In this document: piece by piece, positions 1 to 64,000 of the stretch | Layout of the letters: each line of letters opens with the position of its first letter | Position numbering within the stretch: the stretch's first letter is position 1 | Assembly (NCBI GenBank): GCA_003561215.1 | Contig: PWXG01000060.1 | Span: 1 to 64,000 of the forward strand | Direction: 5' to 3' | Length of the DNA stretch: 64,000 bases | DNA from: Thermotogales bacterium | Lineage (GTDB): Bacteria > Thermotogota > Thermotogae > Petrotogales > Kosmotogaceae | Program-made: the position numbers and the translations under genes | Notes under the pieces: model-generated | The model's database searches: none | Seen by the model: only the letters and a program-made list of their open reading frames with translations | Told to the model about the DNA's origin: nothing

Positions 1-1
1 A

Positions 2-61
2 CCCCCGTTTTGGACAGAGTGGCTTGATGATCTCCGTCAGGAATCAAAAGGCTTCTCATAA
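2..61 (+). CDS. C-terminal tail of an upstream gene (partial)
   Basis: The frame starting at base 2 reads PPFWTEWLDDLRQESKGFS and then a TAA at 59-61, followed by a short spacer and hairpin before the next gene. This would fit the last 19 residues of a gene lying mostly left of the window. The piece is too short to assign a family, and one of the other frames could be the real one. Confidence 0.3.
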   Translation, partial: PPFWTEWLDDLRQESKGFS

Positions 62-112
62 TTCAAAGGATATCATGATCGACTGAGTTGTCGCGCTTGG
101 CTGAGAAAGGAC

Positions 113-133
113 AGAAGGTTGGAAGACCTTCTT
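113..133 (+). terminator. Possible weak terminator hairpin
   Basis: AGAAGGT (113-119) and ACCTTCT (126-132) form a 7 bp stem around a 6-base loop. Only a poor T-run follows, so this is a weak intrinsic terminator candidate for the gene left of the window. Confidence 0.25.
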
Positions 134-223
134 GTCAGCTCTTGAGGCATCGTTTTCCGTCTGGTTTTGCAGGCAGGCGCCAGTAGATGATTATTCATCA
201 GCTTGGGCGAAATCACTTTCATG

Positions 224-229
224 TATAAT
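224..229 (+). promoter_or_regulatory. Putative -10 box upstream of the beta-glucosidase gene
   Basis: A perfect TATAAT lies 80 bases before the chosen GTG start of the GH1 gene. No good -35 stands at 16-18 bases (nearest is TTGGGC at 203-208, spacer 15), so this is a plausible but unproven promoter. Confidence 0.35.
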
Positions 230-308
230 CGACAAAGACCGGGAGCTCGGAGCATTAGAAAGCGAGATTCTTGCTTTCAAAGATCATTGTATGACAGGAG
301 GAGATGTT

Positions 309-1640
309 GTGACTCGAAAGGATTTTCCACCGGATTTTATCTGGGGCACTGCGACTGCTTCTTACCAGATTGAAGGAGCTGATTCTGAAGCTGGAAAAGG
401 TCCATCTATTTGGACCGCCTTTTCTCACGCCCCTGGAAAGATCTATCAGGGACACACAGGAGACCTTGCCTGTGATCATTACCACAGGTACAAAGAAGAT
501 GTCTCTTTGCTGGCATCGCTCGGTGCAAACGCTTACAGATTCTCGATCTCCTGGCCGAGACTGTTTCCTGAAGGGCGTGGCGCTAGGAATCAAAAGGGTT
601 TTGATTTCTATGCGAGACTCATAGACGTATTAATAGCAAACGGTATTCAGCCATTCATTACACTGTATCACTGGGATCTGCCGCTGGAGCTCCAAAAGAG
701 TATCGGCGGATGGGAGTCAAGAGATATAACCGCTTACTTTGGCGATTACGCAGAAGCAGTCTTCTCCAGCTACGGAGATCGCGTCAAAAACTGGATTACC
801 CTGAATGAGCCTTTCTGTTCGTCACATTTGAGCTATCTGTTTGGAGAACATGCGCCGGGCAAAAGCGATCTGAAAGAATCTTTTGCAGTAGCCCATAATC
901 TTCTAAGGTCACATGGAGAAGCGGTAAGGCGTTTTAGAAGCACCATTAAGGATGGAACAGTCGGCCTTTCAAATGTATCGCAATGGGTCGAACCAGCTTC
1001 TGACTCACCCGAAGACGGTGAAGCGGCAAAACTCCTTAACCAGTTTTTCAATGATTGGTTTTATGTCACTCCACTAAAGGGTGAGTACCCTGTTGATTTT
1101 TCGCAAAGGCTTGACAAAATCGGCGCAATGCCGGAGATTCAGCCTGAAGACATGGAGTTGATCATGGAACCTGTAGACTTCTGGGGAGTGAACTACTACT
1201 CGCGTATCATTGCCAAAGCTGATCCGAAGAGTGAGTTTGGTTACAATACGGTTCCGGGCGATCTTGAGAGGACTGCCATGGGATGGGAAATCTATCCAAA
1301 GGGCCTTCAGTTGTTTCTTGAAAGAGCCTACAGGGAGTATGGCGAAAAGCCACTCTATATCACCGAAAATGGGATGGCTGAAGACGACGAGCTCGAAGAA
1401 GGAAGTGTTCATGACAAGAAGAGGACAATTTATTTGCGAGATCACTTCGATGCCGCGTCAAAAGCCATGAACAATAGTGTAGATTTGAAGGGGTATTTCG
1501 TCTGGTCACTGATGGACAATTTTGAGTGGGCGCACGGTTATTCGAAGAGATTTGGACTGATATACACAGACTATGAGAATAATCAGCGGCGGATCCCAAA
1601 AGACAGTTACTACTGGTTCAGGGACTTCCTGCGCAGATAA
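309..1640 (+). CDS. bglA: Beta-glucosidase, glycoside hydrolase family 1
   Basis: A cytoplasmic GH1 retaining glycosidase of 443 residues that should hydrolyse beta-linked disaccharides and short oligosaccharides such as cellobiose. The family N-terminal signature (FIWGTATASYQIEGA, about residues 10-24), the acid/base motif TLNEP (Glu167) and the nucleophile motif YITENG (Glu353) are all visible. Length and catalytic spacing match the roughly 446-residue T. maritima enzyme. The frame is open further upstream to 132, but AGGAGGAG at 296-303 sits five bases before GTG 309 and the family N-terminus begins there, so 309 is chosen. No signal peptide. No transporter gene lies next to it; the downstream neighbours are a small membrane protein and corA. 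Confidence 0.93.
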   Translation: MTRKDFPPDFIWGTATASYQIEGADSEAGKGPSIWTAFSHAPGKIYQGHTGDLACDHYHRYKEDVSLLASLGANAYRFSISWPRLFPEGRGARNQKGFDFYARLIDVLIANGIQPFITLYHWDLPLELQKSIGGWESRDITAYFGDYAEAVFSSYGDRVKNWITLNEPFCSSHLSYLFGEHAPGKSDLKESFAVAHNLLRSHGEAVRRFRSTIKDGTVGLSNVSQWVEPASDSPEDGEAAKLLNQFFNDWFYVTPLKGEYPVDFSQRLDKIGAMPEIQPEDMELIMEPVDFWGVNYYSRIIAKADPKSEFGYNTVPGDLERTAMGWEIYPKGLQLFLERAYREYGEKPLYITENGMAEDDELEEGSVHDKKRTIYLRDHFDAASKAMNNSVDLKGYFVWSLMDNFEWAHGYSKRFGLIYTDYENNQRRIPKDSYYWFRDFLRR

Positions 1641-1767
1641 TGTTAGCCGTATCGATGCTGCTGCACATTATTGACGATTGCAGGGCTCTTTTTGGAATGA
1701 TTGTGAAGTCTTCAGGTTTAGCGATTCTACAGGAAGGACATAGATTATTCTGCTCTGAGGTGTTTCC

Positions 1768-2052
1768 ATGAAGGACCGTCTTTCATCCGGCAAAGAAAAT
1801 AAGAGAAGCAGCGACCAGGATTCGCCCGGTCCAGACCTGAAAGGTGTCATCATACTCTTTGGCGTAATCTTGCCTGCAATACTGCTGGTTCTGTATTTCT
1901 TCGCAAGGTTACTTTTCTGGATGCTGGCCGGGGCTTCATTCATTGCTCTTTTGGGAGTGATCAGCGCCATTTTACGGAAAGATCCACGCATTTTCGGCAG
2001 CGAAAATGATGATGCTTCATCTAACGAAGATACTCCCGGTAGACCCGGCTAA
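1768..2052 (+). CDS. Small two-helix membrane protein, unknown function
   Basis: A 94-residue protein with a charged, polar N-terminus (about 1-25), two hydrophobic stretches that look like membrane helices (about 26-46 and 48-68), and an acidic C-terminal tail. GAGGTG stands a few bases before the ATG. I do not recognise a family. It lies between the beta-glucosidase and corA on the same strand, 47 bases ahead of the corA start, so it could be co-transcribed with the transporter. Length, hydrophobicity and the ribosome binding site support a real gene; the function is open. Confidence 0.65.
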   Translation: MKDRLSSGKENKRSSDQDSPGPDLKGVIILFGVILPAILLVLYFFARLLFWMLAGASFIALLGVISAILRKDPRIFGSENDDASSNEDTPGRPG

Positions 2053-2099
2053 GCCGCAGGCTGCTAGAAAAAATCCATGAAGTCGACGAGGTGATTTTG

Positions 2100-3224
2100 A
2101 TGGGCAACTGGAACGACCTCTTCAGAAAGAAGAGGAGACCTTCACCAGGGACACCTCCGGGAACTATCACAGTCGATGAAGGATTTCCTGCTCCCAGCGT
2201 TAGTGTTATTTCTTATAATGAGAGCAAACTTCAGGAGCATCGTTCGGTCACTTTAGAGGAACTGAAACGCATCCTTTCTCTGAACAACAACCTCATCCAC
2301 TGGATTGATGTTCAGGGTCTTGGCGATGAGAAGCTGTTGCGAGAACTCGGAGATTACTTCAAGATTCATCCCCTCGCGTTGGAAGACGTGGTGAACGCTC
2401 CTCAAATGCCGAAGACGGATCAGTTTGCTGACCATGTTTTCATTGTGGTTAGAATGATCCAACTCATTTCTCCTCAGGTTCTTGCTTCTGAGCAGATGAG
2501 CATCTTCCTCGGAAGAAACTATGTCCTCACATTGCAGGAACGTCCTGGTGACTGTCTTGACTCTTTGAGAAGCAGGTTAAGAGAAGGGAAAGGGATAATA
2601 CGCAGGATGAAGGCAGATTACCTCTGCTATGCGGTTATGGATGCAATAATCGACAACTACTTCCCGGTTGTGGAAAACCTGGGCGAGCGATTTGAGGATC
2701 TGGAAGATGGGATTATTTCCGGTGAAAGAACAGCGTCTATAGGGGCCTTCTACTCACTGAAGCATGAAACAATCGCTCTAAGAAGAATCATTTGGCAAAT
2801 GCGCTCGACTGTTGGCTCCGTTATGAGAGGGGGAAGCGGTCTAGTATGCACTGAGACCACCCCGTTTTTCCGTGACTGTTATGAGCATCTCGTACATATG
2901 ATTGATATCACTGAAGCTTACAGGGAACTCCAGGCAGAAATCATGAGCATCTACCTAACAACTGTCAGTAACAGGATGAATGAAATCATGAAAGTTCTGA
3001 CGATCATCGCAACAATATTCATACCTTTGTCTTTCGTCGCTGGCATCTACGGCATGAACTTCGCTTATATGCCGGAGCTGGAGAACAGGCACGCCTACTA
3101 CATAGTTTTGACTGTTATGGTCATTGCTGGACTGGCGATGCTTGCAGTGTTCTGGAAGAAGGGCTGGCTAAAAAGTAGCAACGCCTCAAAGTCCGTGCGA
3201 CAAAGAAGTAGGAACGATGACTGA
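2100..3224 (+). CDS. corA: CorA-family divalent cation (Mg2+/Co2+) transporter
   Basis: A 374-residue CorA channel that moves Mg2+ (and often Co2+) across the inner membrane as a pentamer. The N-terminal part is the large cytoplasmic alpha/beta domain with long helices; the C-terminus carries two membrane helices (about 293-315 and 334-353) with the diagnostic YGMNF loop (GMN at 318-320) between them and a basic tail. The frame also has GTG at 2091, but that GTG overlaps the GAGGTGA ribosome binding site, so ATG 2100 with a six-base spacer is the better start. T. maritima CorA, the structural model of the family, has a similar length. Confidence 0.95.
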   Translation: MGNWNDLFRKKRRPSPGTPPGTITVDEGFPAPSVSVISYNESKLQEHRSVTLEELKRILSLNNNLIHWIDVQGLGDEKLLRELGDYFKIHPLALEDVVNAPQMPKTDQFADHVFIVVRMIQLISPQVLASEQMSIFLGRNYVLTLQERPGDCLDSLRSRLREGKGIIRRMKADYLCYAVMDAIIDNYFPVVENLGERFEDLEDGIISGERTASIGAFYSLKHETIALRRIIWQMRSTVGSVMRGGSGLVCTETTPFFRDCYEHLVHMIDITEAYRELQAEIMSIYLTTVSNRMNEIMKVLTIIATIFIPLSFVAGIYGMNFAYMPELENRHAYYIVLTVMVIAGLAMLAVFWKKGWLKSSNASKSVRQRSRNDD

Positions 3225-3253
3225 AACGACTCGATAAGCCTTACCATTTGGGA

Positions 3254-3889
3254 TTACTGGCCCGGGATGTAAAGATTGAACCGTTGACCGATGTTGCTGA
3301 CTTCTACAGACGGCATCACAACAAGCTTACCGCTGTCGAATCCCGAGAAGATCAGGTAAACGTTCTCAGGCGATGCTGTTCTTATGTAGGCCTCTCGTGA
3401 AAGCATGATGGTGTAATTCGTTTCAACCAGCGGTTCCTTGAAATAGAAGAACTTCTCATCGGAAAGACCCGGACTGAAGTTCTTCTGGAAAGTATATGTC
3501 CCATCTGCTGCGCGTCTCTTAAAGCCTATCCATACATCGCGATTCCCAGTTACAAAGACTCTGAAGTAAGGTCGGTCTGACGAGTCCTGGAGTTCGGTCA
3601 GAATTATGTCCAGATCTCTCTGCGCGTTCTGAAGGAACTCTCTTGCCACTATGTGTTGTTCCAGTATTCCTCCAGCAACAAGCAAGGACCTCAGAGATTC
3701 GACCTGAGAAGTAAGTTCCGACGTAGTTTCTTGAAAACTCCTGAGCATTCTGTTTTCAAGGGAAGCAAACCTTCGTGCCACCTCTGCAGATCTCTGAATA
3801 GCAGCCAGGGAAAATACAAAAGCAACAACAGACATAATTATCAGTGTAAGCCCTATTACAAGTGCGATTTGAACCTTGCCTCTTCTCAT
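3254..3889 (-). CDS. Single-pass membrane protein with coiled coil, unknown
   Basis: A 211-residue protein with a basic start (MRRGK), one membrane helix (about 7-29), then a helical region likely to form a coiled coil (about 31-65) and a mixed C-terminal domain rich in aromatic residues. The topology suggests an anchored protein whose C-terminal domain lies outside the membrane. The open frame extends upstream into the methyltransferase gene, but AAAGGA before ATG 3889 fixes this start. Its start codon lies 4 bases after the methyltransferase stop, so the two are probably co-translated, downstream of the diguanylate cyclase. No recognised family. Confidence 0.75.
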   Translation of the reverse strand: MRRGKVQIALVIGLTLIIMSVVAFVFSLAAIQRSAEVARRFASLENRMLRSFQETTSELTSQVESLRSLLVAGGILEQHIVAREFLQNAQRDLDIILTELQDSSDRPYFRVFVTGNRDVWIGFKRRAADGTYTFQKNFSPGLSDEKFFYFKEPLVETNYTIMLSREAYIRTASPENVYLIFSGFDSGKLVVMPSVEVSNIGQRFNLYIPGQ

Positions 3890-3893
3890 CGAA

Positions 3894-4667
3894 TCATCCT
3901 TTCTTGCAGGAAAAGAAGAAGTGCTCTGCTCGCCCCAGTAACTCGGCTTCCCTGCATAATTTGTACTCCCATTCTGCCACTGCAGATACCCTTCTTGCAA
4001 GCTTGCTCTCAACATAAGGTCCCATGACCACGAGACCTGCTCTATCAACAACAGAGAAACCTGCTTCTTCAAGAGAAGAACTCAGTTCATCAGGGAAAAA
4101 GGGGTGGGTCCTGAACGATTTTCTGCTCATTTGGCTATCGCCGATTCTCACCTCACGTTTGTTATTGAGAAACCTTTTTGCCCTTTCCAGTTCAGCGTGT
4201 GAAAGAAAATCATGCAAGAAGGCGTAAGCACTGTCGACAGTCAGCAAAAACGTCCCAGGAGATCTCAGGACTCTGAACACTTCTGTAATCATCTTATGAT
4301 GATTCCGCGAATACGAAGTAACGTCACCCATTGCCACAACACAGTCAAAGGTGTCGTTATCAAAGGGAAGCTCTTCTGCCTCGCAGCAAACGAGTTCCAC
4401 GTCGATCTCATATTCAGTGGACTTTCTTCTCAGTACAGCAAGCATCTCTTTCGATCGATCAGCTGCAACAACTTCGTTGCCTAGTGCAGCAAAATGAAGA
4501 GCCCATCTTCCTGTACCTGTACCGAGATCAAGCACGCGCCCAGAAGATCTTTCCGCAGAATCGACGAGCCTGCGAAGTATTTCGTGATAGAGACTCCAGT
4601 AGGGCTCATCATACTGGGAATCATAAAGGTGTGCGATATCATCATAGTACTCCCAGGATTCATTCAT
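3894..4667 (-). CDS. Class I SAM-dependent methyltransferase
   Basis: A 257-residue Rossmann-fold methyltransferase. Motif I is clear (GRVLDLGTGTGRWALHF, about 43-59), followed by the acidic ribose-binding position (VVAAD), the motif II/III region (FDCVVAMGDVTSY) and a Methyltransf_11-type core; the substrate cannot be told. Its start overlaps the end of the diguanylate cyclase gene by eight bases and its stop nearly touches the next gene, so the three form one minus-strand transcript. Related UbiE/COQ5-like proteins act on small molecules, but nothing here ties it to quinone synthesis. Confidence 0.88.
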   Translation of the reverse strand: MNESWEYYDDIAHLYDSQYDEPYWSLYHEILRRLVDSAERSSGRVLDLGTGTGRWALHFAALGNEVVAADRSKEMLAVLRRKSTEYEIDVELVCCEAEELPFDNDTFDCVVAMGDVTSYSRNHHKMITEVFRVLRSPGTFLLTVDSAYAFLHDFLSHAELERAKRFLNNKREVRIGDSQMSRKSFRTHPFFPDELSSSLEEAGFSVVDRAGLVVMGPYVESKLARRVSAVAEWEYKLCREAELLGRAEHFFFSCKKG

Positions 4668-7353
4668 CTAGATCGCACTCAATTCTGTTCTTGCCCTTGT
4701 TCTTGGCCTGGTAGCAAAGATCGTCTGCATGCTGAACCAGTTCCCGGGCTGAAGCTGGGCTGCTTGTTGAATAAGAAGCTACACCGAAGCTCCCTGTAAC
4801 CTTCAATTCTGGATCACAACCAGATACAGCTTCCTTCAGTCGCTCGGTAAGTCTCACAGCCTCTTCAAGTCCTGCTGACGGTAGAAGTACTACAAACTCC
4901 TCTCCACCAAATCTGCAGACAACATCACTCTCTCGACAGGAACTCATGATGCTCTGTGCCACGAGGGTGAGAGTCTCATCACCTCTGAGATGACCGTGCC
5001 TGTCGTTGACCCTCTTGAAATCGTCGAGGTCACAGAAGATCACAGAGAAATCCTCTCCATAACGTTCTGCTCGCTTGAACTGTTCTTCCATTCGCGCTTC
5101 AAAATACCATCTGGTGAACAGACCGGTCAACGAATCCTTCATCGCCATGGTGTACCTGATGTAGTTCTTGAACGAGAGTTCCAGAATGGGTTCTACAAAT
5201 GTCATCTGCCTGAAAAACCTCTTGATTACCTGGTCACGGACAGAGATAGACGGATTGTAGAGGACGATCTCCACTTCTTCAGAATAGCCTACGAAGAACA
5301 CGTACCTTACGTAGAACGGACTATTACTGTATTGCTGCTCCACCTTTTGCGGCATCTCGTCCTCCCCTATGGTGACCTCTTCTATTTCCTTCCATTTCAA
5401 GACACAGCGCGCCGTCCTTGCCGGGTAGAAGCTTAGCAAGAATTCAAGCATCGTCCTCATACTTTCGGTAATACTGCTCACATCACTCAATGACGCAGCT
5501 AGATTCTGCGAGTTGATTATGAGATGAGAAATTTCTTCCACCGTTTCAAGAGTTATGGCGGCTTCGTCTCTTAAATCCTTTAATCCTCGTTCATCAAGCT
5601 TTTTCACTATGTTGTCCAAGCTGCTCAGAAGCTCGCCTTCTTTCAGGTGTTCTTCCTTCAACCTGCGTGAGACACTGAAGAGTCCACTTACATCGTAATG
5701 AGTTGCTGCGATTCTGAAGTACCTTATGGAGTCATTGACCACAGAAAGACGTTCTGAAGCCGTTGCAACGGCGTGTGCGATCAGTGCTTGCGAGAACAGG
5801 GAGACGGTCTGTTGGGCACGAATGAGACGGTCCATGCAGATCGTTCGGAATTCCGGGTATTCCTCTTTTGAGATAAAGCCGGATATGAAGAGCAGACAGT
5901 CCTCGATATACTCAGCCATGTCTTCACGGAACCTCTTGAAAACATCAAAAGGACTCTCCGTCTCAAAGATGCCCGCCCTGATAATCTCTACCAGTGCCTT
6001 CTCCGACAGGTCGGCAGGCTGGAACTCGTGAGATTCGAAGACTTGCCTGCATTCATTAAATCTGCCGAAAAAGCCATAGTGCAGAATCTTACTCATGCAG
6101 AGCTTGTTTACTTGAGTCTCCTTTTGAGGTCCAACAATCCTGTTTGAGAGGATCTCAGCTTCCGAACATGTCTTCTCAAACACGGGCGAGGGTCCCTCGT
6201 ATACTTGCGGGAGTATTTCAGTCAGTTTTACGAGCATTGCAGCCTCTGGGTTGTCGGTCAGAGAAACGTAGATCTTCATTTTCTTCAATAGCTCGTCAAA
6301 TCCCCGGCGCTTTCCCTTGAAGAAATGGAGCAGCGCCAGGTTATAACTCACTACACTCGCAAGAGGAAAGTCTCCCATCTTTTCAGACATTTCGATGACA
6401 TTTTTCTGTATTTGCTGCGAGTAGGCCGGATTTGAGTCCATATAGATGATGCTGAGATTGTTAAAGAACCTCGCCTTGAATCCGTTGAGTTCGTAGCTCT
6501 CTGCAAGGTCTATGGCATGATGAGTCATCTCTTTGAAGCGTTTCATGTCTCCGGTCTTTCGAAAGTGCAGACCTACAAAATTCGTCATGTCTGCCTTAAG
6601 TGCGACGAAACATTTTGAGATGGGTCTGATATCGTTGATTCTTTCCATCAGTGATTCGATATACTCTGTTTTGGGCTTCATAGAGTAGCGAAGTCTCGCT
6701 TCAAACAGATCAAGAACGATACTCTGGAAGCTGGTGCAGGGAAGCGCTTTTCGTTCTGTCAGAGCTTCAAGGAGTTGTTCTTGGGGATATCGATTCTGGA
6801 AGGCCCGAAGCACGAGATGAAGGTTTGCGTGAAGCCTTCCAAAGGCGAAATCCTCAAGGAGCGTTTCGGAGAATTCCACACCTGAGTCGGTCATCTCGGA
6901 AAGGTATATTCTGATATTCTGCAAAGCCCATAAATCATCAGAAACTAGCATTTCGATCGCTCTGATCCTCTCAAGCGTAAGGTTGACGTTTGAGCTGTCT
7001 CTGAAGGCGTTGTATGTATTCCTGAGCAACCAGGCAGCGAATCTACGCTTCCCCATGCCGCTACGTTCAGCGTGAAAAAGAATGGATCTTGCGTTCTCTC
7101 TCAAGCACGCGAGCCTGAGATGAATGTGGTCATCACTTGACAAACAAGTATCCTTCTCGGAAAGGATGCTCGGATCTGCGATCTCGCAGATTTCGCCGCG
7201 CAGAACGATTCTCCCGTCCTCTATACAGACGCGAAGAAGCTTCTCAACATCTTCCGTGCCAATACCCAGAAACTCAGCTGCGGCGGAAAGCTCTGAACGC
7301 GTGAATCTCGTACCAAGAAGGGCCAGCTTCTGAATAATCTCCGTGGGTTTCAT
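4660..7353 (-). CDS. Diguanylate cyclase (GGDEF) with long helical N-terminal region
   Basis: An 897-residue protein whose C-terminal ~165 residues form a GGDEF domain (DSLTGL...FCDLDDFKRVND...GGEEF at 816-820) that should make cyclic di-GMP from two GTP. The product-inhibition site RxxD (RESD, 807-810) sits exactly five residues before GGEEF, so the enzyme looks active and feedback regulated. The first ~700 residues are mostly helical, without membrane segments, and read like a degenerate TPR-type repeat array with an N-terminal winged-helix-like segment; no PAS or GAF domain is obvious. AGGAGAGG precedes ATG 7353; the 15 codons upstream are rejected. It heads an operon with the methyltransferase and membrane protein. 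Confidence 0.88.
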   Translation of the reverse strand: MKPTEIIQKLALLGTRFTRSELSAAAEFLGIGTEDVEKLLRVCIEDGRIVLRGEICEIADPSILSEKDTCLSSDDHIHLRLACLRENARSILFHAERSGMGKRRFAAWLLRNTYNAFRDSSNVNLTLERIRAIEMLVSDDLWALQNIRIYLSEMTDSGVEFSETLLEDFAFGRLHANLHLVLRAFQNRYPQEQLLEALTERKALPCTSFQSIVLDLFEARLRYSMKPKTEYIESLMERINDIRPISKCFVALKADMTNFVGLHFRKTGDMKRFKEMTHHAIDLAESYELNGFKARFFNNLSIIYMDSNPAYSQQIQKNVIEMSEKMGDFPLASVVSYNLALLHFFKGKRRGFDELLKKMKIYVSLTDNPEAAMLVKLTEILPQVYEGPSPVFEKTCSEAEILSNRIVGPQKETQVNKLCMSKILHYGFFGRFNECRQVFESHEFQPADLSEKALVEIIRAGIFETESPFDVFKRFREDMAEYIEDCLLFISGFISKEEYPEFRTICMDRLIRAQQTVSLFSQALIAHAVATASERLSVVNDSIRYFRIAATHYDVSGLFSVSRRLKEEHLKEGELLSSLDNIVKKLDERGLKDLRDEAAITLETVEEISHLIINSQNLAASLSDVSSITESMRTMLEFLLSFYPARTARCVLKWKEIEEVTIGEDEMPQKVEQQYSNSPFYVRYVFFVGYSEEVEIVLYNPSISVRDQVIKRFFRQMTFVEPILELSFKNYIRYTMAMKDSLTGLFTRWYFEARMEEQFKRAERYGEDFSVIFCDLDDFKRVNDRHGHLRGDETLTLVAQSIMSSCRESDVVCRFGGEEFVVLLPSAGLEEAVRLTERLKEAVSGCDPELKVTGSFGVASYSTSSPASARELVQHADDLCYQAKNKGKNRIECDLDE

Positions 7354-7434
7354 CGAATTCCTCTCCTGATAATCAGCTAAAAGATCTCCCCAAAACAATC
7401 ATCCAGACTTTTTGAAACAAGGAGTATGCTATTT

Positions 7435-7450
7435 ATTCATACGAATGAAT
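7435..7450. promoter_or_regulatory. Inverted repeat upstream of the MATE gene (possible operator)
   Basis: ATTCAT-acga-ATGAAT is a perfect 6+6 inverted repeat ending nine bases before the -35 of the putative promoter of the MATE gene and inside the divergent intergenic region. The position suits a regulator binding site, but no regulator gene is adjacent. Confidence 0.35.
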
Positions 7451-7459
7451 CATCTTCAC

Positions 7460-7486
7460 TTGACATTATACACTGTCTGATATAAA
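7460..7486 (+). promoter_or_regulatory. Putative promoter for the MATE exporter gene
   Basis: TTGACA at 7460-7465 is a perfect -35 and TATAAA at 7481-7486 a good -10, with a short 15-base spacer. The ATG of the exporter lies 40 bases downstream. Confidence 0.55.
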
Positions 7487-7525
7487 GTTTAGTGCGGGTT
7501 CGAGAATTCTTCAGAGGTGCGGGGC

Positions 7526-8890
7526 ATGGCGAGGGATCTTACTCAGGGAAGCGTAGTCAAGAATCTTATGTACATGTCTCTTCCAACCATGATAGGCTTC
7601 AGCTCGCAGATGATCTACGATATTGTCGACATCTTCTGGATAGGAAGGATTTCTCCCGAGGCGATTGCAGGCGTCACGATTTTTTCAACACTTTTCTGGA
7701 CCGTGGAAGTCCTGAACTCGATAATCGGGCAGAGTTCAATATCGATGATTTCTCAGAGCTATGGAAGAAAGGACACTGAGGGGACAAATCGTTCGATTGA
7801 GCAGACCATAACGTTCAAGTGTCTTGTTGCGATAATCGCAGCAGTACTGGTCGCTTTGTTCCTAAAACCCGCCCTAAGATTATTCTCTGATGATCAGATG
7901 GTGATTACAGCCGCGCTCGATTATGGCTATATCAGGTTGTTCTTTCTTCCAATCATGTTCTCGTCTTACTCGGTCAACACTGCACTGCGCTGTGTGGGAA
8001 ATGCCAGAACACCCATGGTGATAATGATTTTCGCCAGCCTGCTGAACATCCTGCTTGACCCGATCCTAATCTTCGATACTATCCCTCTCATTGGCCTTCC
8101 TGGCGCGGGTCTGGGTGTCTTTGGAGCTGCCGTAGCTACCATCACCTCTCAGACCATCGCGTTCGTAGTAGGTTTTGGCGTTTTGTTCAGTGGCAAACAG
8201 GGTGTTCTACCGAGAGTCAAAGGGCTCTTTAGACTACATTGGCCGACTGGCAAGAGGCTCTTGACAATAGGTCTTCCTACGGGCATAGAAGGACTGCTGA
8301 GGAATTTCTCAGGCGTCGTCGTGTTAAAGTTTGTCGCGATATTTGGTACTACCGCAGTCGCAGCAATGGGAGTGGCAGGAAGACTGTTTGGTTTTGCTTT
8401 CATGCCATTGGTTGGATTGTCAATGGGAGGCTCCACAATCGTTGGTCAGAATCTCGGGGTCAACGATACTGAGAGGGCTGAGAAGACTGCCAGGTTGTCG
8501 GGACTTCTGGGAGCCTCTTTCATGTTCGTTTTCGTTCTTGTTGCTTTCCTTTTTGGACCGCAGGTGATGAGACTCTTCTCGCAAGAGCCTGAGATCATTA
8601 GCCTGGGAACAAGTTTCTTGCGAATTGGATCGACAGGTCTTGTCTTTCTTGCTTTTGGTTTCGGGCTCTCAACAGTCTTCTCCGGTTCCGGCTTCAATAT
8701 TCCCTTCATGTATGCCAGCGTCGTAGCGAGATGGATCGTTCAGATCCCCCTCCTTGTTGTGACTATCAGTTTGCTGCAGTTGAATATCGCGTGGGTATGG
8801 TGGTCCTACTTCCTCTCCGATTTCGCCGAGTTCGCAGTGATGGTGTTCTACTATAGAAAGGGAACCTGGAGATTCAAACGAGTCGGCTGA
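7526..8890 (+). CDS. MATE-family multidrug/Na+ antiporter
   Basis: A 454-residue integral membrane protein with about twelve hydrophobic segments arranged as two similar halves, as in MATE exporters. The N-terminal start (LTQGSVVKNLMYMSLPTMIG) and the repeated features of the second half (GLPTGIEGLLRNFSGV) are typical. MATE proteins export cationic drugs and metabolites in exchange for Na+ or H+; the substrate here is unknown. GTG 7517 is part of the AGAGGTG ribosome binding site, so ATG 7526 is taken. It stands divergent from the diguanylate cyclase, with its own promoter and an inverted repeat upstream. Confidence 0.93.
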   Translation: MARDLTQGSVVKNLMYMSLPTMIGFSSQMIYDIVDIFWIGRISPEAIAGVTIFSTLFWTVEVLNSIIGQSSISMISQSYGRKDTEGTNRSIEQTITFKCLVAIIAAVLVALFLKPALRLFSDDQMVITAALDYGYIRLFFLPIMFSSYSVNTALRCVGNARTPMVIMIFASLLNILLDPILIFDTIPLIGLPGAGLGVFGAAVATITSQTIAFVVGFGVLFSGKQGVLPRVKGLFRLHWPTGKRLLTIGLPTGIEGLLRNFSGVVVLKFVAIFGTTAVAAMGVAGRLFGFAFMPLVGLSMGGSTIVGQNLGVNDTERAEKTARLSGLLGASFMFVFVLVAFLFGPQVMRLFSQEPEIISLGTSFLRIGSTGLVFLAFGFGLSTVFSGSGFNIPFMYASVVARWIVQIPLLVVTISLLQLNIAWVWWSYFLSDFAEFAVMVFYYRKGTWRFKRVG

Positions 8891-8910
8891 GCCTGAAGAA
8901 ATGCCGAATC

Positions 8911-8919
8911 TGGTATAAT
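8911..8919 (+). promoter_or_regulatory. Extended -10 promoter ahead of dnaX
   Basis: TGG-TATAAT is a perfect extended -10 located 26 bases before the dnaX start. There is no recognisable -35, as is usual for extended -10 promoters. Confidence 0.6.
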
Positions 8920-8944
8920 CTCTAACTGAAAAGGTCGGTGGGAA

Positions 8945-10459
8945 ATGTACGAAGTACTATACAGAAAGCATAGACCGAGGGACTTTGCTGGTATTATCGG
9001 CCAGGAGCATGTCACGATCCCCTTGCAGAAAGCCCTGGAAAAGAGTATCTACTCACATGCATACGTTTTTGCCGGCCCGAGAGGCACCGGCAAGACATCT
9101 ACTGCCAGAGTCCTTGCGAAATACCTGAATTGTCTTTCAGAAGACAAACCTTGCGGAAAGTGTGAATCCTGCACGAGTATCGATCATTCAAGCTACATGG
9201 ATGTTGTCGAGCTGGATGCTGCGTCATACAGGGGAATTGATGAGATAAGGAAGATCCGCGACGGCGCCGGTTATCGTCCCGTAATGGGCAGGACAAAGGT
9301 ATACATTATTGACGAATTCCATATGCTTACGAGGGAAGCATTTAACGCACTGCTGAAGACTCTTGAGGAACCTCCCCAGAATACCGTCTTTATTCTTGCT
9401 ACTACAAACCTCGAAAAGGTTCCTGACACTGTCATCTCCAGATGCCAGGTCTTTCAGTTCAGACCACTTTCGGATGCCGACATAGAGAGCTACCTTACGT
9501 CAGTCACGAAAAAGGAAGGGATCGATCCTTCTTCTGAAGCGTTACATTTGATCGCTCGTCATGCACGCGGCAGCATGCGTGATGCTGTAAACGTTCTGGA
9601 AAGAGTCGCTTCTGTTGCAGATCACATCTCACTCGATGATGTGCACAGGATTCTGGGGCTTGTTCCCAAAGACTCTGTAGAAGAGTACCTGCTCGGGATG
9701 ATCAACGGTGAGTTTGATCTGATCACCAAAGTGAGCGGGACTGTATCACAACATGGTCTTTCATACGATCAGCTGGTCACACAGGCGCTTGACCTTCTCA
9801 AAACTCGTCTTGTTGAAGGCTCTATCAGTCTGAAGAGTGGTGTGCTCGTGGGCACCGCTCTTTGGGAGATATTTCAGGAACTGAGATCTGCCATGGATAA
9901 GAAGAGCGTCTTTGAGGTGCTGAGTATAGTAAAAATGCAGCGTCTGGAGAAATCTCATCCTGTTGGCTTTGCTGAGGCAAAAGAAACTCCTGGAGAAAGC
10001 ACCACTGAGCCAGTCAGGCAGACTCCGATTGCAGAAAAGGAAACTACAGACAAGACAACTTTCTCAAACTGCCTTGATTCGCTTTATCAGAAAAGACAGA
10101 TCTTGCTGTGGAGTGTCTTGAAAATGGCCGATGTTGAAGAGAAAGACAAGTCGGTCTCCCTGCGGTTTTCTCCCGAAGCCCATTTCGCAAGGACCATTTT
10201 TGACGAACAGTTTGAACTGATTCAGTCAATGGTTCTGAAGGAAGTCGGCAAATCGGTTTTGATAGAGAACGAACAGAATAGATCTGCTCGGGTCGTTGAT
10301 GAAAACAAAACGGAAGAGGACACCAGAGAGAAGAAAGAACAGATTCTACAATCTCTACCGGAAAAGCAGCGGGATTATGTCAGGAGGATTGTCCGACTGT
10401 TTGGCGATGATGTAGAATTATCTGTGGACAATGGTGAGGAGGATAAACGTAATGGCTAA
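8945..10459 (+). CDS. dnaX: DNA polymerase III subunit gamma/tau
   Basis: A 504-residue clamp-loader ATPase that loads the sliding clamp at replication forks. Visible: Walker A GPRGTGKT (44-51), four zinc-binding cysteines (63, 70, 73, 76), Walker B YIIDEFHML (DEFH 123-126, where DEVH is usual) and the arginine-finger motif SRC (165-167). The C-terminal ~150 residues are divergent and charged. No X XXY YYZ slippery stretch is evident, so nothing suggests a frameshifted short form. The gene overlaps ybaB by eight bases, the usual bacterial dnaX-ybaB pairing. recR does not follow; gap does. Confidence 0.96.
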   Translation: MYEVLYRKHRPRDFAGIIGQEHVTIPLQKALEKSIYSHAYVFAGPRGTGKTSTARVLAKYLNCLSEDKPCGKCESCTSIDHSSYMDVVELDAASYRGIDEIRKIRDGAGYRPVMGRTKVYIIDEFHMLTREAFNALLKTLEEPPQNTVFILATTNLEKVPDTVISRCQVFQFRPLSDADIESYLTSVTKKEGIDPSSEALHLIARHARGSMRDAVNVLERVASVADHISLDDVHRILGLVPKDSVEEYLLGMINGEFDLITKVSGTVSQHGLSYDQLVTQALDLLKTRLVEGSISLKSGVLVGTALWEIFQELRSAMDKKSVFEVLSIVKMQRLEKSHPVGFAEAKETPGESTTEPVRQTPIAEKETTDKTTFSNCLDSLYQKRQILLWSVLKMADVEEKDKSVSLRFSPEAHFARTIFDEQFELIQSMVLKEVGKSVLIENEQNRSARVVDENKTEEDTREKKEQILQSLPEKQRDYVRRIVRLFGDDVELSVDNGEEDKRNG

Positions 10460-10820
10460 AAGAATTAGAGGACTCGGTGGAAGAAGTATCGGAGGTTCCC
10501 AAAAGAAGTCAGGTCAGATGGGAGAGCTTCTTAAGCAGGCGCAAAAAGCTCAGGAAGAGATGGAAAGCCTTGAAGAAAAATTCAAGGAGCTCACTGTAGA
10601 GGCTAGTGCCGGCGGTGGCGTCGTAAAGGTTCGAGCTACCTGTGATTACAGGATTGAGTCGATTGAGATTGCAGAGGAAATCCATGATGAGGGTCTGGAG
10701 ATAATCCAGGACCTTGTTCTAGCGGCGGTAAATGAAGCTCTTAGTCTTGTGTCTGAAAAGAGAAACGAAGAGACGTCGAAGTTGACCGGTAGCCTCGGAA
10801 TTCCGGATTCAATGTTATAG
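10452..10820 (+). CDS. ybaB: YbaB/EbfC nucleoid-associated protein
   Basis: A 122-residue small DNA-binding protein of the YbaB/EbfC family, which form dimers that coat the nucleoid. The family core is clear (MGELLKQAQKAQEEM, then a beta region with GGGVVKVRATCDYRIESI and a C-terminal helix). A basic, glycine-rich N-terminal segment of about 20 residues precedes the usual family start. The chosen ATG lies inside the end of dnaX with GAGGAGG nine bases upstream, pointing to translational coupling; the earlier in-frame start at 10431 has no ribosome binding site. Confidence 0.93.
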   Translation: MAKRIRGLGGRSIGGSQKKSGQMGELLKQAQKAQEEMESLEEKFKELTVEASAGGGVVKVRATCDYRIESIEIAEEIHDEGLEIIQDLVLAAVNEALSLVSEKRNEETSKLTGSLGIPDSML

Positions 10821-10832
10821 GAGGTGTAGAAG

Positions 10833-11831
10833 ATGGTGAAGATAGGAATCAACGGATTTGGAAGAATCGGAAGGCTTGTTATGCGAGAAATGTTCAGACG
10901 AAAGGAGTTTGACGTTCGGGGCATCAACGACCTTACAGATGCCGAAACGCTAGGCCACCTTTTCAAGTATGACTCTGTTCACGGGAAATATGATGGGACT
11001 GTCGAGACCGGTGACGACTTCATAACAGTTGGCGGCAAGAAGATCAAGGTCTTCTCTGAAAAGAACCCAGAGGCTCTGCCCTGGAAGGATCTGGGCGTCG
11101 ATGTGGTTATAGAAGCCACCGGGGTATTCAGGAGCAAGGAGAAGGTCATGCCCCATATCTCTTCAGGAGGCGCCAGGAAGGTGCTAATAACTGCGCCGGC
11201 CAAAGGAGAGGTTGACTATACGATTGTTCCCGGTGTCAATGATGATGGCCTCAAGGAAGATCATGTGGTCGTCTCAACGGCTTCCTGCACGACAAACTCG
11301 ATCGCGCCGATAATCAAGATTCTTAACGACAAGCTGGGCATTGTCACCGGTTTCCTGACCACGATCCACGCCTACACAAACGATCAGAGAATCCTTGATC
11401 TGCCGCATTCTGATCTCCGTAGAGCACGAGCTGCAGCCGTGAATACAATACCTACTACCACGGGAGCGGCAAAAGCCGTTGGCAAAGTCATCCCGGAACT
11501 CAAAGGCAAACTTGACGGTGTTGCTATGCGTGTTCCGGTTCCAGATGGTTCTATGACAGACCTTACTCTTGTTGTGAAACAGGTGACTACGGTCGAAGAA
11601 GTACACTCAATTATCGAAGAAGCAGCAAACAGCTCACTCAAGGGCATCATTGAGTTCAGCCGGGAACCGCTTGTAAGCAGCGATATTATCGGAACGACCG
11701 AGTCCGGTATTCTCGATTCACTGCTTACATACGTTAGTGGCACTTTTGTTCGGATCTTCTCCTGGTATGACAACGAATATGGCTACAGTTGCAGAGTAGT
11801 CGACGTTGCCAAGAGAATGGCTGAGATGTGA
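10833..11831 (+). CDS. gap: Glyceraldehyde-3-phosphate dehydrogenase, type I
   Basis: A 332-residue NAD-dependent glycolytic dehydrogenase converting glyceraldehyde 3-phosphate to 1,3-bisphosphoglycerate. The Rossmann motif (INGFGRIGRL, 6-15), the catalytic cysteine motif ASCTTNSIAP (Cys152) and the catalytic histidine (TTIHAYT, His179) are intact, and length matches the tetrameric type I enzyme. GGAGGTG lies just before ATG. It is the first gene of gap-pgk-tpi, three consecutive glycolytic steps; a hairpin separates it from pgk. Confidence 0.98.
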   Translation: MVKIGINGFGRIGRLVMREMFRRKEFDVRGINDLTDAETLGHLFKYDSVHGKYDGTVETGDDFITVGGKKIKVFSEKNPEALPWKDLGVDVVIEATGVFRSKEKVMPHISSGGARKVLITAPAKGEVDYTIVPGVNDDGLKEDHVVVSTASCTTNSIAPIIKILNDKLGIVTGFLTTIHAYTNDQRILDLPHSDLRRARAAAVNTIPTTTGAAKAVGKVIPELKGKLDGVAMRVPVPDGSMTDLTLVVKQVTTVEEVHSIIEEAANSSLKGIIEFSREPLVSSDIIGTTESGILDSLLTYVSGTFVRIFSWYDNEYGYSCRVVDVAKRMAEM

Positions 11832-11835
11832 TATG

Positions 11836-11854
11836 AAGGGGCCTGGCCCCTTTT
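11836..11854 (+). terminator. Hairpin between gap and pgk (attenuator-like)
   Basis: AAGGGGCC-T-GGCCCCTT followed by further T residues is a strong GC-rich palindrome five bases after the gap stop. The T-run is short, so it may act as a partial terminator or an mRNA 3' stabiliser that leaves more gap than pgk message. Confidence 0.5.
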
Positions 11855-11879
11855 CAGTATTGGAGGGGAGGAAGTTCAG

Positions 11880-13097
11880 ATGAACAAGATGTCGATAAAG
11901 GACGTGGAGCTGAAGGGCAAGAGAGTTCTCATAAGAGCTGATTTCAATGTGCCGATAGATAGAGAAACAGGCCATGTGTCTGACGATACTCGAATAACAG
12001 CGGCACTTTCTACAATCAACTACATTGTCGAGAATAGGGGAAGAGCGATCCTCACGTCTCATCTGGGAAGGCCCAAGGGTGAACCTGACCCTAAGTATAG
12101 CCTTAGACCTGTGGCCAAAGCCCTGGAGAAGCTTCTCGGGAGGAACGTGGCTTTCGTCGAAGACTGTGTGGGAGAAGGCCCTCAGAGGGTTGTCGAAGCC
12201 ATGCAAGACGGTGATGTGGTGCTGCTGGAGAACGTGCGATTTCACGCCGAAGAGACGAGAAATGACAGCCAATTTGCCCGTGAGCTGGCTTCCCTGGCGG
12301 ACCTTCACGTAAACGACGCTTTCGGTACCGCACACAGGGCACATGCTTCGAATGTCGGTGTTGCCAAGTTCTTGCAGAGCGTTGCGGGGTTTCTCATGGA
12401 GAAGGAAATCGAAATGCTCGGAAAGGCCGTTCACGATCCTGATCATCCATATGTAGTTATACTTGGTGGAGTGAAGGTTTCTGACAAGATCGGAGTCATA
12501 ACAAACCTGCTGGAAAAGGCGGATAAGATTCTCATCGGCGGTGCAATGATGTTCACTTTCCTGAAGGCTATGGGAAAGTCCGTGGGAGATTCGCTCGCTG
12601 AAGAGGACAAACTCGAGCTTAGCAGAAAGATAATGGAGAGTGCAAGGTCAAAGGGTGTTGAGCTGGTTCTTCCGGTCGACACGATAATCGCGCAGGAAAT
12701 CTGTGCAGGAGTAGAAAAGAAGACTGTGACGGTTGACGACGGCATTCCCGAAGGCTGGAAAGGACTCGATATAGGCTCGGAAACGCTAAAACTATTTGCA
12801 GGAAAACTTGAAGGTGCAAAGACAGTCGTGTGGAATGGCCCCATGGGCGTTTTCGAGATTGAAGACTTTGCAGCAGGGACTGAGAAGATCGCAACGATAA
12901 TCGCTTCATTAAGGGACGCCGCCACAATTGTTGGAGGCGGTGACAGTGTTGCGGCCATCAACAAATTCAATCTTGCCAACCAGGTAAGTCACGTTTCTAC
13001 AGGCGGAGGCGCTTCCCTCGAGATGCTCGAAGGTAAAGAGTTACCTGGTATATCCAGTATCTCCAACAAGAATTTCGGAAAAAAAAACGAAGATTGA
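11880..13097 (+). CDS. pgk: Phosphoglycerate kinase
   Basis: A 405-residue monomeric kinase moving phosphate from 1,3-bisphosphoglycerate to ADP. N-terminal substrate-binding segments ([18 protein letters not shown]) and the C-terminal nucleotide-binding motifs ([29 protein letters not shown]) are all present. Strong GGAGGGGAGG precedes ATG. The gene ends in a run of eight A followed by C, GAA, GAT and TGA; the final TGATG contains the tpi start. The zero-frame A AAA AAC is a classical -1 slippery heptamer, and a shift there would continue through tpi without a stop (see 13082). Confidence 0.98.
13082..13088 (+). promoter_or_regulatory. Putative -1 programmed frameshift site (A AAA AAC)
   Basis: In the pgk frame the codons read AAA AAC at 13083-13088 with A at 13082, giving the classical X XXY YYZ heptamer. 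After a -1 slip the frame reads CGA AGA TTG ATG and enters tpi. The product would be a fusion of about 657 residues, close to the 70 kDa PGK-TIM fusion described for T. maritima, for which a programmed frameshift has been proposed. I see no strong stimulatory hairpin or upstream Shine-Dalgarno-like element. Confidence 0.6.
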
Positions 13098-13852
13098 TGG
13101 TAGCCGGTAACTGGAAGATGAACAAGACCCCTACAGAGGCCAAATTGTTTGCCGGGAGCATTGCTGATACAATTCCGGCCGAGCTGCTTTCACGTGTAGA
13201 TGTGGTTGTCTGTCCGTCTACTTCGTGTATCGGCTCTGTCACCGAAGTCCTTTACGGAACGGATATCTCTGTGGGTGGTCAGAACATCTTCTACGAGGAT
13301 TCAGGCGCTTATACCGGCGAGACTTCCGGTGAGATGATAAAAGATCTCGGCGCAGATTACACTATCGTCGGACACTCTGAAAGGCGAAAGCTATTCGGAG
13401 AGACTGACGAAGTCGTCAACAAGAAGCTACATTACGCTCTCAGAAAAGATCTTAGACCCATACTCTGTATTGGTGAGACTCTTGAGGAGCGGGAAGAATG
13501 CGAAACAAATATCGTTTTAGAGAGACAGCTCAAAGGGGCTCTTGAGGGAATATCCACAGAGCAGCTCAGAAAGATTGTCATTGCATATGAACCTGTTTGG
13601 GCGATAGGAACTGGCGTGGTTGCTGCACCCGAACAAGCAAACGAAGCCATGGCATTTGTCAGGCACCTGATCGAAACGCTCTACGGTAAGAACCTTGCGG
13701 TAGATTGCCGGATACTCTACGGAGGAAGCATAAAACCAGATAACTTCGACGATCTTGTGAGCCTTGAGAACATTGATGGAGGACTGGTCGGCGGAGCAAG
13801 TCTTGATGAAGGCTTCATTGAGCTTGTCAGGATCGCCGGCAGGCATGCTTGA
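13097..13852 (+). CDS. tpiA: Triosephosphate isomerase
   Basis: A 251-residue TIM-barrel isomerase interconverting dihydroxyacetone phosphate and glyceraldehyde 3-phosphate. Catalytic residues are in place: Lys7 (NWKMN), His93 (VGHSERR) and Glu165 (AYEPVWAIGTG), with the phosphate-binding loop YGGS near the end. Its ATG shares one base with the pgk stop (TGATG) and lies in the -1 frame relative to pgk. There is no separate strong ribosome binding site, so expression probably comes from coupled re-initiation, from a -1 frameshift fusion with PGK, or both. A strong terminator follows. Confidence 0.97.
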   Translation: MVAGNWKMNKTPTEAKLFAGSIADTIPAELLSRVDVVVCPSTSCIGSVTEVLYGTDISVGGQNIFYEDSGAYTGETSGEMIKDLGADYTIVGHSERRKLFGETDEVVNKKLHYALRKDLRPILCIGETLEEREECETNIVLERQLKGALEGISTEQLRKIVIAYEPVWAIGTGVVAAPEQANEAMAFVRHLIETLYGKNLAVDCRILYGGSIKPDNFDDLVSLENIDGGLVGGASLDEGFIELVRIAGRHA

Positions 13853-13869
13853 GTGATTGCCTACTGTTG

Positions 13870-13898
13870 ACGAGCCGCCAACAAGGCGGCTCGTTTTC
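13870..13898 (+). terminator. Rho-independent terminator of gap-pgk-tpi
   Basis: ACGAGCCGCC (13870-13879) and GGCGGCTCGT (13885-13894) form a perfect 10 bp stem with loop AACAA, followed directly by TTT. It closes the glycolytic operon on the plus strand. Confidence 0.85.
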
Positions 13899-13936
13899 TA
13901 TTCTCATCATGTTCTCTTTAGGTTGCTGGAGTGCGC

Positions 13937-15469
13937 TTACATATGTTTGAGAAGCTCCCGGACCTTTTCGGTAGCAAGAAGCTTATCTTGCTCGGAAAGA
14001 GAGACTTCCGTTTCAGAGAAGTCTATGGTTATGCTCTGCTTTGTTTCTACTATCGTTGCCTTCAGATGGATCATTCCGTTAGCATCGTAGGAGAAATCTA
14101 TGCGAAGAGTATGGGGTTCTGACTGCCGCCGCTGAGGAATTCCCGCAATGCGTGCATGTATTCCTGTGTCAATAGCTTCTCCAGCTCGCTGCTTCACATT
14201 TCTGTGCGACTGAAGCACACGTATATTCACCGCACGCTGCTCAGCGCTCAATAGATCGTACTCCACACTCGTTTCAAAAGGCAGTTTGGTGTTGGGCTCG
14301 ATGAGCGGATCGTAGACAAACTCCCATTGATTGCCGATAAGTTCGAGGATCTCCAGCCCAAGCCCATAAGGCGAGATATCGGAGGTTACGACCTCACTTT
14401 CGCCTATTACCAGACCCCTCATGATTGCAGCCTGAAAAGTTCCACCCATGCAGACAGCAAGGTCCGGATCAACAGAGACGCTTATCTTGCCAGGAAAGTA
14501 CTCTTGTAGCATCTGCCTCACTGCCGGAACGTAGGTAGTGCCTCCGACAAGTATCACCCTGTCGATCGCCGATTTCTCGACACTCTTCATGGACAGTGTC
14601 TCTTCAACAACATCACCGGCACGCTCGACCATGTCTCCGATTATCCTGTTCATCTCTTCCCTCGACAAGGATCTGTCAAGAGTCACCGAGCTACCGTCTT
14701 CCCGTTTCCCGACTGCCGGGAGATACAGGTCTTCACTGTCTGCAAAGGAAAGCTTCTCCTTTGCCCGGCGGGCTTCCTTCCTAAGCGCATCGTGTGCTGT
14801 GACCTCGACTCCCCCACCTTCTTGAAGATCCTCTTCAAGATACGAAGCGATGCTATCATCGAAGTCGCTTCCGCCAAGAAAAAGGTCTCCATAACTCGCG
14901 ATTACGTCGACGTTCCTCCCGTCGATATTGAGGACAGTGATGTCAAGCGTTCCGCCGCCCCAGTCAAATACCAGAGCAGTTTCCCTTGATCGACGCTCCA
15001 CAGCCCCAAAGGCAATAGCTGCTGCCGTAGGCTCGTTTATGAGCCTCAACACTCTCAGTCCGGCAATCTCCGCCGCATCCATGGTGGCTCTTCGTGCCGG
15101 TTCGGGGAAATTCGCCGGAACACTTATGACAGCTTCCTCTACGACTATCCCCAGGGACTTCTCTGCAATCGACTTCACTTTTCCAATAATAAGCGCAGCG
15201 ATTTCCTCAGGCCGATAAGTGCGATCACCCAGTTCTACCTCAGCGTCTGTTCCCATAAGCCTTTTAACCTGGGATACGAATCTACCCTCCAGCCCTTCGT
15301 ATTTCAGTGCATCGTTTCCAACGACCAGATCTCCGTTTTCGTCGATTGCAACAGCAGAGGGAATCGTCTTCTTTCCACTGGCAGGATCTTCGATAACCTT
15401 TACCCCTCCAGCTACGAAGGTAGCTACCTCAGAAGTGGATGTGCCAAAATCTATACCGATTGCGTACAC
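13937..15469 (-). CDS. Hsp70-family protein without the C-terminal lid
   Basis: A ~510-residue DnaK relative. The nucleotide-binding domain is complete: phosphate 1 (GIDFGTSTSE), LINEPTAAAIA, phosphate 2 (FDWGGGTLDITV) and adenosine motif (ILVGGTTYVPAVR). A beta-sandwich substrate domain follows, but the alpha-helical lid of ~100 residues is absent (DnaK is usually 600-640). The hydrophobic interdomain linker (DVLLLD in DnaK) is replaced by a polar EVVTSD before ISPYGLGLE. The open frame starts at TTG 15478, only one base after AGGAGG; GTG 15469 has a more normal spacing and is chosen, but is not certain. It follows a membrane-anchored GrpE-like gene by about 28 bases, so the two look like a dedicated pair. 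Confidence 0.85.
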   Translation of the reverse strand: MYAIGIDFGTSTSEVATFVAGGVKVIEDPASGKKTIPSAVAIDENGDLVVGNDALKYEGLEGRFVSQVKRLMGTDAEVELGDRTYRPEEIAALIIGKVKSIAEKSLGIVVEEAVISVPANFPEPARRATMDAAEIAGLRVLRLINEPTAAAIAFGAVERRSRETALVFDWGGGTLDITVLNIDGRNVDVIASYGDLFLGGSDFDDSIASYLEEDLQEGGGVEVTAHDALRKEARRAKEKLSFADSEDLYLPAVGKREDGSSVTLDRSLSREEMNRIIGDMVERAGDVVEETLSMKSVEKSAIDRVILVGGTTYVPAVRQMLQEYFPGKISVSVDPDLAVCMGGTFQAAIMRGLVIGESEVVTSDISPYGLGLEILELIGNQWEFVYDPLIEPNTKLPFETSVEYDLLSAEQRAVNIRVLQSHRNVKQRAGEAIDTGIHARIAGIPQRRQSEPHTLRIDFSYDANGMIHLKATIVETKQSITIDFSETEVSLSEQDKLLATEKVRELLKHM

Positions 15470-15497
15470 CTTTGTCAAACCTCCTGGATTCGTTTCA

Positions 15498-16208
15498 TTA
15501 GGATTTCTTCTTGCCTGTGGCTCTTGAGAGGCGTGAAGCTACAACTATCTCTGCTTCCCTCATGATTCGTTCGCCGAAGCGGTATCCTGGGTTCAGCACC
15601 TCAACAACCGTGCCACGGGGAAAATTGGATTCCTTCTCCCTGATAATCTTAGCAATGTTCATGTCAGGAATCGCTCGTTCTTTCGGGACATAGACTGTGA
15701 GCCCTGCTGCTGCGACCCTTCTACAGAGCGCCTCAAATGAATCGTTCTCTTCCTTGTCACCCTGTCTGGAGATCCTCCAGAGATCGTCCAAAGAGGAAAT
15801 GATCGCATTCAAGAGCGATTCACTGGCATGCTCATGTCTCTGTTTTTCCTCGCTCATTCTTTGCAGAGAATCGCTGAAAAGGCTTTCCGATCTTCTGATC
15901 AGTCTATGAAGAGTTGGAAGATCGCTTTCCAAGAATTTCTGGACCCTCTCGATCTTCTCAATTGCCCTGCTTTCTCCATTGTCCCGGTCGTTGCTTTCTT
16001 CCTGATCAGCTTCGAAATTTTTCACGAGAAGGAACCCGATCGTCATCAACAACAATGCAGAACCTGTAAGCACAATGCTTTCAACCGTCTCGTATTGCGT
16101 GCCGAAAAGAACAAATAGCCCTACCGTGACAATCAGCGACGCTCCTGCCAGCAGTAGTACATACCCCGAAATTGAAAAGACCTTGCGCATCAGTTGCCCT
16201 CTTCTCAT
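15498..16208 (-). CDS. Membrane-anchored GrpE-like nucleotide exchange factor
   Basis: A 236-residue protein with two membrane helices near the N-terminus (about 12-33 and 43-62), a charged helical region (about 66-140) and a C-terminal segment resembling the GrpE beta domain: FPRGTVVEVLNPGYRFGER followed by IMREAEIVVAS matches the GTVVEVLQ.GY...DRVLRPA.V.VA pattern. GrpE proteins release ADP from Hsp70; a membrane-tethered version is unusual. AGGAGG stands five bases before the ATG. It lies immediately upstream of the lid-less Hsp70 gene on the same strand, which supports a functional pair at the inner membrane. The GrpE assignment rests on this motif and the neighbour, not on a search. Confidence 0.72.
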   Translation of the reverse strand: MRRGQLMRKVFSISGYVLLLAGASLIVTVGLFVLFGTQYETVESIVLTGSALLLMTIGFLLVKNFEADQEESNDRDNGESRAIEKIERVQKFLESDLPTLHRLIRRSESLFSDSLQRMSEEKQRHEHASESLLNAIISSLDDLWRISRQGDKEENDSFEALCRRVAAAGLTVYVPKERAIPDMNIAKIIREKESNFPRGTVVEVLNPGYRFGERIMREAEIVVASRLSRATGKKKS

Positions 16209-16337
16209 GGTAACCTCCTAGATGAAACCTCACTGAGCACGCTCTTATTCCGACGATACCTTGATGTTCTAATGTTCAAACTGACCTTGAGTCGGATTTA
16301 TTACCCACAGCACCCATGCTGAATATGGAGGTGCACG

Positions 16338-17282
16338 ATGAACACACTGGCAATAACTATAATCGTCATATTCACAACAACTCTTCTGGTGAGTTACTTC
16401 AAGTCTACAGCAAAGGATCGATGTCTGAAAGACTTCAGATCTTTTCAGACACTGGTGATTCTGAAGAACAACAACTCACTGTGGGGCCGTCTCATAATCG
16501 AAAGCAGTGGTGTTGTTCTAGAATATCCAGAATCATATGACAATGTTACGCATCTCGAGAGGGGTTACATCATCTACAGAGGGGAGTTCTCCATTCTGCA
16601 TGGTCTGTTCAGAATCGTCGACCAGCTCACAGCCGAAGAACTTCGTCTCAGAGAACGAACAAGCCTGGTATTCGAGCGCAGCTGGATTGTCAACATCCGC
16701 AGGGTTCTGAGGAACTTCTTTGCTGCTGTTCGAGATGCGATTGTCGACACCTTCTCGCTATTTCTGGGCCGGATAACCCCCAAGAGTGCTGTGGTAGCTG
16801 GTAACCAGAAGTACGTCAAGTCGGTTGGTGAAAGCTTCATCGACTACGTGGGCAACTCCTACGATTCGATCCTTGAAAGACTGATAGGCAAGAGAGTAAT
16901 AATCGAAGTCTCAAGAGACGGAAAATGGACTGAATATGAAGGTACAATGAGAAACTACACCAAGGATTTTGTCGAAGTGCTTTCAACATATATGCCGATT
17001 AGCTACTCTGTCAAATGCCGTCGAGGAACTATAGAGGCTTTTGGTGTCGTGTTTGAACGGATCGAGGATTCGGTGATTGTCAAGAATTTCAGAAAAGAAT
17101 CGATTTCCCTGTCTCTTGAAAATGCTGAAGCAACACAAATCAAACCTGACTGCGAAAAGAGTATCTCCAGCGCAGAAGAAGCTATTTTCGATATCGAGTA
17201 TGAATGCGAAGTAGATGCCATCTTTCCCAGGTCTGAAGCGATTGTCAGACATCCCACAGCAGAATTCAGAAGGCACAAATGA
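16338..17282 (+). CDS. Membrane-anchored protein of unknown function
   Basis: A 314-residue protein with one N-terminal membrane helix (about 3-19), a region rich in basic and hydrophobic residues (about 100-150) that may associate with the membrane, and a beta-rich segment (GKRVIIEVSRDGKWTEYEGT and onward, about 185-225). GGAGGTG precedes ATG. It is divergent from the GrpE/Hsp70 pair and overlaps the following DHFR-family gene by four bases (ATGA). I do not recognise the family. Divergent orientation may mean shared regulation with the chaperone pair, but that is inference. Confidence 0.72.
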   Translation: MNTLAITIIVIFTTTLLVSYFKSTAKDRCLKDFRSFQTLVILKNNNSLWGRLIIESSGVVLEYPESYDNVTHLERGYIIYRGEFSILHGLFRIVDQLTAEELRLRERTSLVFERSWIVNIRRVLRNFFAAVRDAIVDTFSLFLGRITPKSAVVAGNQKYVKSVGESFIDYVGNSYDSILERLIGKRVIIEVSRDGKWTEYEGTMRNYTKDFVEVLSTYMPISYSVKCRRGTIEAFGVVFERIEDSVIVKNFRKESISLSLENAEATQIKPDCEKSISSAEEAIFDIEYECEVDAIFPRSEAIVRHPTAEFRRHK

Positions 17283-17800
17283 AACCAAAAACTATCATAA
17301 TGGCTGTATTGTCTGCAAATGGCATTGTTGCGCTGTCACACGATGATCCGGTCGACTGGACTTCAACTGAAGACCGAAAACTCTTCAAAGAGGTCACTCT
17401 TGATGCCGGAATCATAATAATGGGAAGAAAAACTTACGAGATGATTGGAAAGCCCTTGCATGGAAGACTGAACGTGGTAATAACTCGATATCCCGAAAAC
17501 CACACCGATTCTAAAGACCTGCGATTCACCTCAAAGCAGCCCCGAAAGCTCCTTGAACTACTTCACGAAAGCGGCTTCTCGAAAGTGGTTATTGCCGGTG
17601 GCCCGTCGGTATTCTCTCAATTCCTCAATCAGCAGCTTGTTGATGAAATATACCTGACCGTCATGCCAGTGTTCTTTCACTCAGGCTTGTCACTTGCTCC
17701 CTCACTTGAGCAAACCGTGCCCCTGTCATTAGAAGAGGTGAAAGAGATCTCGTCCAATGCACTGCTCTTGCATTATCTTGTGAGAAGTGACCACGATTGA
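17279..17800 (+). CDS. Dihydrofolate reductase / RibD C-terminal family protein
   Basis: A 173-residue protein with the DHFR-like fold: N-terminal strand and substrate loop (TIIMAVLSANG), the helix and motif IIIMGRKTYEMIGKPL, and the NADPH-binding AGGPSVFSQFL. It fits the RibD_C/YyaP-type reductase group, whose members reduce pyrimidine or pterin-like compounds; without thymidylate genes nearby I do not call it folA. Its ATG overlaps the stop of the membrane protein, so the two are translationally coupled. Confidence 0.85.
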   Translation: MKPKTIIMAVLSANGIVALSHDDPVDWTSTEDRKLFKEVTLDAGIIIMGRKTYEMIGKPLHGRLNVVITRYPENHTDSKDLRFTSKQPRKLLELLHESGFSKVVIAGGPSVFSQFLNQQLVDEIYLTVMPVFFHSGLSLAPSLEQTVPLSLEEVKEISSNALLLHYLVRSDHD

Positions 17801-17870
17801 TGCAAGAAACTGAAGACCATTCTTGACTCTGTCATCAAGCATCCGCAGTGAGTATTTCGAGGAGTGCTAG

Positions 17871-18341
17871 GGTGTCATTACCGTCTATCAATAAGGCGGG
17901 GAATGAGGCCCCACAACTCTTGAAGCGGCACTATCCATCCATCCTTTTAGCAAAGAAGTAGTTACCATCGAGTTGAAAGGTGCAGAGATCGTTGCAACCC
18001 TGGAACACGGCTTCGGCACATATCCTGGATGGGGTGGTTTCCCACATGTCAGTGGCATCAAGTACAAGTTCAACCCAGATAGGCCGACCAGCCAGAGAAT
18101 TCTGGAAGTTCTGTACAGAGATGAGCCCATCAATCCAGAAGCCACATTCATTGTTGTCACCAACGGATTTCTGGCAGCAGGCGGCGACGGTATTGAGATG
18201 CTGGAGAAAGAGATTATTGAAAGCTCTGGACCTGTGGAAGAAATACTGACAACGCATCTGAGAGAGAAAGAGACTGTAGTACCCGAACTGGAAGGACGCA
18301 TAGTCATTGTAAGAGACGAGGAAACGGAAAACTGCGAGTAA
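17871..18341 (+). pseudogene. 5'-nucleotidase (UshA-type) C-terminal domain remnant
   Basis: From about 17871 one frame reads as the C-terminal domain of a metallophosphatase-type 5'-nucleotidase: a decayed NGGGIRGP motif in which codons have become TAA (17892) and TGA (17904), then TLEAALSIHPFSKEVVTIEL, GAEIVATLEHG and VSGIKYKFNPDRP, ending with TAA at 18341. The N-terminal metallophosphatase half and any signal peptide are missing. The intact piece (17907-18341) has no proper start or ribosome binding site. This is a left-truncated, stop-riddled relic; a short expressed protein from TTG 17973 is possible but unlikely. Confidence 0.75.
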
Positions 18342-18365
18342 GGTGAAGTGATAGAGAACAAGAAT

Positions 18366-18402
18366 GGCCCGTTGCGAGGTTTGCTTTGTAGCGGGTCTTT
18401 TC
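18366..18402 (+). terminator. Rho-independent terminator after the nucleotidase relic
   Basis: GGCCCGTTGC (18366-18375) pairs with GTAGCGGGTC (18388-18397) across a 12-base loop, with a few G-T pairs, and is followed by TTTT. The old terminator appears to have outlived its gene. Confidence 0.6.
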
Positions 18403-18471
18403 GTGTTGCTTGTCATCGTCGGCTTTTAATTTGCAGGAGATCTTGTAGGACGTTAATGAGGAGATTTTGTT

Positions 18472-20028
18472 ATGAAAAAGAGCACCTTAGTTTCCAACAT
18501 GATCCTTGTCGTCGCATTGCTATTGCTTCCTGAATGGGTCAGTTCTTTACAGACTCCCATCAGAATCGTCTCCAGTCTTCAATTATTCGTTGACGACTAC
18601 ATAATCAAAGAACTTCAAGGAGGCGCCCATCTCAAGTTACACAATCCTGTGGCACAGGAGATGGTCTTCACAACTCCTGATTTCCCCTGGGAAGGAAGCT
18701 CGACAGCGTAGGGCACTGTTTTTCAAGACGGCGATATCTACAGGATGTACTATCGCACCAATACTTTGAGCATGATGTTCAACGTATACACACGTATGCA
18801 CTCTGGTCCATCGTTATATGCCGGCGCGGAAAGCAAAGCGGTGTGGAGTGGATCAAACCGATTCTCAGTCTCGTCGAGTTCGACAGAACGGAAGAGACCA
18901 ATGTCTTCTGGATGGGGCCCCAATTTGCTCCTTTCAAAGATACTTGTCCTGACGAACCTCCAGAGGCTCTTTACAAAGCGATGACTGGTTTTCCGATGTA
19001 CGCATACCAATCTCCTATGGAGTGACCTGGGAGAAGATTCAGGAATCACCCGCTATCACGAAGGGGGAATTCGGTTCACTGAACCTGGCATTCTGGGATG
19101 CTGCCAGTGAGATCTATCGTGCTTACTGGCGAGACCGGTACATGGAGATTCGTACGATTATGACTGCTGCCTCCGAAGATTTTCTCAATTGGACCGAACC
19201 GGTGAAACTGGTTTACCAGACTTCCGATGGAGAGGCACCGCCAAATTTCCATCTATATGCACAGAACACCATGACTTATTATCGCAATCCTGAAATCCTG
19301 ATCGGTTTTCCGGATCTGTAGATTGATCCGGAACGGCCTGAAGCAATTGCCCCGGATGTAGATCCCGGCTTTGCCACGAACGATACAACGTATGATCCCG
19401 TACACAGAGAATGGCTGGAGATGCGAATGCACAGAAGCGCTGCAGCGATACGCAACCCCCTTTTTATAAGCAGCAGAGACGGTGTTATTCTTATCGATTG
19501 AATAAAGCTTTCTTAAAACCCGGATCGGAGCAAAGAGCAGGTTGGGGGTACTACGGTTCAGGGGCTTTCTAGGGCATTGTTGAAACTCAGTCCCAGCCAG
19601 TTCTGACTACAGGGAGCTTTCAATCTATACTGTTGAGAACTAGCAGTATGGAAGCCTTGTGAACATAAGACGGCACACTATACAGATAGACGGTTTCGTA
19701 TCTGTCTATGCGCCATATCGCGGCGGAGAGATCATAACCAAGCCTCCCATTTTTGAAGGCAACTACATGGTGATGAATTTAGCGACCTCTGCCCAGGGAG
19801 CATTCAGCTGGAGATACTGGATGTTGACGGCCAACCCATTCCCGGTCTGGGATCGCAAACTCGCCTCTAATTCGAGGAGATCATCTTGAAAGGGTCGTTA
19901 CGCGGAGAGATCCCGAGGGAGGTCGGGACAGGACAAGTGATCTGAGCCATCTGTCAAAGAGACCTATTCGCATCCGCTTTGATCTGAAAGATGCTGATCT
20001 TAACACTTTCCAAATTGTATCAAGGTAG
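18472..20028 (+). pseudogene. Decayed secreted glycosidase-like (beta-propeller) gene
   Basis: The relic begins with an intact ribosome binding site and signal peptide (MKKSTLVSNMILVVALLLLP), then LFVDDYIIKELQGGAHLKLH and PWEG, resembling secreted five-bladed-propeller proteins related to glycoside hydrolases. Lesions follow: TAG at 18709 with the frame resuming as GTVFQDGDIYRMYYR; a frameshift near 18840; another near 19020; TAG at 19319; TGA at 19499; TAG after GWGYYGSGAF near 19570; and more shifts near 19650-19870. The final frame ends SDLSHLSKRPIRIRFDLKDA before TAG 20026-20028. About 520 codons can be traced end to end, so this is a recently decayed gene rather than a fragment. The enzyme family is tentative. 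Confidence 0.75.
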
Positions 20029-20045
20029 ATCTCGAGAAGTCATTT

Positions 20046-20080
20046 AGGCAGATTCCAGAGAGATTCGGGACCTGCCTTTT
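20046..20080 (+). terminator. Terminator after the decayed glycosidase-like gene
   Basis: AGGCAG (20046-20051) pairs with CTGCCT (20072-20077), the inner TTCC with GGGA, and TTTT follows. It sits 17 bases after the last codon of the pseudogene. Confidence 0.6.
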
Positions 20081-20159
20081 CTATTTGGAGTTCGCGCTTC
20101 TTGCTCTTGCAGTAACAACCTCTAACCTGTGACTGCTCCTTAAACCTGTTTCTTGCGTT

Positions 20160-20235
20160 TGGAGCGGGCGACGGGATTCGAACCCGCGACCCTCAGCTTG
20201 GGAAGCTGATGCTCTACCGGCTGAGCTACACCCGC
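20160..20235 (-). tRNA. tRNA-Gly (anticodon CCC)
   Basis: The minus strand gives a full 76-base cloverleaf: acceptor stem GCGGGTG/CGCCCGC, D-loop TAGCTCAGCCGGTAGAG, anticodon stem TCAGC/GCTGA around TTCCCAA (anticodon CCC), T-loop GGTTCGAATCC, discriminator T and an encoded CCA. It lies between two decayed loci, a frequent place for integration and loss. Confidence 0.95.
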
Positions 20236-20284
20236 GCAGGGTGATTTTAGCACTACATACTTTACGTTTCAAGATGGTAAACCG

Positions 20285-21649
20285 TTATGAATTCAGAACT
20301 TCGAGACTATCAGACAGTGTGTACAAGGCAGCTTCTTTATCAAGTAGTGACAGAACGCCACAAGCTGCAGCGATGTACTTTCGATCTATCGTAAGCGTTA
20401 CATCCGATTTGGGCAGGAGCTCGTTGTGAAACCTTCTTTGAAAAGTGCGTAGTCTTTTGAAGAAAGTGGGCGCATCCGCAGAACGCGACAAGACCCCTCC
20501 GGTTCCAACAATCATCTTGATTGCAGTAAGGTCCTTTCCTTCAGCAACGTCGATTCTACCTGTTGGTCCAAATACTCTTCTGAATCTTCCTGCGTGTCTT
20601 CTAATTGCAGTTTCGAGGCAATGTGAAGCGAGACGTGACACAAGTGCATTGTGCGCTTCGGTCTCTGGGAATGGAGACTCTGAATCAACAAGTTCATCGA
20701 GGTTGTCAAATTCTGCAGCAAGACGACTCCAGCCAGCGTTGTTTGCCACGTATCTTGCATTCACGAAAACACCCAGATCTCCTTCTACAGTTCTTTTCGC
20801 TCTGGGCTCCGGACTGATCAGTTTTCTCTGGATCTCCGGATCGCCTTCCGTCACTGAGTCCACATCTGTAGTAGCTCCTCCAATATCCACTGTCAAAACG
20901 TCCCTGTGCTTTTCAGCCAGGAGTTCTGTCGCTATCATGACGGCAGCGGGAGTCGGCATGATTTCACGGTTTACGACAGAGTAAATCTTCTCCATTCCGG
21001 GGGCTTTCACTATGTGACGAGAGAAGACTTCGCGAATGACCTAATGCGTCGGCTCGACGTTTAAATCATCGATTCTCGGGTAGACGTTTTGCCTGATATA
21101 GATTTCCTTTCCTGAAGACTTCAGAATGGCCTCTGCTTCTGAAGCTACAGCACAATTTCCAGCGAATATGATAGGAACATCGAGATCGAGTCCTGCAATG
21201 ACGTTGCTGTTATATAGAACGGTATCGCCTTCACCGTAGTCGACGCCGCCTGCCAGCAAGATGAGCCTCGGCTGAATTTCGAGAATACGCGCAATATCGG
21301 TAGCCCCAAGTCTGCCTGCTGTCACATGCTTGATCACGCCACCTGCTCCCAGGGCAGCCTCCTTCGCCGCCTTGACAGTCATGTCGTAGACGAGACCGTG
21401 TACGGTCATTTTCAAACCACCGGCCGCACTGCTGCATGCAAGAAATGTCTCCCAATCAAGGGTGTCTGCTTGAAGCTGTTTCTTGATGGAAAGAAGAGCC
21501 CTGTTGATACCGATTGTGACATCGCCTTCCGATACCGTCGTGTTTGATTCACTCTGCCCAACGAGTCTGAAGCGATCATCACCCGATACGAATCCGTTCA
21601 GCACCGTCGTAGTACTACCGATTTCCGCTACGAGAAAGTCAAGTTTCAC
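20285..21649 (-). pseudogene. MutL/GlmL-type protein interrupted by one in-frame TAG
   Basis: A MutL-type (GlmL-like, not mismatch-repair) protein of about 454 residues, an ASKHA ATPase family linked to B12-dependent aminomutases. The first 202 residues (FLVAEIGSTTTVLNGFVSG, GGLKMTVHGLV, LLAGGVDYGE) end at TAG 21041-21043; the same frame continues at once as VIREVFSRHIVKAPGMEK and a complete second half (TVDIGGATTDVDSV, GTGGVLSRS) to 20285. Only this codon breaks it, probably a recent CAG/CGG-type change, a sequencing error, or readthrough. The GTG start overlaps the yqeY stop (GTGA), and it is last in the zapA-to-yqeY operon. A link to ornithine degradation is inferred from ord/ortA/ortB near the window's end. 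Confidence 0.75.
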
Positions 21650-22113
21650 ACATCACCTTTATTGAGAAGGACCGCAGCGATTCTGTTTGCAGTCTTCCCA
21701 CAAGCACTGCCGGCTGTTCTTGACATGAGTGTCTTCATTACTCTGCCCAGATCTTGTGGACCTCGTGCACCGACCTCTTCAATTACTTCCTGGGCGACTT
21801 TTCTAATCTCCTCTTCAGTAAGCATGGTAGGCAGATATGACTGAAGTATCAGCGCTTCTTCATGTTCCTTGTTTGCAAGATCAGTCCTGTTGGCTTCCTC
21901 ATATGCTGATTTTGATTCTTCTCTCTGCTTGACCTGTCTCTTGATTATCTCAATTACCTTCTGATCTGTTAATCCGCTCTTTCTGGCCTCTTCGGACGAA
22001 GCAAGATAATACTTCACAGAAGATACGAGCATTTTGAGGACGTCGGCCCTCTGCCGATCTCGCGCTTTCATTGCTTCTATCAGGTCAGACTGTATTCTTT
22101 CATAAAGCGACAT
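21646..22113 (-). CDS. yqeY: GatB/YqeY domain protein
   Basis: A 155-residue YqeY-family protein: N-terminal SLYERIQSDLIEAMKARDRQ, VLKMLVSSVKY, the helical middle (VIEIIKRQVKQREES) and a C-terminal tail domain (EEIRKVAQEVIEEVG, DLGRVMKTLM) like that of the GatB amidotransferase subunit. A role in tRNA-dependent amidation has been suggested but not established. AGGAGGAG precedes ATG 22113, which replaces an unlikely start 16 codons earlier. Situated between lysS and the mutL-like gene with overlaps or tiny gaps, so it belongs to the same operon. Confidence 0.92.
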   Translation of the reverse strand: MSLYERIQSDLIEAMKARDRQRADVLKMLVSSVKYYLASSEEARKSGLTDQKVIEIIKRQVKQREESKSAYEEANRTDLANKEHEEALILQSYLPTMLTEEEIRKVAQEVIEEVGARGPQDLGRVMKTLMSRTAGSACGKTANRIAAVLLNKGDV

Positions 22114-22114
22114 A

Positions 22115-23623
22115 CTAGCTCTCCTCCTGCAGGTCAAGCTCTTCGAAGGGCGGTACTTCAAGATCAGGTTTCACCAGTGGAAAGGGAATAACATCGCGAA
22201 TTGATGGGGAGTCTGTGAGGATCATTGCAATTCTTTCCCATCCTACGCCGAGCCCCCCTGTAGGAGGCATACCGAACTCCAGGGCCTTGAGAAAATCATG
22301 GTCCATCATGTGAGCCTCGACGTCTCCCGCTTCTCTGAGCTTTGCCTGGTGCAGGAATCTTCTTCGCTGTTCAACAGGGTCGTTAAGCTCTGTGAATGCA
22401 TTTGCACATTCCATGCCGGAGATGACAAGCTCAAATCTCTGCGTGACTCTGCTGTCATGGGGGTGCTGCTTTGCCAGAGGTGAAATTACCACGGGATGAT
22501 CAATCACGAAAGTCGGGTCATGAAGTTCATCCTCCACCATGTCCCAGAGCTTCTCGATCAGATGTCCTCGCTCACGTATTTCGGGAAGAGCGTTGTGATC
22601 CCTCAAGAAAGCAATCAACTGCTCATCAGAGTCGTCCAGTATGTTTATGCCGAGCCTCTCCTTTATGAAGTCGGTCATCAAAACTCTTTTCCACGGTCTG
22701 CTGAAGTCCAGGTCATTTCCCTGGTACCTGATTATGTGAGATCCGACGATCTCTCTCGTGACTTCACTGACCATCTCTTCGGTGAGCTGCATGATGTCCT
22801 CATAATCGGCATATGCCTGGTAAAGCTCCATCATGAGAAACTCCGGATGATGCTTGTATGATATCCCCTCATTTCTGAAATTCTTCCCGATTTCAAAGAT
22901 CTTCTCGAAACCGCCCACAAGGTATCGCTTCAAATAGAGCTCTTCGGAAATCCGCAGATAGATATCCATGTCGAAGACGTTTATTCTCGTCACGAAAGGA
23001 CGAGCTGAAGCCCCACCTGTGTTAAACTGCAATGCCGGAGTCTCGACTTCAAGAAAGCCTTTCTTCTCCAGAAATCTTCTGACGAGCGTTATCATATCGA
23101 ACCTGATTTTCAGTCTTTTCAAAGCCGAATCATCTGAAAGCATTTCAAGATAACGCTGACGATATATCGTTTCCTTATCCTTCAACCCATGCCATTTCTC
23201 AGGGAGAGTTCTTATTGACTTTGAGAGTATGGTGAAGTCGTTCACGAAGACCGAAGTCTCCCCGGTATGCGTCTTGAAGGGAAATCCCGAGAAACCGACA
23301 AAATCCCCGATGTTCACATGCCGCTTGAATAGTTGAAATGCATCGTCTCCGGCTATGTCTTTGCGGATGTAGGCCTGTATACGACCCGAATCATCCTTTA
23401 TCGTGAAGAAGGCGGACTTGCCGTGGTGCCTGATCGCCATCACCCTCCCCGCAAGGGCAAGGCTGTCTTCTTCCTTTGTTTCCGATGATTCAAGGCTTGA
23501 ATACTTATCTAGAACCATTCGTGTGGAGTGAGTCTTCGAAAATCTTCGCGGGAACGGTTCTATTCCCTTTCTCTTAAGCTCCTCGATCTCATCTAGACGT
23601 TGTCTTCTGGTTTCTTCGGACAA
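22115..23623 (-). CDS. lysS: Lysyl-tRNA synthetase, class II
   Basis: A ~502-residue class II aminoacyl-tRNA synthetase charging tRNA-Lys. The N-terminal OB-fold anticodon domain ([20 protein letters not shown]) precedes the catalytic core with motif 2 ([14 protein letters not shown]) and motif 3 ([14 protein letters not shown]). The frame can start at TTG 23632, but GGAG abuts that codon; TTG 23623 leaves a nine-base spacer and is preferred, giving [16 protein letters not shown]. Directly downstream of greA, a pairing seen in several phyla. Confidence 0.95.
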
Positions 23624-23642
23624 AAAAATCAACTCCAGATTA

Positions 23643-24116
23643 TCAACTGATTGACAAAATCTTGTACCTCGCCAAGCCTGAGGGAGTCTTCACGCGCAAT
23701 ACATCTCCAACTCGTCTGGAGAGGGCGGCCCTTCCGACAGGGGAATCGGCGCTGACGCGTTTCTCGAAAATATTGGCTTCCTGTGAGTTCACAATGACCA
23801 TTTCGCTCACAGCCTTTGAATCGACATTGACAAGGGAGATTCTTGAGCCCAGCTTGACTACCGAGTGATCACCCGTTTCTTCGATTATTTCCGAGTTGTT
23901 CAGCGTATCTTCAATCTGCTTTATTCTGCTATCAATGCGACCCTGCTCGTTCTTTGCTTCGTCGTACTCGCTGTTTTCGCTCAGATCACCGAGTTCTCTA
24001 GCTTCCTTGATCCTCTCTGCAATCTCGTACATAAGCTTTTTCCGCAAAGTGTCAAGCTCGCTCTTCAATCGCTCATATCCCTCTCTCGTCAGGTATATGA
24101 CTTTCTTCTTTGTCAT
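23643..24116 (-). CDS. greA: Transcription elongation factor GreA
   Basis: A 157-residue GreA protein that rescues stalled RNA polymerase by stimulating cleavage of backtracked RNA. The N-terminal coiled coil contains the acidic tip ([19 protein letters not shown]) and the C-terminal globular domain follows ([18 protein letters not shown]-like [14 protein letters not shown]). Length is exactly that of the family. GGAGGAAT stands before ATG; it is 13 bases from nrdR and 19 from the lysS start. Confidence 0.96.
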
Positions 24117-24129
24117 AATATTCCTCCTT

Positions 24130-24594
24130 TCAGCGTTTCGAGAAGTCTGTCTTCAGTTCACTGATTATATCCATAAAGTGGTCTAGATCCCTGAACTCCT
24201 TGTAAACTGAAGCAAATCTAACATAAGCTACACGATCGATATTCCGAAGTCGATCCATAACCAGCTCACCGATTTCTCGTGCCTGTACCTCGTGCTTACC
24301 CGATTTCATAAGGCTTGTCTCAATTTGTGATGCGACTTCCTCCATGCTTTCAACAGAAACAGGACGTTTCTCGCAAGCTTTCACTATTCCTTCAAGGACC
24401 TTCGATCTACTGAAAAACTCACGTCGTCCGTCCTTTTTCACGACGAAAACACGCATCTGCTCATATCTTTCGTAAGTGGTAAACCTTTCAGAGCAGCTTT
24501 CGCATTCTCGGCGTCTCCTTATCGCAGTACCATCTTGCGTTGAACGAGAGTCAAGAACTCTTGTTGTCTGACTGTTGCAGTAGGGACATCTCAT
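24130..24594 (-). CDS. nrdR: Transcriptional repressor NrdR
   Basis: A 154-residue NrdR, the ATP/dATP-sensing repressor of ribonucleotide reductase genes. The N-terminal zinc ribbon (CPYC at 3-6; CESC about 31-34) and the ATP-cone domain ([19 protein letters not shown] onward) are intact. The start lies within the end of whiA, so they overlap by 44 bases. No ribonucleotide reductase gene is in this window, so its targets lie elsewhere. Confidence 0.96.
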
Positions 24595-25531
24595 CGGATC
24601 CTCCCAGTTCTTCAGCCATCGTTTCGATCTTCTTCAGGCGATTGTGAACCACAGACTTGCTCACCTGGGGCTCGAGCATCTCCCCCAACTCCCTCAGGCT
24701 CAGGTCCTCGTTCTCCAGCCTCAGTCGTGCGATTTCTCTGAGTTTCTTCGGTAACCTCGAAACTCCCAGCTGCTTGTCGACGATCATTATAGCATTCACT
24801 TGTCTTGCCATTGCAGTCGCAGACTTGTCTGCGTTGGCAGTAAGGAAATTCAACGTACGGGTGACGTTGCCACGAAGCTTTCTGATCTCCACCGTTCTCG
24901 ACAACGCCGCGACAAATTGGGTCGCGCCCATTGCCGAGAGCAGTTCGATGAGGTCTTCTGACGACTTCACATAGAGCTTGGTTCTGGTCTTCACCCTTAT
25001 GATACCGAGCTTTATGTTGAACTCTTTACCTACCTCTTCCTTGACGTTTCTCGAGAACTCGTCGTTGCTATCAAGAAGAATCTCGAGATGATAGCCTTTT
25101 GAAGGATCGACAATAGAACCGCTTGCGAGGAAAAGTCCTCGCAAAAACGCACCGAGGTAGACTGCGTCAGACTTAACCTTCTGTGGGAGCTCTGAGCTTC
25201 CGACAACGATGCCTGTCTCATTAAGAAAATCCTCGACATCACACATTTCGAAAATGAGCTCGCCGCCGCGCTTATGCTCGAACCTGTGCTCGTGAATTAC
25301 ATGTGTGCGTGCCGGAGAGAAACTCAGGGCTTTCGACAGCGAGTACAACCTCTTCAGGCTTGAAATTGAGTTGGTTGCTGCGACCAGGTAGCGTTCCTTT
25401 CCGCTTACCCTTAATGCTCCCCTGGACTTGATGAACCCGAGAAACTCCGCAGTGCACTCCTTCCTGTCCTGAATTGGCAAGTGCAAAAGTTCAGTCTTTA
25501 GCTTCTCTGCGAAACTGGTAGTTCTCTTCAT
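24551..25531 (-). CDS. whiA: WhiA-family DNA-binding protein
   Basis: A 326-residue WhiA protein: an N-terminal pair of LAGLIDADG-like halves ([20 protein letters not shown], and [20 protein letters not shown]) joined to a C-terminal helix-turn-helix domain ([20 protein letters not shown]). In Bacillus, WhiA affects division and chromosome organisation; in actinomycetes it controls sporulation. ATG 25531 lies inside yvcK (overlap 41 bases), with no strong ribosome binding site, so it may depend on coupling. The rapZ-yvcK-whiA order matches Firmicutes. Confidence 0.94.
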
Positions 25532-26477
25532 TGGCAATCCCAAGGTATCTGGCAATCTGCATCACACTTTCTGCAGAGTGCCGTATTACGTGCTTCTCCA
25601 CCCTATCAAAGGTGTCTTCTACACTCATTCTGTCTATAGAAAACACTCTTCCGTCTTCCGACATATCGTTCTCCACGGGGATGGCTCCTTTCGTGGCGTA
25701 CTCTTTCAAAACGCTGTCTTCAACGCGATTTGGATTGGCCCAAAAGATCGTGTTGAAACCTCTTCCGGCATATGCTTCAACAGCTTCAACATGTTTCCTG
25801 AGAGTGAATCCGTCGGTCTCTCCAGGCTGTGTCATTATGTTCGATATGTATGCGACAAGTGCTCTGCTCGAGCTGAAAGCTTCAGAGATCCCCTCTACCA
25901 GGAAATTCGATATTACGCTAGTGTAAAGGCTCCCCGGTCCTACCAGGATAAAGTCGGCAGCGGAAAGCCTTTCAATCACCTGAGGCAGTGGTCGCGCCTC
26001 CCTGTCAAGAAAAGCCTTTTCGATCCTGGATCCTACCCTTGAAACTTCGGTCTCACCTTGAACAATCCTTCCATCGTTGAGTTTTGCCATAAGGTGCACT
26101 TCTTCCCCACTGACCGGAAGAACCTCGCCTCTTGTTCTAAGGAGTTTCGACGCTGCAAGTACTGCGTCAGGGAAACTCCCGAGCATCTCTGCAAGACCGG
26201 CAATAATAAGATTCCCCAATGAGTGTCTCTGTATTCCTTCTGACGAAAACCGGAAGGAGAAGATTCTCTGAAGGAGCCCCTCGTTCTCCGCAAGTGCAAC
26301 GAGGTTATTTCTCACATCGCCAGGAGGAGGCATGGCCATTATCTGCCGAAGAATGCCGGAACTTCCTCCGTCATCGGTTATGGTTACCACCAGTGCAAGC
26401 TGTATATCCAGGTGTTTGAGGTAGCGAGCCACCGTGGACATGCCTGTGCCACCGCCGATAATGACAACTTTCTTCAA
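25491..26477 (-). CDS. yvcK: Gluconeogenesis factor YvcK (CofD-like)
   Basis: A 328-residue YvcK protein with the CofD-like fold: the N-terminal nucleotide loop (VVIIGGGTGMSTVARYL), VTITDDGGSSGILR and PPPGDVRNNL are signature stretches. In Bacillus it binds UDP-sugars and is needed for cell shape under gluconeogenic growth. Its start overlaps the rapZ stop by four bases. Cytoplasmic, no membrane segments. Confidence 0.95.
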   Translation of the reverse strand: MKKVVIIGGGTGMSTVARYLKHLDIQLALVVTITDDGGSSGILRQIMAMPPPGDVRNNLVALAENEGLLQRIFSFRFSSEGIQRHSLGNLIIAGLAEMLGSFPDAVLAASKLLRTRGEVLPVSGEEVHLMAKLNDGRIVQGETEVSRVGSRIEKAFLDREARPLPQVIERLSAADFILVGPGSLYTSVISNFLVEGISEAFSSSRALVAYISNIMTQPGETDGFTLRKHVEAVEAYAGRGFNTIFWANPNRVEDSVLKEYATKGAIPVENDMSEDGRVFSIDRMSVEDTFDRVEKHVIRHSAESVMQIARYLGIANEENYQFRREAKD

Positions 26478-27346
26478 TCGTTCCTCAACTCTCTGTGAAA
26501 AACGCTCAACCTGATCTCATCCTTTCCCAGAAGACTGAAAAGCCTTTCAGCGATGAAGACAGATCTATGCCTTCCTCCTGTGCATCCAATAGCAATCTTC
26601 ACCTGATTACGTCCCGTCCGTGAAAATTCCTTGATTGTCATTCTGCACAGTGCTATAAGGCACTCGAAGTACGGTTCGAATGCATCATACTGACTTACAT
26701 AGTTTTGAACTCGGCTGTCTTTGCCTGTAAGCTCGGATAGATCCTTTGCATAATACGGGTTGGGTAGAAATCTGGCATCAAACAGAAGGTTAGCATCGTG
26801 CGGAACACCCTCGACGAAGCTGAAACTCTCTATCACGACCCTTATCGGTAGAGACTCAAGGGATTCTGAAGCCACGGCAGCAAGAAGCCGGGTGTGCAAT
26901 TCCTTTATGTCGAGATCAGAAGTGTTGATCACCAGATCCGCCTTTTTGACCAGATCCGTGATCATTGAACGTTCTCTTCTGATGGCTTCCTCCAGTGAGT
27001 AATGCCTTTGGAGAGGATGAGCTCGTCTCGTTTTCGAGTATCTGTAAAAAAGCGCATCATCGTCAGCATCAAGAAAGACCACCCTTACGACTATTCTCTT
27101 GTTAAGTCTTCTGGCATGTCTGACGATTTCATCAACACTCCCGAACTTCATGATAGCCCTGATGTCAACCACAACGGCGAGAGAGGATATCTCGGGGCGA
27201 TCCAGGAGCTCAATCAGGTCAGACATTACCGTTGGCGGGACATTGTCGACGCAGAAGAAGCCGAAGTCCTCAAGAACTCTGACGGCAGAGCTCTTTCCGG
27301 CACCGGACATGCCGGTAAGAATCAGCAGTGTCTTCTTCTCTGTCAT
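26474..27346 (-). CDS. rapZ: RapZ-family nucleotide-binding protein
   Basis: A 290-residue P-loop protein of the RapZ/YvcJ family. Walker A is GMSGAGKS (12-19), followed by FGFFCVDNVPP and a C-terminal domain with IAIGCTGGRHRSVFIAERL. In E. coli RapZ directs decay of the GlmZ small RNA and so controls glucosamine-6-phosphate synthase; outside enterobacteria the RNA partner is unknown. It overlaps murI upstream and yvcK downstream by four bases each. Confidence 0.95.
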   Translation of the reverse strand: MTEKKTLLILTGMSGAGKSSAVRVLEDFGFFCVDNVPPTVMSDLIELLDRPEISSLAVVVDIRAIMKFGSVDEIVRHARRLNKRIVVRVVFLDADDDALFYRYSKTRRAHPLQRHYSLEEAIRRERSMITDLVKKADLVINTSDLDIKELHTRLLAAVASESLESLPIRVVIESFSFVEGVPHDANLLFDARFLPNPYYAKDLSELTGKDSRVQNYVSQYDAFEPYFECLIALCRMTIKEFSRTGRNQVKIAIGCTGGRHRSVFIAERLFSLLGKDEIRLSVFHRELRND

Positions 27347-28173
27347 CCTGCAATATCCCTTTTTCCAGGAGCTTGAAGGAAATCCAGCTGACGTATCGTG
27401 TAAGCAAAATCCTCGACGATCTCCGCTCTGAAAAGACGCTCGCGAAAACTCCTTGCATCTCCGCTAACGTAGAAGAACAGATTTGAAGGGGACGTGCCGG
27501 TCTCCAAAGAAGAATGGGCAGCAAAATCATCAACGACCAGTAGCCCGGGATCGATTATTTCTACCGATGCCCCGAGATACTCGCGGATTACCTTTTCCAG
27601 GAAAGGATAATGCGTGCATCCCATTACGAGAAACTCAGGTTCAAATCGCTTCACTGAAGAGAGATGATGGCTGATAACTGATTCGGCGAGTTTTCCGTAC
27701 CAGATACCTTTTTCGATAACTGGCACGAATAATCTGCACGACTGCTGCATCACACGCTCCGCTTTATCTGAAGCAACAATGGTCCTCAAAAGCGATCCGG
27801 ACTTCACCGTGTTTTCCGTAGCGATTATGGCGAGCGAAACACTTTCGGGAAGCTGTTCATCAACCATTCGGGAAAAGGCTTTCACAGTGCTGAAGTATGG
27901 AATGCCGATGGATGTCTTGTCCGTTTCGTCCAACAACGAGTCCGAAGTATTGCATGCACAGATTACTGCTTTGACCTGTCTGCACAGAAGAAAATTGAGG
28001 ATACCCCTTGCATATGAAACGATCGTTGTCGGAGGCTTGGACCCATACGGTGCCCTGGCAGTGTCTCCAACGTAGTGTATGTTATAGCCTGCGGGGAATC
28101 TACTCAGGAATTCCCTGAGCACTGTCAGACCGCCGATCCCGGAATCAAAGATCCCAATATCTCTATTCTGCAA
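27343..28173 (-). CDS. murI: Glutamate racemase
   Basis: A 276-residue racemase supplying D-glutamate for peptidoglycan. Both catalytic cysteines are present: ACNTSD (Cys74) and MGCTHYPF (Cys186), with the N-terminal IGIFDSGIGGLTVLRE and YVGDTARAPYG signatures. It overlaps zapA by 11 bases and rapZ by four, placing wall precursor synthesis within the division/shape operon. Confidence 0.96.
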   Translation of the reverse strand: MQNRDIGIFDSGIGGLTVLREFLSRFPAGYNIHYVGDTARAPYGSKPPTTIVSYARGILNFLLCRQVKAVICACNTSDSLLDETDKTSIGIPYFSTVKAFSRMVDEQLPESVSLAIIATENTVKSGSLLRTIVASDKAERVMQQSCRLFVPVIEKGIWYGKLAESVISHHLSSVKRFEPEFLVMGCTHYPFLEKVIREYLGASVEIIDPGLLVVDDFAAHSSLETGTSPSNLFFYVSGDARSFRERLFRAEIVEDFAYTIRQLDFLQAPGKRDIAG

Positions 28174-28444
28174 CTCTTCTCTTGCCCCTGTGGTACTGTT
28201 CGAGAATGTTGGAGTACTTGTCTCTCAGTCTCTCAAGCTCATTTCGCGATTTCACAAGATCAGCGGTTATCTCTACCAGCATGGCTGTGAGAACGTATTC
28301 CAGCTCGACTTTGCTCTTGTCGATTTCCAGTTCATCATAAGCCCTGTTGATTTCCTCAAAAACCGCTTTCACGACTTCTTCTGTCTCTGTGGTGTAGAAT
28401 CTGAATTCCCTGTCAGCCAGGCTAAGTATCACGGGTCTTTTCAT
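28163..28444 (-). CDS. zapA: Cell division protein ZapA
   Basis: A 93-residue ZapA-like protein: a short N-terminal beta region (PVILSLADREFRFYTTE) and a long C-terminal helix that forms the coiled coil (VELEYVLTAMLVEITADLVK onward). ZapA bundles FtsZ filaments at midcell. Three bases separate it from the coiled-coil gene upstream and it overlaps murI downstream. The match is by pattern and length; the divergent family makes it less certain than its neighbours. Confidence 0.82.
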   Translation of the reverse strand: MKRPVILSLADREFRFYTTETEEVVKAVFEEINRAYDELEIDKSKVELEYVLTAMLVEITADLVKSRNELERLRDKYSNILEQYHRGKRRVAE

Positions 28445-28447
28445 GAA

Positions 28448-28693
28448 CTACTCTCCTTCAATGCCGCGCATTTCCTGATCAAGTGTCTCCCTTATTCTTG
28501 AGATAACGTTCTCCAGCTTGGACCTGTCTGATTGAAGGGTCTCCTGCAGTTCTTTAACCTGGCTTTCCAGTTCAGCGTTTCTCGCTTCGGCAGCCTCCAG
28601 CTGCGCCCAAAGCTGTTCATTCTCTTTCCGCTGCTTTTCCAGATGCTCAAGGATACTGTCAATGGCAGATTTTAGCTCATCGTGAAGATTCAT
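28448..28693 (-). CDS. Short coiled-coil protein (ZapB-like position)
   Basis: An 81-residue protein that is almost entirely a coiled coil, rich in Glu, Gln, Leu and Arg (QRKENEQLWAQLEAAEARNA). Short all-coiled-coil proteins next to zapA recall ZapB, which binds ZapA, but similarity in such sequences is weak evidence. ATG 28693 follows a G-rich ribosome binding site; the 34 codons of open frame upstream include the promoter and are excluded. It is the first gene of the long operon ending in the mutL-like gene. Confidence 0.72.
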   Translation of the reverse strand: MNLHDELKSAIDSILEHLEKQRKENEQLWAQLEAAEARNAELESQVKELQETLQSDRSKLENVISRIRETLDQEMRGIEGE

Positions 28694-28714
28694 CAAACCA
28701 CCCCCCTGCTCCGA

Positions 28715-28723
28715 ATTATAGCA
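28715..28723 (-). promoter_or_regulatory. Extended -10 promoter for the zapA-murI-lysS operon
   Basis: On the minus strand TGC-TATAAT forms a perfect extended -10, 22 bases before the first gene's ATG. No -35 is recognisable. It is the only promoter-like element I see for the ~8.4 kb operon. Confidence 0.6.
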
Positions 28724-29044
28724 TCTTTGGGACAGGTCGTTTCTTCTGGCTTGTGGCAAGACCGTAGTGTTGTAAGGAAGGCATACACTCGACATGATAA
28801 GAACGCTTTGTAGTACGTTGCAATTAGGTGATTTCCGGTTTAGCAGTATTTGAAGGACACCTTCATCAGGTCCGGTATGTCTTCAGGGTGCGGAGGTCTG
28901 GCGACAGCCGAAAGAGCTTGCCACAAGAAAAAACAGGAAGTCTCCTTCAACTTCCTGTTGCTTCGGACACTGTTCCAGTTACTTGCTATCCGAGCAAATC
29001 AGCAGTTGGCATAATAGAATAGCCAACAAGCCCATACGGGATTC
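28724..29044. other. Non-coding gap between zapB-like and flavin reductase genes
   Basis: About 320 bases with no convincing gene on either strand. It holds the terminator of the flavin reductase gene (28926-28959) and the region upstream of the zapA operon promoter. No tRNA, small RNA fold or decayed gene could be recognised. Confidence 0.5.
28926..28959 (-). terminator. Rho-independent terminator of the flavin reductase gene
   Basis: Read on the minus strand, AACAGGAAGT and ACTTCCTGTT form a 10 bp perfect stem around an eight-base loop, followed by a T-run. It lies about 85 bases after the gene's stop. Confidence 0.8.
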
Positions 29045-29494
29045 TCACAGCAGCCTGCCTTCACCATACAGTAGCGGCTTCGAATCCTTCATAACCTTCT
29101 GGTGCATGACCTCGCCCACGAATATCGTATGATCTCCAGCATTTGTCTTTCCCCTGGTTCTGCATTCAATGAAAGCAAGGGAACCAGGGAGTATCGGCAC
29201 ATCGTTTTCACTCAGCTTGTATTCTATTCCGTCAAATTTGTTGTAATACCTTCCGGTCTTCGAACCAAATATGCTTACCGTTTTGCGGGCATCGGGAAGC
29301 ATTATGCAAACACCGAATAAATCAGTCAGACTCATCAACTCGTGCGTATACCGCTGTTTTCCTATTGACACAGCAATCATAGGTGGTTCGAGCGAAACAC
29401 GTGTAGCCCATGCCACTGCACAGCCGTTCATCTTTCCCCATGCATTCACAGTGACTATTGTTGTGCTTGTGTAAAGCTTCCCCAGTGCGTCCAT
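29045..29494 (-). CDS. Flavin reductase-like, FMN-binding protein
   Basis: A 149-residue split-barrel protein of the flavin reductase/flavoredoxin group: TSTTIVTVNAWGKMNGCAVA, EPPMIAVSIGKQRYTHELM and AFIECRTRGKTNAGDHTIFV mark the FMN-binding fold. Such proteins pass electrons through FMN in anaerobes. AGGAGGAAAACAT precedes ATG. A single-gene unit with its own promoter and terminator; no obvious electron-transfer partner is adjacent. Confidence 0.9.
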   Translation of the reverse strand: MDALGKLYTSTTIVTVNAWGKMNGCAVAWATRVSLEPPMIAVSIGKQRYTHELMSLTDLFGVCIMLPDARKTVSIFGSKTGRYYNKFDGIEYKLSENDVPILPGSLAFIECRTRGKTNAGDHTIFVGEVMHQKVMKDSKPLLYGEGRLL

Positions 29495-29678
29495 ATGTTT
29501 TCCTCCTCTGACAGCTTTGCTGATTTGACCGACGATAATCGTACCACAGACCTGCTATATGAGCTAACTGAAAAGAGGACATTCTGAGAATCTCAACGAT
29601 TGACCCAAGATCTCGAAATAAGCCAACAAAACCCGCGAGATTCGTTACAGTTCTCGGCAGGTCGCTGTTCTCGCATGT

Positions 29679-29687
29679 AGTATAACA
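29679..29687 (-). promoter_or_regulatory. Extended -10 promoter for the flavin reductase gene
   Basis: Minus-strand TGT-TATACT stands about 185 bases upstream of the gene in an otherwise empty spacer. The long leader this implies has no structure I can identify. Confidence 0.4.
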
Positions 29688-29733
29688 CAAGAACCTACTC
29701 AAAAATGACCGGACCATCCGGTCTCGAAGGCTT

Positions 29734-30378
29734 TCAGCCCTGAATAGCTGGTTTCTCAATTGCTCCGACGTTATCATTGTCGTGAAAGAATACCTTGACA
29801 TTCGAAAATCCCAATCCCATGAGAAAACCTTTGAAGAAATTCCTGGCGCTGTCTTGAGCGGTCTCCATTAAACCATCTTTCAAGCAAGCTTCTCTGACTT
29901 CCTTCTCGATTTGTGGCATCGAACGCTGGATAAGGGCAAACCTGTCCTCTCCACGAATGAAATCGCCCAATTTGATCAGAATCCCACTTTGGTTAATCAC
30001 TCTTGCTTCAGCAAAACTCGGAAGTGGAATGGCTGGTTCAAGCTTGGGAGAGGGTAGTGTTATGCTCACGGAATCATCACCGCGCACGCTCACATTGAGA
30101 TCTTCTGATTTGAGAGAGCGCAGGTCGATATAGCCCCTTATGCTGACAGGAACAACAAGCACCAGGTTTCTCATTGCAATCGGAAGGACACTTCTGAGTA
30201 TGGGAAGATTGCTGACCTCAGTGATGTGCCTGACGGTCAGTCTGGCTGTCGTCAATTCCGATATCCTCTCTATCCGCCCGAGAATGCTGCTGCTAGTGAC
30301 GACAGTCTTCCTGCGCAGCAAGAACACGAGCATCACGACAAGAACAAGAGCCAGAATAACAACTATCAACATGTCCAT
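29734..30378 (-). CDS. DUF4230 family membrane-anchored protein
   Basis: A 214-residue protein with one N-terminal membrane helix (about 3-23) and a C-terminal domain typical of DUF4230: ELTTARLTVRHI, a stretch resembling VPVSIRGYIDL, and the closing FFKGFLMGLGFSNVKVFFHD. The function of the family is unknown. AAGGAGGATGTCGT precedes ATG 30378; thirteen codons of open frame upstream are excluded. It ends about 240 bases from the flavin reductase start, so co-transcription is doubtful. Confidence 0.82.
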   Translation of the reverse strand: MDMLIVVILALVLVVMLVFLLRRKTVVTSSSILGRIERISELTTARLTVRHITEVSNLPILRSVLPIAMRNLVLVVPVSIRGYIDLRSLKSEDLNVSVRGDDSVSITLPSPKLEPAIPLPSFAEARVINQSGILIKLGDFIRGEDRFALIQRSMPQIEKEVREACLKDGLMETAQDSARNFFKGFLMGLGFSNVKVFFHDNDNVGAIEKPAIQG

Positions 30379-30542
30379 ACGACATCCTCCTTCTGCACAA
30401 CCTCTCAAGACTATCATAATACCTGCAAGAAACGCGCTGGAACAAACAGCAACAGAATCGCCTGCATGGTATATTTAAGATAAGACGATGTGCGGATTTC
30501 AGGAAAGACGACAAACAAATTGGATAAGCGGAGGTGCAAGAA

Positions 30543-31685
30543 GTGGCAAGACTTGTCAGAAAAGAGTATTTGCTTGCTCCAGGACCAACTCCTGTGCCAA
30601 ACGGGGTATCTCTGGAGGGAGCCCGAGAAACGATTCACCATCGAACCCCGCAATTCAAGAAAATTATGGACGAAGCAATCGAGGGTACCAAGTATGTGTT
30701 CCAGACTGCAAATGATCTATTCTTGATCGCCAGCTCTGGAACTGGTGCAATGGAAATGGCCGTGGCGAACCTCGTTTCGCCTGGTGAGAAAGCTGTGGTG
30801 ATCTCTGTAGGTAAGTTTGGAGAGCGCTGGGAGAAACTTTGCAAAGTTTTTGGTGCAGACGTGGCAGTTATCAGAAAGGAATACGGGGATTTTGTATCCG
30901 CTGAAGAACTCGAAGACTTTCTCAACAAGAACAGCAGTGCATCGGTGGTATTCGCGACACTTAGTGAGACTTCTACAGGAACGGTCATGAACGTAGAGGG
31001 GTTCTCATCGGTAGCGAAGAAACACGACGCCCTGTTAGCTGTTGATTGCATAAGCGGTCTAGTCGCTGAACCGATGAAGGCTGATGAATGGGGACTGGAT
31101 GTAGTTGTGGCAGGATCACAGAAGGGCTTCATGCTCCCTCCAGGTTTGGCATACGCTTCTTTCAACGAGAGAGCCCTGCAAAAAGCCGAAGAAGTCACAT
31201 CTCCGAGGTTCTACTTTGATGTGAGAGCGTACGCGAAGGACCCTGCACCATGGACGCCAGCTGTCAATTTGATCTACCAGCAACGAGCAGCTGTGAAACT
31301 TCTGAAGGAGGAAGGAATCGAGAACATTTGGGAACGTCATGCTGTTCTGGCTGAAGCCACCAGAAAAGGCGTAGCAGCGCTCAATCTTGAGCTCTTCTCG
31401 AAACGTCCAGGTAACGTTCTTACAGCCGTTAAGGTACCTGACGGAGTTGATGGAGGGAAAATCGTCTCAATAATGCGTGATGAGTATGGTGTTACAATTG
31501 CCGGTGGTCAGGGCACCATGAAGGGGAAGATCTTCCGGATCTCCCATCTTGGTTATGTGAGCGGATTTGATATAGTGGTCGCGTTTACCGCCCTCGAAAA
31601 AGTCCTTCGAAGACTGGGCCATTCTGTTCCTTTTGGGGCCGGTGCCGCTGGTGTTATGAAGCATCTCGAAAAGGAGGGCTGCTAA
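30543..31685 (+). CDS. Class V aminotransferase, serine biosynthesis type
   Basis: A 380-residue PLP-dependent class V aminotransferase. N-terminal signature YLLAPGPTPVP, PLP-binding SSGTGAMEMAV, DCISGL, and the Schiff-base lysine in AGSQKGFMLPPG (Lys194). It resembles serine-glyoxylate/alanine-glyoxylate aminotransferases; in Thermotogae and archaea such enzymes next to serA are believed to act as phosphoserine or serine aminotransferase. GGAGG lies seven bases before GTG 30543; the open frame's earlier GTG (30534) is within that site. The stop overlaps the serA start by one base. Confidence 0.9.
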   Translation: MARLVRKEYLLAPGPTPVPNGVSLEGARETIHHRTPQFKKIMDEAIEGTKYVFQTANDLFLIASSGTGAMEMAVANLVSPGEKAVVISVGKFGERWEKLCKVFGADVAVIRKEYGDFVSAEELEDFLNKNSSASVVFATLSETSTGTVMNVEGFSSVAKKHDALLAVDCISGLVAEPMKADEWGLDVVVAGSQKGFMLPPGLAYASFNERALQKAEEVTSPRFYFDVRAYAKDPAPWTPAVNLIYQQRAAVKLLKEEGIENIWERHAVLAEATRKGVAALNLELFSKRPGNVLTAVKVPDGVDGGKIVSIMRDEYGVTIAGGQGTMKGKIFRISHLGYVSGFDIVVAFTALEKVLRRLGHSVPFGAGAAGVMKHLEKEGC

Positions 31686-32602
31686 TGCTTCGCCTTCACG
31701 TGAACGATCCGCTTGCGGATGATGCCATGAGGATTCTTGAAGAGTCTGGTGTATTCGAAATAACCTCGAAACACCTTGAAGGGCAGCAGTTGCTCGATGA
31801 AGTTGCAGAAGTCGAGTTCCTGGTGGTACGGAGTGCTACAAAGGTCACTGAGAAAGTTCTTGCAGCTGGCAAGAAACTCAAAGTCGTGGGGAGAGCAGGT
31901 GCGGGACTGGACAATATTGACGTGCAGACTGCCCGAGCCAAGAATATAGCTGTATACAATACTCCCGGAGCAAATTCTACTTCTGTCGCAGAATTGGCGA
32001 TTGGTCTTCTCCTCGCACTGATGAGACATATTCCTCGCGGAACTGCCGGAATCAAGGACGGAAAGTGGGAGAAGAAACAACTCAAAGGAAATGAGATTTC
32101 CGGCAAGATCCTGGGAATTATCGGATACGGTTCAGTCGGCAGACAGGTAGCGAAAATGGCTGGGGCATTTGATATGAAGGTGCTGGTCTACGATCCCTTT
32201 GCTACGGTGGAGGAAGCTGATCAGGTCAGCAGTCTTGACGATCTGCTTGAGGTTTCAGATGTTGTGTCGGTTCACGTTCCGCTCAGCCCGGATACCAGAA
32301 ATCTCCTGGATTCCTCGGCAATCGGCAAGATGAAGAAGGGCGCAGTTCTGATCAACACAGCACGCGGTGGTATTGTCAATGAAGAAGCGCTCTACGATTC
32401 GTTGATATCAGCTAAGATTGGTGGTGCCGGGATGGACGTCTTTGAAGTCGAACCGCCTACCGATGAGCTTCGACGAAGATTGGTCGGCCTTGATAACGTT
32501 GTCTGTACACCTCATATTGGTGCAAGCACCGCGGAAGCGCAGAAACGTGTGGGCCTGGAAATGGCCAGTATCCTCGTTGATGTCGCAAAGAGCATGGTAT
32601 AA
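31685..32602 (+). CDS. serA: D-3-phosphoglycerate dehydrogenase, short form
   Basis: A 305-residue NAD-dependent 2-hydroxyacid dehydrogenase, first step of serine synthesis from 3-phosphoglycerate. Rossmann motif GIIGYGSVGRQV, GRAGAGLDNID, catalytic region NTARGGIVNEEAL and CTPHIGAST (catalytic His) are intact. It lacks the C-terminal ACT regulatory domain, so serine feedback of the E. coli type is not expected. TAATG overlap with the aminotransferase shows a two-gene operon; its last codons contain the ferredoxin promoter. Confidence 0.94.
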   Translation: MLRLHVNDPLADDAMRILEESGVFEITSKHLEGQQLLDEVAEVEFLVVRSATKVTEKVLAAGKKLKVVGRAGAGLDNIDVQTARAKNIAVYNTPGANSTSVAELAIGLLLALMRHIPRGTAGIKDGKWEKKQLKGNEISGKILGIIGYGSVGRQVAKMAGAFDMKVLVYDPFATVEEADQVSSLDDLLEVSDVVSVHVPLSPDTRNLLDSSAIGKMKKGAVLINTARGGIVNEEALYDSLISAKIGGAGMDVFEVEPPTDELRRRLVGLDNVVCTPHIGASTAEAQKRVGLEMASILVDVAKSMV

Positions 32603-32603
32603 T
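32595..32603 (+). promoter_or_regulatory. Extended -10 promoter for ferredoxin within the serA stop
   Basis: TGG-TATAAT spans the last codons of serA (its TAA stop is part of the TATAAT). It lies 29 bases before the ferredoxin ATG, a normal distance for a leader with the GGAGGTG site between. Confidence 0.55.
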
Positions 32604-32610
32604 AGCTTGA

Positions 32611-32811
<201 letters not shown>

Positions 32812-32826
32812 CTGGACTCTTTTCAC

Positions 32827-32855
32827 AGGGCGGGATTTCCCGCCCTTCTTTCTTT
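32827..32855 (+). terminator. Rho-independent terminator of ferredoxin
   Basis: AGGGCGGG (32827-32834) and CCCGCCCT (32839-32846) enclose ATTT; a T-rich tract follows. A strong intrinsic terminator. Confidence 0.88.
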
Positions 32856-33172
32856 CTGCAGCTCCAACATCAGCAAAGATTAACACTACTTTCAGAGATT
32901 TCACATTAATATCGGCATGTTGGACGCCATTGACTACCTGGTCACATATCCCGCCTATTTTTGCATAGTCTTCATTAGTTCAAATTCTTTTACAATCACA
33001 TGTTGGGGTGAACATCCCAAACTACCCTGAAGGTAGTGGCACACAAATTTTGTCCGTTCTATCTGCAGCTCCTTTCTGATATGATCAACATACTGAGTTT
33101 CACCCTCTTCTTAATTCCTTGGTTTCCTTATTCGGTCGTCTTCAGCAGTAGAAAGGCTTTCTGGAGGTTTCT
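32856..33172. other. Non-coding region upstream of dnaA
   Basis: About 315 bases without a gene. It contains an extended -10 for dnaA (33077-33085), and an ACTACC-like motif occurs four times: TGACTACCTGG near 32927, AACTACCCTG near 33029, its reverse complement near 33040, and a looser ACTACTTTC near 32885. Two of these face each other as CTACC-CTGAA-GGTAG. No rpmH, small RNA or clear AT-rich unwinding element is visible, so an origin cannot be claimed. Confidence 0.45.
33077..33085 (+). promoter_or_regulatory. Extended -10 promoter for dnaA
   Basis: TGA-TATGAT lies 87 bases before the GTG start of dnaA, without a recognisable -35. Confidence 0.45.
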
Positions 33173-34510
33173 GTGTCGCAGAAAATTATCGATACGCTTA
33201 GGGATTCTGTCCCTAAGAAGACCTGGAATAACTGGTTCTCCACCTTGAAAGTAAAGACAGTGAGCCACGACAAGGTTGAGATGACTGTTGCCAACCTTTT
33301 CATCAAGGATTGGTTACAGTCCAAGTTTTCAGGTGAGATAGCCACTGCTATTAGAGCCGCAACCGGACGAGAGCTGCCGTTCGAAATCTACGACAATGCC
33401 GGGCCAGAGAAGAAGGACGTAGAAACTCAGTCCAATGATTCCCTCGTTAGGAAACGTCCGCTACAGTTATCTGCACTCAATGAGGACTGCACATTCGAGA
33501 CATTCCAAGTAGGCGAGGAAAACCGCTTTCTCGTGGAAGCAGCAAAGGAAATATGTGCTTCTCCCGGCTCTTACAACCCCTTTTTCATATTTGGTGGTGT
33601 TGGTCTTGGAAAGACTCACTTAATGCAGGCAACAGCAAGGCGAACGATGGAACGTCATCCGGAAATGCGTGTTATGTATGTGACCAGCGAGCAGTTCATG
33701 AACGAGATGATTGTATCAATCAAGAGTGATTCCGTACATAAGTTTCGCGAGGAATACCGAAGAAAGGTGGACATGCTGTTGATCGATGATATTCAGTTTC
33801 TTATCGGCAAAAAGGGTGTTCAGAACGAATTTTTTCACACATTCAATCATCTTCACAATACCGGCAAACAGCTTGTCATATGCTCTGATCGTTCTCCTGA
33901 GGAGCTGGACGGTTTTCACGAGCGCTACGTGTCGCGTTTTCAGATGGGTCTTACAATCAAAATCGCTGAACCTTCTCTCGAAACAAGGTTTCGAATATCA
34001 AAAGGTCTTGCGCTGAGAGAGAATACTGACCTTGCTGACGAGATAGCCTGGTTTCTTGCCGACAACGTGGACGCCAACGTCAGGCGTTTGCGTGGAGCCA
34101 TCATAAAGATGATCATCCAGTCAAGGGTTTACAGCCTGAAGATTGATCTCTCTCTTGCCACGGAAGTACTCAGGAGTATGAACATCGGAGCTTTTGCTGG
34201 TCAAGCAGAATCTCCCGTCGACCAACTCTTTTCAAGTGTCCAGAAGCTGACGGGGCTTTCAAGAAAAGACATTATCTCCCCTCACAGAGGCGCAGAGAAA
34301 GTTCTTGCAAGACAGCTAATTACATACGGCATGAAGGAGCACCTTGGAAGAGCGGTGAGCGAAATATCCTCAGTTGTCCAGCGTAAGCATTCTACAGTGA
34401 TTCACGCATTGCGAAAGACAGAACAGGCTATCAAGAATGGAAACAGTCACCTATCGGATCTCACAGAGAAGCTTTCGCAGCTACTCACTTCAAGATCCAA
34501 AGCGAGCTAA
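33173..34510 (+). CDS. dnaA: Chromosomal replication initiator DnaA
   Basis: A 445-residue initiator. Domain I (KTWNNWFSTLKV), AAA+ domain with Walker A GGVGLGKT (141-148) and Walker B LLIDDIQFL (Asp205, Asp206), and domain IV helix-turn-helix (SEISSVVQRKHSTVIHALRK). It binds DnaA boxes and melts the origin. GGAGG precedes the GTG start. dnaN, rpmH and gyrA are not adjacent, unlike the common dnaA locus; the gene stands alone between ferredoxin and a convergent nucleoside phosphorylase. Confidence 0.97.
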   Translation: MSQKIIDTLRDSVPKKTWNNWFSTLKVKTVSHDKVEMTVANLFIKDWLQSKFSGEIATAIRAATGRELPFEIYDNAGPEKKDVETQSNDSLVRKRPLQLSALNEDCTFETFQVGEENRFLVEAAKEICASPGSYNPFFIFGGVGLGKTHLMQATARRTMERHPEMRVMYVTSEQFMNEMIVSIKSDSVHKFREEYRRKVDMLLIDDIQFLIGKKGVQNEFFHTFNHLHNTGKQLVICSDRSPEELDGFHERYVSRFQMGLTIKIAEPSLETRFRISKGLALRENTDLADEIAWFLADNVDANVRRLRGAIIKMIIQSRVYSLKIDLSLATEVLRSMNIGAFAGQAESPVDQLFSSVQKLTGLSRKDIISPHRGAEKVLARQLITYGMKEHLGRAVSEISSVVQRKHSTVIHALRKTEQAIKNGNSHLSDLTEKLSQLLTSRSKAS

Positions 34511-34546
34511 CAAATCACTTTGTGTGATCAATCAACGATTGCCTCG

Positions 34547-35404
34547 CTAGTCTTCACTGAGACGCTTAATGACCCTCAAAATGATTGAAGAGATCTTAGA
34601 ACCAGTCTGTTTTGCAACCTGAAGGACTTCTTCGGCAGTCAAAGGCTTCAGATCCTCCGGGACAGCCCTATCGGTTATTGCCGATATGCCGAGAACCCTC
34701 ATTCCTGCATGGTTCGCAACGATTACTTCCGGAACAGTCGACATCCCAACTGCTTCCGCACCAAATCTGCGGAGCATTCTCAGTTCTGCGGGAGTCTCAA
34801 AATTTGGCCCGGAAACGGCTACATATACTCCTTCGTACACTCCGATCCCGAGCTCTTTTGCTGCTTCCAATGCCGTATCAATCAGATCTCGGTCATAGGG
34901 TTCACTCATGTCCGGAAACCTTGGACCCCAATCATCTACATTGGGGCCTATGAGGGGGCTGTCTCCCATGAAGTTGATTTGATCGCGTATGACCATAGGA
35001 TGACCGACGTCGAAACTGGGATCGAGGCCGCCAGAAGCATTTGTGATTATCATGGTCTCAACACCCAATTCTTGCATTACCCTGACGGGAAAGGTGACCG
35101 TCCGCATTGAGTAGCCTTCGTAGTAGTGAGAGCGTCCACTCATGAGCATTGTCGGTTGGCCGGAGATCTCCCCGAACAAAAGCTCTCCCTTATGTCCGGG
35201 TGCTGTTGAGGTTGGGAAACCGGGTACTTCATCGTAAGGAATAACATAAGCCTCCTCCAGGCTCTGGGATATGTCTCCCAATCCAGATCCAAGAATTACT
35301 GAGACTTTCGGGGGTTGCTTCACCTTCTGTTCGATAAACTTAGCGGCCTTCTTCACGTTTTCCACGTAACCTGCAATTTCCTCTTCGAGTGTACTGAGCT
35401 TCAT
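34547..35404 (-). CDS. punA: Purine nucleoside phosphorylase, class I
   Basis: A 285-residue phosphorylase splitting purine nucleosides with phosphate to base and ribose 1-phosphate. Signature segments: VILGSGLGD, SGRSHYYEGY, ITNASGGLDPSFDVGHPM, and FETPAELRMLRRFGAEAVGM with the purine-binding Glu. GGAGGGG precedes ATG 35404; 33 codons of upstream open frame contain the promoter and are dropped. It converges with dnaA, with only 36 bases between their ends. Confidence 0.95.
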   Translation of the reverse strand: MKLSTLEEEIAGYVENVKKAAKFIEQKVKQPPKVSVILGSGLGDISQSLEEAYVIPYDEVPGFPTSTAPGHKGELLFGEISGQPTMLMSGRSHYYEGYSMRTVTFPVRVMQELGVETMIITNASGGLDPSFDVGHPMVIRDQINFMGDSPLIGPNVDDWGPRFPDMSEPYDRDLIDTALEAAKELGIGVYEGVYVAVSGPNFETPAELRMLRRFGAEAVGMSTVPEVIVANHAGMRVLGISAITDRAVPEDLKPLTAEEVLQVAKQTGSKISSIILRVIKRLSED

Positions 35405-35431
35405 GAGTCCCCTCCTTCCATTTCTAGCACG

Positions 35432-35440
35432 ATTATACCA
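35432..35440 (-). promoter_or_regulatory. Extended -10 promoter for the nucleoside phosphorylase
   Basis: Minus-strand TGG-TATAAT is a perfect extended -10 located 28 bases upstream of the ATG. Confidence 0.6.
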
Positions 35441-35525
35441 AAATGTAGGCTTTCTGACTGAGATGAGCCAAGTTACGTCTTGCTGTCCTTTCGCTTCCTT
35501 CAAAGAATCACAACACAGAAAGCTG

Positions 35526-35534
35526 TGATATAAT
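35526..35534 (+). promoter_or_regulatory. Extended -10 promoter for proS
   Basis: TGA-TATAAT is a perfect extended -10, 46 bases before the proS ATG. It probably drives proS-ftsY-rrf2-coaD. Confidence 0.6.
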
Positions 35535-35579
35535 CACACTGAAAATGTCTGTTTATCAATATTTCGAGAGGAGAACCTC

Positions 35580-37325
35580 ATGCGTCTTTCACATTATTAT
35601 GTACCGACACTCAGAGAAGCACCTTCGGATGCTGACCTTATTAGCAGCAGACTACTCATCAGGGGAGGGTTCATCCGAAAGGTCGCATCAGGAGTATTCG
35701 TTTACCTGCCATTGGGCTTCAGAGTCCTGAAGAAAGTTGAACAGATTGTAAGAGAAGAGATGGAAAGAATCGGCTGTCACGAATTGCTGATGCCCATCAT
35801 GCAGCCTGCAGATATGTGGCATCTTTCAGGGCGTTGGGACGACTACGGTCCCGATATGATAAAGCTTCGAGATAGGCATAAGCGCGACTTCGCACTTGGT
35901 CCCACCCACGAGGAAATTATCACCACCACGCTCAAGCACGAACTGAACTCTTATAGACATCTCCCGATTGTGTTCTATCAGATCACAACGAAATTCAGGG
36001 ATGAGATAAGACCGAGGTTCGGGCTGATGAGAGCACGGGAATTTCTCATGAAAGATGCTTACAGCTTTCATGCCGACAATGACTCCTTCAAGAAGACATA
36101 CAGGGCTTTCTATTCAGCCTATTCGACGATCATGGAACGCATTGGCCTTCGGCACATTGTTGTCGAAGCAGATACTGGTGCGATCGGTGGTAGCGAATCG
36201 CACGAGTTCAATGTCATAGCAGACTCAGGAGAAGGGAAGCTGCTCTTTTGCGATTGTGGTTATGCAGCTAATGACGAAAAAGCCGAGTATGCCATTAGCG
36301 ACTCCACAGACACCGAAGAACCTCTCTCGCTTCAGAAGGTAGACACTCCTGATGTCAAGACAATCGAACAGGTTGCCCGGTTTCTTGACGTCGGTAGAGA
36401 ACGAATCGTCAAATCACTACTCTATAAAGGGAAGGACACCCAGATGATGGTCCTCTTAAGAGGCGACCAGGAGCTGAACGAGGCGAAACTACGTTCAAGA
36501 ACTGGCGATCAGACCCTCTCTCTGGTTCCCCCAGAGGAAGTTAGAAGCTTGTTGGGAGTTGAAGCGGGTTTTGTGGGACCAATAGACCTTCCTGATGGAT
36601 TTGAAATCGTCGGCGATTTCACTGTGAAGAGTTTGGGCAATATGATTGTTGGTGCTATGGAAAGGGATATGCATTACAAGAATGCCAGAACAGGACGCGA
36701 CTTCATTGTAGATCGCTGGGAAGACCTTAAAGTCGCGAAGCCGGGAGATCCGTGCCCCAAATGTGGAGAACCCCTGAAGCAAACCAGGGGAATAGAGCTA
36801 GGACACATTTTCAATCTGGGCACGAAATACTCGCAGTCTATGGGCGGTCTGTTCAGCTCTGAGAAGGGAGAGATGAAGCCTTATATAATGGGTTGCTACG
36901 GTTGGGGTATTTCCAGGACCATCAGTGCTGTTGTGGAACAGCTTCAAGACAACGACGGTATGATATGGCCACGGTCTGTCGCGCCATTTGAGATAATCGT
37001 ACTCCCGCTTCCTTCAAAGGATTCGGAGGCCTTTTCCTTTGCTGAGGATCTATACGAGCTGCTTCGTTCAAGAGGATACGAAGTGCTCATTGATGACAGA
37101 GATGTCTCACCGGGAATAAAGTTCAAGGATGCGGATCTGATCGGAATTCCTCTAAGGATAACCCTCGGCAGGAGTTTTTCAGAGAACAAGGTAGAGCTCA
37201 AGCTAAGAAACGAACCAACTCATATGAATGTGGACGTGTCTGGCGGAATCGAACCTCTGCTCGAAAAGGTTGAGAAACTCCTTGTCACCTTTGATCCGGC
37301 TTCCAAAGAAAGGGATCCCTCGTGA
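35580..37325 (+). CDS. proS: Prolyl-tRNA synthetase, bacterial type
   Basis: A 581-residue class II synthetase charging tRNA-Pro. N-terminal YYVPTLREAP, motif 2 region (FRDEIRPRFGLMRAREFLMKDAYSFH split by motif residues), the YbaK-like editing insertion in the middle (about 230-390), motif 3 region (GCYGWGISRTISAV) and a C-terminal anticodon-binding domain. Bacterial prolyl synthetases of this length keep the editing domain that clears Ala-tRNA-Pro. GAGGAGAA precedes ATG; its end overlaps the ftsY start by four bases. Confidence 0.96.
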   Translation: MRLSHYYVPTLREAPSDADLISSRLLIRGGFIRKVASGVFVYLPLGFRVLKKVEQIVREEMERIGCHELLMPIMQPADMWHLSGRWDDYGPDMIKLRDRHKRDFALGPTHEEIITTTLKHELNSYRHLPIVFYQITTKFRDEIRPRFGLMRAREFLMKDAYSFHADNDSFKKTYRAFYSAYSTIMERIGLRHIVVEADTGAIGGSESHEFNVIADSGEGKLLFCDCGYAANDEKAEYAISDSTDTEEPLSLQKVDTPDVKTIEQVARFLDVGRERIVKSLLYKGKDTQMMVLLRGDQELNEAKLRSRTGDQTLSLVPPEEVRSLLGVEAGFVGPIDLPDGFEIVGDFTVKSLGNMIVGAMERDMHYKNARTGRDFIVDRWEDLKVAKPGDPCPKCGEPLKQTRGIELGHIFNLGTKYSQSMGGLFSSEKGEMKPYIMGCYGWGISRTISAVVEQLQDNDGMIWPRSVAPFEIIVLPLPSKDSEAFSFAEDLYELLRSRGYEVLIDDRDVSPGIKFKDADLIGIPLRITLGRSFSENKVELKLRNEPTHMNVDVSGGIEPLLEKVEKLLVTFDPASKERDPS

Positions 37326-38218
37326 GCCTCTTCACAAGAATGAAGGAAGGGCTCCGCAGGAGCAGGGATTCTGTATTCAAGCGTGTACGCGACGTGCTTT
37401 CAGGTGACTCTCTCAGTAATACGATTGAAGAAGTTGAGGAGCTGTTAATACTATCCGATATGGGAGTCGAGACTGTAGAGTCAGTTACCTCCGCACTCAA
37501 AGAGAGAGCGAAACGCTCTGAACGACCACTGGGAGTTTTGAAAGCTATCCTTGTTGAAGAGCTGTCGATTTCCGCAGCCTGGAAAGATGCATCGTCCGAC
37601 ATGCCTTACGTGATCAGCGTTGTCGGCGTTAATGGAACTGGCAAGACGACCACAATCGGTAAACTGGCGCGAATGTACCGTGCCCAGGACAAGTCTGTAG
37701 TACTGGCTTCTGCAGATACTTTTAGAGCTGCAGCAGTTGAGCAGCTTAGGCACTGGTGTGACCTAACAGGAGCTGATTTCATCAGCCAGGGTCAGGGTGC
37801 GGATGCAGCCTCTGTTGCATATGATGCACTGAACCATGCATTGAGCAAGAAGAAGGACGTGGTAATAATCGATACTGCCGGCAGGCTCCATACCAGACAC
37901 AATCTTATGGAAGAACTGAAGAAGATCCATCGTGTCATTTCCAAGCTGGTTTCAGATGCCCCTCACGAGGTTCTCCTGGTTATTGACGCAAACACCGGCC
38001 AGAATGGACTGGCACAGGCTCGCAAATTCCTAGATGCGGTAAATGTTACAGGGATTGTGTTAACGAAGCTCGATGGAACTGCAAAAGGCGGTATTGTCTT
38101 TGCGATTATGAAAGAGCTGAATATTCCAGTCAAATACATCGGCATAGGTGAGAAGCTCGATGATCTTCGTCCTTTTGACCCTGAACTGTTCGTCGAGGCA
38201 CTGCTGAGCGCGGATTAA
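37322..38218 (+). CDS. ftsY: Signal recognition particle receptor FtsY
   Basis: A 298-residue SRP-type GTPase that docks ribosome-SRP complexes at the membrane. The N domain (about 1-85) lacks the long acidic extension seen in E. coli; the G domain has Walker A GVNGTGKT (102-109), ADTFRAAAVEQL, DTAGRL and TKLDGTAKGG. GTG start overlaps the proS stop (GTGA). Length is typical of thermophile FtsY. Confidence 0.96.
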   Translation: MSLFTRMKEGLRRSRDSVFKRVRDVLSGDSLSNTIEEVEELLILSDMGVETVESVTSALKERAKRSERPLGVLKAILVEELSISAAWKDASSDMPYVISVVGVNGTGKTTTIGKLARMYRAQDKSVVLASADTFRAAAVEQLRHWCDLTGADFISQGQGADAASVAYDALNHALSKKKDVVIIDTAGRLHTRHNLMEELKKIHRVISKLVSDAPHEVLLVIDANTGQNGLAQARKFLDAVNVTGIVLTKLDGTAKGGIVFAIMKELNIPVKYIGIGEKLDDLRPFDPELFVEALLSAD

Positions 38219-38233
38219 GTGGAGGTGTGAGCA

Positions 38234-38692
38234 ATGGGTTTCACTCTCAAGAGCAGCTACGCATTACGGGCACTTTATGAACTCGCTGTTGCAGCTGAAA
38301 AGGGCGAGGACAAACTGTCCCTCGTCGAAATAGTGAACAGAACTCCAATCCCTCGAGATTTTCTGGAAAAGATTTTCGGTGAGTTGCGGCAAGCAGGAAT
38401 CGTTCGGGCGATACGCGGGCGTTATGGCGGTTATGGACTGAAGATTCCTGCAGATCAAATATCCGTGCGGGATGTAATACTCAAACTCGATAACCCGCTG
38501 AATTCGTTCGAGTGTGTTCAGGAGAACGGTAAGTGCCTTCGCACGGAGGATTGCACTGTTAAGTACGTCTGGTTCAGGCTCTATAATGCCATGATGAAGG
38601 AACTTGGTGATATGACTCTGGCCGATCTAATCGGGCTCGGGCGTTCTATCGAGCAGAATCCTCCGAGTGTACTCAGGCTCCAGAAAGACTGA
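38234..38692 (+). CDS. Rrf2-family regulator with three cysteines
   Basis: A 152-residue winged-helix regulator of the Rrf2 family. The N-terminal DNA-binding domain ([23 protein letters not shown] wing) is followed by Cys94, Cys101 and Cys107, the spacing seen in members that bind an Fe-S cluster such as IscR. It may sense iron-sulfur status or redox state. GGAGGTG precedes ATG. It lies between ftsY and coaD, whose start is one base beyond its stop. No isc/suf operon is in the window, so its targets are unknown. Confidence 0.88.
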
Positions 38693-38693
38693 G

Positions 38694-39167
38694 ATGAAGG
38701 CGATATATCCGGGCTCCTTCGATCCGATAACGTTCGGCCACATTGATATTGTTAAGCGGGCTACTAGAGTTTTTGACGAGATCATCGTAGTCGTCATGAT
38801 GAATCCACATAAGAAGTACATGTTCTCTCTTGAAGAGAGACTCTCAATCGTCAGAAGATCGTTAAAAGGACTCGGTAGCATTGATGTCGATTCTCATGAA
38901 GGACTGCTCGTTGATTATGTCAGGGCAAGCAGCAGCAGAATTGTTATCCGCGGACTGAGGGCAATTTCTGACTTCGAAATGGAGCTTCAGCTGGCACATG
39001 CCAACAGGAGATTGTTGCATGACTTCGAGTCGATGTTTTTTATGACGGATACGAAGTACTCCTTCATCTCTTCATCGATCGTAAAGGAGATAATCAGTTT
39101 CGGAGGCGATGTATCAGAATGGGTACCTGATTTCGTCGTCAAAGCTTTCAAGAAGAAACTGCACTGA
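38694..39167 (+). CDS. coaD: Phosphopantetheine adenylyltransferase
   Basis: A 157-residue nucleotidyltransferase making dephospho-CoA from 4'-phosphopantetheine and ATP. The catalytic [11 protein letters not shown] motif, [20 protein letters not shown] and the C-terminal [11 protein letters not shown] are all as in the family. The open frame reaches back into the regulator gene, but family alignment places the start at ATG 38694, one base after the upstream stop. Confidence 0.96.
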
Positions 39168-39245
39168 ATTCATTAACATCATCGAGATCTTTCGAAACTT
39201 ACTGGCGATATAATTCTACTTGGACTAGCTGAAGGAGGGTACGAA

Positions 39246-39848
39246 ATGGCAAACATAACATCCGACATGGTCAAGAGGCTCCGTGAAATGACCAACGCCG
39301 GAATACTTGACTGTAAGAAAGCTCTAGAGGAAACTGACGGAGATTTTGAGAAGAGCAAGGAATACTTGCGGAAAAAGGGAATCATGAAAGCCGACAAAGT
39401 GTCCGGTCGGGAAGCTGCCGAGGGGATTCTCTATTCCTACATTCACCACAACAACAAGCTCGGCGTTATGCTTGAGTTGAATTGCAACACCGACTTTGTT
39501 GCAAGAACTGACGAATTCAGAGAACTTGCACACAAAATCTCTCTTCAGATCGCATCGATGGGCGCGCGGTGGGTTTCCAGGTCGGATATTCCTGAGGAAG
39601 TCACCGAGAAGGAGCGAGAAATCTACAGAGAACAGCTGAAAGATTCCGGGAAGCCCGAACATGTGGTTGGAAAAATCTTGGAAGGTAAAATTGATGCCTT
39701 CTATAGAGATAATACGCTCCTAGATCAAGAATATGTGTTCGAATCCGGCAAGACGATAAATGACCTTATCATCGAACTGATAGCAAAGACAGGTGAGAAT
39801 GTGAAGGTCAGTCGATTTGTCCGCTGGACTGTTGGTGGCGACGAGTAA
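39246..39848 (+). CDS. tsf: Translation elongation factor Ts
   Basis: A 200-residue EF-Ts, the nucleotide exchange factor for EF-Tu. The N-terminal UBA-like domain (MVKRLREMTNAGILDCKKAL) and the conserved core NTDFVARTDEF are intact; the protein is of the short thermophile form. GGAGGG precedes ATG, and a TATAAT at 39209-39214 may be its promoter. rpsB does not precede it here. A strong terminator follows. Confidence 0.96.
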   Translation: MANITSDMVKRLREMTNAGILDCKKALEETDGDFEKSKEYLRKKGIMKADKVSGREAAEGILYSYIHHNNKLGVMLELNCNTDFVARTDEFRELAHKISLQIASMGARWVSRSDIPEEVTEKEREIYREQLKDSGKPEHVVGKILEGKIDAFYRDNTLLDQEYVFESGKTINDLIIELIAKTGENVKVSRFVRWTVGGDE

Positions 39849-39876
39849 AAGGTGAGCAAACGCTCACCTTTTCTTT
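39847..39876 (+). terminator. Rho-independent terminator of tsf
   Basis: The stem AAAAGGTGAGC (39847-39857) with loop AAAC and GCTCACCTTTT (39862-39872) is a perfect hairpin followed by more T. It overlaps the last bases of tsf and lies just ahead of pyrH. Confidence 0.85.
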
Positions 39877-39889
39877 TGGGGGTGGCGCA

Positions 39890-40588
39890 GTGTACAAGAG
39901 GGTTTTACTCAAGCTAAGCGGTGAAGCTTTGAGTGGCAAAGACTCCAGAGGATTTGAAGTGGAGCGGCTGCAATTCCTCGTGAAGCAAGTGAAGCAGGTT
40001 GTCCAGGAACGAACCCAGCTGGGAATTGTGGTTGGTGCGGGGAACATCGTGAGAGGACGGGAAATTTCAGGGATGAGTACGGTCAGTGCTGACCACGTCG
40101 GAATGCTGGGAACCATGATTAATTCGCTTTTTCTTAAGGATACCTTCGTCAGGGCAGGTCTCAAGAGCGTTGCCTTATCGCATCTGCCTAGTTCGCCCGC
40201 CTTTCACGTGATGAACTACGACAAGGTGAATGAGATGCTTGACTCTGGCACCGTAGTCATATTCTCGGGAGGAACCTCTTTACCCTTTTTCACAACAGAT
40301 ACGGCGGCTGCTATGAGGGCTATAGAATTTGGTGCGAATGTCCTCATTAAGGGCACCAAGGTTGACGGGATATACTCGGCTGATCCAAACAAGAATCGGA
40401 ACGCAAAGAGGATTTCCAGGATCACTTTTACAGAGGCAATAGACAAACGTCTCGAAATAATGGACACAGAGGCTTTTTCACTATGCAGGCGATACAACAT
40501 CAGGATTATCGTTCTTAACATGTTTGGGGACGGCAATCTCTACGATGCTATAATGGGTAAGGACGTTGGAAGTATCGTTGAGCCCTAG
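39890..40588 (+). CDS. pyrH: UMP kinase
   Basis: A 232-residue amino-acid-kinase-fold UMP kinase. N-terminal [39 protein letters not shown] and [14 protein letters not shown] are family signatures. It makes UDP from UMP and is usually GTP-activated hexameric in bacteria. The start is GTG, 21 bases after the tsf terminator stem, so transcription across the hairpin or a promoter within tsf must feed it. Confidence 0.96.
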
Positions 40589-40605
40589 AGGTGGAGGGGT
40601 TTTCT

Positions 40606-41898
40606 ATGTATGCACAGATAGTAGACGTTCTTGGTAGAGAGGTTCTTGATTCTCGCGGGACACCTACGGTAGAGGTCGAGGTATGGCTTGATGACGGGTC
40701 GATCGGTAAAGCGATAGTTCCTTCGGGAGCTTCTACAGGGCAATTTGAGGCGCTCGAATTGCGCGATGGCGACAAGAAAAGGTTTCTTGGCAAGGGAGTG
40801 CTGAAGGCTGTCGACAACGTAAATGACATAATCGCTCCAGAGGTTGTCGGTATGAATGCTTTCGATCAGACAGAGCTTGACAGAGTGCTTATTGAACTTG
40901 ACGGAACCGATGGAAAGAGCAAGCTCGGAGCAAACGCCATCCTGGGCGTTTCAATGGCAGTGGCGAGAGCAGCAGCGGAATGCATGGGAATGCCGCTGTA
41001 CAGGTATCTTGGTGGTTTTAACAGCAAGACACTTCCTGTACCCTTCATGAATATTATCAACGGAGGCCAGCACGCGGACAATAACCTTGATATCCAGGAA
41101 TTCATGATTGTTCCGGCAGGATTCAAGAACTTCTCAGATGCATTACGTGCAGGCGTCGAGGTCTTTCATCACCTGAAGAAGCTTCTGAAAGAAGATGGGC
41201 ACACCACTTCAGTTGGGGACGAGGGTGGTTTTGCGCCAAATCTTGCCAGTAATGAACAGGCAATCTCATACATAATCAAGGCTGTCGATGCAGCGGGATA
41301 CGAAATTGGTAAAGAGATTTTTATTGCTCTTGATAGTGCTGCGGATTCGTTCTTTGATGAAGATAAGAAAGTCTATCTTGTTGATGGTAAAGAGATGACA
41401 GCAGATGAACTTATCGCTTACTACGAGGGCCTCGTTTCTCGCTATCCTATTATCAGCCTGGAGGATCCCTTTTATGAAGAGGATTGGGATGCCTTCACCA
41501 AGTTGACCGAAAAGGTTGGAAGTAGGGTTCAAGTAGTTGGAGATGACCTATACGTAACCAATATTGACCGTCTGAAGAAAGGTATCGAAAAGAACTCCAG
41601 TAATTCGATCCTGATCAAGCTAAATCAGATAGGCTCTGTTACAGAGACCATTGACACGATATCTCATGCTCAGAAACGTCGACTGACATGTGTCATTTCT
41701 CATCGTTCAGGCGAGACCGAAGACACTTTCATTTCGCATCTCGCAGTTGCGACCAACGCAGGGATGATAAAGACCGGTTCTGCATCGAGAAGTGATCGAA
41801 TAGCCAAGTACAATGAGCTCCTGAGGATTGAGGAAGAACTCGGGGACTCCGCTTGTTTCCTTGGCAAAGATGCATTCTATATACTGGACAAAGACTGA
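40606..41898 (+). CDS. eno: Enolase
   Basis: A 430-residue enolase converting 2-phosphoglycerate to phosphoenolpyruvate. [15 protein letters not shown], the [10 protein letters not shown] loop, metal ligands in [11 protein letters not shown] and GDDLYVTN, the catalytic [11 protein letters not shown] and [12 protein letters not shown] are all visible. The run GTGGAGGGG lies before ATG 40606; the upstream ATG 40591 lacks spacing. Placed 17 bases after pyrH, it adds a second glycolytic locus to gap-pgk-tpi. Confidence 0.97.
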
Positions 41899-41944
41899 CG
41901 CACTCACCACACTGCCTCATGAATAGATCTACTTGAGCGCGCAC

Positions 41945-41973
41945 TTGACCTGATTGACTCTAGAGGTTAGAAT
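41945..41973 (+). promoter_or_regulatory. Strong promoter for rpsO
   Basis: TTGACC (41945-41950) and TAGAAT (41968-41973) with an ideal 17-base spacer. Transcription should begin near 41980, leaving a ~58-base leader with a hairpin. Confidence 0.7.
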
Positions 41974-41993
41974 TGTGCGACCCCATACTCGGT

Positions 41994-42009
41994 CAGGGGA
42001 TACCCCCTG
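41994..42009 (+). promoter_or_regulatory. Leader hairpin upstream of rpsO
   Basis: CAGGGG and CCCCTG pair around ATAC within the predicted rpsO leader, about 17 bases before the ribosome binding site. S15 represses its own mRNA in several bacteria through leader structures, so this is a candidate S15 site; the assignment is speculative. Confidence 0.35.
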
Positions 42010-42038
42010 TCTTGGTTAGGAGGAGAAGGAGGAAAAGA

Positions 42039-42299
42039 ATGGAATTTGAGAAACAGGATGTTGTAAAGGACTACCAGCTTCACGACAAGGACACTGGATC
42101 AGTTGAAGTGCAGATAGCTCTTCTGACCGCAAGAATAAGGCATCTCACGGAACACCTGAAGAAACATCCCAAGGATTTTCACACTCGAAGAGGATTGCTT
42201 AAACTGGTTGGAAGACGTAGAAAAGTTCTGAGGTATGTAAAGAATAGTAAGCCTGAAGTCTATAAGGATCTTATTACCAAATTAGGCTTGCGAGGATAA
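42039..42299 (+). CDS. rpsO: 30S ribosomal protein S15
   Basis: An 86-residue S15, binding 16S rRNA early in small-subunit assembly. The conserved block [40 protein letters not shown] and RRKVLRYV is complete. AAGGAGG before ATG 42039 fixes the start; 22 codons of in-frame leader upstream are arginine-rich by chance. pnp, the common neighbour of rpsO, does not follow. Confidence 0.96.
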
Positions 42300-42310
42300 G
42301 GATTAGAGGC

Positions 42311-42332
42311 GCCCCCTTGTCGGGGGCTACCC
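42311..42332 (+). terminator. Possible terminator after rpsO
   Basis: GCCCCC and GGGGGC pair around TTGTC, but the following sequence (TACCCTTTCC) is a poor T-run. Moderate to weak candidate. Confidence 0.4.
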
Positions 42333-42395
42333 TTTCCAGTGCTTCTCCTGCTTGCTTCACTTCCCATGGTTGCTGGTCTTTGCGTCTTCCGCATG

Positions 42396-42424
42396 TTGAC
42401 GGCGTTAGCAAAATCTGGTATATT
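42396..42424 (+). promoter_or_regulatory. Strong promoter for the tRNA cluster
   Basis: TTGACG (42396-42401), 17-base spacer and TATATT (42419-42424) preceded by TGG, so both a near-consensus -35 and an extended -10. The first tRNA begins 11 bases later. Confidence 0.75.
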
Positions 42425-42434
42425 TTATCTGCTA

Positions 42435-42510
42435 CGGGGAGTAGCGCAGACGGAAGCGCGCCTGTCTTGGGCACAGGAGGTCGCTGGTTCAAGTCCAGTC
42501 TCCCCGACCA
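42435..42510 (+). tRNA. tRNA-Pro (anticodon TGG)
   Basis: A 76-base cloverleaf: acceptor CGGGGAG/CTCCCCG, anticodon stem CCTGT/ACAGG around CTTGGGC (TGG), T-loop GGTTCAAGTCC, discriminator A and encoded CCA. First of five tRNAs behind a strong promoter. Confidence 0.96.
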
Positions 42511-42518
42511 AAAACGAC

Positions 42519-42594
42519 GCGGCTGTAGCTCAACTGGTAGAGTATCGGCCTTCCAAGCCGAGGGTTGCGGGTTCGATCCCCGTCGGCCGCTCCA
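42519..42594 (+). tRNA. tRNA-Gly (anticodon TCC)
   Basis: Acceptor GCGGCTG/CGGCCGC, anticodon stem TCGGC/GCCGA around CTTCCAA (TCC), T-loop GGTTCGATCCC, encoded CCA. Its CCA directly abuts the first base of the next tRNA. Complements the tRNA-Gly(CCC) at 20.2 kb. Confidence 0.96.
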
Positions 42595-42670
42595 GCGCCC
42601 GTGGCTCAACGGATAGAGCATCGGACTTCTAATCCGAGGGTTGCAGGTTCGATTCCTGCCGGGCGCACCA
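42595..42670 (+). tRNA. tRNA-Arg (anticodon TCT)
   Basis: Acceptor GCGCCCG/CGGGCGC, anticodon stem TCGGA/TCCGA around CTTCTAA (TCT, reading AGA/AGG), T-loop GGTTCGATTCC, encoded CCA. No spacer separates it from the preceding tRNA-Gly. Very similar to the tRNA-Arg at 42767. Confidence 0.96.
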
Positions 42671-42681
42671 AAACGCCTCGT

Positions 42682-42758
42682 GGTGGCTGTAGCTCAGTTG
42701 GCAGAGCGCCTGACTGTGGATCAGGTGGTCGCGGGTTCAAATCCCGCCAGCCACCCCA
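42682..42758 (+). tRNA. tRNA-His (anticodon GTG)
   Basis: Acceptor GTGGCTG/CAGCCAC with an encoded extra G at the -1 position (42682) facing discriminator C, the hallmark of tRNA-His. Anticodon stem CCTGA/TCAGG around CTGTGGA (GTG). Encoded CCA. Confidence 0.96.
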
Positions 42759-42766
42759 GTTTTTTG

Positions 42767-42843
42767 GCGTCCGTGGCTCAATTGGACAGAGCATCGGACT
42801 TCGGATCCGAAGGTTGCAGGTTCGACTCCTGCCGGGCGCACCA
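42767..42843 (+). tRNA. tRNA-Arg (anticodon TCG)
   Basis: Acceptor GCGTCCG/CGGGCGC (one T-G pair), anticodon stem TCGGA/TCCGA around CTTCGGA (TCG, reading CGA and perhaps CGG), T-loop GGTTCGACTCC, encoded CCA. It shares most of its sequence with tRNA-Arg(TCT) 100 bases upstream, suggesting duplication. Confidence 0.94.
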
Positions 42844-42875
42844 TGAAACCAGATCGCCGAGGGAGGTAACAGAGG

Positions 42876-43139
42876 ATGGAGATTCTCAAAGTAGCATCGA
42901 AGTCCAAACCCAATGCTGTTGCTGGTGCTTTAGCCGGAGTCATCCGAGAGAGAGGGATTGTTGAGCTGCAGGCGATTGGTGCAGGTGCAGTCAATCAATG
43001 CATTAAGGCAGTGGCCATAGCAAGGGGCTATCTTGCACCCAGTGGGGTCGATCTCGTGTCTTACCCATCATTTTCGGACGTAGAGATTGAAGGCGAGGTT
43101 AGAACGGCAATCAGGTTGCTTGTCAAACCCAGAGAGTAA
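42876..43139 (+). CDS. spoVS: Stage V sporulation protein S (SpoVS) family
   Basis: An 87-residue SpoVS protein: EILKVASKSKPNAVAGALAG, ELQAIGAGAVNQCIKAVAIA and VSYPSFSDVEIEGEVRTAIR cover the whole family. SpoVS is an Alba-like fold, possibly nucleic-acid binding; in Bacillus it affects spore coat and septation, but Thermotogae do not sporulate. GGGAGGTAACA precedes ATG. It begins 32 bases after the last tRNA with no promoter or terminator between, so it is probably read through from the tRNA promoter. It converges with the GH13 gene, four bases apart. Confidence 0.95.
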   Translation: MEILKVASKSKPNAVAGALAGVIRERGIVELQAIGAGAVNQCIKAVAIARGYLAPSGVDLVSYPSFSDVEIEGEVRTAIRLLVKPRE

Positions 43140-43143
43140 CTCT

Positions 43144-45156
43144 TCACTCAATTATGGCAACAGCAATTTCTCCGGGCTCGAGTGATACTTCCAGCTGTGA
43201 ATCAACATAGATAAGCTCTTCAGCAACGGGCTGTGACTTCTTGATATACCAGATAATGCCGTGTCTTTCTTTCCATGTGTGATATCCCAGATCAACCTTC
43301 CTTCTTACACTCGTTTCAAGACAGGTATTCAGAAGGGCTAGAAGACCTTTTGGAAAAACCCAGTAGAGAAGGCCGGTGATGTGTGGGTCGTGTTTCCAGA
43401 GAATCCTCATGTTGTCGGCAGATATGAGTTTGCCGGATTCCTTGGACAAATCGGCTGCTGTAGAAATCAGTGAGCAGAGATTATCTGGTGAATTCCAGTG
43501 AAGTGTGTAGTGATCAAAGAAAGCGAGCTTACCATAGAAAGGATCGTCTGGCGGCAGGACGAATCTGCCCTGAGAGGTGTTGTCAAGCCCGAGATTCATA
43601 GGTTGAGGCTCGAATATCTCCTGTCCCGAATTGACGAAGGGGATCGAATTCGGAAGAAAGAAATTCAATGCTGTCATCATCCTCGAGAAAGCCTTTCCGT
43701 GGGGTCTCGTTACTGCTCTTGGCGTGTCAGGAGTCTCACAGCATGCAAGTACCGGCAAAACAAGATTTGGCAAGACTTCCACAATTAGTTTCTTGAAAGT
43801 ACCCGCTTTCAGGCGGGGTTCCATCCACCATGTGTTTCCCAGCATGCAGTCATAACCGGCAGTCAAGCTTTCTTCATCCTTATCCATCTGAAGCTCTTCA
43901 GCGATTATCGAAAAAGATAAAGACTCAGCTTTCGCTTCGTCGATTATCATCCTCTCCAGGTCGTCGGGCAAAGCGTGTCCCATATCGAGCCTTGCACCAT
44001 CAATGCCGTATTCGCGGATATAATGCGGCATTATGTCTCCGAGTAGATTCCAAAGCTCATGATTCGGGCTCTCTCCCGGGAAGTTCGAGGCCTTGATTAT
44101 GTCGTGAAGAATGTACGGTGGCTGGTTTTGGTCTCTCAGAAAGGGTTTCGAATCTCTCGGGTTGTCCAGATACAGTCTCAGCAGAGTTATGTCGTCCCAT
44201 ACTGGCTGATTATCGTTAATCCAGTCGGAAAATGCAGGCGCTGTTACAACCCCAAATGTTCTGACAAGCTCCTCAAAGAAGCCGGGAATTCCCCTATTTG
44301 CTTCCACGAAGTTCTTCCATCTGTCTGGGGCGCTTACTGATGGAGCTTCTCTGAACAACCTCAGATGTCTTTGGACATCTTCAGATCCATAGAGAGACTC
44401 AAGGTCATTCACTGTAGGTACCCTGAAATCCAGCGAAGGAATTCGAGGCTGGCAATAAACCTCTTCCGCAGACGCATCTATCCAGTAGAACCACTCAGGG
44501 TGATCGACAATGAGCTCCGAGTCGCGCGAAGCTGTGCGTGGCATGAAGTCCAGAAGCACGCTAATATCAACCATGTGACAAACTTCGACTAAGGCTTTGA
44601 ACTGTTCTTCAACGCTGAAGCCATTCGCGAGGGTATCGTGATAAAAAGGGTCAGGTCTGAAGAAATCCTTGACCGCATAGGGAGAACCAAGTTCGCCTTT
44701 CTTGTATCTATTGCTGGATACTGTTATTGGCAGTAGATAGATGCAGTCGAATCCCATCTCCAGGATATGTGGGAGCAAGAATATCATCTTCAAAAAGGTG
44801 CCGGATCGTGTATACTTATTCTCACTGCCTTGTTCAGGCACTTTGTGAGGTTCGTGAAGAAAAGAAGTGGTGCTCCGAACAAAAGCACAGTAAATACGAG
44901 AATTGCTAATCCACGATCCGTCTTTGGACAATCTTGCTGAATCAGGTGACCCCATGGCATTTTCGTTACAGGACATCACATTCGTCAGCTTGCGCAGAAC
45001 CGCTAGACCAAATTCGTACGGGTTGACATAAGTCCTGCCTTCTTTGGTGCAAGTGATACCGCTGTAGTCATCGGGAAGCCATTCGATGGGAATACAGTAA
45101 TCCACAGTACTTTTGGGAGCAAGCTTGTTGAAGCGTGTGAAGAGCTCCTTAATCAT
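43144..45156 (-). CDS. Alpha-glucan maltosyltransferase-like GH13 enzyme
   Basis: A 670-residue GH13 protein. From the NPYEFG region on, the sequence follows what I recall of T. maritima maltosyltransferase: LLPHILEMGFDCIYLLPI, LLDFMPRTASRDSELIVDHP, ND.QP.WDD.TLLRLYLD, YGIDGARLDMGHALP (nucleophile Asp391), FSIIAEEL (acid/base Glu about 420) and LPNSIPFVNSGQE. That enzyme transfers maltosyl units between alpha-1,4-glucans. No signal peptide is evident, so it should act on internal glucan. AAGGTGAT precedes a GTG-ATG pair (45159/45156); ATG is taken. The long upstream open frame overlaps tRNA-Ser and is rejected. Ordinary alpha-amylase activity cannot be excluded. Confidence 0.88.
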   Translation of the reverse strand: MIKELFTRFNKLAPKSTVDYCIPIEWLPDDYSGITCTKEGRTYVNPYEFGLAVLRKLTNVMSCNENAMGSPDSARLSKDGSWISNSRIYCAFVRSTTSFLHEPHKVPEQGSENKYTRSGTFLKMIFLLPHILEMGFDCIYLLPITVSSNRYKKGELGSPYAVKDFFRPDPFYHDTLANGFSVEEQFKALVEVCHMVDISVLLDFMPRTASRDSELIVDHPEWFYWIDASAEEVYCQPRIPSLDFRVPTVNDLESLYGSEDVQRHLRLFREAPSVSAPDRWKNFVEANRGIPGFFEELVRTFGVVTAPAFSDWINDNQPVWDDITLLRLYLDNPRDSKPFLRDQNQPPYILHDIIKASNFPGESPNHELWNLLGDIMPHYIREYGIDGARLDMGHALPDDLERMIIDEAKAESLSFSIIAEELQMDKDEESLTAGYDCMLGNTWWMEPRLKAGTFKKLIVEVLPNLVLPVLACCETPDTPRAVTRPHGKAFSRMMTALNFFLPNSIPFVNSGQEIFEPQPMNLGLDNTSQGRFVLPPDDPFYGKLAFFDHYTLHWNSPDNLCSLISTAADLSKESGKLISADNMRILWKHDPHITGLLYWVFPKGLLALLNTCLETSVRRKVDLGYHTWKERHGIIWYIKKSQPVAEELIYVDSQLEVSLEPGEIAVAIIE

Positions 45157-45186
45157 CACGAGATCACCTTGATCACTCCGAAGAAA

Positions 45187-45274
45187 TGGCGGAGGCGGTG
45201 GGACTCGAACCCACAAGGGGCAAAACCCCACCGATTTTCGAGACCGGCTCCTTAGCCAATTAGGATACGCCTCC
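45187..45274 (-). tRNA. tRNA-Ser (anticodon CGA)
   Basis: An 88-base minus-strand gene with a long variable arm: acceptor GGAGGCG/CGCCTCC, anticodon stem CCGGT/ATCGG around CTCGAAA (CGA), variable stem GGGG/CCCC, T-loop GGTTCGAGTCC, discriminator G and encoded CCA. Confidence 0.96.
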
Positions 45275-45286
45275 AGATCAGAGAAG

Positions 45287-45295
45287 ATTATATCA
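45287..45295 (-). promoter_or_regulatory. Extended -10 promoter for tRNA-Ser
   Basis: Minus-strand TGA-TATAAT, a perfect extended -10, 13 bases before the tRNA 5' end. It may also serve the GH13 gene downstream. Confidence 0.6.
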
Positions 45296-45379
45296 CGACA
45301 AAACCGCATCAGTATGTTTGTCAGGGAGGGATTCGTTAAAGAATTCTTTACGCTAATACCTGACTTGAGCACCAAAGTA

Positions 45380-45388
45380 TGATACAAT
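45380..45388 (+). promoter_or_regulatory. Extended -10 promoter for the ribosomal protein operon
   Basis: TGA-TACAAT, with CTGACT (45360-45365) as a possible -35 at 17 bases. A ~90-base leader precedes rplU; I see only weak pairing in it (AGGC/GCCT) and cannot assign an L21-type leader. Confidence 0.5.
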
Positions 45389-45483
45389 TGCCTGGGAAAT
45401 TGTGGATATTGCTTGAGGCAGGTTGAAGCCTAGCGGCACCTGTGTCAGCAGATGTTTAGTGCATAGGAGGTGTATGTAGCAGT

Positions 45484-45798
45484 ATGTACGCAATTATCGA
45501 AACCTCCGGGAGACAGTATCGCGTTGAGGAAGGCGATACACTGTATACCCTGAGACAGAACGGCTTCAACGAAGGCGACGAGATTGCTTTCGATCGTGTC
45601 TTGCTTGTAAGAAATGATGACGGCACCCAAATAGGCACTCCTTATCTCGATGGTGCTCGAGTGGTAGGTAGCGTGGACGAACATGTTCGCGGGGAGAAAC
45701 AGCTGATTGTGAAATTTCGTCCGAGAAAGAGCTATGACCGAGTGAGAGGACACAGGCAATGGTTCACAAAGGTCACGGTTCAGAAGATCGAGTATTAG
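45484..45798 (+). CDS. rplU: 50S ribosomal protein L21
   Basis: A 104-residue L21: MYAIIETSGRQYRVEEGDTL, DEIAFDRVLLV, VVGSVDEHVRGEKQLIVKF and the basic C-terminus (KSYDRVRGHRQWFTKVTVQK) match the family end to end. AGGAGG precedes ATG. It heads an operon with rpmA, then rplM and rpsI. Confidence 0.97.
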   Translation: MYAIIETSGRQYRVEEGDTLYTLRQNGFNEGDEIAFDRVLLVRNDDGTQIGTPYLDGARVVGSVDEHVRGEKQLIVKFRPRKSYDRVRGHRQWFTKVTVQKIEY

Positions 45799-45816
45799 TC
45801 TGAAGGGGGTGTATTC

Positions 45817-46080
45817 ATGGCACACAAGAAGAGCGGCGGCGCTGCAAGAAATGGAAACGACAGCAACCCCAAGTACCTGGGTGTGAAACGAGGGGACAGT
45901 TCGAGGGTACGTGCAGGGACAATAATACTTCGCCAAAGAGGAACGAGAATTCATCCTGGGCAAAATGTAGGTGTCGGGCGAGACCATACCATCTACTCGC
46001 TAATAGATGGTGTGGTGCGATTCGAGACTAAGCGAAAGAGAAGAGTTGTAAGTGTTTATGAGCAAGTTGAGAGCGTTTGA
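45817..46080 (+). CDS. rpmA: 50S ribosomal protein L27
   Basis: An 87-residue L27 starting [20 protein letters not shown], with [20 protein letters not shown] near the middle. It begins directly at the mature N-terminus, so no Prp-type N-terminal cleavage is needed, and no prp/ysxB gene lies between rplU and rpmA, unlike Firmicutes. Confidence 0.97.
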
Positions 46081-46103
46081 ACGGAATTCTGGAGGATGAT
46101 TGT

Positions 46104-46628
46104 ATGACGACACAGAAGACTCCGCATTGCAGAGTCAAGACCGATAAGAAAACCGTAAGCACAAAACGCAAGGGTGAGATAGAGAAGACCAATAAGAGCA
46201 TCACCATGCATGATGGGACCCCCGTAGATAAGAAATGGTACCTTGTCGACGCCAGCGGTGTTCCCCTGGGCCGATTGGCTTCCCGGATAGCAGTATTGCT
46301 CATGGGCAAGCATAGACCTTATTACACTCCTCATGTTGACGTAGGCGATTTTGTGGTTGTTATTAATGCTTCGGAAGTTCTACTTACCGGGAAGAAGCTT
46401 TCCGACAAACTGTACTACAGGCATTCCGGATATCCTGGAGGGATCAAGACGCTTACTGCTTCACAATTCCGCGAGAAGAACCCTGAGAAGATGATCAAAC
46501 TGGCGGTCAGAAGGATGTTACCCAAGAACAGGTTAGCCCACAGGATGCTCAAGAAACTCAAGGTGTACAGCGGAAGTGAACACAGGCACTCGGCTCAGAA
46601 ACCGGAACTAATAGAGCTTGTCAAGTAA
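46104..46628 (+). CDS. rplM: 50S ribosomal protein L13 with N-terminal extension
   Basis: A 174-residue L13. The family core starts near residue 42 ([20 protein letters not shown]) and includes [33 protein letters not shown] and [20 protein letters not shown]. Bacterial L13 is usually 140-150 residues; here about 25-30 extra, lysine/threonine-rich residues precede the core. GGAGGATGATTGT before ATG 46104 supports this start; an internal ATG (HDGTPVD region) without a good ribosome binding site is the alternative. Linked to rpsI 11 bases downstream. Confidence 0.95.
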
Positions 46629-46639
46629 GGGAGGATAGA

Positions 46640-47044
46640 ATGGCTGATATCACTGATTACTACGGTACAGGACGTCGCAAGACATCCGTTGCGAGGGTCC
46701 ATCTGAGACCCGGAAGCGGCAAGATTACGATAAACGGCAAGGAATACAAGGAACTCAAAGAGTACCTGAACAACGATGCCTGGGTAAGGTATGCCTTGAA
46801 ACCCGCGGTTATGACCGAATCCCTCGGGAAGTTTGACATGATTATTCGCGTCAATGGAGGTGGGCTGTCCGGGCAAGCAGGTGCAATAAGGTTAGGAATT
46901 GCCAGAGCTCTCACTCGTTTTAACCCGGATCTTCGAAAGACCCTTAAGGGCAGCGGTCTTCTCACGCGTGACCCGAGAATGGTCGAGAGGAAGAAATACG
47001 GATTGAAGAAGGCCAGAAGAGCTCCTCAGTACTCCAAGCGATAA
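46640..47044 (+). CDS. rpsI: 30S ribosomal protein S9
   Basis: A 134-residue S9 with [59 protein letters not shown] and the invariant basic tail (APQYSKR) that reaches the P-site tRNA. GGGAGGATA precedes ATG; follows rplM as in nearly all bacteria. Confidence 0.98.
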
Positions 47045-47101
47045 CCCCAAAGCTTTTCCAAGATGGGCCTTGAAGACCCATCATTCTCCGGTGGTGGTAA
47101 T

Positions 47102-48838
47102 TTGTACAGTAAACGTACAATAGACGAGGTCAAGAAATCAGTGGACATCGTCGACTTCATCGGCAGGTACTTAAATCTAGAGAAGTCTGGGAGCTATTTT
47201 CGTGGGCTTTGTCCATTCCATAGTGATAATGATCCCTCTTTCTATGTTCATCCAGCAAGAGGGTTTTTTCACTGTTTCGGCTGCGGAGAGAGCGGTGACG
47301 TAATCGCTTTTCTTCAAAAAGCGGAAGAGGTGTCTTTCAACGACGCTCTTAAGAAGCTGGCAGATTTTGCAGGTGTAGTTACCGAATCTCAGACAGAATC
47401 TCAGTCGCTGTACGAGAGATATGTGCGTCTTCTTGCTTGTGCAGCTGATTATTATCATAGCCTGGTGAGTCATGCGGATTGTGAAGAAGCAAAAAGCTAT
47501 CTGACAAAAGAGCGTGGTCTTTCGCAGCAGACTATAGCTCTTTTCAAGATAGGTTTCGCGCTTCCCTCGAAGAGAGGACTGAATGATTACCTTACCGGGA
47601 AGGGCTTCAGAAACAGCGACCTCGAAAGTGCCGGGCTAATTTCGGGCAAGGGTTCAAAGGTTAAGGAACGTTTTGCAGGAAGACTGATTTTTCCCATAGA
47701 CAACGAATCTGGAAGAACAGTTGCACTGGGTGCCAGGGCATTTGGAGATGAAATAGTCCCCAAGTATCTGAATTCCCCGGAGACCAAATACTTCCGGAAA
47801 GGCCGCACACTCTATAACCTATCGAGAGCAAAAACTGCAGCTACCCAGCTCGATTTCATGGTTGTTGTTGAAGGCTATTTTGATGTGCTCGGCCTTCACG
47901 AAGTAGGTGTCCAGAACGTCGTGGGGGTTCTCGGAACCGCCATGACGGATGCTCATGTGAGAATGATCTCCGGCATAACAAATAACCTGATACTCTTCCT
48001 TGATTCCGATCCCGCTGGTTTGAGAGCATGCAGGCGTTCGATAGAACTTGCAGAGAAGCATGGGCTTCAGGTGGCCGTGGCCACTTCTGATGAGAAAGAC
48101 CCTTCAGACCTCTTGAAGAGAAAAGGATCTGCCATGGTAAGGGAGGCTCTTGAAAACGCTGTGCCAGCACCAGTATTTCTTGTTGAACTTCTCGGTCGGA
48201 GTCTCGATCTTACTAATCCGGAGGGAAAACAGAAGCTATTTGAACATGCGAAGCCGATAATGCAGACATACAGATCAAGCGGGAAGATTGGTTCATTCCA
48301 ACTCGTAGTATCCACTCTGGCAGATCTCACCGGCATCAGCGAAGATATGATTTTCAGCACGCTGAAAGATCCACAAAGGATAAGATCTAGACTGCGTAGT
48401 ACGCGATCTCCTCTCAGACCCCTGGAGAGAGAGCTGATAATGGTCTATCTTCGTTTTCCTGACTTGAGAGATAGATTGCTTCGGATACTGGACCTGTTCG
48501 AGAGTTCAGAAGCGTTCAAAAAACTCGAAAATACCATGAGGGCTGGTTCAGAGCTTGAAGAGGTCATCCGCGCGTGTGATGCTCAGATGGGCAGCGAGAT
48601 CATGAATCTTGCAGCGGTTCCTCTTGATCCCACAATTGCAGAGTCGATTCTTGGCGAAATCGAGGAAAGAGTAGACAAGAAGATCATTAGCGAGCAGATA
48701 AGGACAATCGACAGAAAGCTTCAAGCCCAGATAGACACAGGAACAAAAAACTCGTTGATGACTAGAAGAATTGAGCTCTCCAGGCTTCTGAAAAGGGTTC
48801 GCAAGGATGGTGAGAGTGTTGGAAAGAAGCAAATCTGA
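47102..48838 (+). CDS. dnaG: DNA primase
   Basis: A ~578-residue primase making RNA primers at the fork. N-terminal zinc-binding domain (CPFH...[12 protein letters not shown]), catalytic TOPRIM with [14 protein letters not shown] and [12 protein letters not shown], and a C-terminal helicase-interaction region. The frame opens at ATG 47063, but primases begin about here ([20 protein letters not shown]); TTG 47102, with GGTGG just upstream, is preferred, though neither start is certain. It overlaps rpoD by 32 bases, the classic dnaG-rpoD order after rpsI. Confidence 0.95.
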
Positions 48839-50027
48839 AGAGATACGCAAGAAGCGAGTAAAGGAGATAAAGCTCCCAAAACAGGAGCAGGCGCCCCAAT
48901 TGCTTACCAAAGAGGATATACAGAAGCAGATAAAGAAACTTTTGAAGCTTGGTCGAAAGAAAGGTTTTGTTACTTACGAAGATATTGACAATGCTTTCCC
49001 CCCAGACTATGAGGGCTTTGATTCCTCGCTTGTAGAGGTAATTTACGAGGAGTTTGAGAAAAACAAGATCAGGATCCTCGAAAAGGAAGCAGAATCCGAT
49101 GTTGATGGAGAAGACAATGACACAGAGGAAATAGTGACCCTTCTCGAGGCTTCTCCTGAGATGTACGACAACATCTCCCTCAAAGACCCGATAAAAATGT
49201 ACTTGAAGGAAATCGGCAAGATCTCACTCCTCACACCAAGTAAAGAACGAGAATTGGCGCGACGAGCCCAGAAAGGCGATCCTAAAGCAAGAGAGGAGCT
49301 CATCACCGCAAATTTGCGCCTGGTAGTCTCTATTGCAAAGCGCTATATAGGCAGGGGCCTTTCATTTCTTGACCTGATTCAGGAAGGGAATATTGGGTTG
49401 ATCAAGGCAGTGGAGAAATTCGACTGGAAAAAGGGCTACAAATTTAGCACTTACGCGACGTGGTGGATCAGACAGGCAATAACTCGGGCGATTGCCGACC
49501 AAGCAAGAACGATACGCGTGCCCGTCCACATGGTTGAGACGATCAACAAGGTTAACAAGGTAATCAGGGAGCATCTCCAAGAAAGCGGAGAATATCCGAC
49601 TGTGGAAGAACTGGGCAAACTCACTGGTAAGACTCCCGAAAAGATCGAGGAGATCCTCGCGGCCTCCAAGGAGACAGTTTCCCTTGAATCTCCAATTAGT
49701 GGTGATGAGGAATCAACGATGGGAGATTTCATCCACGATGAATCCCTTGAGAGACCCGAAGAATCAGCGATGAAGATGCTCCTGAGGGAGCAGATAGATC
49801 AGGTCCTTGATACTCTTAGTCCCAGAGAAGCGATGGTACTAAAAATGCGCTACGGGCTACTTGACGGAAAGACCAAGACGCTCGAGGAGGTCGGTCAATT
49901 CTTCAATGTTACAAGAGAACGCATCAGGCAAATCGAAGTTAAAGCGCTCCGAAAATTGAGGCATCCGTCTCGCAGCAAGCAATTGAAGGCTCTTCTGGGA
50001 ATGTTAAACAGCGCAAAGAAAGACTAA
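48807..50027 (+). CDS. rpoD: RNA polymerase primary sigma factor (sigma-70/SigA)
   Basis: A 406-residue housekeeping sigma factor. Region 1.1-like N-terminus ([20 protein letters not shown]), region 1.2, region 2 ([40 protein letters not shown]), region 3 and region 4 helix-turn-helix ([20 protein letters not shown]). The long non-conserved region of E. coli is absent. ATG 48807 has a weak site; an alternative GTG at 48816 lies 9 bases after AAGG. Its extended -10 recognition residues in region 3 fit the TGN-TATAAT promoters seen here. Confidence 0.97.
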
Positions 50028-50119
50028 CGTTCGCCCTCATTCCCTAACCGTTTTTTCAAATGCGCATCACCAAGAAGAAATCACAAGCGTGTAGAATAAA
50101 TTAAAAGGGGAGTGGTTTG

Positions 50120-50284
50120 GTGGCGCAGAAGAAGACGACACGTCCTATTGCGACCAGCCCAAGAATCGTCTCTCAGATAGATTTAATCAAAATGGCCAAG
50201 AACGGTGATTCAAAAGCCAATGAGGAGATGCTAAAGCGTCTTTCGTCAAGAAATGATAACGAACAGGAGCAGTCTCGTGAATGA
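50120..50284 (+). CDS. 54-residue basic/polar protein, unknown
   Basis: A small gene starting GTG: VAQKKTTRPIATSPRIVSQI, then DLIKMAKNGDSKANEEMLKR and an acidic, serine-rich end. GGGGAG lies seven bases before the start, and its stop overlaps the GTG start of the ABC-like ATPase by eight bases, a sign of translational coupling and the main argument that it is real. It has no membrane helix and no family I know. It may be a partner or leader for the ATPase. Confidence 0.62.
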   Translation: MAQKKTTRPIATSPRIVSQIDLIKMAKNGDSKANEEMLKRLSSRNDNEQEQSRE

Positions 50285-51005
50285 GATTGCTCTTTCTGTG
50301 TCAGGGTTCTCTCTTTCGATAAACGGTAAACAGGTTCTGCACGATATCAACCTAACAATCCCCGCGAATTCCCTTGCGCTTGTAGTCGGACCTCGTTGGG
50401 CAGGAAAGTCTGCATTGCTTCGATCCTTCCTGCGTATGAACAAAGAGATTTTTGAGGCGGTTTCTTTCAAGGGTTCAACTTTCCTTTACGGCCGGGATCT
50501 GGACACTTATGACAGCAAGGAATTACGTAACAAGGTTGCTTACACTGACTCGAGCTTTCTAGGTGCTATGAGACAGTTCACCATAATCGAGTTTTTCAGA
50601 TTGACAAAAGGAAGACGTTTCACTTTTGCTGATTTCACTGATGAAGAGCTCGACATGTTCGAGAAGATGCACGCTGCTGAACTTCTGACAAAAGACCCCC
50701 GCACCCTGGTTGATTCTCTTTCTTCTTTTCAGCGGCTCATTCTGCTGATACTCTCGGTGATGTTCAGAAAACCAAGTGTGGTTGTCTTCGACAACGTTCT
50801 GGATCACCTGGATGATGAACTGGTTCGCACCTTGAAGGATATTCTGGCAGCGCGTAAGAACTCACATACGATTGTGGTCTCTTCTCGCTATTATTCCCGT
50901 CTTCTGGAAATCTCCGATTTGATGATACTCCTGCAAGATGGTAGAATTCAGTATACTGGAACGCCCTTCGACTTCGTACTCCAAGACCTGGCTCTGAACG
51001 AATAG
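50277..51005 (+). CDS. ABC-type ATPase with degenerate catalytic motifs
   Basis: A 242-residue ABC ATPase-like protein without a permease neighbour. Walker A is good (GPRWAGKS, 38-45), but the Q-loop lacks Gln (KVAYTDSS), the signature is LSSFQ (148-152) rather than LSGGQ, the Walker B is followed by Asn instead of catalytic Glu (VVVFDN, Asn173), and the switch histidine region reads VVSSR. It probably binds ATP but hydrolyses it poorly or not at all. GGAG precedes GTG 50277; an upstream start at 50253 lies inside the small gene. Followed 22 bases later by the PfkB kinase. Role unknown: not a normal transporter motor. Confidence 0.85.
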   Translation: MNEIALSVSGFSLSINGKQVLHDINLTIPANSLALVVGPRWAGKSALLRSFLRMNKEIFEAVSFKGSTFLYGRDLDTYDSKELRNKVAYTDSSFLGAMRQFTIIEFFRLTKGRRFTFADFTDEELDMFEKMHAAELLTKDPRTLVDSLSSFQRLILLILSVMFRKPSVVVFDNVLDHLDDELVRTLKDILAARKNSHTIVVSSRYYSRLLEISDLMILLQDGRIQYTGTPFDFVLQDLALNE

Positions 51006-51027
51006 CCGGCCTGAGCGGAGGTTAGCT

Positions 51028-51987
51028 GTGGATGTACTCACTGTTACATTGAACCCTGCCCTGGACAGGGAACTGATTGTAGAGAATCTGGAAATCGACA
51101 GGCTCCACCGCGTCAAGAATCCAAAGTATTCGGTAATGCAACCAGGAGGCAAAGGAATCAACGTCTCGATCATCCTGTCCGGACTCGAAATACCGAGTCT
51201 AGCAATCGGTTTTTTGGGTGGTTTTATTGGGACGGTCGTGGAGGAACGACTTCGGGAGATAAGTCCGCTGATATCCACTGCCTTTGTGCATCTTGATGAG
51301 GAGACTAGAGAAAACATTGCGATAATTGATCCCGCAAACGATACCATAACGGAAATCAACTCTGTTGGACCGGCGGTGTCAGAAGCAGATCTTGAAATGT
51401 TGCTCCGAAGGTTCAGGATAGGTCTGAAGAGAGCGTCCGTTGTCGTGATTTCCGGAAGTGTTCCACAGGGAGTGCCTGAAGACTTCTATGCACAATTGTG
51501 CCTGGAGGCCAGAGCAGAAGGCAAAATTGTCGTCGTGGAGGCAATAGGAGAGCTTTTTGAGAAAGCTGTGGAGTCAGGTGCGGTGACTGTTGCCAAACCT
51601 GACCTTAGAGGCGTTCAACAGTTTTTTGGCAAAGAACTCTCACAACTCCAGCACTATCAGGCTGCGGCGGAGGAAGTGATCTCAAAAGGTTCGAAAATGG
51701 CAATTGTCTCCTATCGAATCGAAGGTGACGTGATCGCAACCACAGAGGGGAGCTGGCTCTTCACAACAAGAGAGCATATTGAGCACTCCCACCTTTTGGG
51801 AACTGGCGACAGTCTTGTGGCCGGGGCAGTCCAGAATCTTCTCTTTAGCCCTGATGATTACTTCACTGCTGCTAAGCGCGCCATGGCTGCTGCGATAGCT
51901 GAAAGCGCTTTTCTTGAGAAGCTTAGGATCACAAACGAAGAGATTGAGAAGTCTGAGGCATTCTTCTCCATCGAGAAACTGAGGTGA
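51028..51987 (+). CDS. PfkB-family sugar kinase (1-phosphofructokinase-like)
   Basis: A 319-residue ribokinase-fold kinase. N-terminal VLTVTLNPALDRELIVENLE, PGGKGINVSIILSGLEIPSL, the middle SGSVPQGVPEDFYAQL and the C-terminal GTGDSLVAGAV anion-hole motif with catalytic Asp are those of 1-phosphofructokinase/tagatose-6-phosphate kinase. There is no PTS gene nearby, so fructose 1-phosphate as substrate is unproven. GGAGG precedes the GTG start; it is followed five bases later by a CBS-domain gene. Confidence 0.9.
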   Translation: MDVLTVTLNPALDRELIVENLEIDRLHRVKNPKYSVMQPGGKGINVSIILSGLEIPSLAIGFLGGFIGTVVEERLREISPLISTAFVHLDEETRENIAIIDPANDTITEINSVGPAVSEADLEMLLRRFRIGLKRASVVVISGSVPQGVPEDFYAQLCLEARAEGKIVVVEAIGELFEKAVESGAVTVAKPDLRGVQQFFGKELSQLQHYQAAAEEVISKGSKMAIVSYRIEGDVIATTEGSWLFTTREHIEHSHLLGTGDSLVAGAVQNLLFSPDDYFTAAKRAMAAAIAESAFLEKLRITNEEIEKSEAFFSIEKLR

Positions 51988-51991
51988 AATC

Positions 51992-52444
51992 ATGCTTGTC
52001 GGGGAGGCAATGATAAGGGACGTTTCCGCAGTCTTTGAGGACGAGACAGTAGAAACTTTCATACACATATGTCTTCGTAAGCGAACTGCAGGCTTGCCCG
52101 TTGTTGATGAAGAGTATAGGGTAATCGGTTTTATCGGCGAAACGGACATCATCAAGAGCGCAGTGCCGAGCTACTTCAGTCTCTTACAGTCTGCATCGTT
52201 CATCCCTGACACACAGCAGTTTGTTCAGAAACTTGAGCAAATTCGCGATGACATGGTTATCGACCATATGAAAAAGCCACCGATTGTTGTTGCCGAAGAT
52301 GACACCGTTATGTATGCGGCTGATCTTATAATCAAGAACGGTTTGAAGATGGTGCCTGTAGTAGATGAGAAGAACAGACTAATTGGCGTGGTGACCAGAA
52401 TACACCTGCTAGATGTCGCTTCGCACGGGAAAATCAAGGAATGA
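51992..52444 (+). CDS. Two-CBS-domain protein
   Basis: A 150-residue protein formed by a CBS pair: VGEAMIRDVSAVFEDETVET with GLPVVDEEYRVIGFIGETDI, and MKKPPIVVAEDDTVMYAADL with VPVVDEKNRLIGVVTRIHLL. CBS pairs bind adenine nucleotides and usually regulate a partner; here the PfkB kinase upstream is the natural candidate (energy sensing), by location only. GAGGTGA precedes ATG, and its end overlaps the mtaB start (ATGA). Confidence 0.92.
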   Translation: MLVGEAMIRDVSAVFEDETVETFIHICLRKRTAGLPVVDEEYRVIGFIGETDIIKSAVPSYFSLLQSASFIPDTQQFVQKLEQIRDDMVIDHMKKPPIVVAEDDTVMYAADLIIKNGLKMVPVVDEKNRLIGVVTRIHLLDVASHGKIKE

Positions 52445-53739
52445 TTAGAAAAGCACGCCTTTCTGTTCATACGTTCGGATGCAAACTCAATCAGTATGAA
52501 AGTGCTCTTATGACTGAGCGTCTTTGTGAAGACTTCGCTGTCTCCTATCAGAGCGAAAAGGCAGACGTCTTTCTCTTCAACTCCTGCACAGTTACTGGAG
52601 AAGCAGAGAGAAAGCTGAGGCAGCGCTACAGGAGCTTGAGGAAGAGGAATCCCGATTCTCTGTTCGTTGTCACGGGCTGTTATTCGGAGCTTTCTTCAGA
52701 AGAATTACAGGAACTTGGATTTGATGCTGTGGTGAAGAACAAAGATAAGACCACGATAGAAACCTCGTTGAGACTGCTGTTAGGAAACAACGGCTACCAT
52801 GATGCATCTGTCGCCGACTGTCCCGTATCGCCAGGAGCTCTGGAAGGAAGGACTCGTGCGTATATATCTGTTGAAGATGGCTGCAGAAACAAGTGTTCCT
52901 ACTGCAGAGTCCGGTTAGCACGCGGGAGTGAGATTCGCAGTAAGCCTCTTACACTGGTGAAGAGAGAATTCGAGAACCTGATCTCTGGAGGATTCAAGGA
53001 GGTAGTAATTACTGGTCTGAACATCTGCTTCTATGGTGAGGACAATAACTCGTCACTTCTGGATTTGTTGACCACTCTTGAAGAGATAGATGGATCATGG
53101 AGAATCCGCCTTAGCTCCTTACACCCTGCGTTTGTTGGTAGTCACTTCCTGGAGTACATTGTCGGAAATCCGCGTTTTGCCCAGCATCTGCATCTTTCTC
53201 TTCAGAGCGGTTCGGATCGAATTCTGTCTCTCATGAACAGGGGGTATAACAGAAAGTCTTTCTTGTCACTTGTCGATTCAGCAAGGAAGCTGAATCCCTA
53301 TATAGCCGTAACAACGGATATCATTGCCGGTTTTCCCTCCGAGACCGAAGATGATTTTTACGACACCTGCTCAGTAGTTGAAGAAGTGGCCTTTCTCAAA
53401 ACACATATATTCAGATTTTCGCCACGTCCCGGAACCGAAGCCGCTTACATGGCTGATCAGGTTCCTGAACAGACAAAAAGAGAGCGCGCCAAGAGGCTTG
53501 CAAACTTGTCAACCAGAAGCTCCCTTCGGTATCTTACAGGAAGCCTCGGACATGAGCGCGAAGTGCTTGTCGAAAAGGTTAGTGGGGTAAATTCATCGGG
53601 TACTGACGAGTTTTATGTTTCACATTGTACAAGGACCGGGGCGGTTGGGCAGTTCCTGAGAGTTGTTCCTGAAGAAATCTGCTGGGGAGGGGTTGAGCAG
53701 AATGGATCATTTCATCTCAGATCAATGGTTATCAGATGA
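52441..53739 (+). CDS. mtaB: tRNA t6A37 methylthiotransferase (MtaB type)
   Basis: A 432-residue radical SAM methylthiotransferase converting N6-threonylcarbamoyladenosine-37 to its 2-methylthio form. The N-terminal cluster cysteines (Cys14 in FGCKLNQ, Cys49 in NSCTVTG, Cys80 in TGCYSE) and the radical SAM triad CRNKCSYC (148, 152, 155) are intact, with the C-terminal TRAM-like region. FGCKLNQ favours MtaB over MiaB (usually GCQMN). Its start overlaps the CBS gene by four bases; the class IV aminotransferase start lies inside its end. Confidence 0.93.
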   Translation: MIRKARLSVHTFGCKLNQYESALMTERLCEDFAVSYQSEKADVFLFNSCTVTGEAERKLRQRYRSLRKRNPDSLFVVTGCYSELSSEELQELGFDAVVKNKDKTTIETSLRLLLGNNGYHDASVADCPVSPGALEGRTRAYISVEDGCRNKCSYCRVRLARGSEIRSKPLTLVKREFENLISGGFKEVVITGLNICFYGEDNNSSLLDLLTTLEEIDGSWRIRLSSLHPAFVGSHFLEYIVGNPRFAQHLHLSLQSGSDRILSLMNRGYNRKSFLSLVDSARKLNPYIAVTTDIIAGFPSETEDDFYDTCSVVEEVAFLKTHIFRFSPRPGTEAAYMADQVPEQTKRERAKRLANLSTRSSLRYLTGSLGHEREVLVEKVSGVNSSGTDEFYVSHCTRTGAVGQFLRVVPEEICWGGVEQNGSFHLRSMVIR

Positions 53740-54562
53740 GGAACTTGGAGTCAGCTTGCGAGAACAGGCAACAACACCAAGTGTAGTAATATATGAGGTT
53801 GTAAGAACATATAATGCTTTGCCTTTTGCTCTGAAGCGGCACTTCCAACGATTGAAGCTTTCTGCCAAACTACTCGATATATCCATGCCGATGGGTTTTT
53901 CTCAGCTTGTAAAACTTGTCAACGAAGGGATTTCCAGGAATCATCCCAAGACACGAACACGCGAAATACAGATACGAGTGACAGTTTTTGAGACGTCTCA
54001 GAAGAACGCGAGATTCATGCTAGGATTTAGCGACCTTCCGGAGCTTTCCATAGACATATATGAACTTGGAGTGCGAGTAGGCATCTCTCCTTTTGTGAAA
54101 CCTTCTGCTGCGCTTGTCAACCCTGTGATAAAGACCCCGGGTCTTCCCTGGATCGTTCTGACAAGGCGCACACTTGGTGACAATTATGATCTGATAATGC
54201 TGAACGAGTCAGGAAATGTCTGCGAGGGTTCCTTCTCGAGTCTCTTCATTGTAAAGGATGAGCACCTCGTGACACCGGACACAAACTCGGGCGTCTTGCC
54301 GGGTATCACGAGACAACTCGTGATGAAACTGGCCAGATCAATGGAGGTTCCTGTGGAGGAGCGCCCGGTGAAGAGCTGGGAATTGTTTGCAGCAGATGAA
54401 GCTTTTCTGACTCACACCAGTGCAGGAATAGTCCCTGTGAGAAAAATAATGGACCATGTAATCATAGAAGACTTCACAGATGGACTCACACGTCTGCTTC
54501 TCGACAACTTCGAGGGCTTCATCATGACCGACGAAGAGAATTGGGTCGGGGTTGAACAGTGA
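53702..54562 (+). CDS. Class IV aminotransferase (BCAT/4-amino-4-deoxychorismate lyase type)
   Basis: A 286-residue fold-type IV PLP enzyme. VIYEVVRTYNALPFALKRHF at the N-terminus, IKTPGLPWIVLTRR (likely PLP lysine), LNESGNVCEGSFSSLFI with the conserved Glu, GVLPGITRQLVMKLA and FLTHTSAGIVPVRKI. Substrate is uncertain: branched-chain amino acids, D-alanine and aminodeoxychorismate enzymes share these motifs. GGGGAGGGG lies well before ATG 53702; the gene overlaps mtaB by 38 bases and the DUF721 gene by four. Confidence 0.88.
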   Translation: MDHFISDQWLSDEELGVSLREQATTPSVVIYEVVRTYNALPFALKRHFQRLKLSAKLLDISMPMGFSQLVKLVNEGISRNHPKTRTREIQIRVTVFETSQKNARFMLGFSDLPELSIDIYELGVRVGISPFVKPSAALVNPVIKTPGLPWIVLTRRTLGDNYDLIMLNESGNVCEGSFSSLFIVKDEHLVTPDTNSGVLPGITRQLVMKLARSMEVPVEERPVKSWELFAADEAFLTHTSAGIVPVRKIMDHVIIEDFTDGLTRLLLDNFEGFIMTDEENWVGVEQ

Positions 54563-54891
54563 GGAAGAGCTACGATACCTTCAAGAATGTTTTTGACTCT
54601 CTCAGCATGAGAAGTAGTTTTTTTGGCAAGCTGAGAGTTCTGACCCTGAGGAAAAGGTGGCATATGCTCGTAGGGGAAGCAATTTCAAGGCGCAGCAGGA
54701 TTCACGATTATCGTAATGGTGTCCTTTATGTTGCCGTAACTGAAGGTCTTTGGGCGTACGAGATAAGTCTTCACAAGAAGGCGCTGAAGGAAAGGCTTAA
54801 CGAAGAATTGGGCGCACAGATAATCAAGAGCATAAGAGTCATCATCGAACCCACCCACAATACGGAGGAATCAGATGAAAAACAGGTATGA
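54559..54891 (+). CDS. DUF721/DciA-like protein
   Basis: A 110-residue protein whose first ~85 residues fit DUF721: RVLTLRKRWHMLVGEAISRR (the W..LVG core) and YRNGVLYVAVTEGLWAYEIS. DciA proteins of this family load the replicative helicase in many bacteria lacking DnaC; genes of the family often lie beside gyrB or recF, as here. GTG start overlaps the aminotransferase stop (GTGA) and its end overlaps gyrB by 17 bases. Confidence 0.85.
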   Translation: MRKSYDTFKNVFDSLSMRSSFFGKLRVLTLRKRWHMLVGEAISRRSRIHDYRNGVLYVAVTEGLWAYEISLHKKALKERLNEELGAQIIKSIRVIIEPTHNTEESDEKQV

Positions 54892-56770
54892 CGCGCAGAG
54901 TATAAAGATCCTAAAGGGACTCGACCCCGTTCGCAAGCGTCCGAGCATGTATATCGGTTCGACGGGAAGGGCGGGGCTTCATCATCTCGTTTATGAAGTG
55001 GTTGACAACAGCATCGATGAGGTTATGGCCGGCTATGCCAGTGAGATACTTATTGAGATCCGTGAAGACATATCGGTGCGAGTTAAGGACAACGGCAGAG
55101 GCATACCTATCGAGACACATCCTGACACAAACACGAGTGCGCTGGAAGTGGTCATGACCACACTTCACGCAGGCGGCAAGTTCTCGGAGGATTCTTACAA
55201 GATAAGCGGCGGTCTACACGGAGTAGGTGTTTCGGTCGTTAACGCTCTTTCAGAATGGTGCGAAGTCAGAGTCCACAGAGATGGTAAATACTTCCGACAG
55301 GTATACGAGCGAGGGAGAGCAGTCACTCCTGTTGAGGAAGCAGGCGAGAGCAACGGCAATGGAACTGAGACCATTTTCAGAGCTGATCCCCAGGTTTTCT
55401 CCTCGATAGACTTCGATTTTGATATACTTGACTCCCGTTTTCGAGAACTCGCTTACCTCAATCCAGAAGCAACCATAGTGTTTAACGATCACAGAATCGA
55501 TGAATCTCGCACATATCATTATGAAGGCGGAATAGCTGAGTACGTTAAGCATATGAATCGTTCCAGAAGAACACTCCAGAAACACCCGTTCTTCATTGAA
55601 GGCCTCCATAACGGAATAAAGGTACAGCTTGCCATTCAGTACAGCTCCGCTTATGATGAGCAAATTATCTGCTTTGCAAACAACATAAAGACTGTTGAAG
55701 GTGGCACACACTTGACCGCACTCAAGACTGTCCTTACGAAACTGATGAACGATACTGCACGGAAACTAAACATACTCAAGGACAAAGACCAGAATCTCCA
55801 GGGAGAAGACGTCAGAGAAGGACTGACTGCTGTTCTTAGCATCTTTCTGAAAGACCCACAGTTTGAAGGGCAGACAAAGGCAAAGCTGGGAAATGAAGAA
55901 GCTTACGAAGCTGTCATCAAGGTTGTCAGGGAACGCCTGGAGGAAGTTTTTGACTACAATCAGAAAGAAGCAAAAGCGATAATCAGCAAAGCTGTCGAAG
56001 CGGCGAAAGCGAGGTTAGCTGCAAAACGAGCCCGGGAGCTTGTAAGGCGAAAGAACATACTTGAAAACACCGCGCTCCCCGGAAAACTGGCGGACTGCAT
56101 CTCTCAGGATCTCGAAGCAACCGAGCTGTTCATCGTGGAAGGAGATTCCGCGGGCGGTTCTTCAAAGGAAGCTCGCGATAGGAACTTTCAGGCAATTCTC
56201 CCCCTCAGGGGGAAAATCCTGAATGTTGAGAAAGCTGGGTTTGAAAAGCTTTTGAAGAATGAGCAGATCCACAACATCATCGTTGCCGTCGGTACAGGCG
56301 TAGGGGATGACTGTGACCTCGGTAAACTCAGATATGGAAAGATCGTGATCATGACGGATGCCGATGTTGACGGTGCTCACATTCGAACCCTCCTGCTCAC
56401 ATTGTTCTACAGGTATATGACTCCTCTAATATCAGAAGGACGAGTTTTCATTGCGCAGGCCCCTCTGTACAAGCTTGAACTGGGCAGGAAGAAGCTTTAC
56501 CTCTATTCCGATGAGGAGCTTCAGCGCTTCTTGAAGGAGAACCCTGATAAGCGGTATTCAATGCAGATGTACAAAGGATTAGGAGAGATGAATCCTGAAC
56601 AGCTTTGGGAGACAACAATGGATCCAACGCGTCGAAAGCTCTTGAGAATCGAAATGGAGGATGCTGAAGTCGCAGATAGCATTTTCACTATTCTTATGGG
56701 AAACGAAGTCGGACAGCGGCGGGAGTTTATTCAGCGACATGCCCTGTCTATTTCCAATCTGGATGTCTAG
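54875..56770 (+). CDS. gyrB: DNA gyrase subunit B
   Basis: A 631-residue GHKL-type gyrase B. ATP-binding motifs LVYEVVDNSIDE, VKDNGRGIPIETH, HAGGKFSEDSYKISGGLHGV; TOPRIM EGDSAGGSSKEARDR and TDADVDGAHIRTLLLT; C-terminal KGLGEMNPEQLWETTMDP. With GyrA (not in the window) it introduces negative supercoils. Length is typical of the short bacterial form. GGAGGAATCAG precedes ATG. Confidence 0.97.
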   Translation: MKNRYDAQSIKILKGLDPVRKRPSMYIGSTGRAGLHHLVYEVVDNSIDEVMAGYASEILIEIREDISVRVKDNGRGIPIETHPDTNTSALEVVMTTLHAGGKFSEDSYKISGGLHGVGVSVVNALSEWCEVRVHRDGKYFRQVYERGRAVTPVEEAGESNGNGTETIFRADPQVFSSIDFDFDILDSRFRELAYLNPEATIVFNDHRIDESRTYHYEGGIAEYVKHMNRSRRTLQKHPFFIEGLHNGIKVQLAIQYSSAYDEQIICFANNIKTVEGGTHLTALKTVLTKLMNDTARKLNILKDKDQNLQGEDVREGLTAVLSIFLKDPQFEGQTKAKLGNEEAYEAVIKVVRERLEEVFDYNQKEAKAIISKAVEAAKARLAAKRARELVRRKNILENTALPGKLADCISQDLEATELFIVEGDSAGGSSKEARDRNFQAILPLRGKILNVEKAGFEKLLKNEQIHNIIVAVGTGVGDDCDLGKLRYGKIVIMTDADVDGAHIRTLLLTLFYRYMTPLISEGRVFIAQAPLYKLELGRKKLYLYSDEELQRFLKENPDKRYSMQMYKGLGEMNPEQLWETTMDPTRRKLLRIEMEDAEVADSIFTILMGNEVGQRREFIQRHALSISNLDV

Positions 56771-56772
56771 TA

Positions 56773-57408
56773 ATGGAGCATAGAGCGAATCTTGCTCTGT
56801 TTCTCGTCGCCGTATTTTGCATATGGTGTCTGATATCTTTTGCCACCAGCGTTTTGTTCTACGATGTTTCCGAAATCAGAGTAAGTGTCATTGACACGCA
56901 TACAAGGGAAGTACGTTTTCCGACAGTCATGGGTGTTTCTAGGAGTCCTGTTATAATTGTCCCGGCAACAAGTGAACCTGTCGGAGGAGACCGCTTCCTA
57001 ATAAAGGAAGCTGTCTTCGTAACCCATTTCCAGGATCGACATTATTGGGTTTCGGAAGACCTCATCATAACTGATTTCGTGAGGCCTGGTGAGCTAAGGG
57101 ATGTTCCGGTTGTCTCCGGCGTTTCCTTCATACTGGAGGGGGGAGAGTTCAAGGTAGTCTCAGATATACAGAAGGAATTGCTGGTTCATGTAAAAAGACT
57201 TCTTTCTGATGGTAAAATCTGGAGTATAGTTTCTCATGTTGATCTCGTGAACGGTTACATTCTTCTGAAACGAGGAATCCAAATAACTGTATTTGATTGG
57301 GAGAAGTTGAGCAAGAGCACTGAGGCGTTGTATGACCTGTCCCTTACTGCACTGGACAAGACAGAGTTCTTGTTCCTGGGTGAAGGTAGACTTTTGAGAG
57401 TGAGGTGA
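56773..57408 (+). CDS. Membrane-anchored FtsQ/DivIB-like protein (inferred)
   Basis: A 211-residue protein with a short N-terminus, one membrane helix (about 8-29), and an extracytoplasmic domain. Straight after the helix, VSEIRVSVIDT resembles the first strand of a POTRA domain; YWVSEDLIITDFVRPGELRD then VPVVSGVSF and VNGYILLKRGIQITV recall the beta domain of FtsQ (aspartate or glutamate followed by a leucine-rich PLLSG). It lies directly before ftsA-ftsZ, where ftsQ usually is, and starts two bases after the gyrB stop. Sequence similarity is faint; position and topology carry the call. Confidence 0.68.
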   Translation: MEHRANLALFLVAVFCIWCLISFATSVLFYDVSEIRVSVIDTHTREVRFPTVMGVSRSPVIIVPATSEPVGGDRFLIKEAVFVTHFQDRHYWVSEDLIITDFVRPGELRDVPVVSGVSFILEGGEFKVVSDIQKELLVHVKRLLSDGKIWSIVSHVDLVNGYILLKRGIQITVFDWEKLSKSTEALYDLSLTALDKTEFLFLGEGRLLRVR

Positions 57409-57413
57409 AATAG

Positions 57414-58709
57414 ATGCCGAGGGGGAGAGATTACGTTGTCTCCATCGATGTGGGTACTAATACCCTTAAGGGCGTTGTCGTTAGTATCGATTCCTCTAAC
57501 CAAATAGCACTTGAGGCGTACGGAAGTGTCAAAGCAGTTGGAATTGACAAAGGGGAAGTGAGGGATGCTGTCGCCATGAAGCATTCAATTCAGAAGCTTA
57601 TTGAAGATTTGACTGGTCAGGTCGGGAAGAAAGAGATTGAAGCTGATTTTAGGATAAGCTTCACAAATGGCGATTATTCTGTGTTTTCCGAAAGCATAGA
57701 GGAGGTTATCTCAGAAGATCGTCCAACACTCGTCAGGCAGGAAATACTCGACACGATGATGACTCGAATCAGGAAAGAGAAGCTTCAGACAGGGAACACT
57801 AACGTACACAAGAACTATGTAAGGAAATTCATTTTGGATGACGAAAAGGTTGTCTTCAACCCAGTTGATATGGTGGCAAAAAAGCTGAATGTCGAGATGG
57901 TCTTTGTATCGACCGAGGGAAAGTCCGCAGAAGTTTTCAAGCGACTCTTCGAAGAGCTTTTTGGAACGGAAGACTTCACTGTCTCGCCATCGCTGATTTC
58001 TGGAGCAGATGCTGTCCTTACAGACACGGAAAAGCAACATGGAGTTGTTTGCGTTATACTTGGGCACGGGTTTTCGGAGATGGTTATCTACAAGGAGAAT
58101 CTGCCTGTGCACATAGACAGGATTCCTCTTGGCATTCGACACATAGTGAGAGATATTGCACTTGTTTTGGGAACCTCCCAGGACGAAGCTGAACGTCTCC
58201 TTGTCACCTACGGACATGCATCGATGCACCCACCGGCAGAGGAGAGTGTTGTCGAATACTTCGGCCTAGATGAGCGGACGAGGAAAAGAGTCACGGTGAA
58301 GAAGCTTTCCACGATAATCTACGCAAGGGTTAAGGAACTGCTGAACAAGATCAGAAAGGAAGTACAGCTATTTCTGCTCAATAACCCGGAGCATGGCGAG
58401 GAAGGAATACCCGGCGGTGTAGTGTTTACCGGTGGAGGGGCAAAGCTTCGAGGACTGTGCGACAGTGGAGTGGAATCGTTGAAAATGCCGGTGCGTGTCG
58501 GAACTTATGAAACGAGCTTCAACCCGAGAATTGAGAACGGCCACGATGTGGTAAATGATCCGATATTCGGACCTTGTCTCGGGAATCTTATTGAGCATGA
58601 TGAAATGGAAGGAGAATACGCCGAAGCAATGGGCATGGAGAAAAGAAGAAAAGGCTTCGGGTCATTCATAAAATCCCTCTTCTTCGGAGGTGCTGAGGAT
58701 GAGCTTTGA
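57414..58709 (+). CDS. ftsA: Cell division protein FtsA
   Basis: A 431-residue actin-like protein that anchors FtsZ to the membrane. N-terminal VVSIDVGTNTLKGVVV, the 1C domain in the middle, VCVILGHGFSEMVIYKENLP, PGGVVFTGGGAKLRGL adenosine motif and a C-terminal amphipathic helix (KGFGSFIKSLFFGG) for membrane targeting. GAGGTGAAATAG precedes ATG; it overlaps ftsZ by 11 bases. Confidence 0.95.
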   Translation: MPRGRDYVVSIDVGTNTLKGVVVSIDSSNQIALEAYGSVKAVGIDKGEVRDAVAMKHSIQKLIEDLTGQVGKKEIEADFRISFTNGDYSVFSESIEEVISEDRPTLVRQEILDTMMTRIRKEKLQTGNTNVHKNYVRKFILDDEKVVFNPVDMVAKKLNVEMVFVSTEGKSAEVFKRLFEELFGTEDFTVSPSLISGADAVLTDTEKQHGVVCVILGHGFSEMVIYKENLPVHIDRIPLGIRHIVRDIALVLGTSQDEAERLLVTYGHASMHPPAEESVVEYFGLDERTRKRVTVKKLSTIIYARVKELLNKIRKEVQLFLLNNPEHGEEGIPGGVVFTGGGAKLRGLCDSGVESLKMPVRVGTYETSFNPRIENGHDVVNDPIFGPCLGNLIEHDEMEGEYAEAMGMEKRRKGFGSFIKSLFFGGAEDEL

Positions 58710-59745
58710 GATAGATTACGGACAGAGCAAAGATAGCATGAGACTGCCTACCATAAAGGTCATCGGCGTTGGGGGAGCCGGTGGAAACGCCATAAACAGA
58801 ATGATAACTGATGGTATACACGGTGTTACCTTCATTGCTGCGAATACGGATGTTCAGGTACTGGAGAGCAACAATGCGGAGTTCAAGATTCAACTGGGAA
58901 GTCATCTTACACGAGGACTAGGCGCTGGGGGGAACCCCGAAGTCGGCGAGCATGCCGCTGAGGAAAGCATAGACGAAATCCGCGAGTCACTCCAGGACAC
59001 TGATCTTCTATTCATAACTGCGGGAATGGGCGGAGGTACAGGAACAGGCGCTGCTCCGATCGTTGCTTCTGTTGCTCGAGACATGGGAATACTAACCGTT
59101 GCAGTAGTAACCACTCCGTTCTTCTTCGAGGGAAATACTAGGCTTAGAGTTGCAAAGGAGGGGCTCAGGAGACTTCGAAAGTCTGTTGACACGTTGATTC
59201 GGATTTCTAACAATAAGCTCCTTCAGGAATTGCCCCCTAATACTTCTATAGTGGAAGCGTTTGCCAAGGCTGACGGGACGCTTCATCACGGGATAAAGGG
59301 CATATCGGAACTCATAACAAGAAGAGGCTACATAAACCTCGATTTTGCGGACGTCGATTCCGTGCTCAGAAACGCGGGAACAGCAATGCTTGGAATCGGT
59401 GTGGGATCAGGTGAAGATCGCGCGGAGATCGCGGCTCGACAGGCGATGGAGAGCAGACTACTTGAAAAGCCCCTTGACAATGCGACCGGAATCATCCTTA
59501 ATGTCTCTGCAAAGAACGTGACCCTAAAAGAGATGAACCTCGCTGCCGCCATTGTTAGGCAGAACTGCAGTGAAGACGCAGATGTTAAGCTGGGTCTTAT
59601 TGTAGACTCCGAGATGGATGGCGAAGACTTGCACATAACCCTGATAGCCGCAGGACTGGAGATGGATGAAGGCGAACTTCTCGGAGAAGCTACAGATATT
59701 CCTGCTATATATCGTTTTGGACTTGACAGCCAGGAGGAAGAATAG
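58699..59745 (+). CDS. ftsZ: Cell division protein FtsZ
   Basis: A 348-residue tubulin-like GTPase forming the division ring. VIGVGGAGGNAINRMI, the tubulin signature GMGGGTGTGAAP (GGGTGTG 111-117), NTRLRVAKEGLRRL and the T7-loop region NLDFADVD are intact. The C-terminal linker is very short, and the end (TDIPAIYRFGLDSQEEE) holds an IPAIYRF peptide like the conserved tail that binds FtsA. GGAGGTGCTGAGG precedes ATG 58699; the earlier start at 58690 overlaps that site. Confidence 0.97.
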   Translation: MSFEIDYGQSKDSMRLPTIKVIGVGGAGGNAINRMITDGIHGVTFIAANTDVQVLESNNAEFKIQLGSHLTRGLGAGGNPEVGEHAAEESIDEIRESLQDTDLLFITAGMGGGTGTGAAPIVASVARDMGILTVAVVTTPFFFEGNTRLRVAKEGLRRLRKSVDTLIRISNNKLLQELPPNTSIVEAFAKADGTLHHGIKGISELITRRGYINLDFADVDSVLRNAGTAMLGIGVGSGEDRAEIAARQAMESRLLEKPLDNATGIILNVSAKNVTLKEMNLAAAIVRQNCSEDADVKLGLIVDSEMDGEDLHITLIAAGLEMDEGELLGEATDIPAIYRFGLDSQEEE

Positions 59746-59748
59746 AAG

Positions 59749-61440
59749 ATGAAGGTTTATAAGCGGCTTGGCGAGCTTCTCGAAGAGCGCGGATTGATCA
59801 ACTCGGAGGCTCTGAATCAGGCTGTGTCGATTCAGAAGAAAGTTGGTAAACCGCTCGGCGAAGTGCTTGTCAGTATGGGACTGATTGCGTGGGAAGACAT
59901 ATACAATGCTCTTTCCAAGCAATATGGTCTTGATCTTCTTGAGGATACACCCAACATCATCCCGTCCGACCTTCTCAGGATGGTACCGAAGTCTGTCGCA
60001 AGCAGACTTAGTATAGTCCCTCTTGAGTACACTCCCGAGGACGATACGTTGAGAGTTGTCACTACAGATGTGTTGAAGGTTCCGCAGATCGAGCGAGAGT
60101 TGACCTTTCTAACTGGGCACTCGATCGAGACGCTACTTACGACTCCTCCGATTTTCCAGACAATCTACAAGACTTCATATGAAGACACTACTTCCAGCGA
60201 GATCATTGAACAGACGTTCCAGATAGATGAAGTAGAAAGCGAGAAACATGACGCGGAAGCCAAGGAAGGCGAAGAAACACCCGTCGGGAAGTTCATCAAC
60301 TCTCTTATAGATTCTGCAATCAGGAGTGAAGCGAGCGATATTCACCTTGAGCCATATGAGAAGGTCGCGGTAGGACGCATCAGGGTAGACGGCATTCTTA
60401 GACCAATTCTCAAGTACCCCAGAAAGGCGCACAACAGTGTCGCTTCTCGAATAAAGGTCATTTCGGGACTCGATATCTCCGAAAGAAGACTTCCTCAAGA
60501 TGGGAAGTTCTATATGCGGAGAAGCAGCGAGCAGTATGACTTCAGGGTTTCCACCATGCCGACGGTCTACGGTGAAAAGGTCGTTATGAGGATTTTGAAA
60601 GTGTCCAACTCGAAGCTCAAGCTTGAAGCGCTTGGCCTGACGAAGTACAACCGTGAGAGATTCGAAGGACTGATCAACTCTCCGTATGGGATTGTGCTCC
60701 TGTCTGGTCCCACAGGGAGCGGTAAGTCAACAACGCTCGTAGCTGTTCTGAACGAGATCACTTCAGAGAAAGTGAATGTTCTTACTGCTGAAGATCCGGT
60801 TGAATATACTATAGAGGGAGTAACGCAGTGTCAGGTGAATCCCGAGATAGGTCTGACTTTTGCGAATTACCTTCGCTCCTTTCTTAGACAGGACCCTGAT
60901 ATTATCATGGTGGGAGAAATTCGCGACAGTGAGACCGCTCAGCTCGCAATTGAAGCCTCTCTGACAGGACATCTTGTTCTTTCTACGATACACACTAACA
61001 CTGCTTCTGGGGCTGTTGCCAGATTAGTCAATATGGGAACAGATCCCCATCTTCTGGCCACATCTATGGATGGAGTGGTAGGGCAGAGGTTAGTAAGAAA
61101 GTTATGTGCTAACTGCAAATCAAGGATTCCGATGCGAGACAGACTGGAGGAAGTAGCAAAGAAACTCTTTCCTGACAGTGACGAGTATCACGAATTCATA
61201 CCCGGTCAGGGTTGTCATGAGTGCGCGGGTACCGGCTACAAAGGACGAACGGGGATTCACGAAGTTCTGATCATGAATAGCAAGATTCGCGAGCTGGTAA
61301 GGAGCTCAGCTTCCGAACAGGAGATTCTTAATGCCGCAAGAAACACCGGGATGAGAACGCTTTTTGAAGACGGAGTATTCAAAGTCATAGACGGAACAAC
61401 TTCATTTGAAGAGATAAACAGGGTAGTTATTGACGTCTAG
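59749..61440 (+). CDS. pilB: Type IV pilus assembly ATPase PilB
   Basis: A 563-residue GspE/PilB-type secretion ATPase. N-terminal MshEN domain (about 5-140: RLGELLEERGLINSEALNQA, VPKSVASRLSIVPLEYTPED), then the catalytic domain with Walker A GPTGSGKST (320-328), Asp box, Walker B VGEIRDSETAQ, His box GHLVLSTIHTN and a four-cysteine zinc site (CANC ... CHEC). MshEN domains often bind cyclic di-GMP, which would link it to the diguanylate cyclase at 4.7-7.4 kb, by inference only. Three bases after ftsZ. No other pilus genes are in the window. Confidence 0.94.
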   Translation: MKVYKRLGELLEERGLINSEALNQAVSIQKKVGKPLGEVLVSMGLIAWEDIYNALSKQYGLDLLEDTPNIIPSDLLRMVPKSVASRLSIVPLEYTPEDDTLRVVTTDVLKVPQIERELTFLTGHSIETLLTTPPIFQTIYKTSYEDTTSSEIIEQTFQIDEVESEKHDAEAKEGEETPVGKFINSLIDSAIRSEASDIHLEPYEKVAVGRIRVDGILRPILKYPRKAHNSVASRIKVISGLDISERRLPQDGKFYMRRSSEQYDFRVSTMPTVYGEKVVMRILKVSNSKLKLEALGLTKYNRERFEGLINSPYGIVLLSGPTGSGKSTTLVAVLNEITSEKVNVLTAEDPVEYTIEGVTQCQVNPEIGLTFANYLRSFLRQDPDIIMVGEIRDSETAQLAIEASLTGHLVLSTIHTNTASGAVARLVNMGTDPHLLATSMDGVVGQRLVRKLCANCKSRIPMRDRLEEVAKKLFPDSDEYHEFIPGQGCHECAGTGYKGRTGIHEVLIMNSKIRELVRSSASEQEILNAARNTGMRTLFEDGVFKVIDGTTSFEEINRVVIDV

Positions 61441-61672
61441 CTTGGTATGAACTGTTACATTGCTGATTCTCTTCGGCTTCCTGTAATAGCCGACCGGGTA
61501 CTCTTGCGATCGTGTTTTGCACTTCTGACAGCAAAAGCCTCGCTTCTTCCCGAATCAGTGCATATACGACAACATACTTCTGCATAACCTCGCATACTTC
61601 GAATTCCCATCGATAGACGCCTTTACGGACGTTATTTCGGCTTTACGTCCTCTGGAGAGACTCTCGATGCGG

Positions 61673-61681
61673 TGATATGAT
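61673..61681 (+). promoter_or_regulatory. Extended -10 promoter for the ornithine pathway genes
   Basis: TGA-TATGAT lies 37 bases before the GTG of ord in a 277-base spacer after pilB. That spacer otherwise shows no gene, terminator or structure I can recognise. Confidence 0.5.
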
Positions 61682-61717
61682 CTTACTGAAGCCATAGTAG
61701 CCATTGGAGGTGTTTTT

Positions 61718-62740
61718 GTGCCGTACAGAGTTCTTGTATGGGGATTGGGCGCAATGGGCGCCGGAATAGCCAGAAACATTGCTAACAAGCCAGAGTTAAG
61801 GCTTGTAGGAGCCGTCGAGAAAGATCCTCGGAAAACCGGCAGGGACCTCGGGGGTGTCCTTGGTATCGGTAAGATGGGGATCAAGGTTTATGAAGACCCG
61901 GAAAAAGCTATTAAAGAGACAGTTCCTGATGTTTCCGTCTTGGCGACCAGTTCGTTTGTTTCAGACGTGCTTGACAAGATCCAGCTGGCGATAGAAGAGC
62001 GAGTGAACATCATAACAATCGCCGAAGAAGTTGCCTATCCTTTTCACAGTCATCCCATCGAATCGGAGATAATAAATAGTCTTGCTGTCAGGAATGACGT
62101 CAGCGTTCTTGGAACCGGGATCAACCCCGGTTTCGTACTTGATGCACTGATCATTGCCTTGACAGGGATCTGTCTGGATGTAACGCGCATAAAGGCAAGC
62201 AGAATAAACGATCTGTCACCATTCGGAAGAACCGTGATGGAGACCCAGGGTGTTGGAACGACACCCGAGCAGTTTAGAAAAGGTGTTGAAGACGGTACAA
62301 TAGTTGGGCATATCGGATTTCCACAGTCCATTGCAATGATAGCTGAAGCAATCGGAGTCGGACTGACCAGAATTGAGGAAACCAGGGAACCGATTATTTC
62401 GGAGACCGAAAGAAGGACCAGTATTGTTTATGTGAAACCCGGAATGGTTGCAGGATGTAGGCATACTGCCAAAGGATATATTGGCGACACCCCTATCATT
62501 GAACTGATCCATCCTCAACAGGTTCTCCCCGAACTCGAGTCAGTGGATACAGGCGATTATATTGACATAGAGGGAGATCCCGAAATCCACCTTTCTATCA
62601 AGCCGGAGATTCCCGGCGGTAAAGGAACGATTGCCATTGCCACAAACATGATTCCTTCTATTATTGAAGCTCAGCCGGGCCTGCTCACGATGACAGATTT
62701 ACCTTTGCCGAGAATGCTTTTCAACTCAATGAGGAGCTGA
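61718..62740 (+). CDS. ord: 2,4-diaminopentanoate dehydrogenase
   Basis: A 340-residue NAD(P)-dependent amino acid dehydrogenase of the dihydrodipicolinate-reductase-like fold: [53 protein letters not shown] and [20 protein letters not shown]. The family oxidises (2R,4S)-2,4-diaminopentanoate, made from D-ornithine by the B12-dependent aminomutase, to 2-amino-4-oxopentanoate. GGAGGTG precedes GTG. It is followed by both thiolase subunits of the next step, which strongly supports the assignment. Confidence 0.92.
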
Positions 62741-62744
62741 TTTG

Positions 62745-63059
62745 ATGAAAGCTGTAAAAGGTCAATGGGTGCAGATCGAAGCACAGATCCTTTCGCCGAA
62801 GGAGAGAGCACAGGGAATACCTGAAGACACATCGAAGCTTCCTTATGTCATGCGTGTGAAGGGTTATCTGGAGGACGATGAAGCTGCTCCAGGTGACACT
62901 GTTTCCATAAGGACACTGATTCAACGTCTGCTAACTGGGAAGCTTCTTGAGGTCGAACCTGCCTACAAGCACAATTTTGGATCACACGTCGCAGAGCTTG
63001 CCGATGCCGGCAACACGATCTCTCAACTGTTCAGATCACTCGAAGACAAAGGCCATTAA
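62745..63059 (+). CDS. ortA: 2-amino-4-oxopentanoate thiolase, alpha subunit
   Basis: A 104-residue OrtA: VKGQWVQIEAQILSPKERAQ, VKGYLEDDEAAPGDTVSIRT and YKHNFGSHVAELADAG. With OrtB it cleaves 2-amino-4-oxopentanoate with CoA to acetyl-CoA and D-alanine. The frame has a TTG one codon earlier, but AGGAG spacing favours ATG 62745. Two bases separate it from ortB. Confidence 0.92.
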   Translation: MKAVKGQWVQIEAQILSPKERAQGIPEDTSKLPYVMRVKGYLEDDEAAPGDTVSIRTLIQRLLTGKLLEVEPAYKHNFGSHVAELADAGNTISQLFRSLEDKGH

Positions 63060-63060
63060 T

Positions 63061-64000
63061 ATGGACTACTCCTACGAAGCAGTGATGGGCAGAAAGAATG
63101 AGATTGTTAGGAGTTCTGTGGGAATTGACTACGGAGAATTCGAGCAAACGGGAATAGCTTTTGACTATGAGAAGATGATGTCAGAGACTGCTCCTTCGAT
63201 TTCTGAAATCGTTGAAATACAGCGCGAAGCCGGGGTCGGTAATACGCCACTCATTGAGCTCCGCAATCTTACCAGATTGGTAAGGAGCCTTTCTCCAGAG
63301 GGTTATGGCGCACGGATCTTCCTTAAAGATGAAGCTGCAAGCCTATCGGGCAGTTTCAAGGATCGTCGGGCTTCGCTCAGCATGTTTGTTGCCAAGAACA
63401 GGGGTTTTGAGGGTGTCATTGCTGCTACTAGCGGCAACTATGGTGCTGCTGTGGCCTCACAGGCAGCAAGGAGAGGTCTGAAATGCATCGTTCTTCAGGA
63501 GACCTTTGACAGCAACGGTAGAGGACAACCTGAAATCCTTGAAAAAGGCCGAGCGTGCGAATCTTATGGAGCAGAGGTCATCCAGCTCAGTGTAGGTCCT
63601 GAACTCTTCTATTACTTATTGAGGCTTCTGGAAGAGACCGGTTACTTCAATGCCTCGCTTTACACTCCGTATGGCATTGCCGGAGTCGAGACGCTCGGAG
63701 CTGAGATCGTTGAACAGTGCCGAACACAGCTAGGAAGAGAGCCTGACCATGTAGTCGTAACACATGCGGGGGGCGGCAACCTTACAGGCACAGCGCGTGG
63801 CCTTCTGAAGGCAGGAGCCACGAGCTGCAAAGTAATCGCGGCGAGTGTTGATCTAAGCGGACTGCACATGGCAAGCGATAATGATTTTAACCGGAAATCC
63901 TTTACTACAGGTCACACGGGATTTGGAGTACCTTTTGCTGTCTTTCCTGATCGTTCGGATGTACCGAGAAATGCTGCCCGTCCTCTCAGATACATGGATA
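63061..64000 (+). CDS. ortB: 2-amino-4-oxopentanoate thiolase, beta subunit (partial)
   Basis: The first 313 codons of OrtB, running off the right edge. It is a PLP-dependent protein related to threonine synthase/cysteine synthase: GNTPLIELRNLTRLV, SLSGSFKDRRASLS (the PLP lysine in SFKDR) and ATSGNYGAAVASQAARRG. It carries the PLP half of the thiolase reaction with OrtA. The ATG lies one base after the ortA stop; the next genes of the pathway (oraS, oraE) would be expected beyond the window. Confidence 0.92.
   Translation, partial: MDYSYEAVMGRKNEIVRSSVGIDYGEFEQTGIAFDYEKMMSETAPSISEIVEIQREAGVGNTPLIELRNLTRLVRSLSPEGYGARIFLKDEAASLSGSFKDRRASLSMFVAKNRGFEGVIAATSGNYGAAVASQAARRGLKCIVLQETFDSNGRGQPEILEKGRACESYGAEVIQLSVGPELFYYLLRLLEETGYFNASLYTPYGIAGVETLGAEIVEQCRTQLGREPDHVVVTHAGGGNLTGTARGLLKAGATSCKVIAASVDLSGLHMASDNDFNRKSFTTGHTGFGVPFAVFPDRSDVPRNAARPLRYMD

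Follow-up and report, generated by a model that had tools for sequence, protein, structure and literature searches.

A GrpE homologue with a predicted membrane hairpin is encoded next to a lidless Hsp70 in Kosmotogaceae

Results

A GrpE homologue and a lidless Hsp70 are encoded side by side

The window, a stretch of 64,000 nucleotides of contig PWXG01000060.1 from a Thermotogales bacterium of the Kosmotogaceae, carries on its minus strand two adjacent genes, one for a GrpE homologue of 236 amino acids with two predicted membrane helices (15498–16208) and one for an Hsp70 that lacks the helical lid (13937–15469). We favour, with a probability of about 0.6, the reading that the two proteins form a dedicated, membrane-tethered Hsp70 pair for transient holding or remodelling at the inner membrane.

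The GrpE homologue, whose gene is preceded by an AGGAGG ribosome-binding site (16214–16219, minus strand), was identified by Pfam GrpE (PF01025), by an AF2 model and by fold matches in the PDB. Against PF01025 it scored 37.5 bits (E=2.5e-9, residues 79-224), which exceeds the curated cut-off of 25.8 bits, and its orthologue P0005 scored 40 bits. The match of the C-terminus to the GrpE beta domain, noticed in the original prediction, was recovered with the 59 C-terminal residues by themselves (29.7 bits, E=6e-7). A reverse profile made from the window protein together with the relative closest to it had matches in 35 Thermotogota genomes outside the three carriers of the gene pair, mostly to proteins of GrpE size (E-values per genome between 4e-9 and 1e-3). 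In hhalign, the comparison with 24 canonical GrpEs gave a probability of 97.9%. As a single sequence searched against the PDB with phmmer, the protein obtained marginal GrpE matches only (E=0.18).

The AF2 model, based on a 26-row alignment, reached a pLDDT of 80.1, with about 83-95 over most of the stalk and wing. It predicts a GrpE-type stalk, long and alpha-helical, at residues 78-149 (15762–15977, minus strand), which was also aligned with canonical GrpE stalks, and a GrpE-type beta-wing at residues about 170-225 (15534–15701, minus strand; pLDDT about 83-92 for residues 171-220) that contains GTVVEVLNPGYRFGERIMREAEIVVA. When the PDB was searched with this model, all 12 matches with E<=0.001 were GrpE or GrpEL1 (best match 1dkg_B, E=5e-7), so that the structure prediction, too, points to a GrpE-type stalk and to the wing that had been proposed. 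Since the 26 rows contained canonical GrpEs, which makes the model supportive rather than independent, and since AF2 with three orthologues only gave an unusable model (pLDDT 51.7), it is primarily the sequence profiles that support homology. The 236-residue protein is a true GrpE homologue across stalk and beta-wing.

With canonical GrpE the protein shares the long helical stalk, short helices, the beta-wing and the GY...R..R.A.V.VA segment, within the same HMM and fold, and the core of the wing is conserved (GY, R214, R217 and the V-A residues). The differences lie in the disordered N-terminal tail of canonical GrpE, which is replaced by a two-helix membrane hairpin, in the conserved FDP..HEA motif ahead of the wing, which is lost (IPDMNIAK), and in an identity of only about 14-23% to Thermotogota GrpEs. 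A typical GrpE is also soluble and cytosolic, a trait that is not strictly defining, whereas the window protein has two predicted membrane helices.

The Hsp70 retains the ATPase machinery and ends after the beta substrate domain

The neighbouring gene was assigned by PF00012 (334.6 bits) and by conserved residues; its product is a member of the Hsp70 superfamily with an ATPase domain including the catalytic residues and a beta substrate domain, and it scores 338 bits against the DnaK equivalog TIGR02350, below the cut-off of 822.55. Both open reading frames lie on the minus strand at the place given in the original prediction; the list of open reading frames lets the Hsp70 begin at TTG 15478, which would give 513 amino acids. 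The AGGAGG ribosome-binding site (15480–15485, minus strand) lies one base ahead of this TTG and ten ahead of GTG 15469, and in the relative L001 the Hsp70 starts at the same point as the latter with ATG and has 510 amino acids. Because of this spacing and the shared start, the Hsp70 probably begins at GTG 15469 and comprises 510 residues.

As proposed from the beginning, the alpha lid is missing: behind the beta substrate domain only a C-terminal tail of 19 residues (13940–13996, minus strand) follows DnaK position 507, compared with 131 residues in E. coli DnaK and 82 in the relative from genome G018. A frameshift as the cause can be ruled out, as the protein of the sister species stops at the identical position and the Hsp70 stop lies just 84 bp from the end of the converging tpiA gene. 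No lid-coding remnant fits into these 84 bp, which contain a terminator-like hairpin with an 11-pair stem (13869–13895). The interdomain linker SEVVTSD (14378–14398, minus strand) is, by alignment, the counterpart of VLLLD in DnaK. The earlier description of a polar segment in place of this linker is correct for the last two hydrophobic positions, which are polar in the window species (VVTSD), whereas hydrophobic residues at the first two positions and the Asp are kept; the relatives have VITSD and INIKD.

In DnaK numbering, the protein has kept D8, K70, E171, D194, GGGT and D201, which we take to be the ATP-site residues, as well as P143 and R151, presumably the proline switch, R167, N170 and T173, presumably the residues that contact J-proteins, and D393. 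The beta-pocket positions V436 and I438 are kept, too, and the lid-latch positions D431 and R467 are missing or changed. In the nucleotide cleft, both DnaK salt bridges, K55-E267 and R56-E264, are lost (K55L, R56K, E264K and E267R) and L257 and M259 are not conserved (T or a gap, and H, respectively); the 290-295 region aligns without deletion.

The GrpE homologue carries a predicted N-terminal membrane hairpin

The two membrane helices of the GrpE homologue that the original prediction had described stand as a prediction. Hydropathy, the model and the charge pattern place helix 1 at residues about 17-36 (16101–16160, minus strand), after R2, R3, R8 and K9; hydropathy, the model and the sequence place helix 2 at residues about 44-63 (16020–16079, minus strand), where it ends with K63 and gives way to a polar, acidic stretch. 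The hydrophobic helices are separated by an acidic loop of seven residues (TQYETVE), and in the AF2 model helices extend over residues 3-36 and 42-66, with lower confidence for the hairpin (about 61-76) than for the larger part of stalk and wing (about 83-95). The hairpin is conserved in all three orthologues, with hydropathy peaks of 2.6-3.0 for helix 1 and 2.4 for helix 2. From the basic N-terminal flank, the acidic loop and the lysine at the end of helix 2, the positive-inside rule predicts an N-in/C-in hairpin with both ends of the anchor in the cytoplasm. The Hsp70 has no signal sequence and must therefore be cytoplasmic, on the side to which both ends would point.

The gene pair is maintained in three genomes of one family

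The two genes are separated by 28 nt on the same strand, each with its own AGGAGG. Compared with the sister species, pN/pS was 0.27 for the GrpE homologue and 0.19 for the Hsp70, similar to 0.20 for tpiA; both genes are thus maintained and under purifying selection. Among 103 Thermotogota genomes, the pair was present in three, all of them Kosmotogaceae and all draft assemblies of many contigs: the window genome, its congener G033 and G018, a member of another genus of the family. A scan of genome contigs for relatives returned UBA9910 only, which was taken as the same genome as G033 and counted once. No relative was found in a plasmid collection, and 386 genomes, mostly of other phyla, yielded no orthologue of the Hsp70 except a distant match in G205. 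The co-occurrence looked for in Thermotogae therefore exists, with the genes adjacent and without an intervening gene in three genomes of two genera, but it is not general.

G018 and the window genome have different genes flanking the pair, and the identity between them is 45% for the Hsp70s and 26% for the GrpE homologues. Since the Hsp70 of G018 retains a short lid of 82 residues, the lid may have been lost within the Kosmotogaceae lineage that carries the pair. In the window, the neighbours are tpiA and a divergently transcribed gene for a 314-aa protein (16338-17282, plus strand) whose N-terminal part contains a hydrophobic stretch and for which Pfam and NCBIfam gave no significant match. 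As a client or partner this protein was rejected: several genera of the Kosmotogaceae that do not have the pair encode relatives of it, as does one genus of another family, and it was not found in G018, which carries the pair. It seems unconnected with the pair.

Apart from the pair, the window genome encodes a canonical HrcA-GrpE-DnaJ set on one contig and a canonical DnaK on another, beside Hsp20 and Clp genes. With housekeeping covered by this complete and separate system, the pair is free to take on a special role. Five genomes of the family were tested for J-domain proteins, including the window genome, which is 93% complete, and each yielded exactly one; the claim that no J-protein is encoded near the pair was confirmed, and no gene for a J-TPR or zinc-ribbon TPR protein lies beside it.

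Similar pairs without an anchor occur in other phyla

Where genomes of other phyla encode two or more GrpEs, the additional copy is often located immediately upstream of a gene for an Hsp70 of 531-601 aa, as at loci L127, L128, L149, L156, L161, L164, L165, L167, L170, L172, L173 and L178, and each of these genomes has, at another place, one or more GrpE copies that score better. The pairing itself is thus not new, the dedication of a GrpE to a short Hsp70 being a known kind of arrangement. These pairs share with the window pair the GrpE gene directly upstream of the short Hsp70 gene. They differ from it in that no membrane helix was found in the paired GrpE copies sampled, and in that genes nearby often code for TPR, J-TPR or zinc-ribbon TPR proteins, of which some have a membrane helix. 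What is unusual here is the combination of an anchor on GrpE itself, complete loss of the lid and no J or TPR gene; a membrane-anchored GrpE was not found in the searchable literature.

Several of these loci (L149, L161, L165, L170, L127 and L173) form a recurrent operon across several phyla, in which genes for a J-domain protein, GrpE and an Hsp70 of about 580 aa follow each other, often ending with a zinc-ribbon/TPR protein downstream of the Hsp70. Its J-domain proteins, of which four are fusions with TPR repeats, have YDPE, YSPE, HPPE or YNPE instead of HPD, and a J-domain degenerate in this way is unusual in a protein that partners an Hsp70. At L178 (2361-4677), in another phylum, a GrpE-like gene lies beside that for a lidless Hsp70 of 531 aa with 18 residues past position 507 and a long altered linker, possibly an independent loss of the lid in a GrpE-paired Hsp70. 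Thermotogota chemotaxis operons (L041:3043-4530, L042:4615-6153, L044:5503-6993 and L046:5307-6725) also encode Hsp70s without a lid, which are about 470-510 aa long, have linkers such as ELKD and lie next to genes for a ParA-like ATPase, CheA, MCP, CheW or CheR. With no GrpE beside them, they were rejected as orthologues of the paired Hsp70, and they form a clade of their own with a tree support of 100/100.

Among characterised proteins, HscC of E. coli resembles the window Hsp70 in several respects. HscC is described as having 4-8 residues inserted in loop L1,2 and DnaK 76-101 deleted (PMC8215388), and the window Hsp70 shows both features, with seven extra residues in L1,2; SPY(G)LG behind its linker compares with CPYSLG in HscC, FSYD.NG is a further likeness, and the G018 relative is of HscC length (576 aa) and has a short lid. 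By contrast, the window Hsp70 has no lid at all and is paired with GrpE; the partner of HscC is the J-protein DjlC. The GrpE-signature segment 290-295 is present in the window Hsp70 and absent from HscC as described in the same review, on which this contrast rests, as MAFFT aligned HscC itself across 290-295 with at most one gap. The tree, with long branches and weak support, did not join the two proteins and speaks neither for nor against a link to HscC. GAP1-N2 GTPase conflict systems likewise have neighbourhoods in which an Hsp70 is accompanied by a GrpE of its own and, in some cases, by J or TPR fusions (eLife 2020, PMC7159879); near the window pair, no GTPase, FNIII or effector genes were recognised. 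SglK and the 540-aa StkA of Myxococcus xanthus are, like the window Hsp70, accessory Hsp70s beside a housekeeping DnaK, but act in exopolysaccharide and pilus pathways, and the accessible part of the source describes no anchored GrpE.

Discussion

On the basis of the homology, the predicted hairpin and the conserved adjacency, we infer co-transcription, a physical complex, exchange activity, location, clients and function of the pair along the following lines. The GrpE-type protein would sit in the inner membrane by an N-in/C-in hairpin in place of the disordered N-terminal tail of ordinary GrpE, and its coiled-coil stalk would dimerise. Its beta-wing would dock onto the nucleotide-binding domain of the Hsp70 encoded next to it, hold the Hsp70 at the membrane surface and time the exchange of ADP for ATP there. 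The beta pocket of the Hsp70 could then bind exposed segments of membrane-proximal proteins, in an ATP-driven cycle with a shared DnaJ or without any J-protein. In the absence of a lid, binding and release of clients are expected to be quick, so that the likely job would be transient holding or remodelling of a narrow set of clients rather than refolding. The lidless Hsc70 of C. elegans keeps ATPase activity and cofactor binding and has lost refolding (PMC3315512), which points to holding, remodelling or regulation as well. In human mortalin-GrpEL1, GrpE contacts the linker and the lid of the Hsp70 (PMC11685456); both are altered here, which fits a partner-specific interface.

The membrane-tethered, dedicated pair that had originally been proposed is thus supported by the GrpE homology, the predicted hairpin and the adjacency of the genes, whereas its description as an exchange pair in the catalytic sense is uncertain because the cleft salt-bridge residues are lost. 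In HscA and HscC, the absence of these salt bridges goes along with fast spontaneous release of ADP and with neither interaction with nor need for GrpE (PMC8215388). The window pair shows the opposite combination, with the bridges lost and a private GrpE present. The GrpE homologue could speed up the exchange or mainly decide where the Hsp70 is located, and the replacement of acidic bridge partners by basic residues suggests that it may be more a membrane recruiter than an exchange catalyst. A more radical scenario, which we consider tentative, is that the GrpE homologue acts as a membrane receptor that fixes the work site of the Hsp70 and the release of its clients, with nucleotide exchange largely spontaneous and lid and private J-protein dispensed with. 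If true, this would amount to localised nucleotide exchange by GrpE, which a 2021 review considered refuted for E. coli GrpE because that protein is soluble and evenly distributed (PMC8215388).

Taken a step further, the homologue could be nothing but a scaffold, with a wing that parks at the membrane an Hsp70 exchanging its nucleotide unaided. The substitutions K55L, E264K and E267R together with the changes at 257/259 speak for this, in view of the behaviour of HscA and HscC (PMC8215388), but the wing core is conserved and scores as GrpE by itself, and the 290-295 region shows none of the deletion described for those two proteins, which makes a pure scaffold quite improbable. Somewhat easier to imagine, though still unlikely, is a regulatory pair instead of a folding machine, in which the membrane GrpE would sense an envelope or temperature signal and switch an Hsp70 bound to one regulator or enzyme. 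The analogy is provided by Myxococcus exopolysaccharide, where, going by genetics in the accessible part of the report, SglK and StkA, the latter not heat-induced, act in the exopolysaccharide/motility pathway (PMC4319316). GrpE has been described as a thermosensor (PMC12987570), and the expected loss of refolding with the lid and the lack of a dedicated J-protein would suit such a role. Against it, no signalling gene is linked to the pair in any of the three genomes, and an anchor that exposes a loop of about seven residues only leaves no room for a periplasmic sensor domain.

The remaining alternatives concern the partnership and the anchor. As the genome encodes a canonical DnaK and the wing is conserved, the anchored GrpE might draw ordinary DnaK to the membrane, the lidless Hsp70 being an unrelated neighbour or a competitor. 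We regard this as very improbable, given that the two genes have stayed adjacent across two genera despite changing neighbours, and that second GrpE genes elsewhere adjoin genes for short Hsp70s. It is harder still to believe that the hairpin fails to anchor the protein stably in the membrane and that the proteins are a soluble second GrpE-Hsp70 pair. Such pairs are common in other phyla and the lower model confidence in the hairpin would agree with it, but two hydropathy peaks of 2.4-3.0 and the positive N-terminal flank are kept in orthologues even at 26% identity.

For the dedicated, membrane-tethered pair, no linked client gene was found at the pair loci. An anchored GrpE next to a lidless Hsp70 would be a natural pair for testing nucleotide exchange as a means of placing Hsp70 action at the membrane, and it would also allow asking what a lidless Hsp70 can do. 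Since its spread is limited to three draft genomes, we rate its importance as moderate.

A further observation in the window concerns a MutL/GlmL-like protein with an ATPase fold (20285-21649, minus strand), which is split into open reading frames of 202 and 241 aa by a frameshift or a stop, be it real or an assembly error. In the sister species L001, its counterpart is a single open reading frame of 454 aa (2599-3963).

Follow-up and report, generated by a model that had tools for sequence, protein, structure and literature searches.

A DUF4894 gene between gyrB and ftsA

The DNA analysed here is a stretch of 64,000 nucleotides (the window) from a Kosmotogaceae-type Thermotogota genome (G000); the nearest named locus, from a Kosmotogaceae bacterium, encodes an FtsA 97% identical to that of the window. 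On the + strand, an open reading frame (ORF) running from ATG to TGA at exactly 56773-57408 encodes a protein of 211 amino acids. We refer to this DUF4894 gene and its orthologues as X, and to the window's own family as f1. The features of the locus, with the evidence for each, are listed below.

54875-56770, + strand: gyrB, 2 bases upstream of X, named from its translation and from matches in relatives
56773-57408, + strand: X, a DUF4894 gene and proposed POTRA-less ftsQ (ORF reading; DUF4894 E 3.6e-18; predicted FtsQ/DivIB beta-like fold)
56773-56862, + strand: predicted N-terminal membrane helix, residues 1-30, with few cytoplasmic residues (model helix 2-30; hydropathy and charge)
56863-57006, + strand: short variable linker, residues 31-78, where relatives carry a POTRA or POTRA-sized region (low pLDDT; no profile match with the N-terminal region of relatives; helix-to-YW distance)
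57007-57405, + strand: predicted FtsQ/DivIB-type beta domain (DUF4894), residues 79-211 (pLDDT; structural match to 6h9o_A)
57358-57405, + strand: conserved C-terminal hairpin, residues 196-211 (lowest mean entropy; structural alignments end at or near FtsQ residue 256)
57414-58709, + strand: ftsA, 5 bases downstream of X (FtsA TIGR01174, 185.9 bits, over cut-off)
58690-59745, + strand: ftsZ (TIGR00065, 375.8 bits, over cut-off)

A Pfam scan placed residues 84-211 of X in DUF4894 (PF16235; 66.6 bits against a cut-off of 28, E 3.6e-18), the one other match being a sub-threshold hit to B3/4. Relative to a congener (locus L086), X is 67.8% identical with a dN/dS of ~0.10, at a dS of 2.1 that is near saturation. 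The frame is real, far beyond chance. FtsA and FtsZ of the window exceed NCBI equivalog cut-offs; as listed, ftsA overlaps ftsZ, which is followed by a GspE/PilB-like gene named by reading. Across window positions 54559-59745, identity to the same congener is 97.4% for FtsA, 98.0% for FtsZ, 92% for GyrB and 61.8% for DciA; DciA is as variable as X in this comparison.

The preliminary description of this DNA had proposed a bitopic protein in the place of ftsQ. The layout is borne out, a single hydrophobic helix (model residues 2-30) lying between a very short N-terminus and ~180 outer residues, and so is the place, the gene ending only 5 bases before ftsA.

Occurrence of X across Thermotogota

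We surveyed 103 genomes of the phylum and 14 control genomes. DUF4894 matched 80 of the 103 at E <= 0.01, with 63 over the cut-off; Thermotoga maritima was the only match among the controls. A profile of 43 X proteins, POTRA-sized ones included (A1), reached 91 of the 103 genomes at E <= 0.1, 86 of them at E <= 3e-19, with the proviso that its rows come from surveyed genomes, which therefore match by construction. In the window's own genome A1 matches X at E 1.0e-42, X being itself a row of A1.

The 14 genomes of family f2 without a strong A1 match were read at ftsA, where all 14 carry an ORF of 152-165 amino acids between gyrB and ftsA, each with an N-terminal hydrophobic stretch. Profile comparison of ten of these ORFs, aligned as a set, gave E 2.1e-11 with the X proteins from genus g9 and E 1.1e-8 with the combined f8, f10 and f11 set; compared with the window family, the same ten gave no direct profile match (1.4%). 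In scans of three proteins from f2 and one from f11, no Pfam family passed its cut-off. In one further genome (G015), the start of X lies right behind gyrB and is cut by a contig end. We found ftsA in 101 of the 103 genomes, and the two without it (G031 and G072, 78 and 81% complete) are also without X. By A1 profile and locus reading combined, X accompanies ftsA in 101 of 101 ftsA-bearing genomes.

The membrane topology is similarly uniform. A 19-residue segment over 1.6 in hydropathy begins within the first 45 residues in 85 of 86 family proteins, the exception reaching 1.48. A second such segment is present in 5 of the 86, and net charge before the helix is 0 or more in all 86. X is predicted to have a single N-terminal membrane helix, with the C-terminus probably outside.

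Gene order around X

Gene order was counted in 69 X loci (68 genomes, one of them twice). ftsA lies within ~100 bases downstream in 61; of the other eight, seven belong to f7 and one is at a contig end. The immediate upstream neighbour is gyrB in 58, that is, in all but two loci of f5 and nine of f9. X also adjoins ftsA in 17 of 17 further loci (14 from f2 and three others). In f7, ftsA-ftsZ stand elsewhere, behind a thymidylate-kinase-like gene (named by reading), and X stays with gyrB.

The order murB-ftsQ-ftsA-ftsZ is the textbook position of ftsQ. The f5 locus L099 reads murB-X-ftsA-ftsZ, with MurB_C matched at E 3.8e-33, and the f5 locus L100 has the same order, with a murB that is truncated at the contig end and was identified by reading. 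X occupies the position before ftsA that ftsQ holds in the dcw cluster.

Many genomes carry a block of dciA-gyrB-X-ftsA-ftsZ-gspE/pilB (window 54559-61440; L047-L085), which brings a replication gene, gyrase and division genes together.

Predicted folds of X and of an f5 relative

The structural model of window X, built from 15 sequences (pLDDT 80.6, pTM 0.63), comprises a long N-terminal helix, a poorly predicted region at ~31-80 and a confident domain reaching residue 211. Block means of pLDDT are 46-60 over residues 31-80 and 82-94 from residue 81 onwards. In a Foldseek search of the PDB with this model, Geobacillus DivIB came first at a non-significant E of 0.099. VIA-align comparison with 532 chains returned FtsQ/DivIB for all top eight entries, with Z values of 7.8 (6h9o), 7.8 (8hhf), 7.7 (5z2w), 7.5 (8bh1), 7.5 (2vh2), 7.0 (2vh1), 5.7 (1yr1) and 5.4 (8p1u), followed by 4.0 for the next entry. 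The match to 6h9o_A spans 118 residues at an rmsd of 4.0; that to 8hhf has an rmsd of 13.3. According to the tool, Z values under 8 can reflect a common arrangement, and the best value for the window model, 7.8, falls below that level, so the weight of this comparison rests on the exclusive FtsQ/DivIB ranking. On this ranking, the predicted fold of window X contains the C-terminal beta domain of FtsQ.

For the f5 relative at L099, the model was built from 13 sequences (pLDDT 78.0, with mostly 50s and 60s in the POTRA region). Its first nine Foldseek rows are FtsQ/DivIB, at E 9.9e-6 to 1.1e-3, and the next row is at 0.22. Structural alignment to FtsQ/DivIB took in the POTRA and reached a best Z of 10.1, across 176 residues.

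We also examined conservation along the chain. Of seven segments, the C-terminal hairpin (196-211) is the lowest in mean entropy at 2.41, nearly equalled by residues 151-175 at 2.45; the linker has a mean of 3.43, from 9 countable columns. The aligned chain ranges stop at FtsQ residues 253-256 in 2vh2, 2vh1 and 6h9o. By eye, the E. coli FtsB-contact residue Y248 has no visible counterpart in window X. Tyrosine or phenylalanine occupies window position 199 in 66 of 86 family proteins, which, again by eye, is not the place aligned to Y248.

Profile comparisons link X to FtsQ through intermediates

FtsQ is poorly conserved in sequence. We compared X profiles with a reference set of eight FtsQs (seven Verrucomicrobial, one from E. 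coli). Eleven POTRA-sized X proteins, f6 not among them, matched this set with a probability of 94.1% (E 1.2e-7, score 57.3, 183 columns), compared with a best score of 21.3 among 20 column shuffles, and matched the window family at 97.6% (E 4.2e-12, 201 columns). Family f5 alone matched both: the window family at 94.4% (E 8.6e-8) and the FtsQs at 90.8% (E 1.2e-6), the latter over 148 columns that cover the POTRA and the beginning of the beta domain. The other POTRA-sized families alone reached 67.9% (f6), 18.9% (f7) and 1.0% (f3 with f4) against FtsQ.

Compared directly with FtsQ, the window family showed no match beyond shuffles (0.5%; score 18.2, best shuffle 19.8), nor did f9 (0.3%) or f2 (0.0%) give a significant profile match. 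The combined f8, f10 and f11 set (6.9%; score 25.5 versus 15.8 for the best of 20 shuffles) and all 86 X proteins together (5.8%; 23.5 versus 13.7) scored higher than their shuffles, but with low probabilities. A1, with its 43 rows, matched five Verrucomicrobial FtsQs at 87.8% (E 3.3e-6). A PDB sequence search with the same profile yielded no FtsQ and chance matches only, the best being an acetylcholine receptor at E 0.034.

When the domains were split, the beta parts alone gave 97.7% between the window family and the POTRA-sized set and 89.1% between the POTRA-sized set and FtsQ, which indicates that the profile signal is carried by the beta parts. Since the window family has no direct match, its descent from FtsQ follows by transitivity, via intermediates and chiefly via two f5 genomes.

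The POTRA is kept in f5 and missing from window X

The FtsQ-type POTRA model (PF08478, POTRA_1) gave some match at E <= 1 in 59 of the 103 genomes, two of them over cut-off, and many of these matches lie in long frames. The best belongs to f5 genome G004 (24.1 bits against a cut-off of 23) and the third best to f5 genome G003 (21.2 bits, same cut-off), each in the same open frame as DUF4894. When these two X products were scanned as proteins, POTRA_1 scored 22.7 and 19.4 bits (cut-off 23). The other eight of 10 POTRA-sized X proteins scanned did not match POTRA_1; two of those eight matched FtsQ_DivIB_C over the DUF4894 part at 19.0 and 15.1 bits (cut-off 21). The f5 orthologues therefore carry an FtsQ-type POTRA, as judged by the G004 match over cut-off and the predicted L099 fold, and window X does not. 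For f3, f4, f6 and f7, length and pattern suggest a POTRA.

The membrane helix and the YW motif of the beta domain are 77-106 residues apart in f3-f7, 65 in window X, 65-70 across the 15 proteins of f1, and 21-62 in f2 and f8-f11. Residues 30-80 of the window family gave a score of 11.8 against the N-terminal part of POTRA-sized relatives, compared with 12.9 for the best of 30 shuffles; a degenerate POTRA kept in f1 thus finds no support in profile similarity. For the POTRA-sized set, the POTRA part alone scored 18.3 against FtsQ, with a best of 30 shuffles of 18.2, and so is no match in its own right by this method. The preliminary description had seen local patterns of both POTRA and beta domains in window X. 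The beta patterns are upheld by the model and its eight top structural entries; the POTRA patterns fall away, given the low confidence over 31-80 and the lack of profile similarity.

Outgroup FtsQs carry a POTRA in 6 of 6 cases, making loss within the phylum the simple reading. An FtsA tree (60 rows, quick method) is in keeping with this as far as f5 goes, placing f5 outside all other Thermotogota with an SH-aLRT of 99, subject to a long-branch warning; the other deep forks are open, and the change count (2) cannot separate gain from loss. Because the f5 version of the same gene has a POTRA, its absence from window X does not sink the FtsQ identity. We place window X within the FtsQ line as a derived form, distinct from the canonical FtsQ with its two domains.

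No other FtsQ was found

We searched for a competing FtsQ with PF03799 and POTRA_1. PF03799 matched neither the X protein nor, at E <= 10, anything in the window's own genome, and it was over cut-off in 0 of the 103 phylum genomes. Weak matches occurred in six genomes at seven places, in frames of ~500-1190 amino acids in five genomes and of 176 amino acids in one; none was judged to be FtsQ after frame inspection. PF03799 itself missed 5 of 5 Verrucomicrobial FtsQs at E 0.01 and found E. coli FtsQ at 99.4 bits. As it misses real FtsQs, its absence is not a fair exclusion and counts less against X than it might appear. The only POTRA_1 match in the window's own genome at E <= 1 is an Omp85/BamA protein in a separate 818-codon frame. 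X is not that kind of POTRA protein, with 211 amino acids and only the DUF4894 and sub-threshold B3/4 matches. The search for a clear FtsQ elsewhere in the genome, which the preliminary description had recommended, thus came back empty with these two models, PF03799 being a weak detector.

Divisome partners

FtsK_alpha (PF17854), a single FtsK domain model, was found in 0 of the 103 Thermotogota genomes at E 0.001 and not in the T. maritima control, compared with 8 of the 14 control genomes. Judged by this one model, divisome recruitment in the phylum may do without FtsK.

The window's own genome encodes FtsW (E 6.1e-75) between murD-like and murG-like genes, followed by a murC-like gene (names by reading). 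Elsewhere in it, mraW is followed by a 97-amino-acid ORF with one hydrophobic stretch, in the FtsL slot, and then by an FtsI-type penicillin-binding protein (PBP), in which Pfam finds transpeptidase and dimerisation domains as well as PASTA below threshold. ORFs of 96-113 amino acids recur in this classical ftsL slot between mraW and the FtsI-type PBP (L141:7780-8073, on G000:C28; L142:5697-5987; L146:6285-6626), and the three scanned gave no Pfam family over cut-off.

DivIC (FtsB) matched 100 of the 103 genomes, nearly always weakly and over cut-off in 1. That sole match (L125, G053:C49:757-978, 63.9 bits) comes from an 80%-complete genome of 240 contigs and may lie on a contaminating contig. 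Ten of 13 examined DivIC-match places precede a methyltransferase-like gene (one scanned: PF04445); among those ten, a miaA-like gene comes next in seven and an hfq-like gene is visible in five, as named by reading. The candidate FtsB/DivIC ORFs are ~67-113 amino acids long, with one hydrophobic stretch and a coiled coil (G000:C182:619-837, which is L162, and L149-L153, L155 and L158-L161).

Nine FtsB-like ORFs were scanned together. DivIC was the top family in seven, below cut-off, and in all nine the match ran from position 1 or 2 to 50-53 of 80. L153 and the genome's own copy at G000:C182:619-837, for which DivIC came second at 17.2 bits, cover positions 1-51. By comparison, E. coli FtsB residues 11-89 fill DivIC positions 1-79, and E. 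coli FtsB binds FtsQ through residues 64-87 (PMC6134095). If the Thermotogota ORFs are FtsB, the FtsQ-binding tail of the E. coli protein would correspond to the part that they lack. As the FtsB-like proteins match only about the first 52 of 80 DivIC positions, Thermotogota may lack the classical contact between FtsQ and FtsB. For E. coli, PMC10076392 describes recruitment of FtsBLQ by FtsK, in which residues of FtsQ are believed to face the periplasmic loops of FtsK, and a single beta sheet formed from the C-terminal parts of FtsQ, FtsB and FtsL.

A proposed beta-domain FtsQ and its alternatives

Taken together, we consider it very likely that X is the Thermotogota FtsQ/DivIB, descended from a two-domain (POTRA plus beta) FtsQ whose POTRA was replaced by a short linker in the window lineage. 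This reading draws on homology via intermediates, predicted fold, gene order, distribution, shrinkage of the POTRA region and the lack of an FtsK_alpha match. The preliminary suggestion that X is the missing FtsQ of this group gains support in that no other FtsQ was found, the model contains the beta domain and f5 orthologues have an FtsQ-type POTRA.

We propose that X acts as a beta-domain-only FtsQ in an FtsK-less divisome. Window X would consist of a membrane anchor and a beta domain, which the helix would hold at the septum on the outer side of the membrane. Mainly through its conserved C-terminal hairpin, the beta domain could bind the FtsL-like ORF product from the mraW-ftsI slot and the FtsB-like ORF product. 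X would so hold and restrain the FtsW-FtsI septal peptidoglycan synthase, by analogy with E. coli FtsQ. In E. coli FtsQ, the POTRA is the part used for recruitment by FtsK; by the same analogy, X would be the beta-sheet half alone. In a phylum apparently without FtsK, recruitment must run differently, which could explain the loss of the POTRA; X might be recruited instead through its membrane helix, through FtsA-FtsZ or through FtsB/L. A stronger form, which we hold only tentatively and regard as rather doubtful, is an FtsQ both minimal and rewired: in the absence of FtsK, the POTRA would have become dispensable and eroded, the FtsB tail would have been lost, and the beta domain would contact FtsL/FtsB or FtsW-FtsI by a new interface. 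If true, this would be a natural experiment separating recruitment from regulation in FtsQ.

The truncated FtsB-like proteins also allow a different outcome, in which X descends from FtsQ and took on another envelope or division task after the loss of FtsK and of the classical FtsB tail, such as coupling to the toga or to FtsW-FtsI. Their DivIC matches end at positions 50-53, short of the E. coli FtsQ-binding part; X evolves faster than FtsA and FtsZ (67.8% versus 97.4% and 98.0%), although DciA, at 61.8%, does so too; and X is detached from ftsA, with gyrB, in f7. Such a change of task nevertheless seems improbable to us, given the strict co-occurrence of X with ftsA (101 of 101) and the hairpin matching the FtsB-binding edge, which is among the two most conserved segments.

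That X is an unrelated bitopic protein standing before ftsA by chance, its likeness to FtsQ reflecting a common beta arrangement, would fit the window family's lack of a significant direct FtsQ profile match, the Foldseek E of 0.099 and the absence of FtsQ from the PDB sequence search. We judge this very improbable, because f5 matches both FtsQ and the window family, carries a POTRA and sits in the murB-X-ftsA slot, and because the best structural matches of both models are FtsQ/DivIB. Barely credible is a split FtsQ, with X as the beta half and a separate POTRA protein elsewhere: it would account for the POTRA missing from window X, but the genome's only POTRA_1 match at E <= 1 is Omp85/BamA, and forms of one gene range from POTRA-sized to linker-sized across families.

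With X as the probable FtsQ, what looks like a gap in the division machinery of an entire phylum would be filled and DUF4894 would gain a proposed function. A single phylum where FtsK was not found holds two-domain, POTRA-sized and beta-only versions of the gene, so that the purpose of the POTRA and the minimal FtsQ become testable in a thermostable, structure-friendly system.

Comparison with known systems

A 2022 Nature Microbiology survey of dcw clusters may have named the X gene by position. A 2022 gene-order study (PMC8871954) joined a number of ftsQ groups on the strength of their location immediately upstream of ftsA; for unrelated reasons, its tree did not include Thermotogae. Our literature search found no title or abstract opening naming FtsQ in Thermotogota, and none on DUF4894. 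Window X is a member of DUF4894 (PF16235), a family with no assigned function. From profiles and predicted folds, we identify DUF4894 as a probable FtsQ beta domain and extend this assignment to relatives below the cut-off or without a Pfam match, f2 included.

Like FtsQ/DivIB (E. coli FtsQ; Geobacillus DivIB, PDB 1yr1), X is bitopic, with an N-terminal helix and the same predicted C-terminal outer beta fold. Its gene likewise stands directly before ftsA-ftsZ, behind murB in one X lineage, and is found with FtsW, an FtsI-type PBP, an ORF in the FtsL slot and an FtsB-like ORF. Unlike FtsQ/DivIB, window X has no POTRA, is not recognised by PF03799 and ends near FtsQ residue 256; the setting differs as well, the phylum of X having no FtsK_alpha match (PF17854).

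Chlamydial FtsQ (Ct764) is described in PMC4643143 as having no identifiable POTRA, as in window X, a likeness by description only. Its organism differs from the hosts of X in being FtsZ-less and having FtsK (PMC11975371). Going by Ct764 (PMC4643143), a POTRA-less FtsQ is thus not unprecedented, Chlamydia having provided an earlier case; it is the set of partners around X that is unusual.
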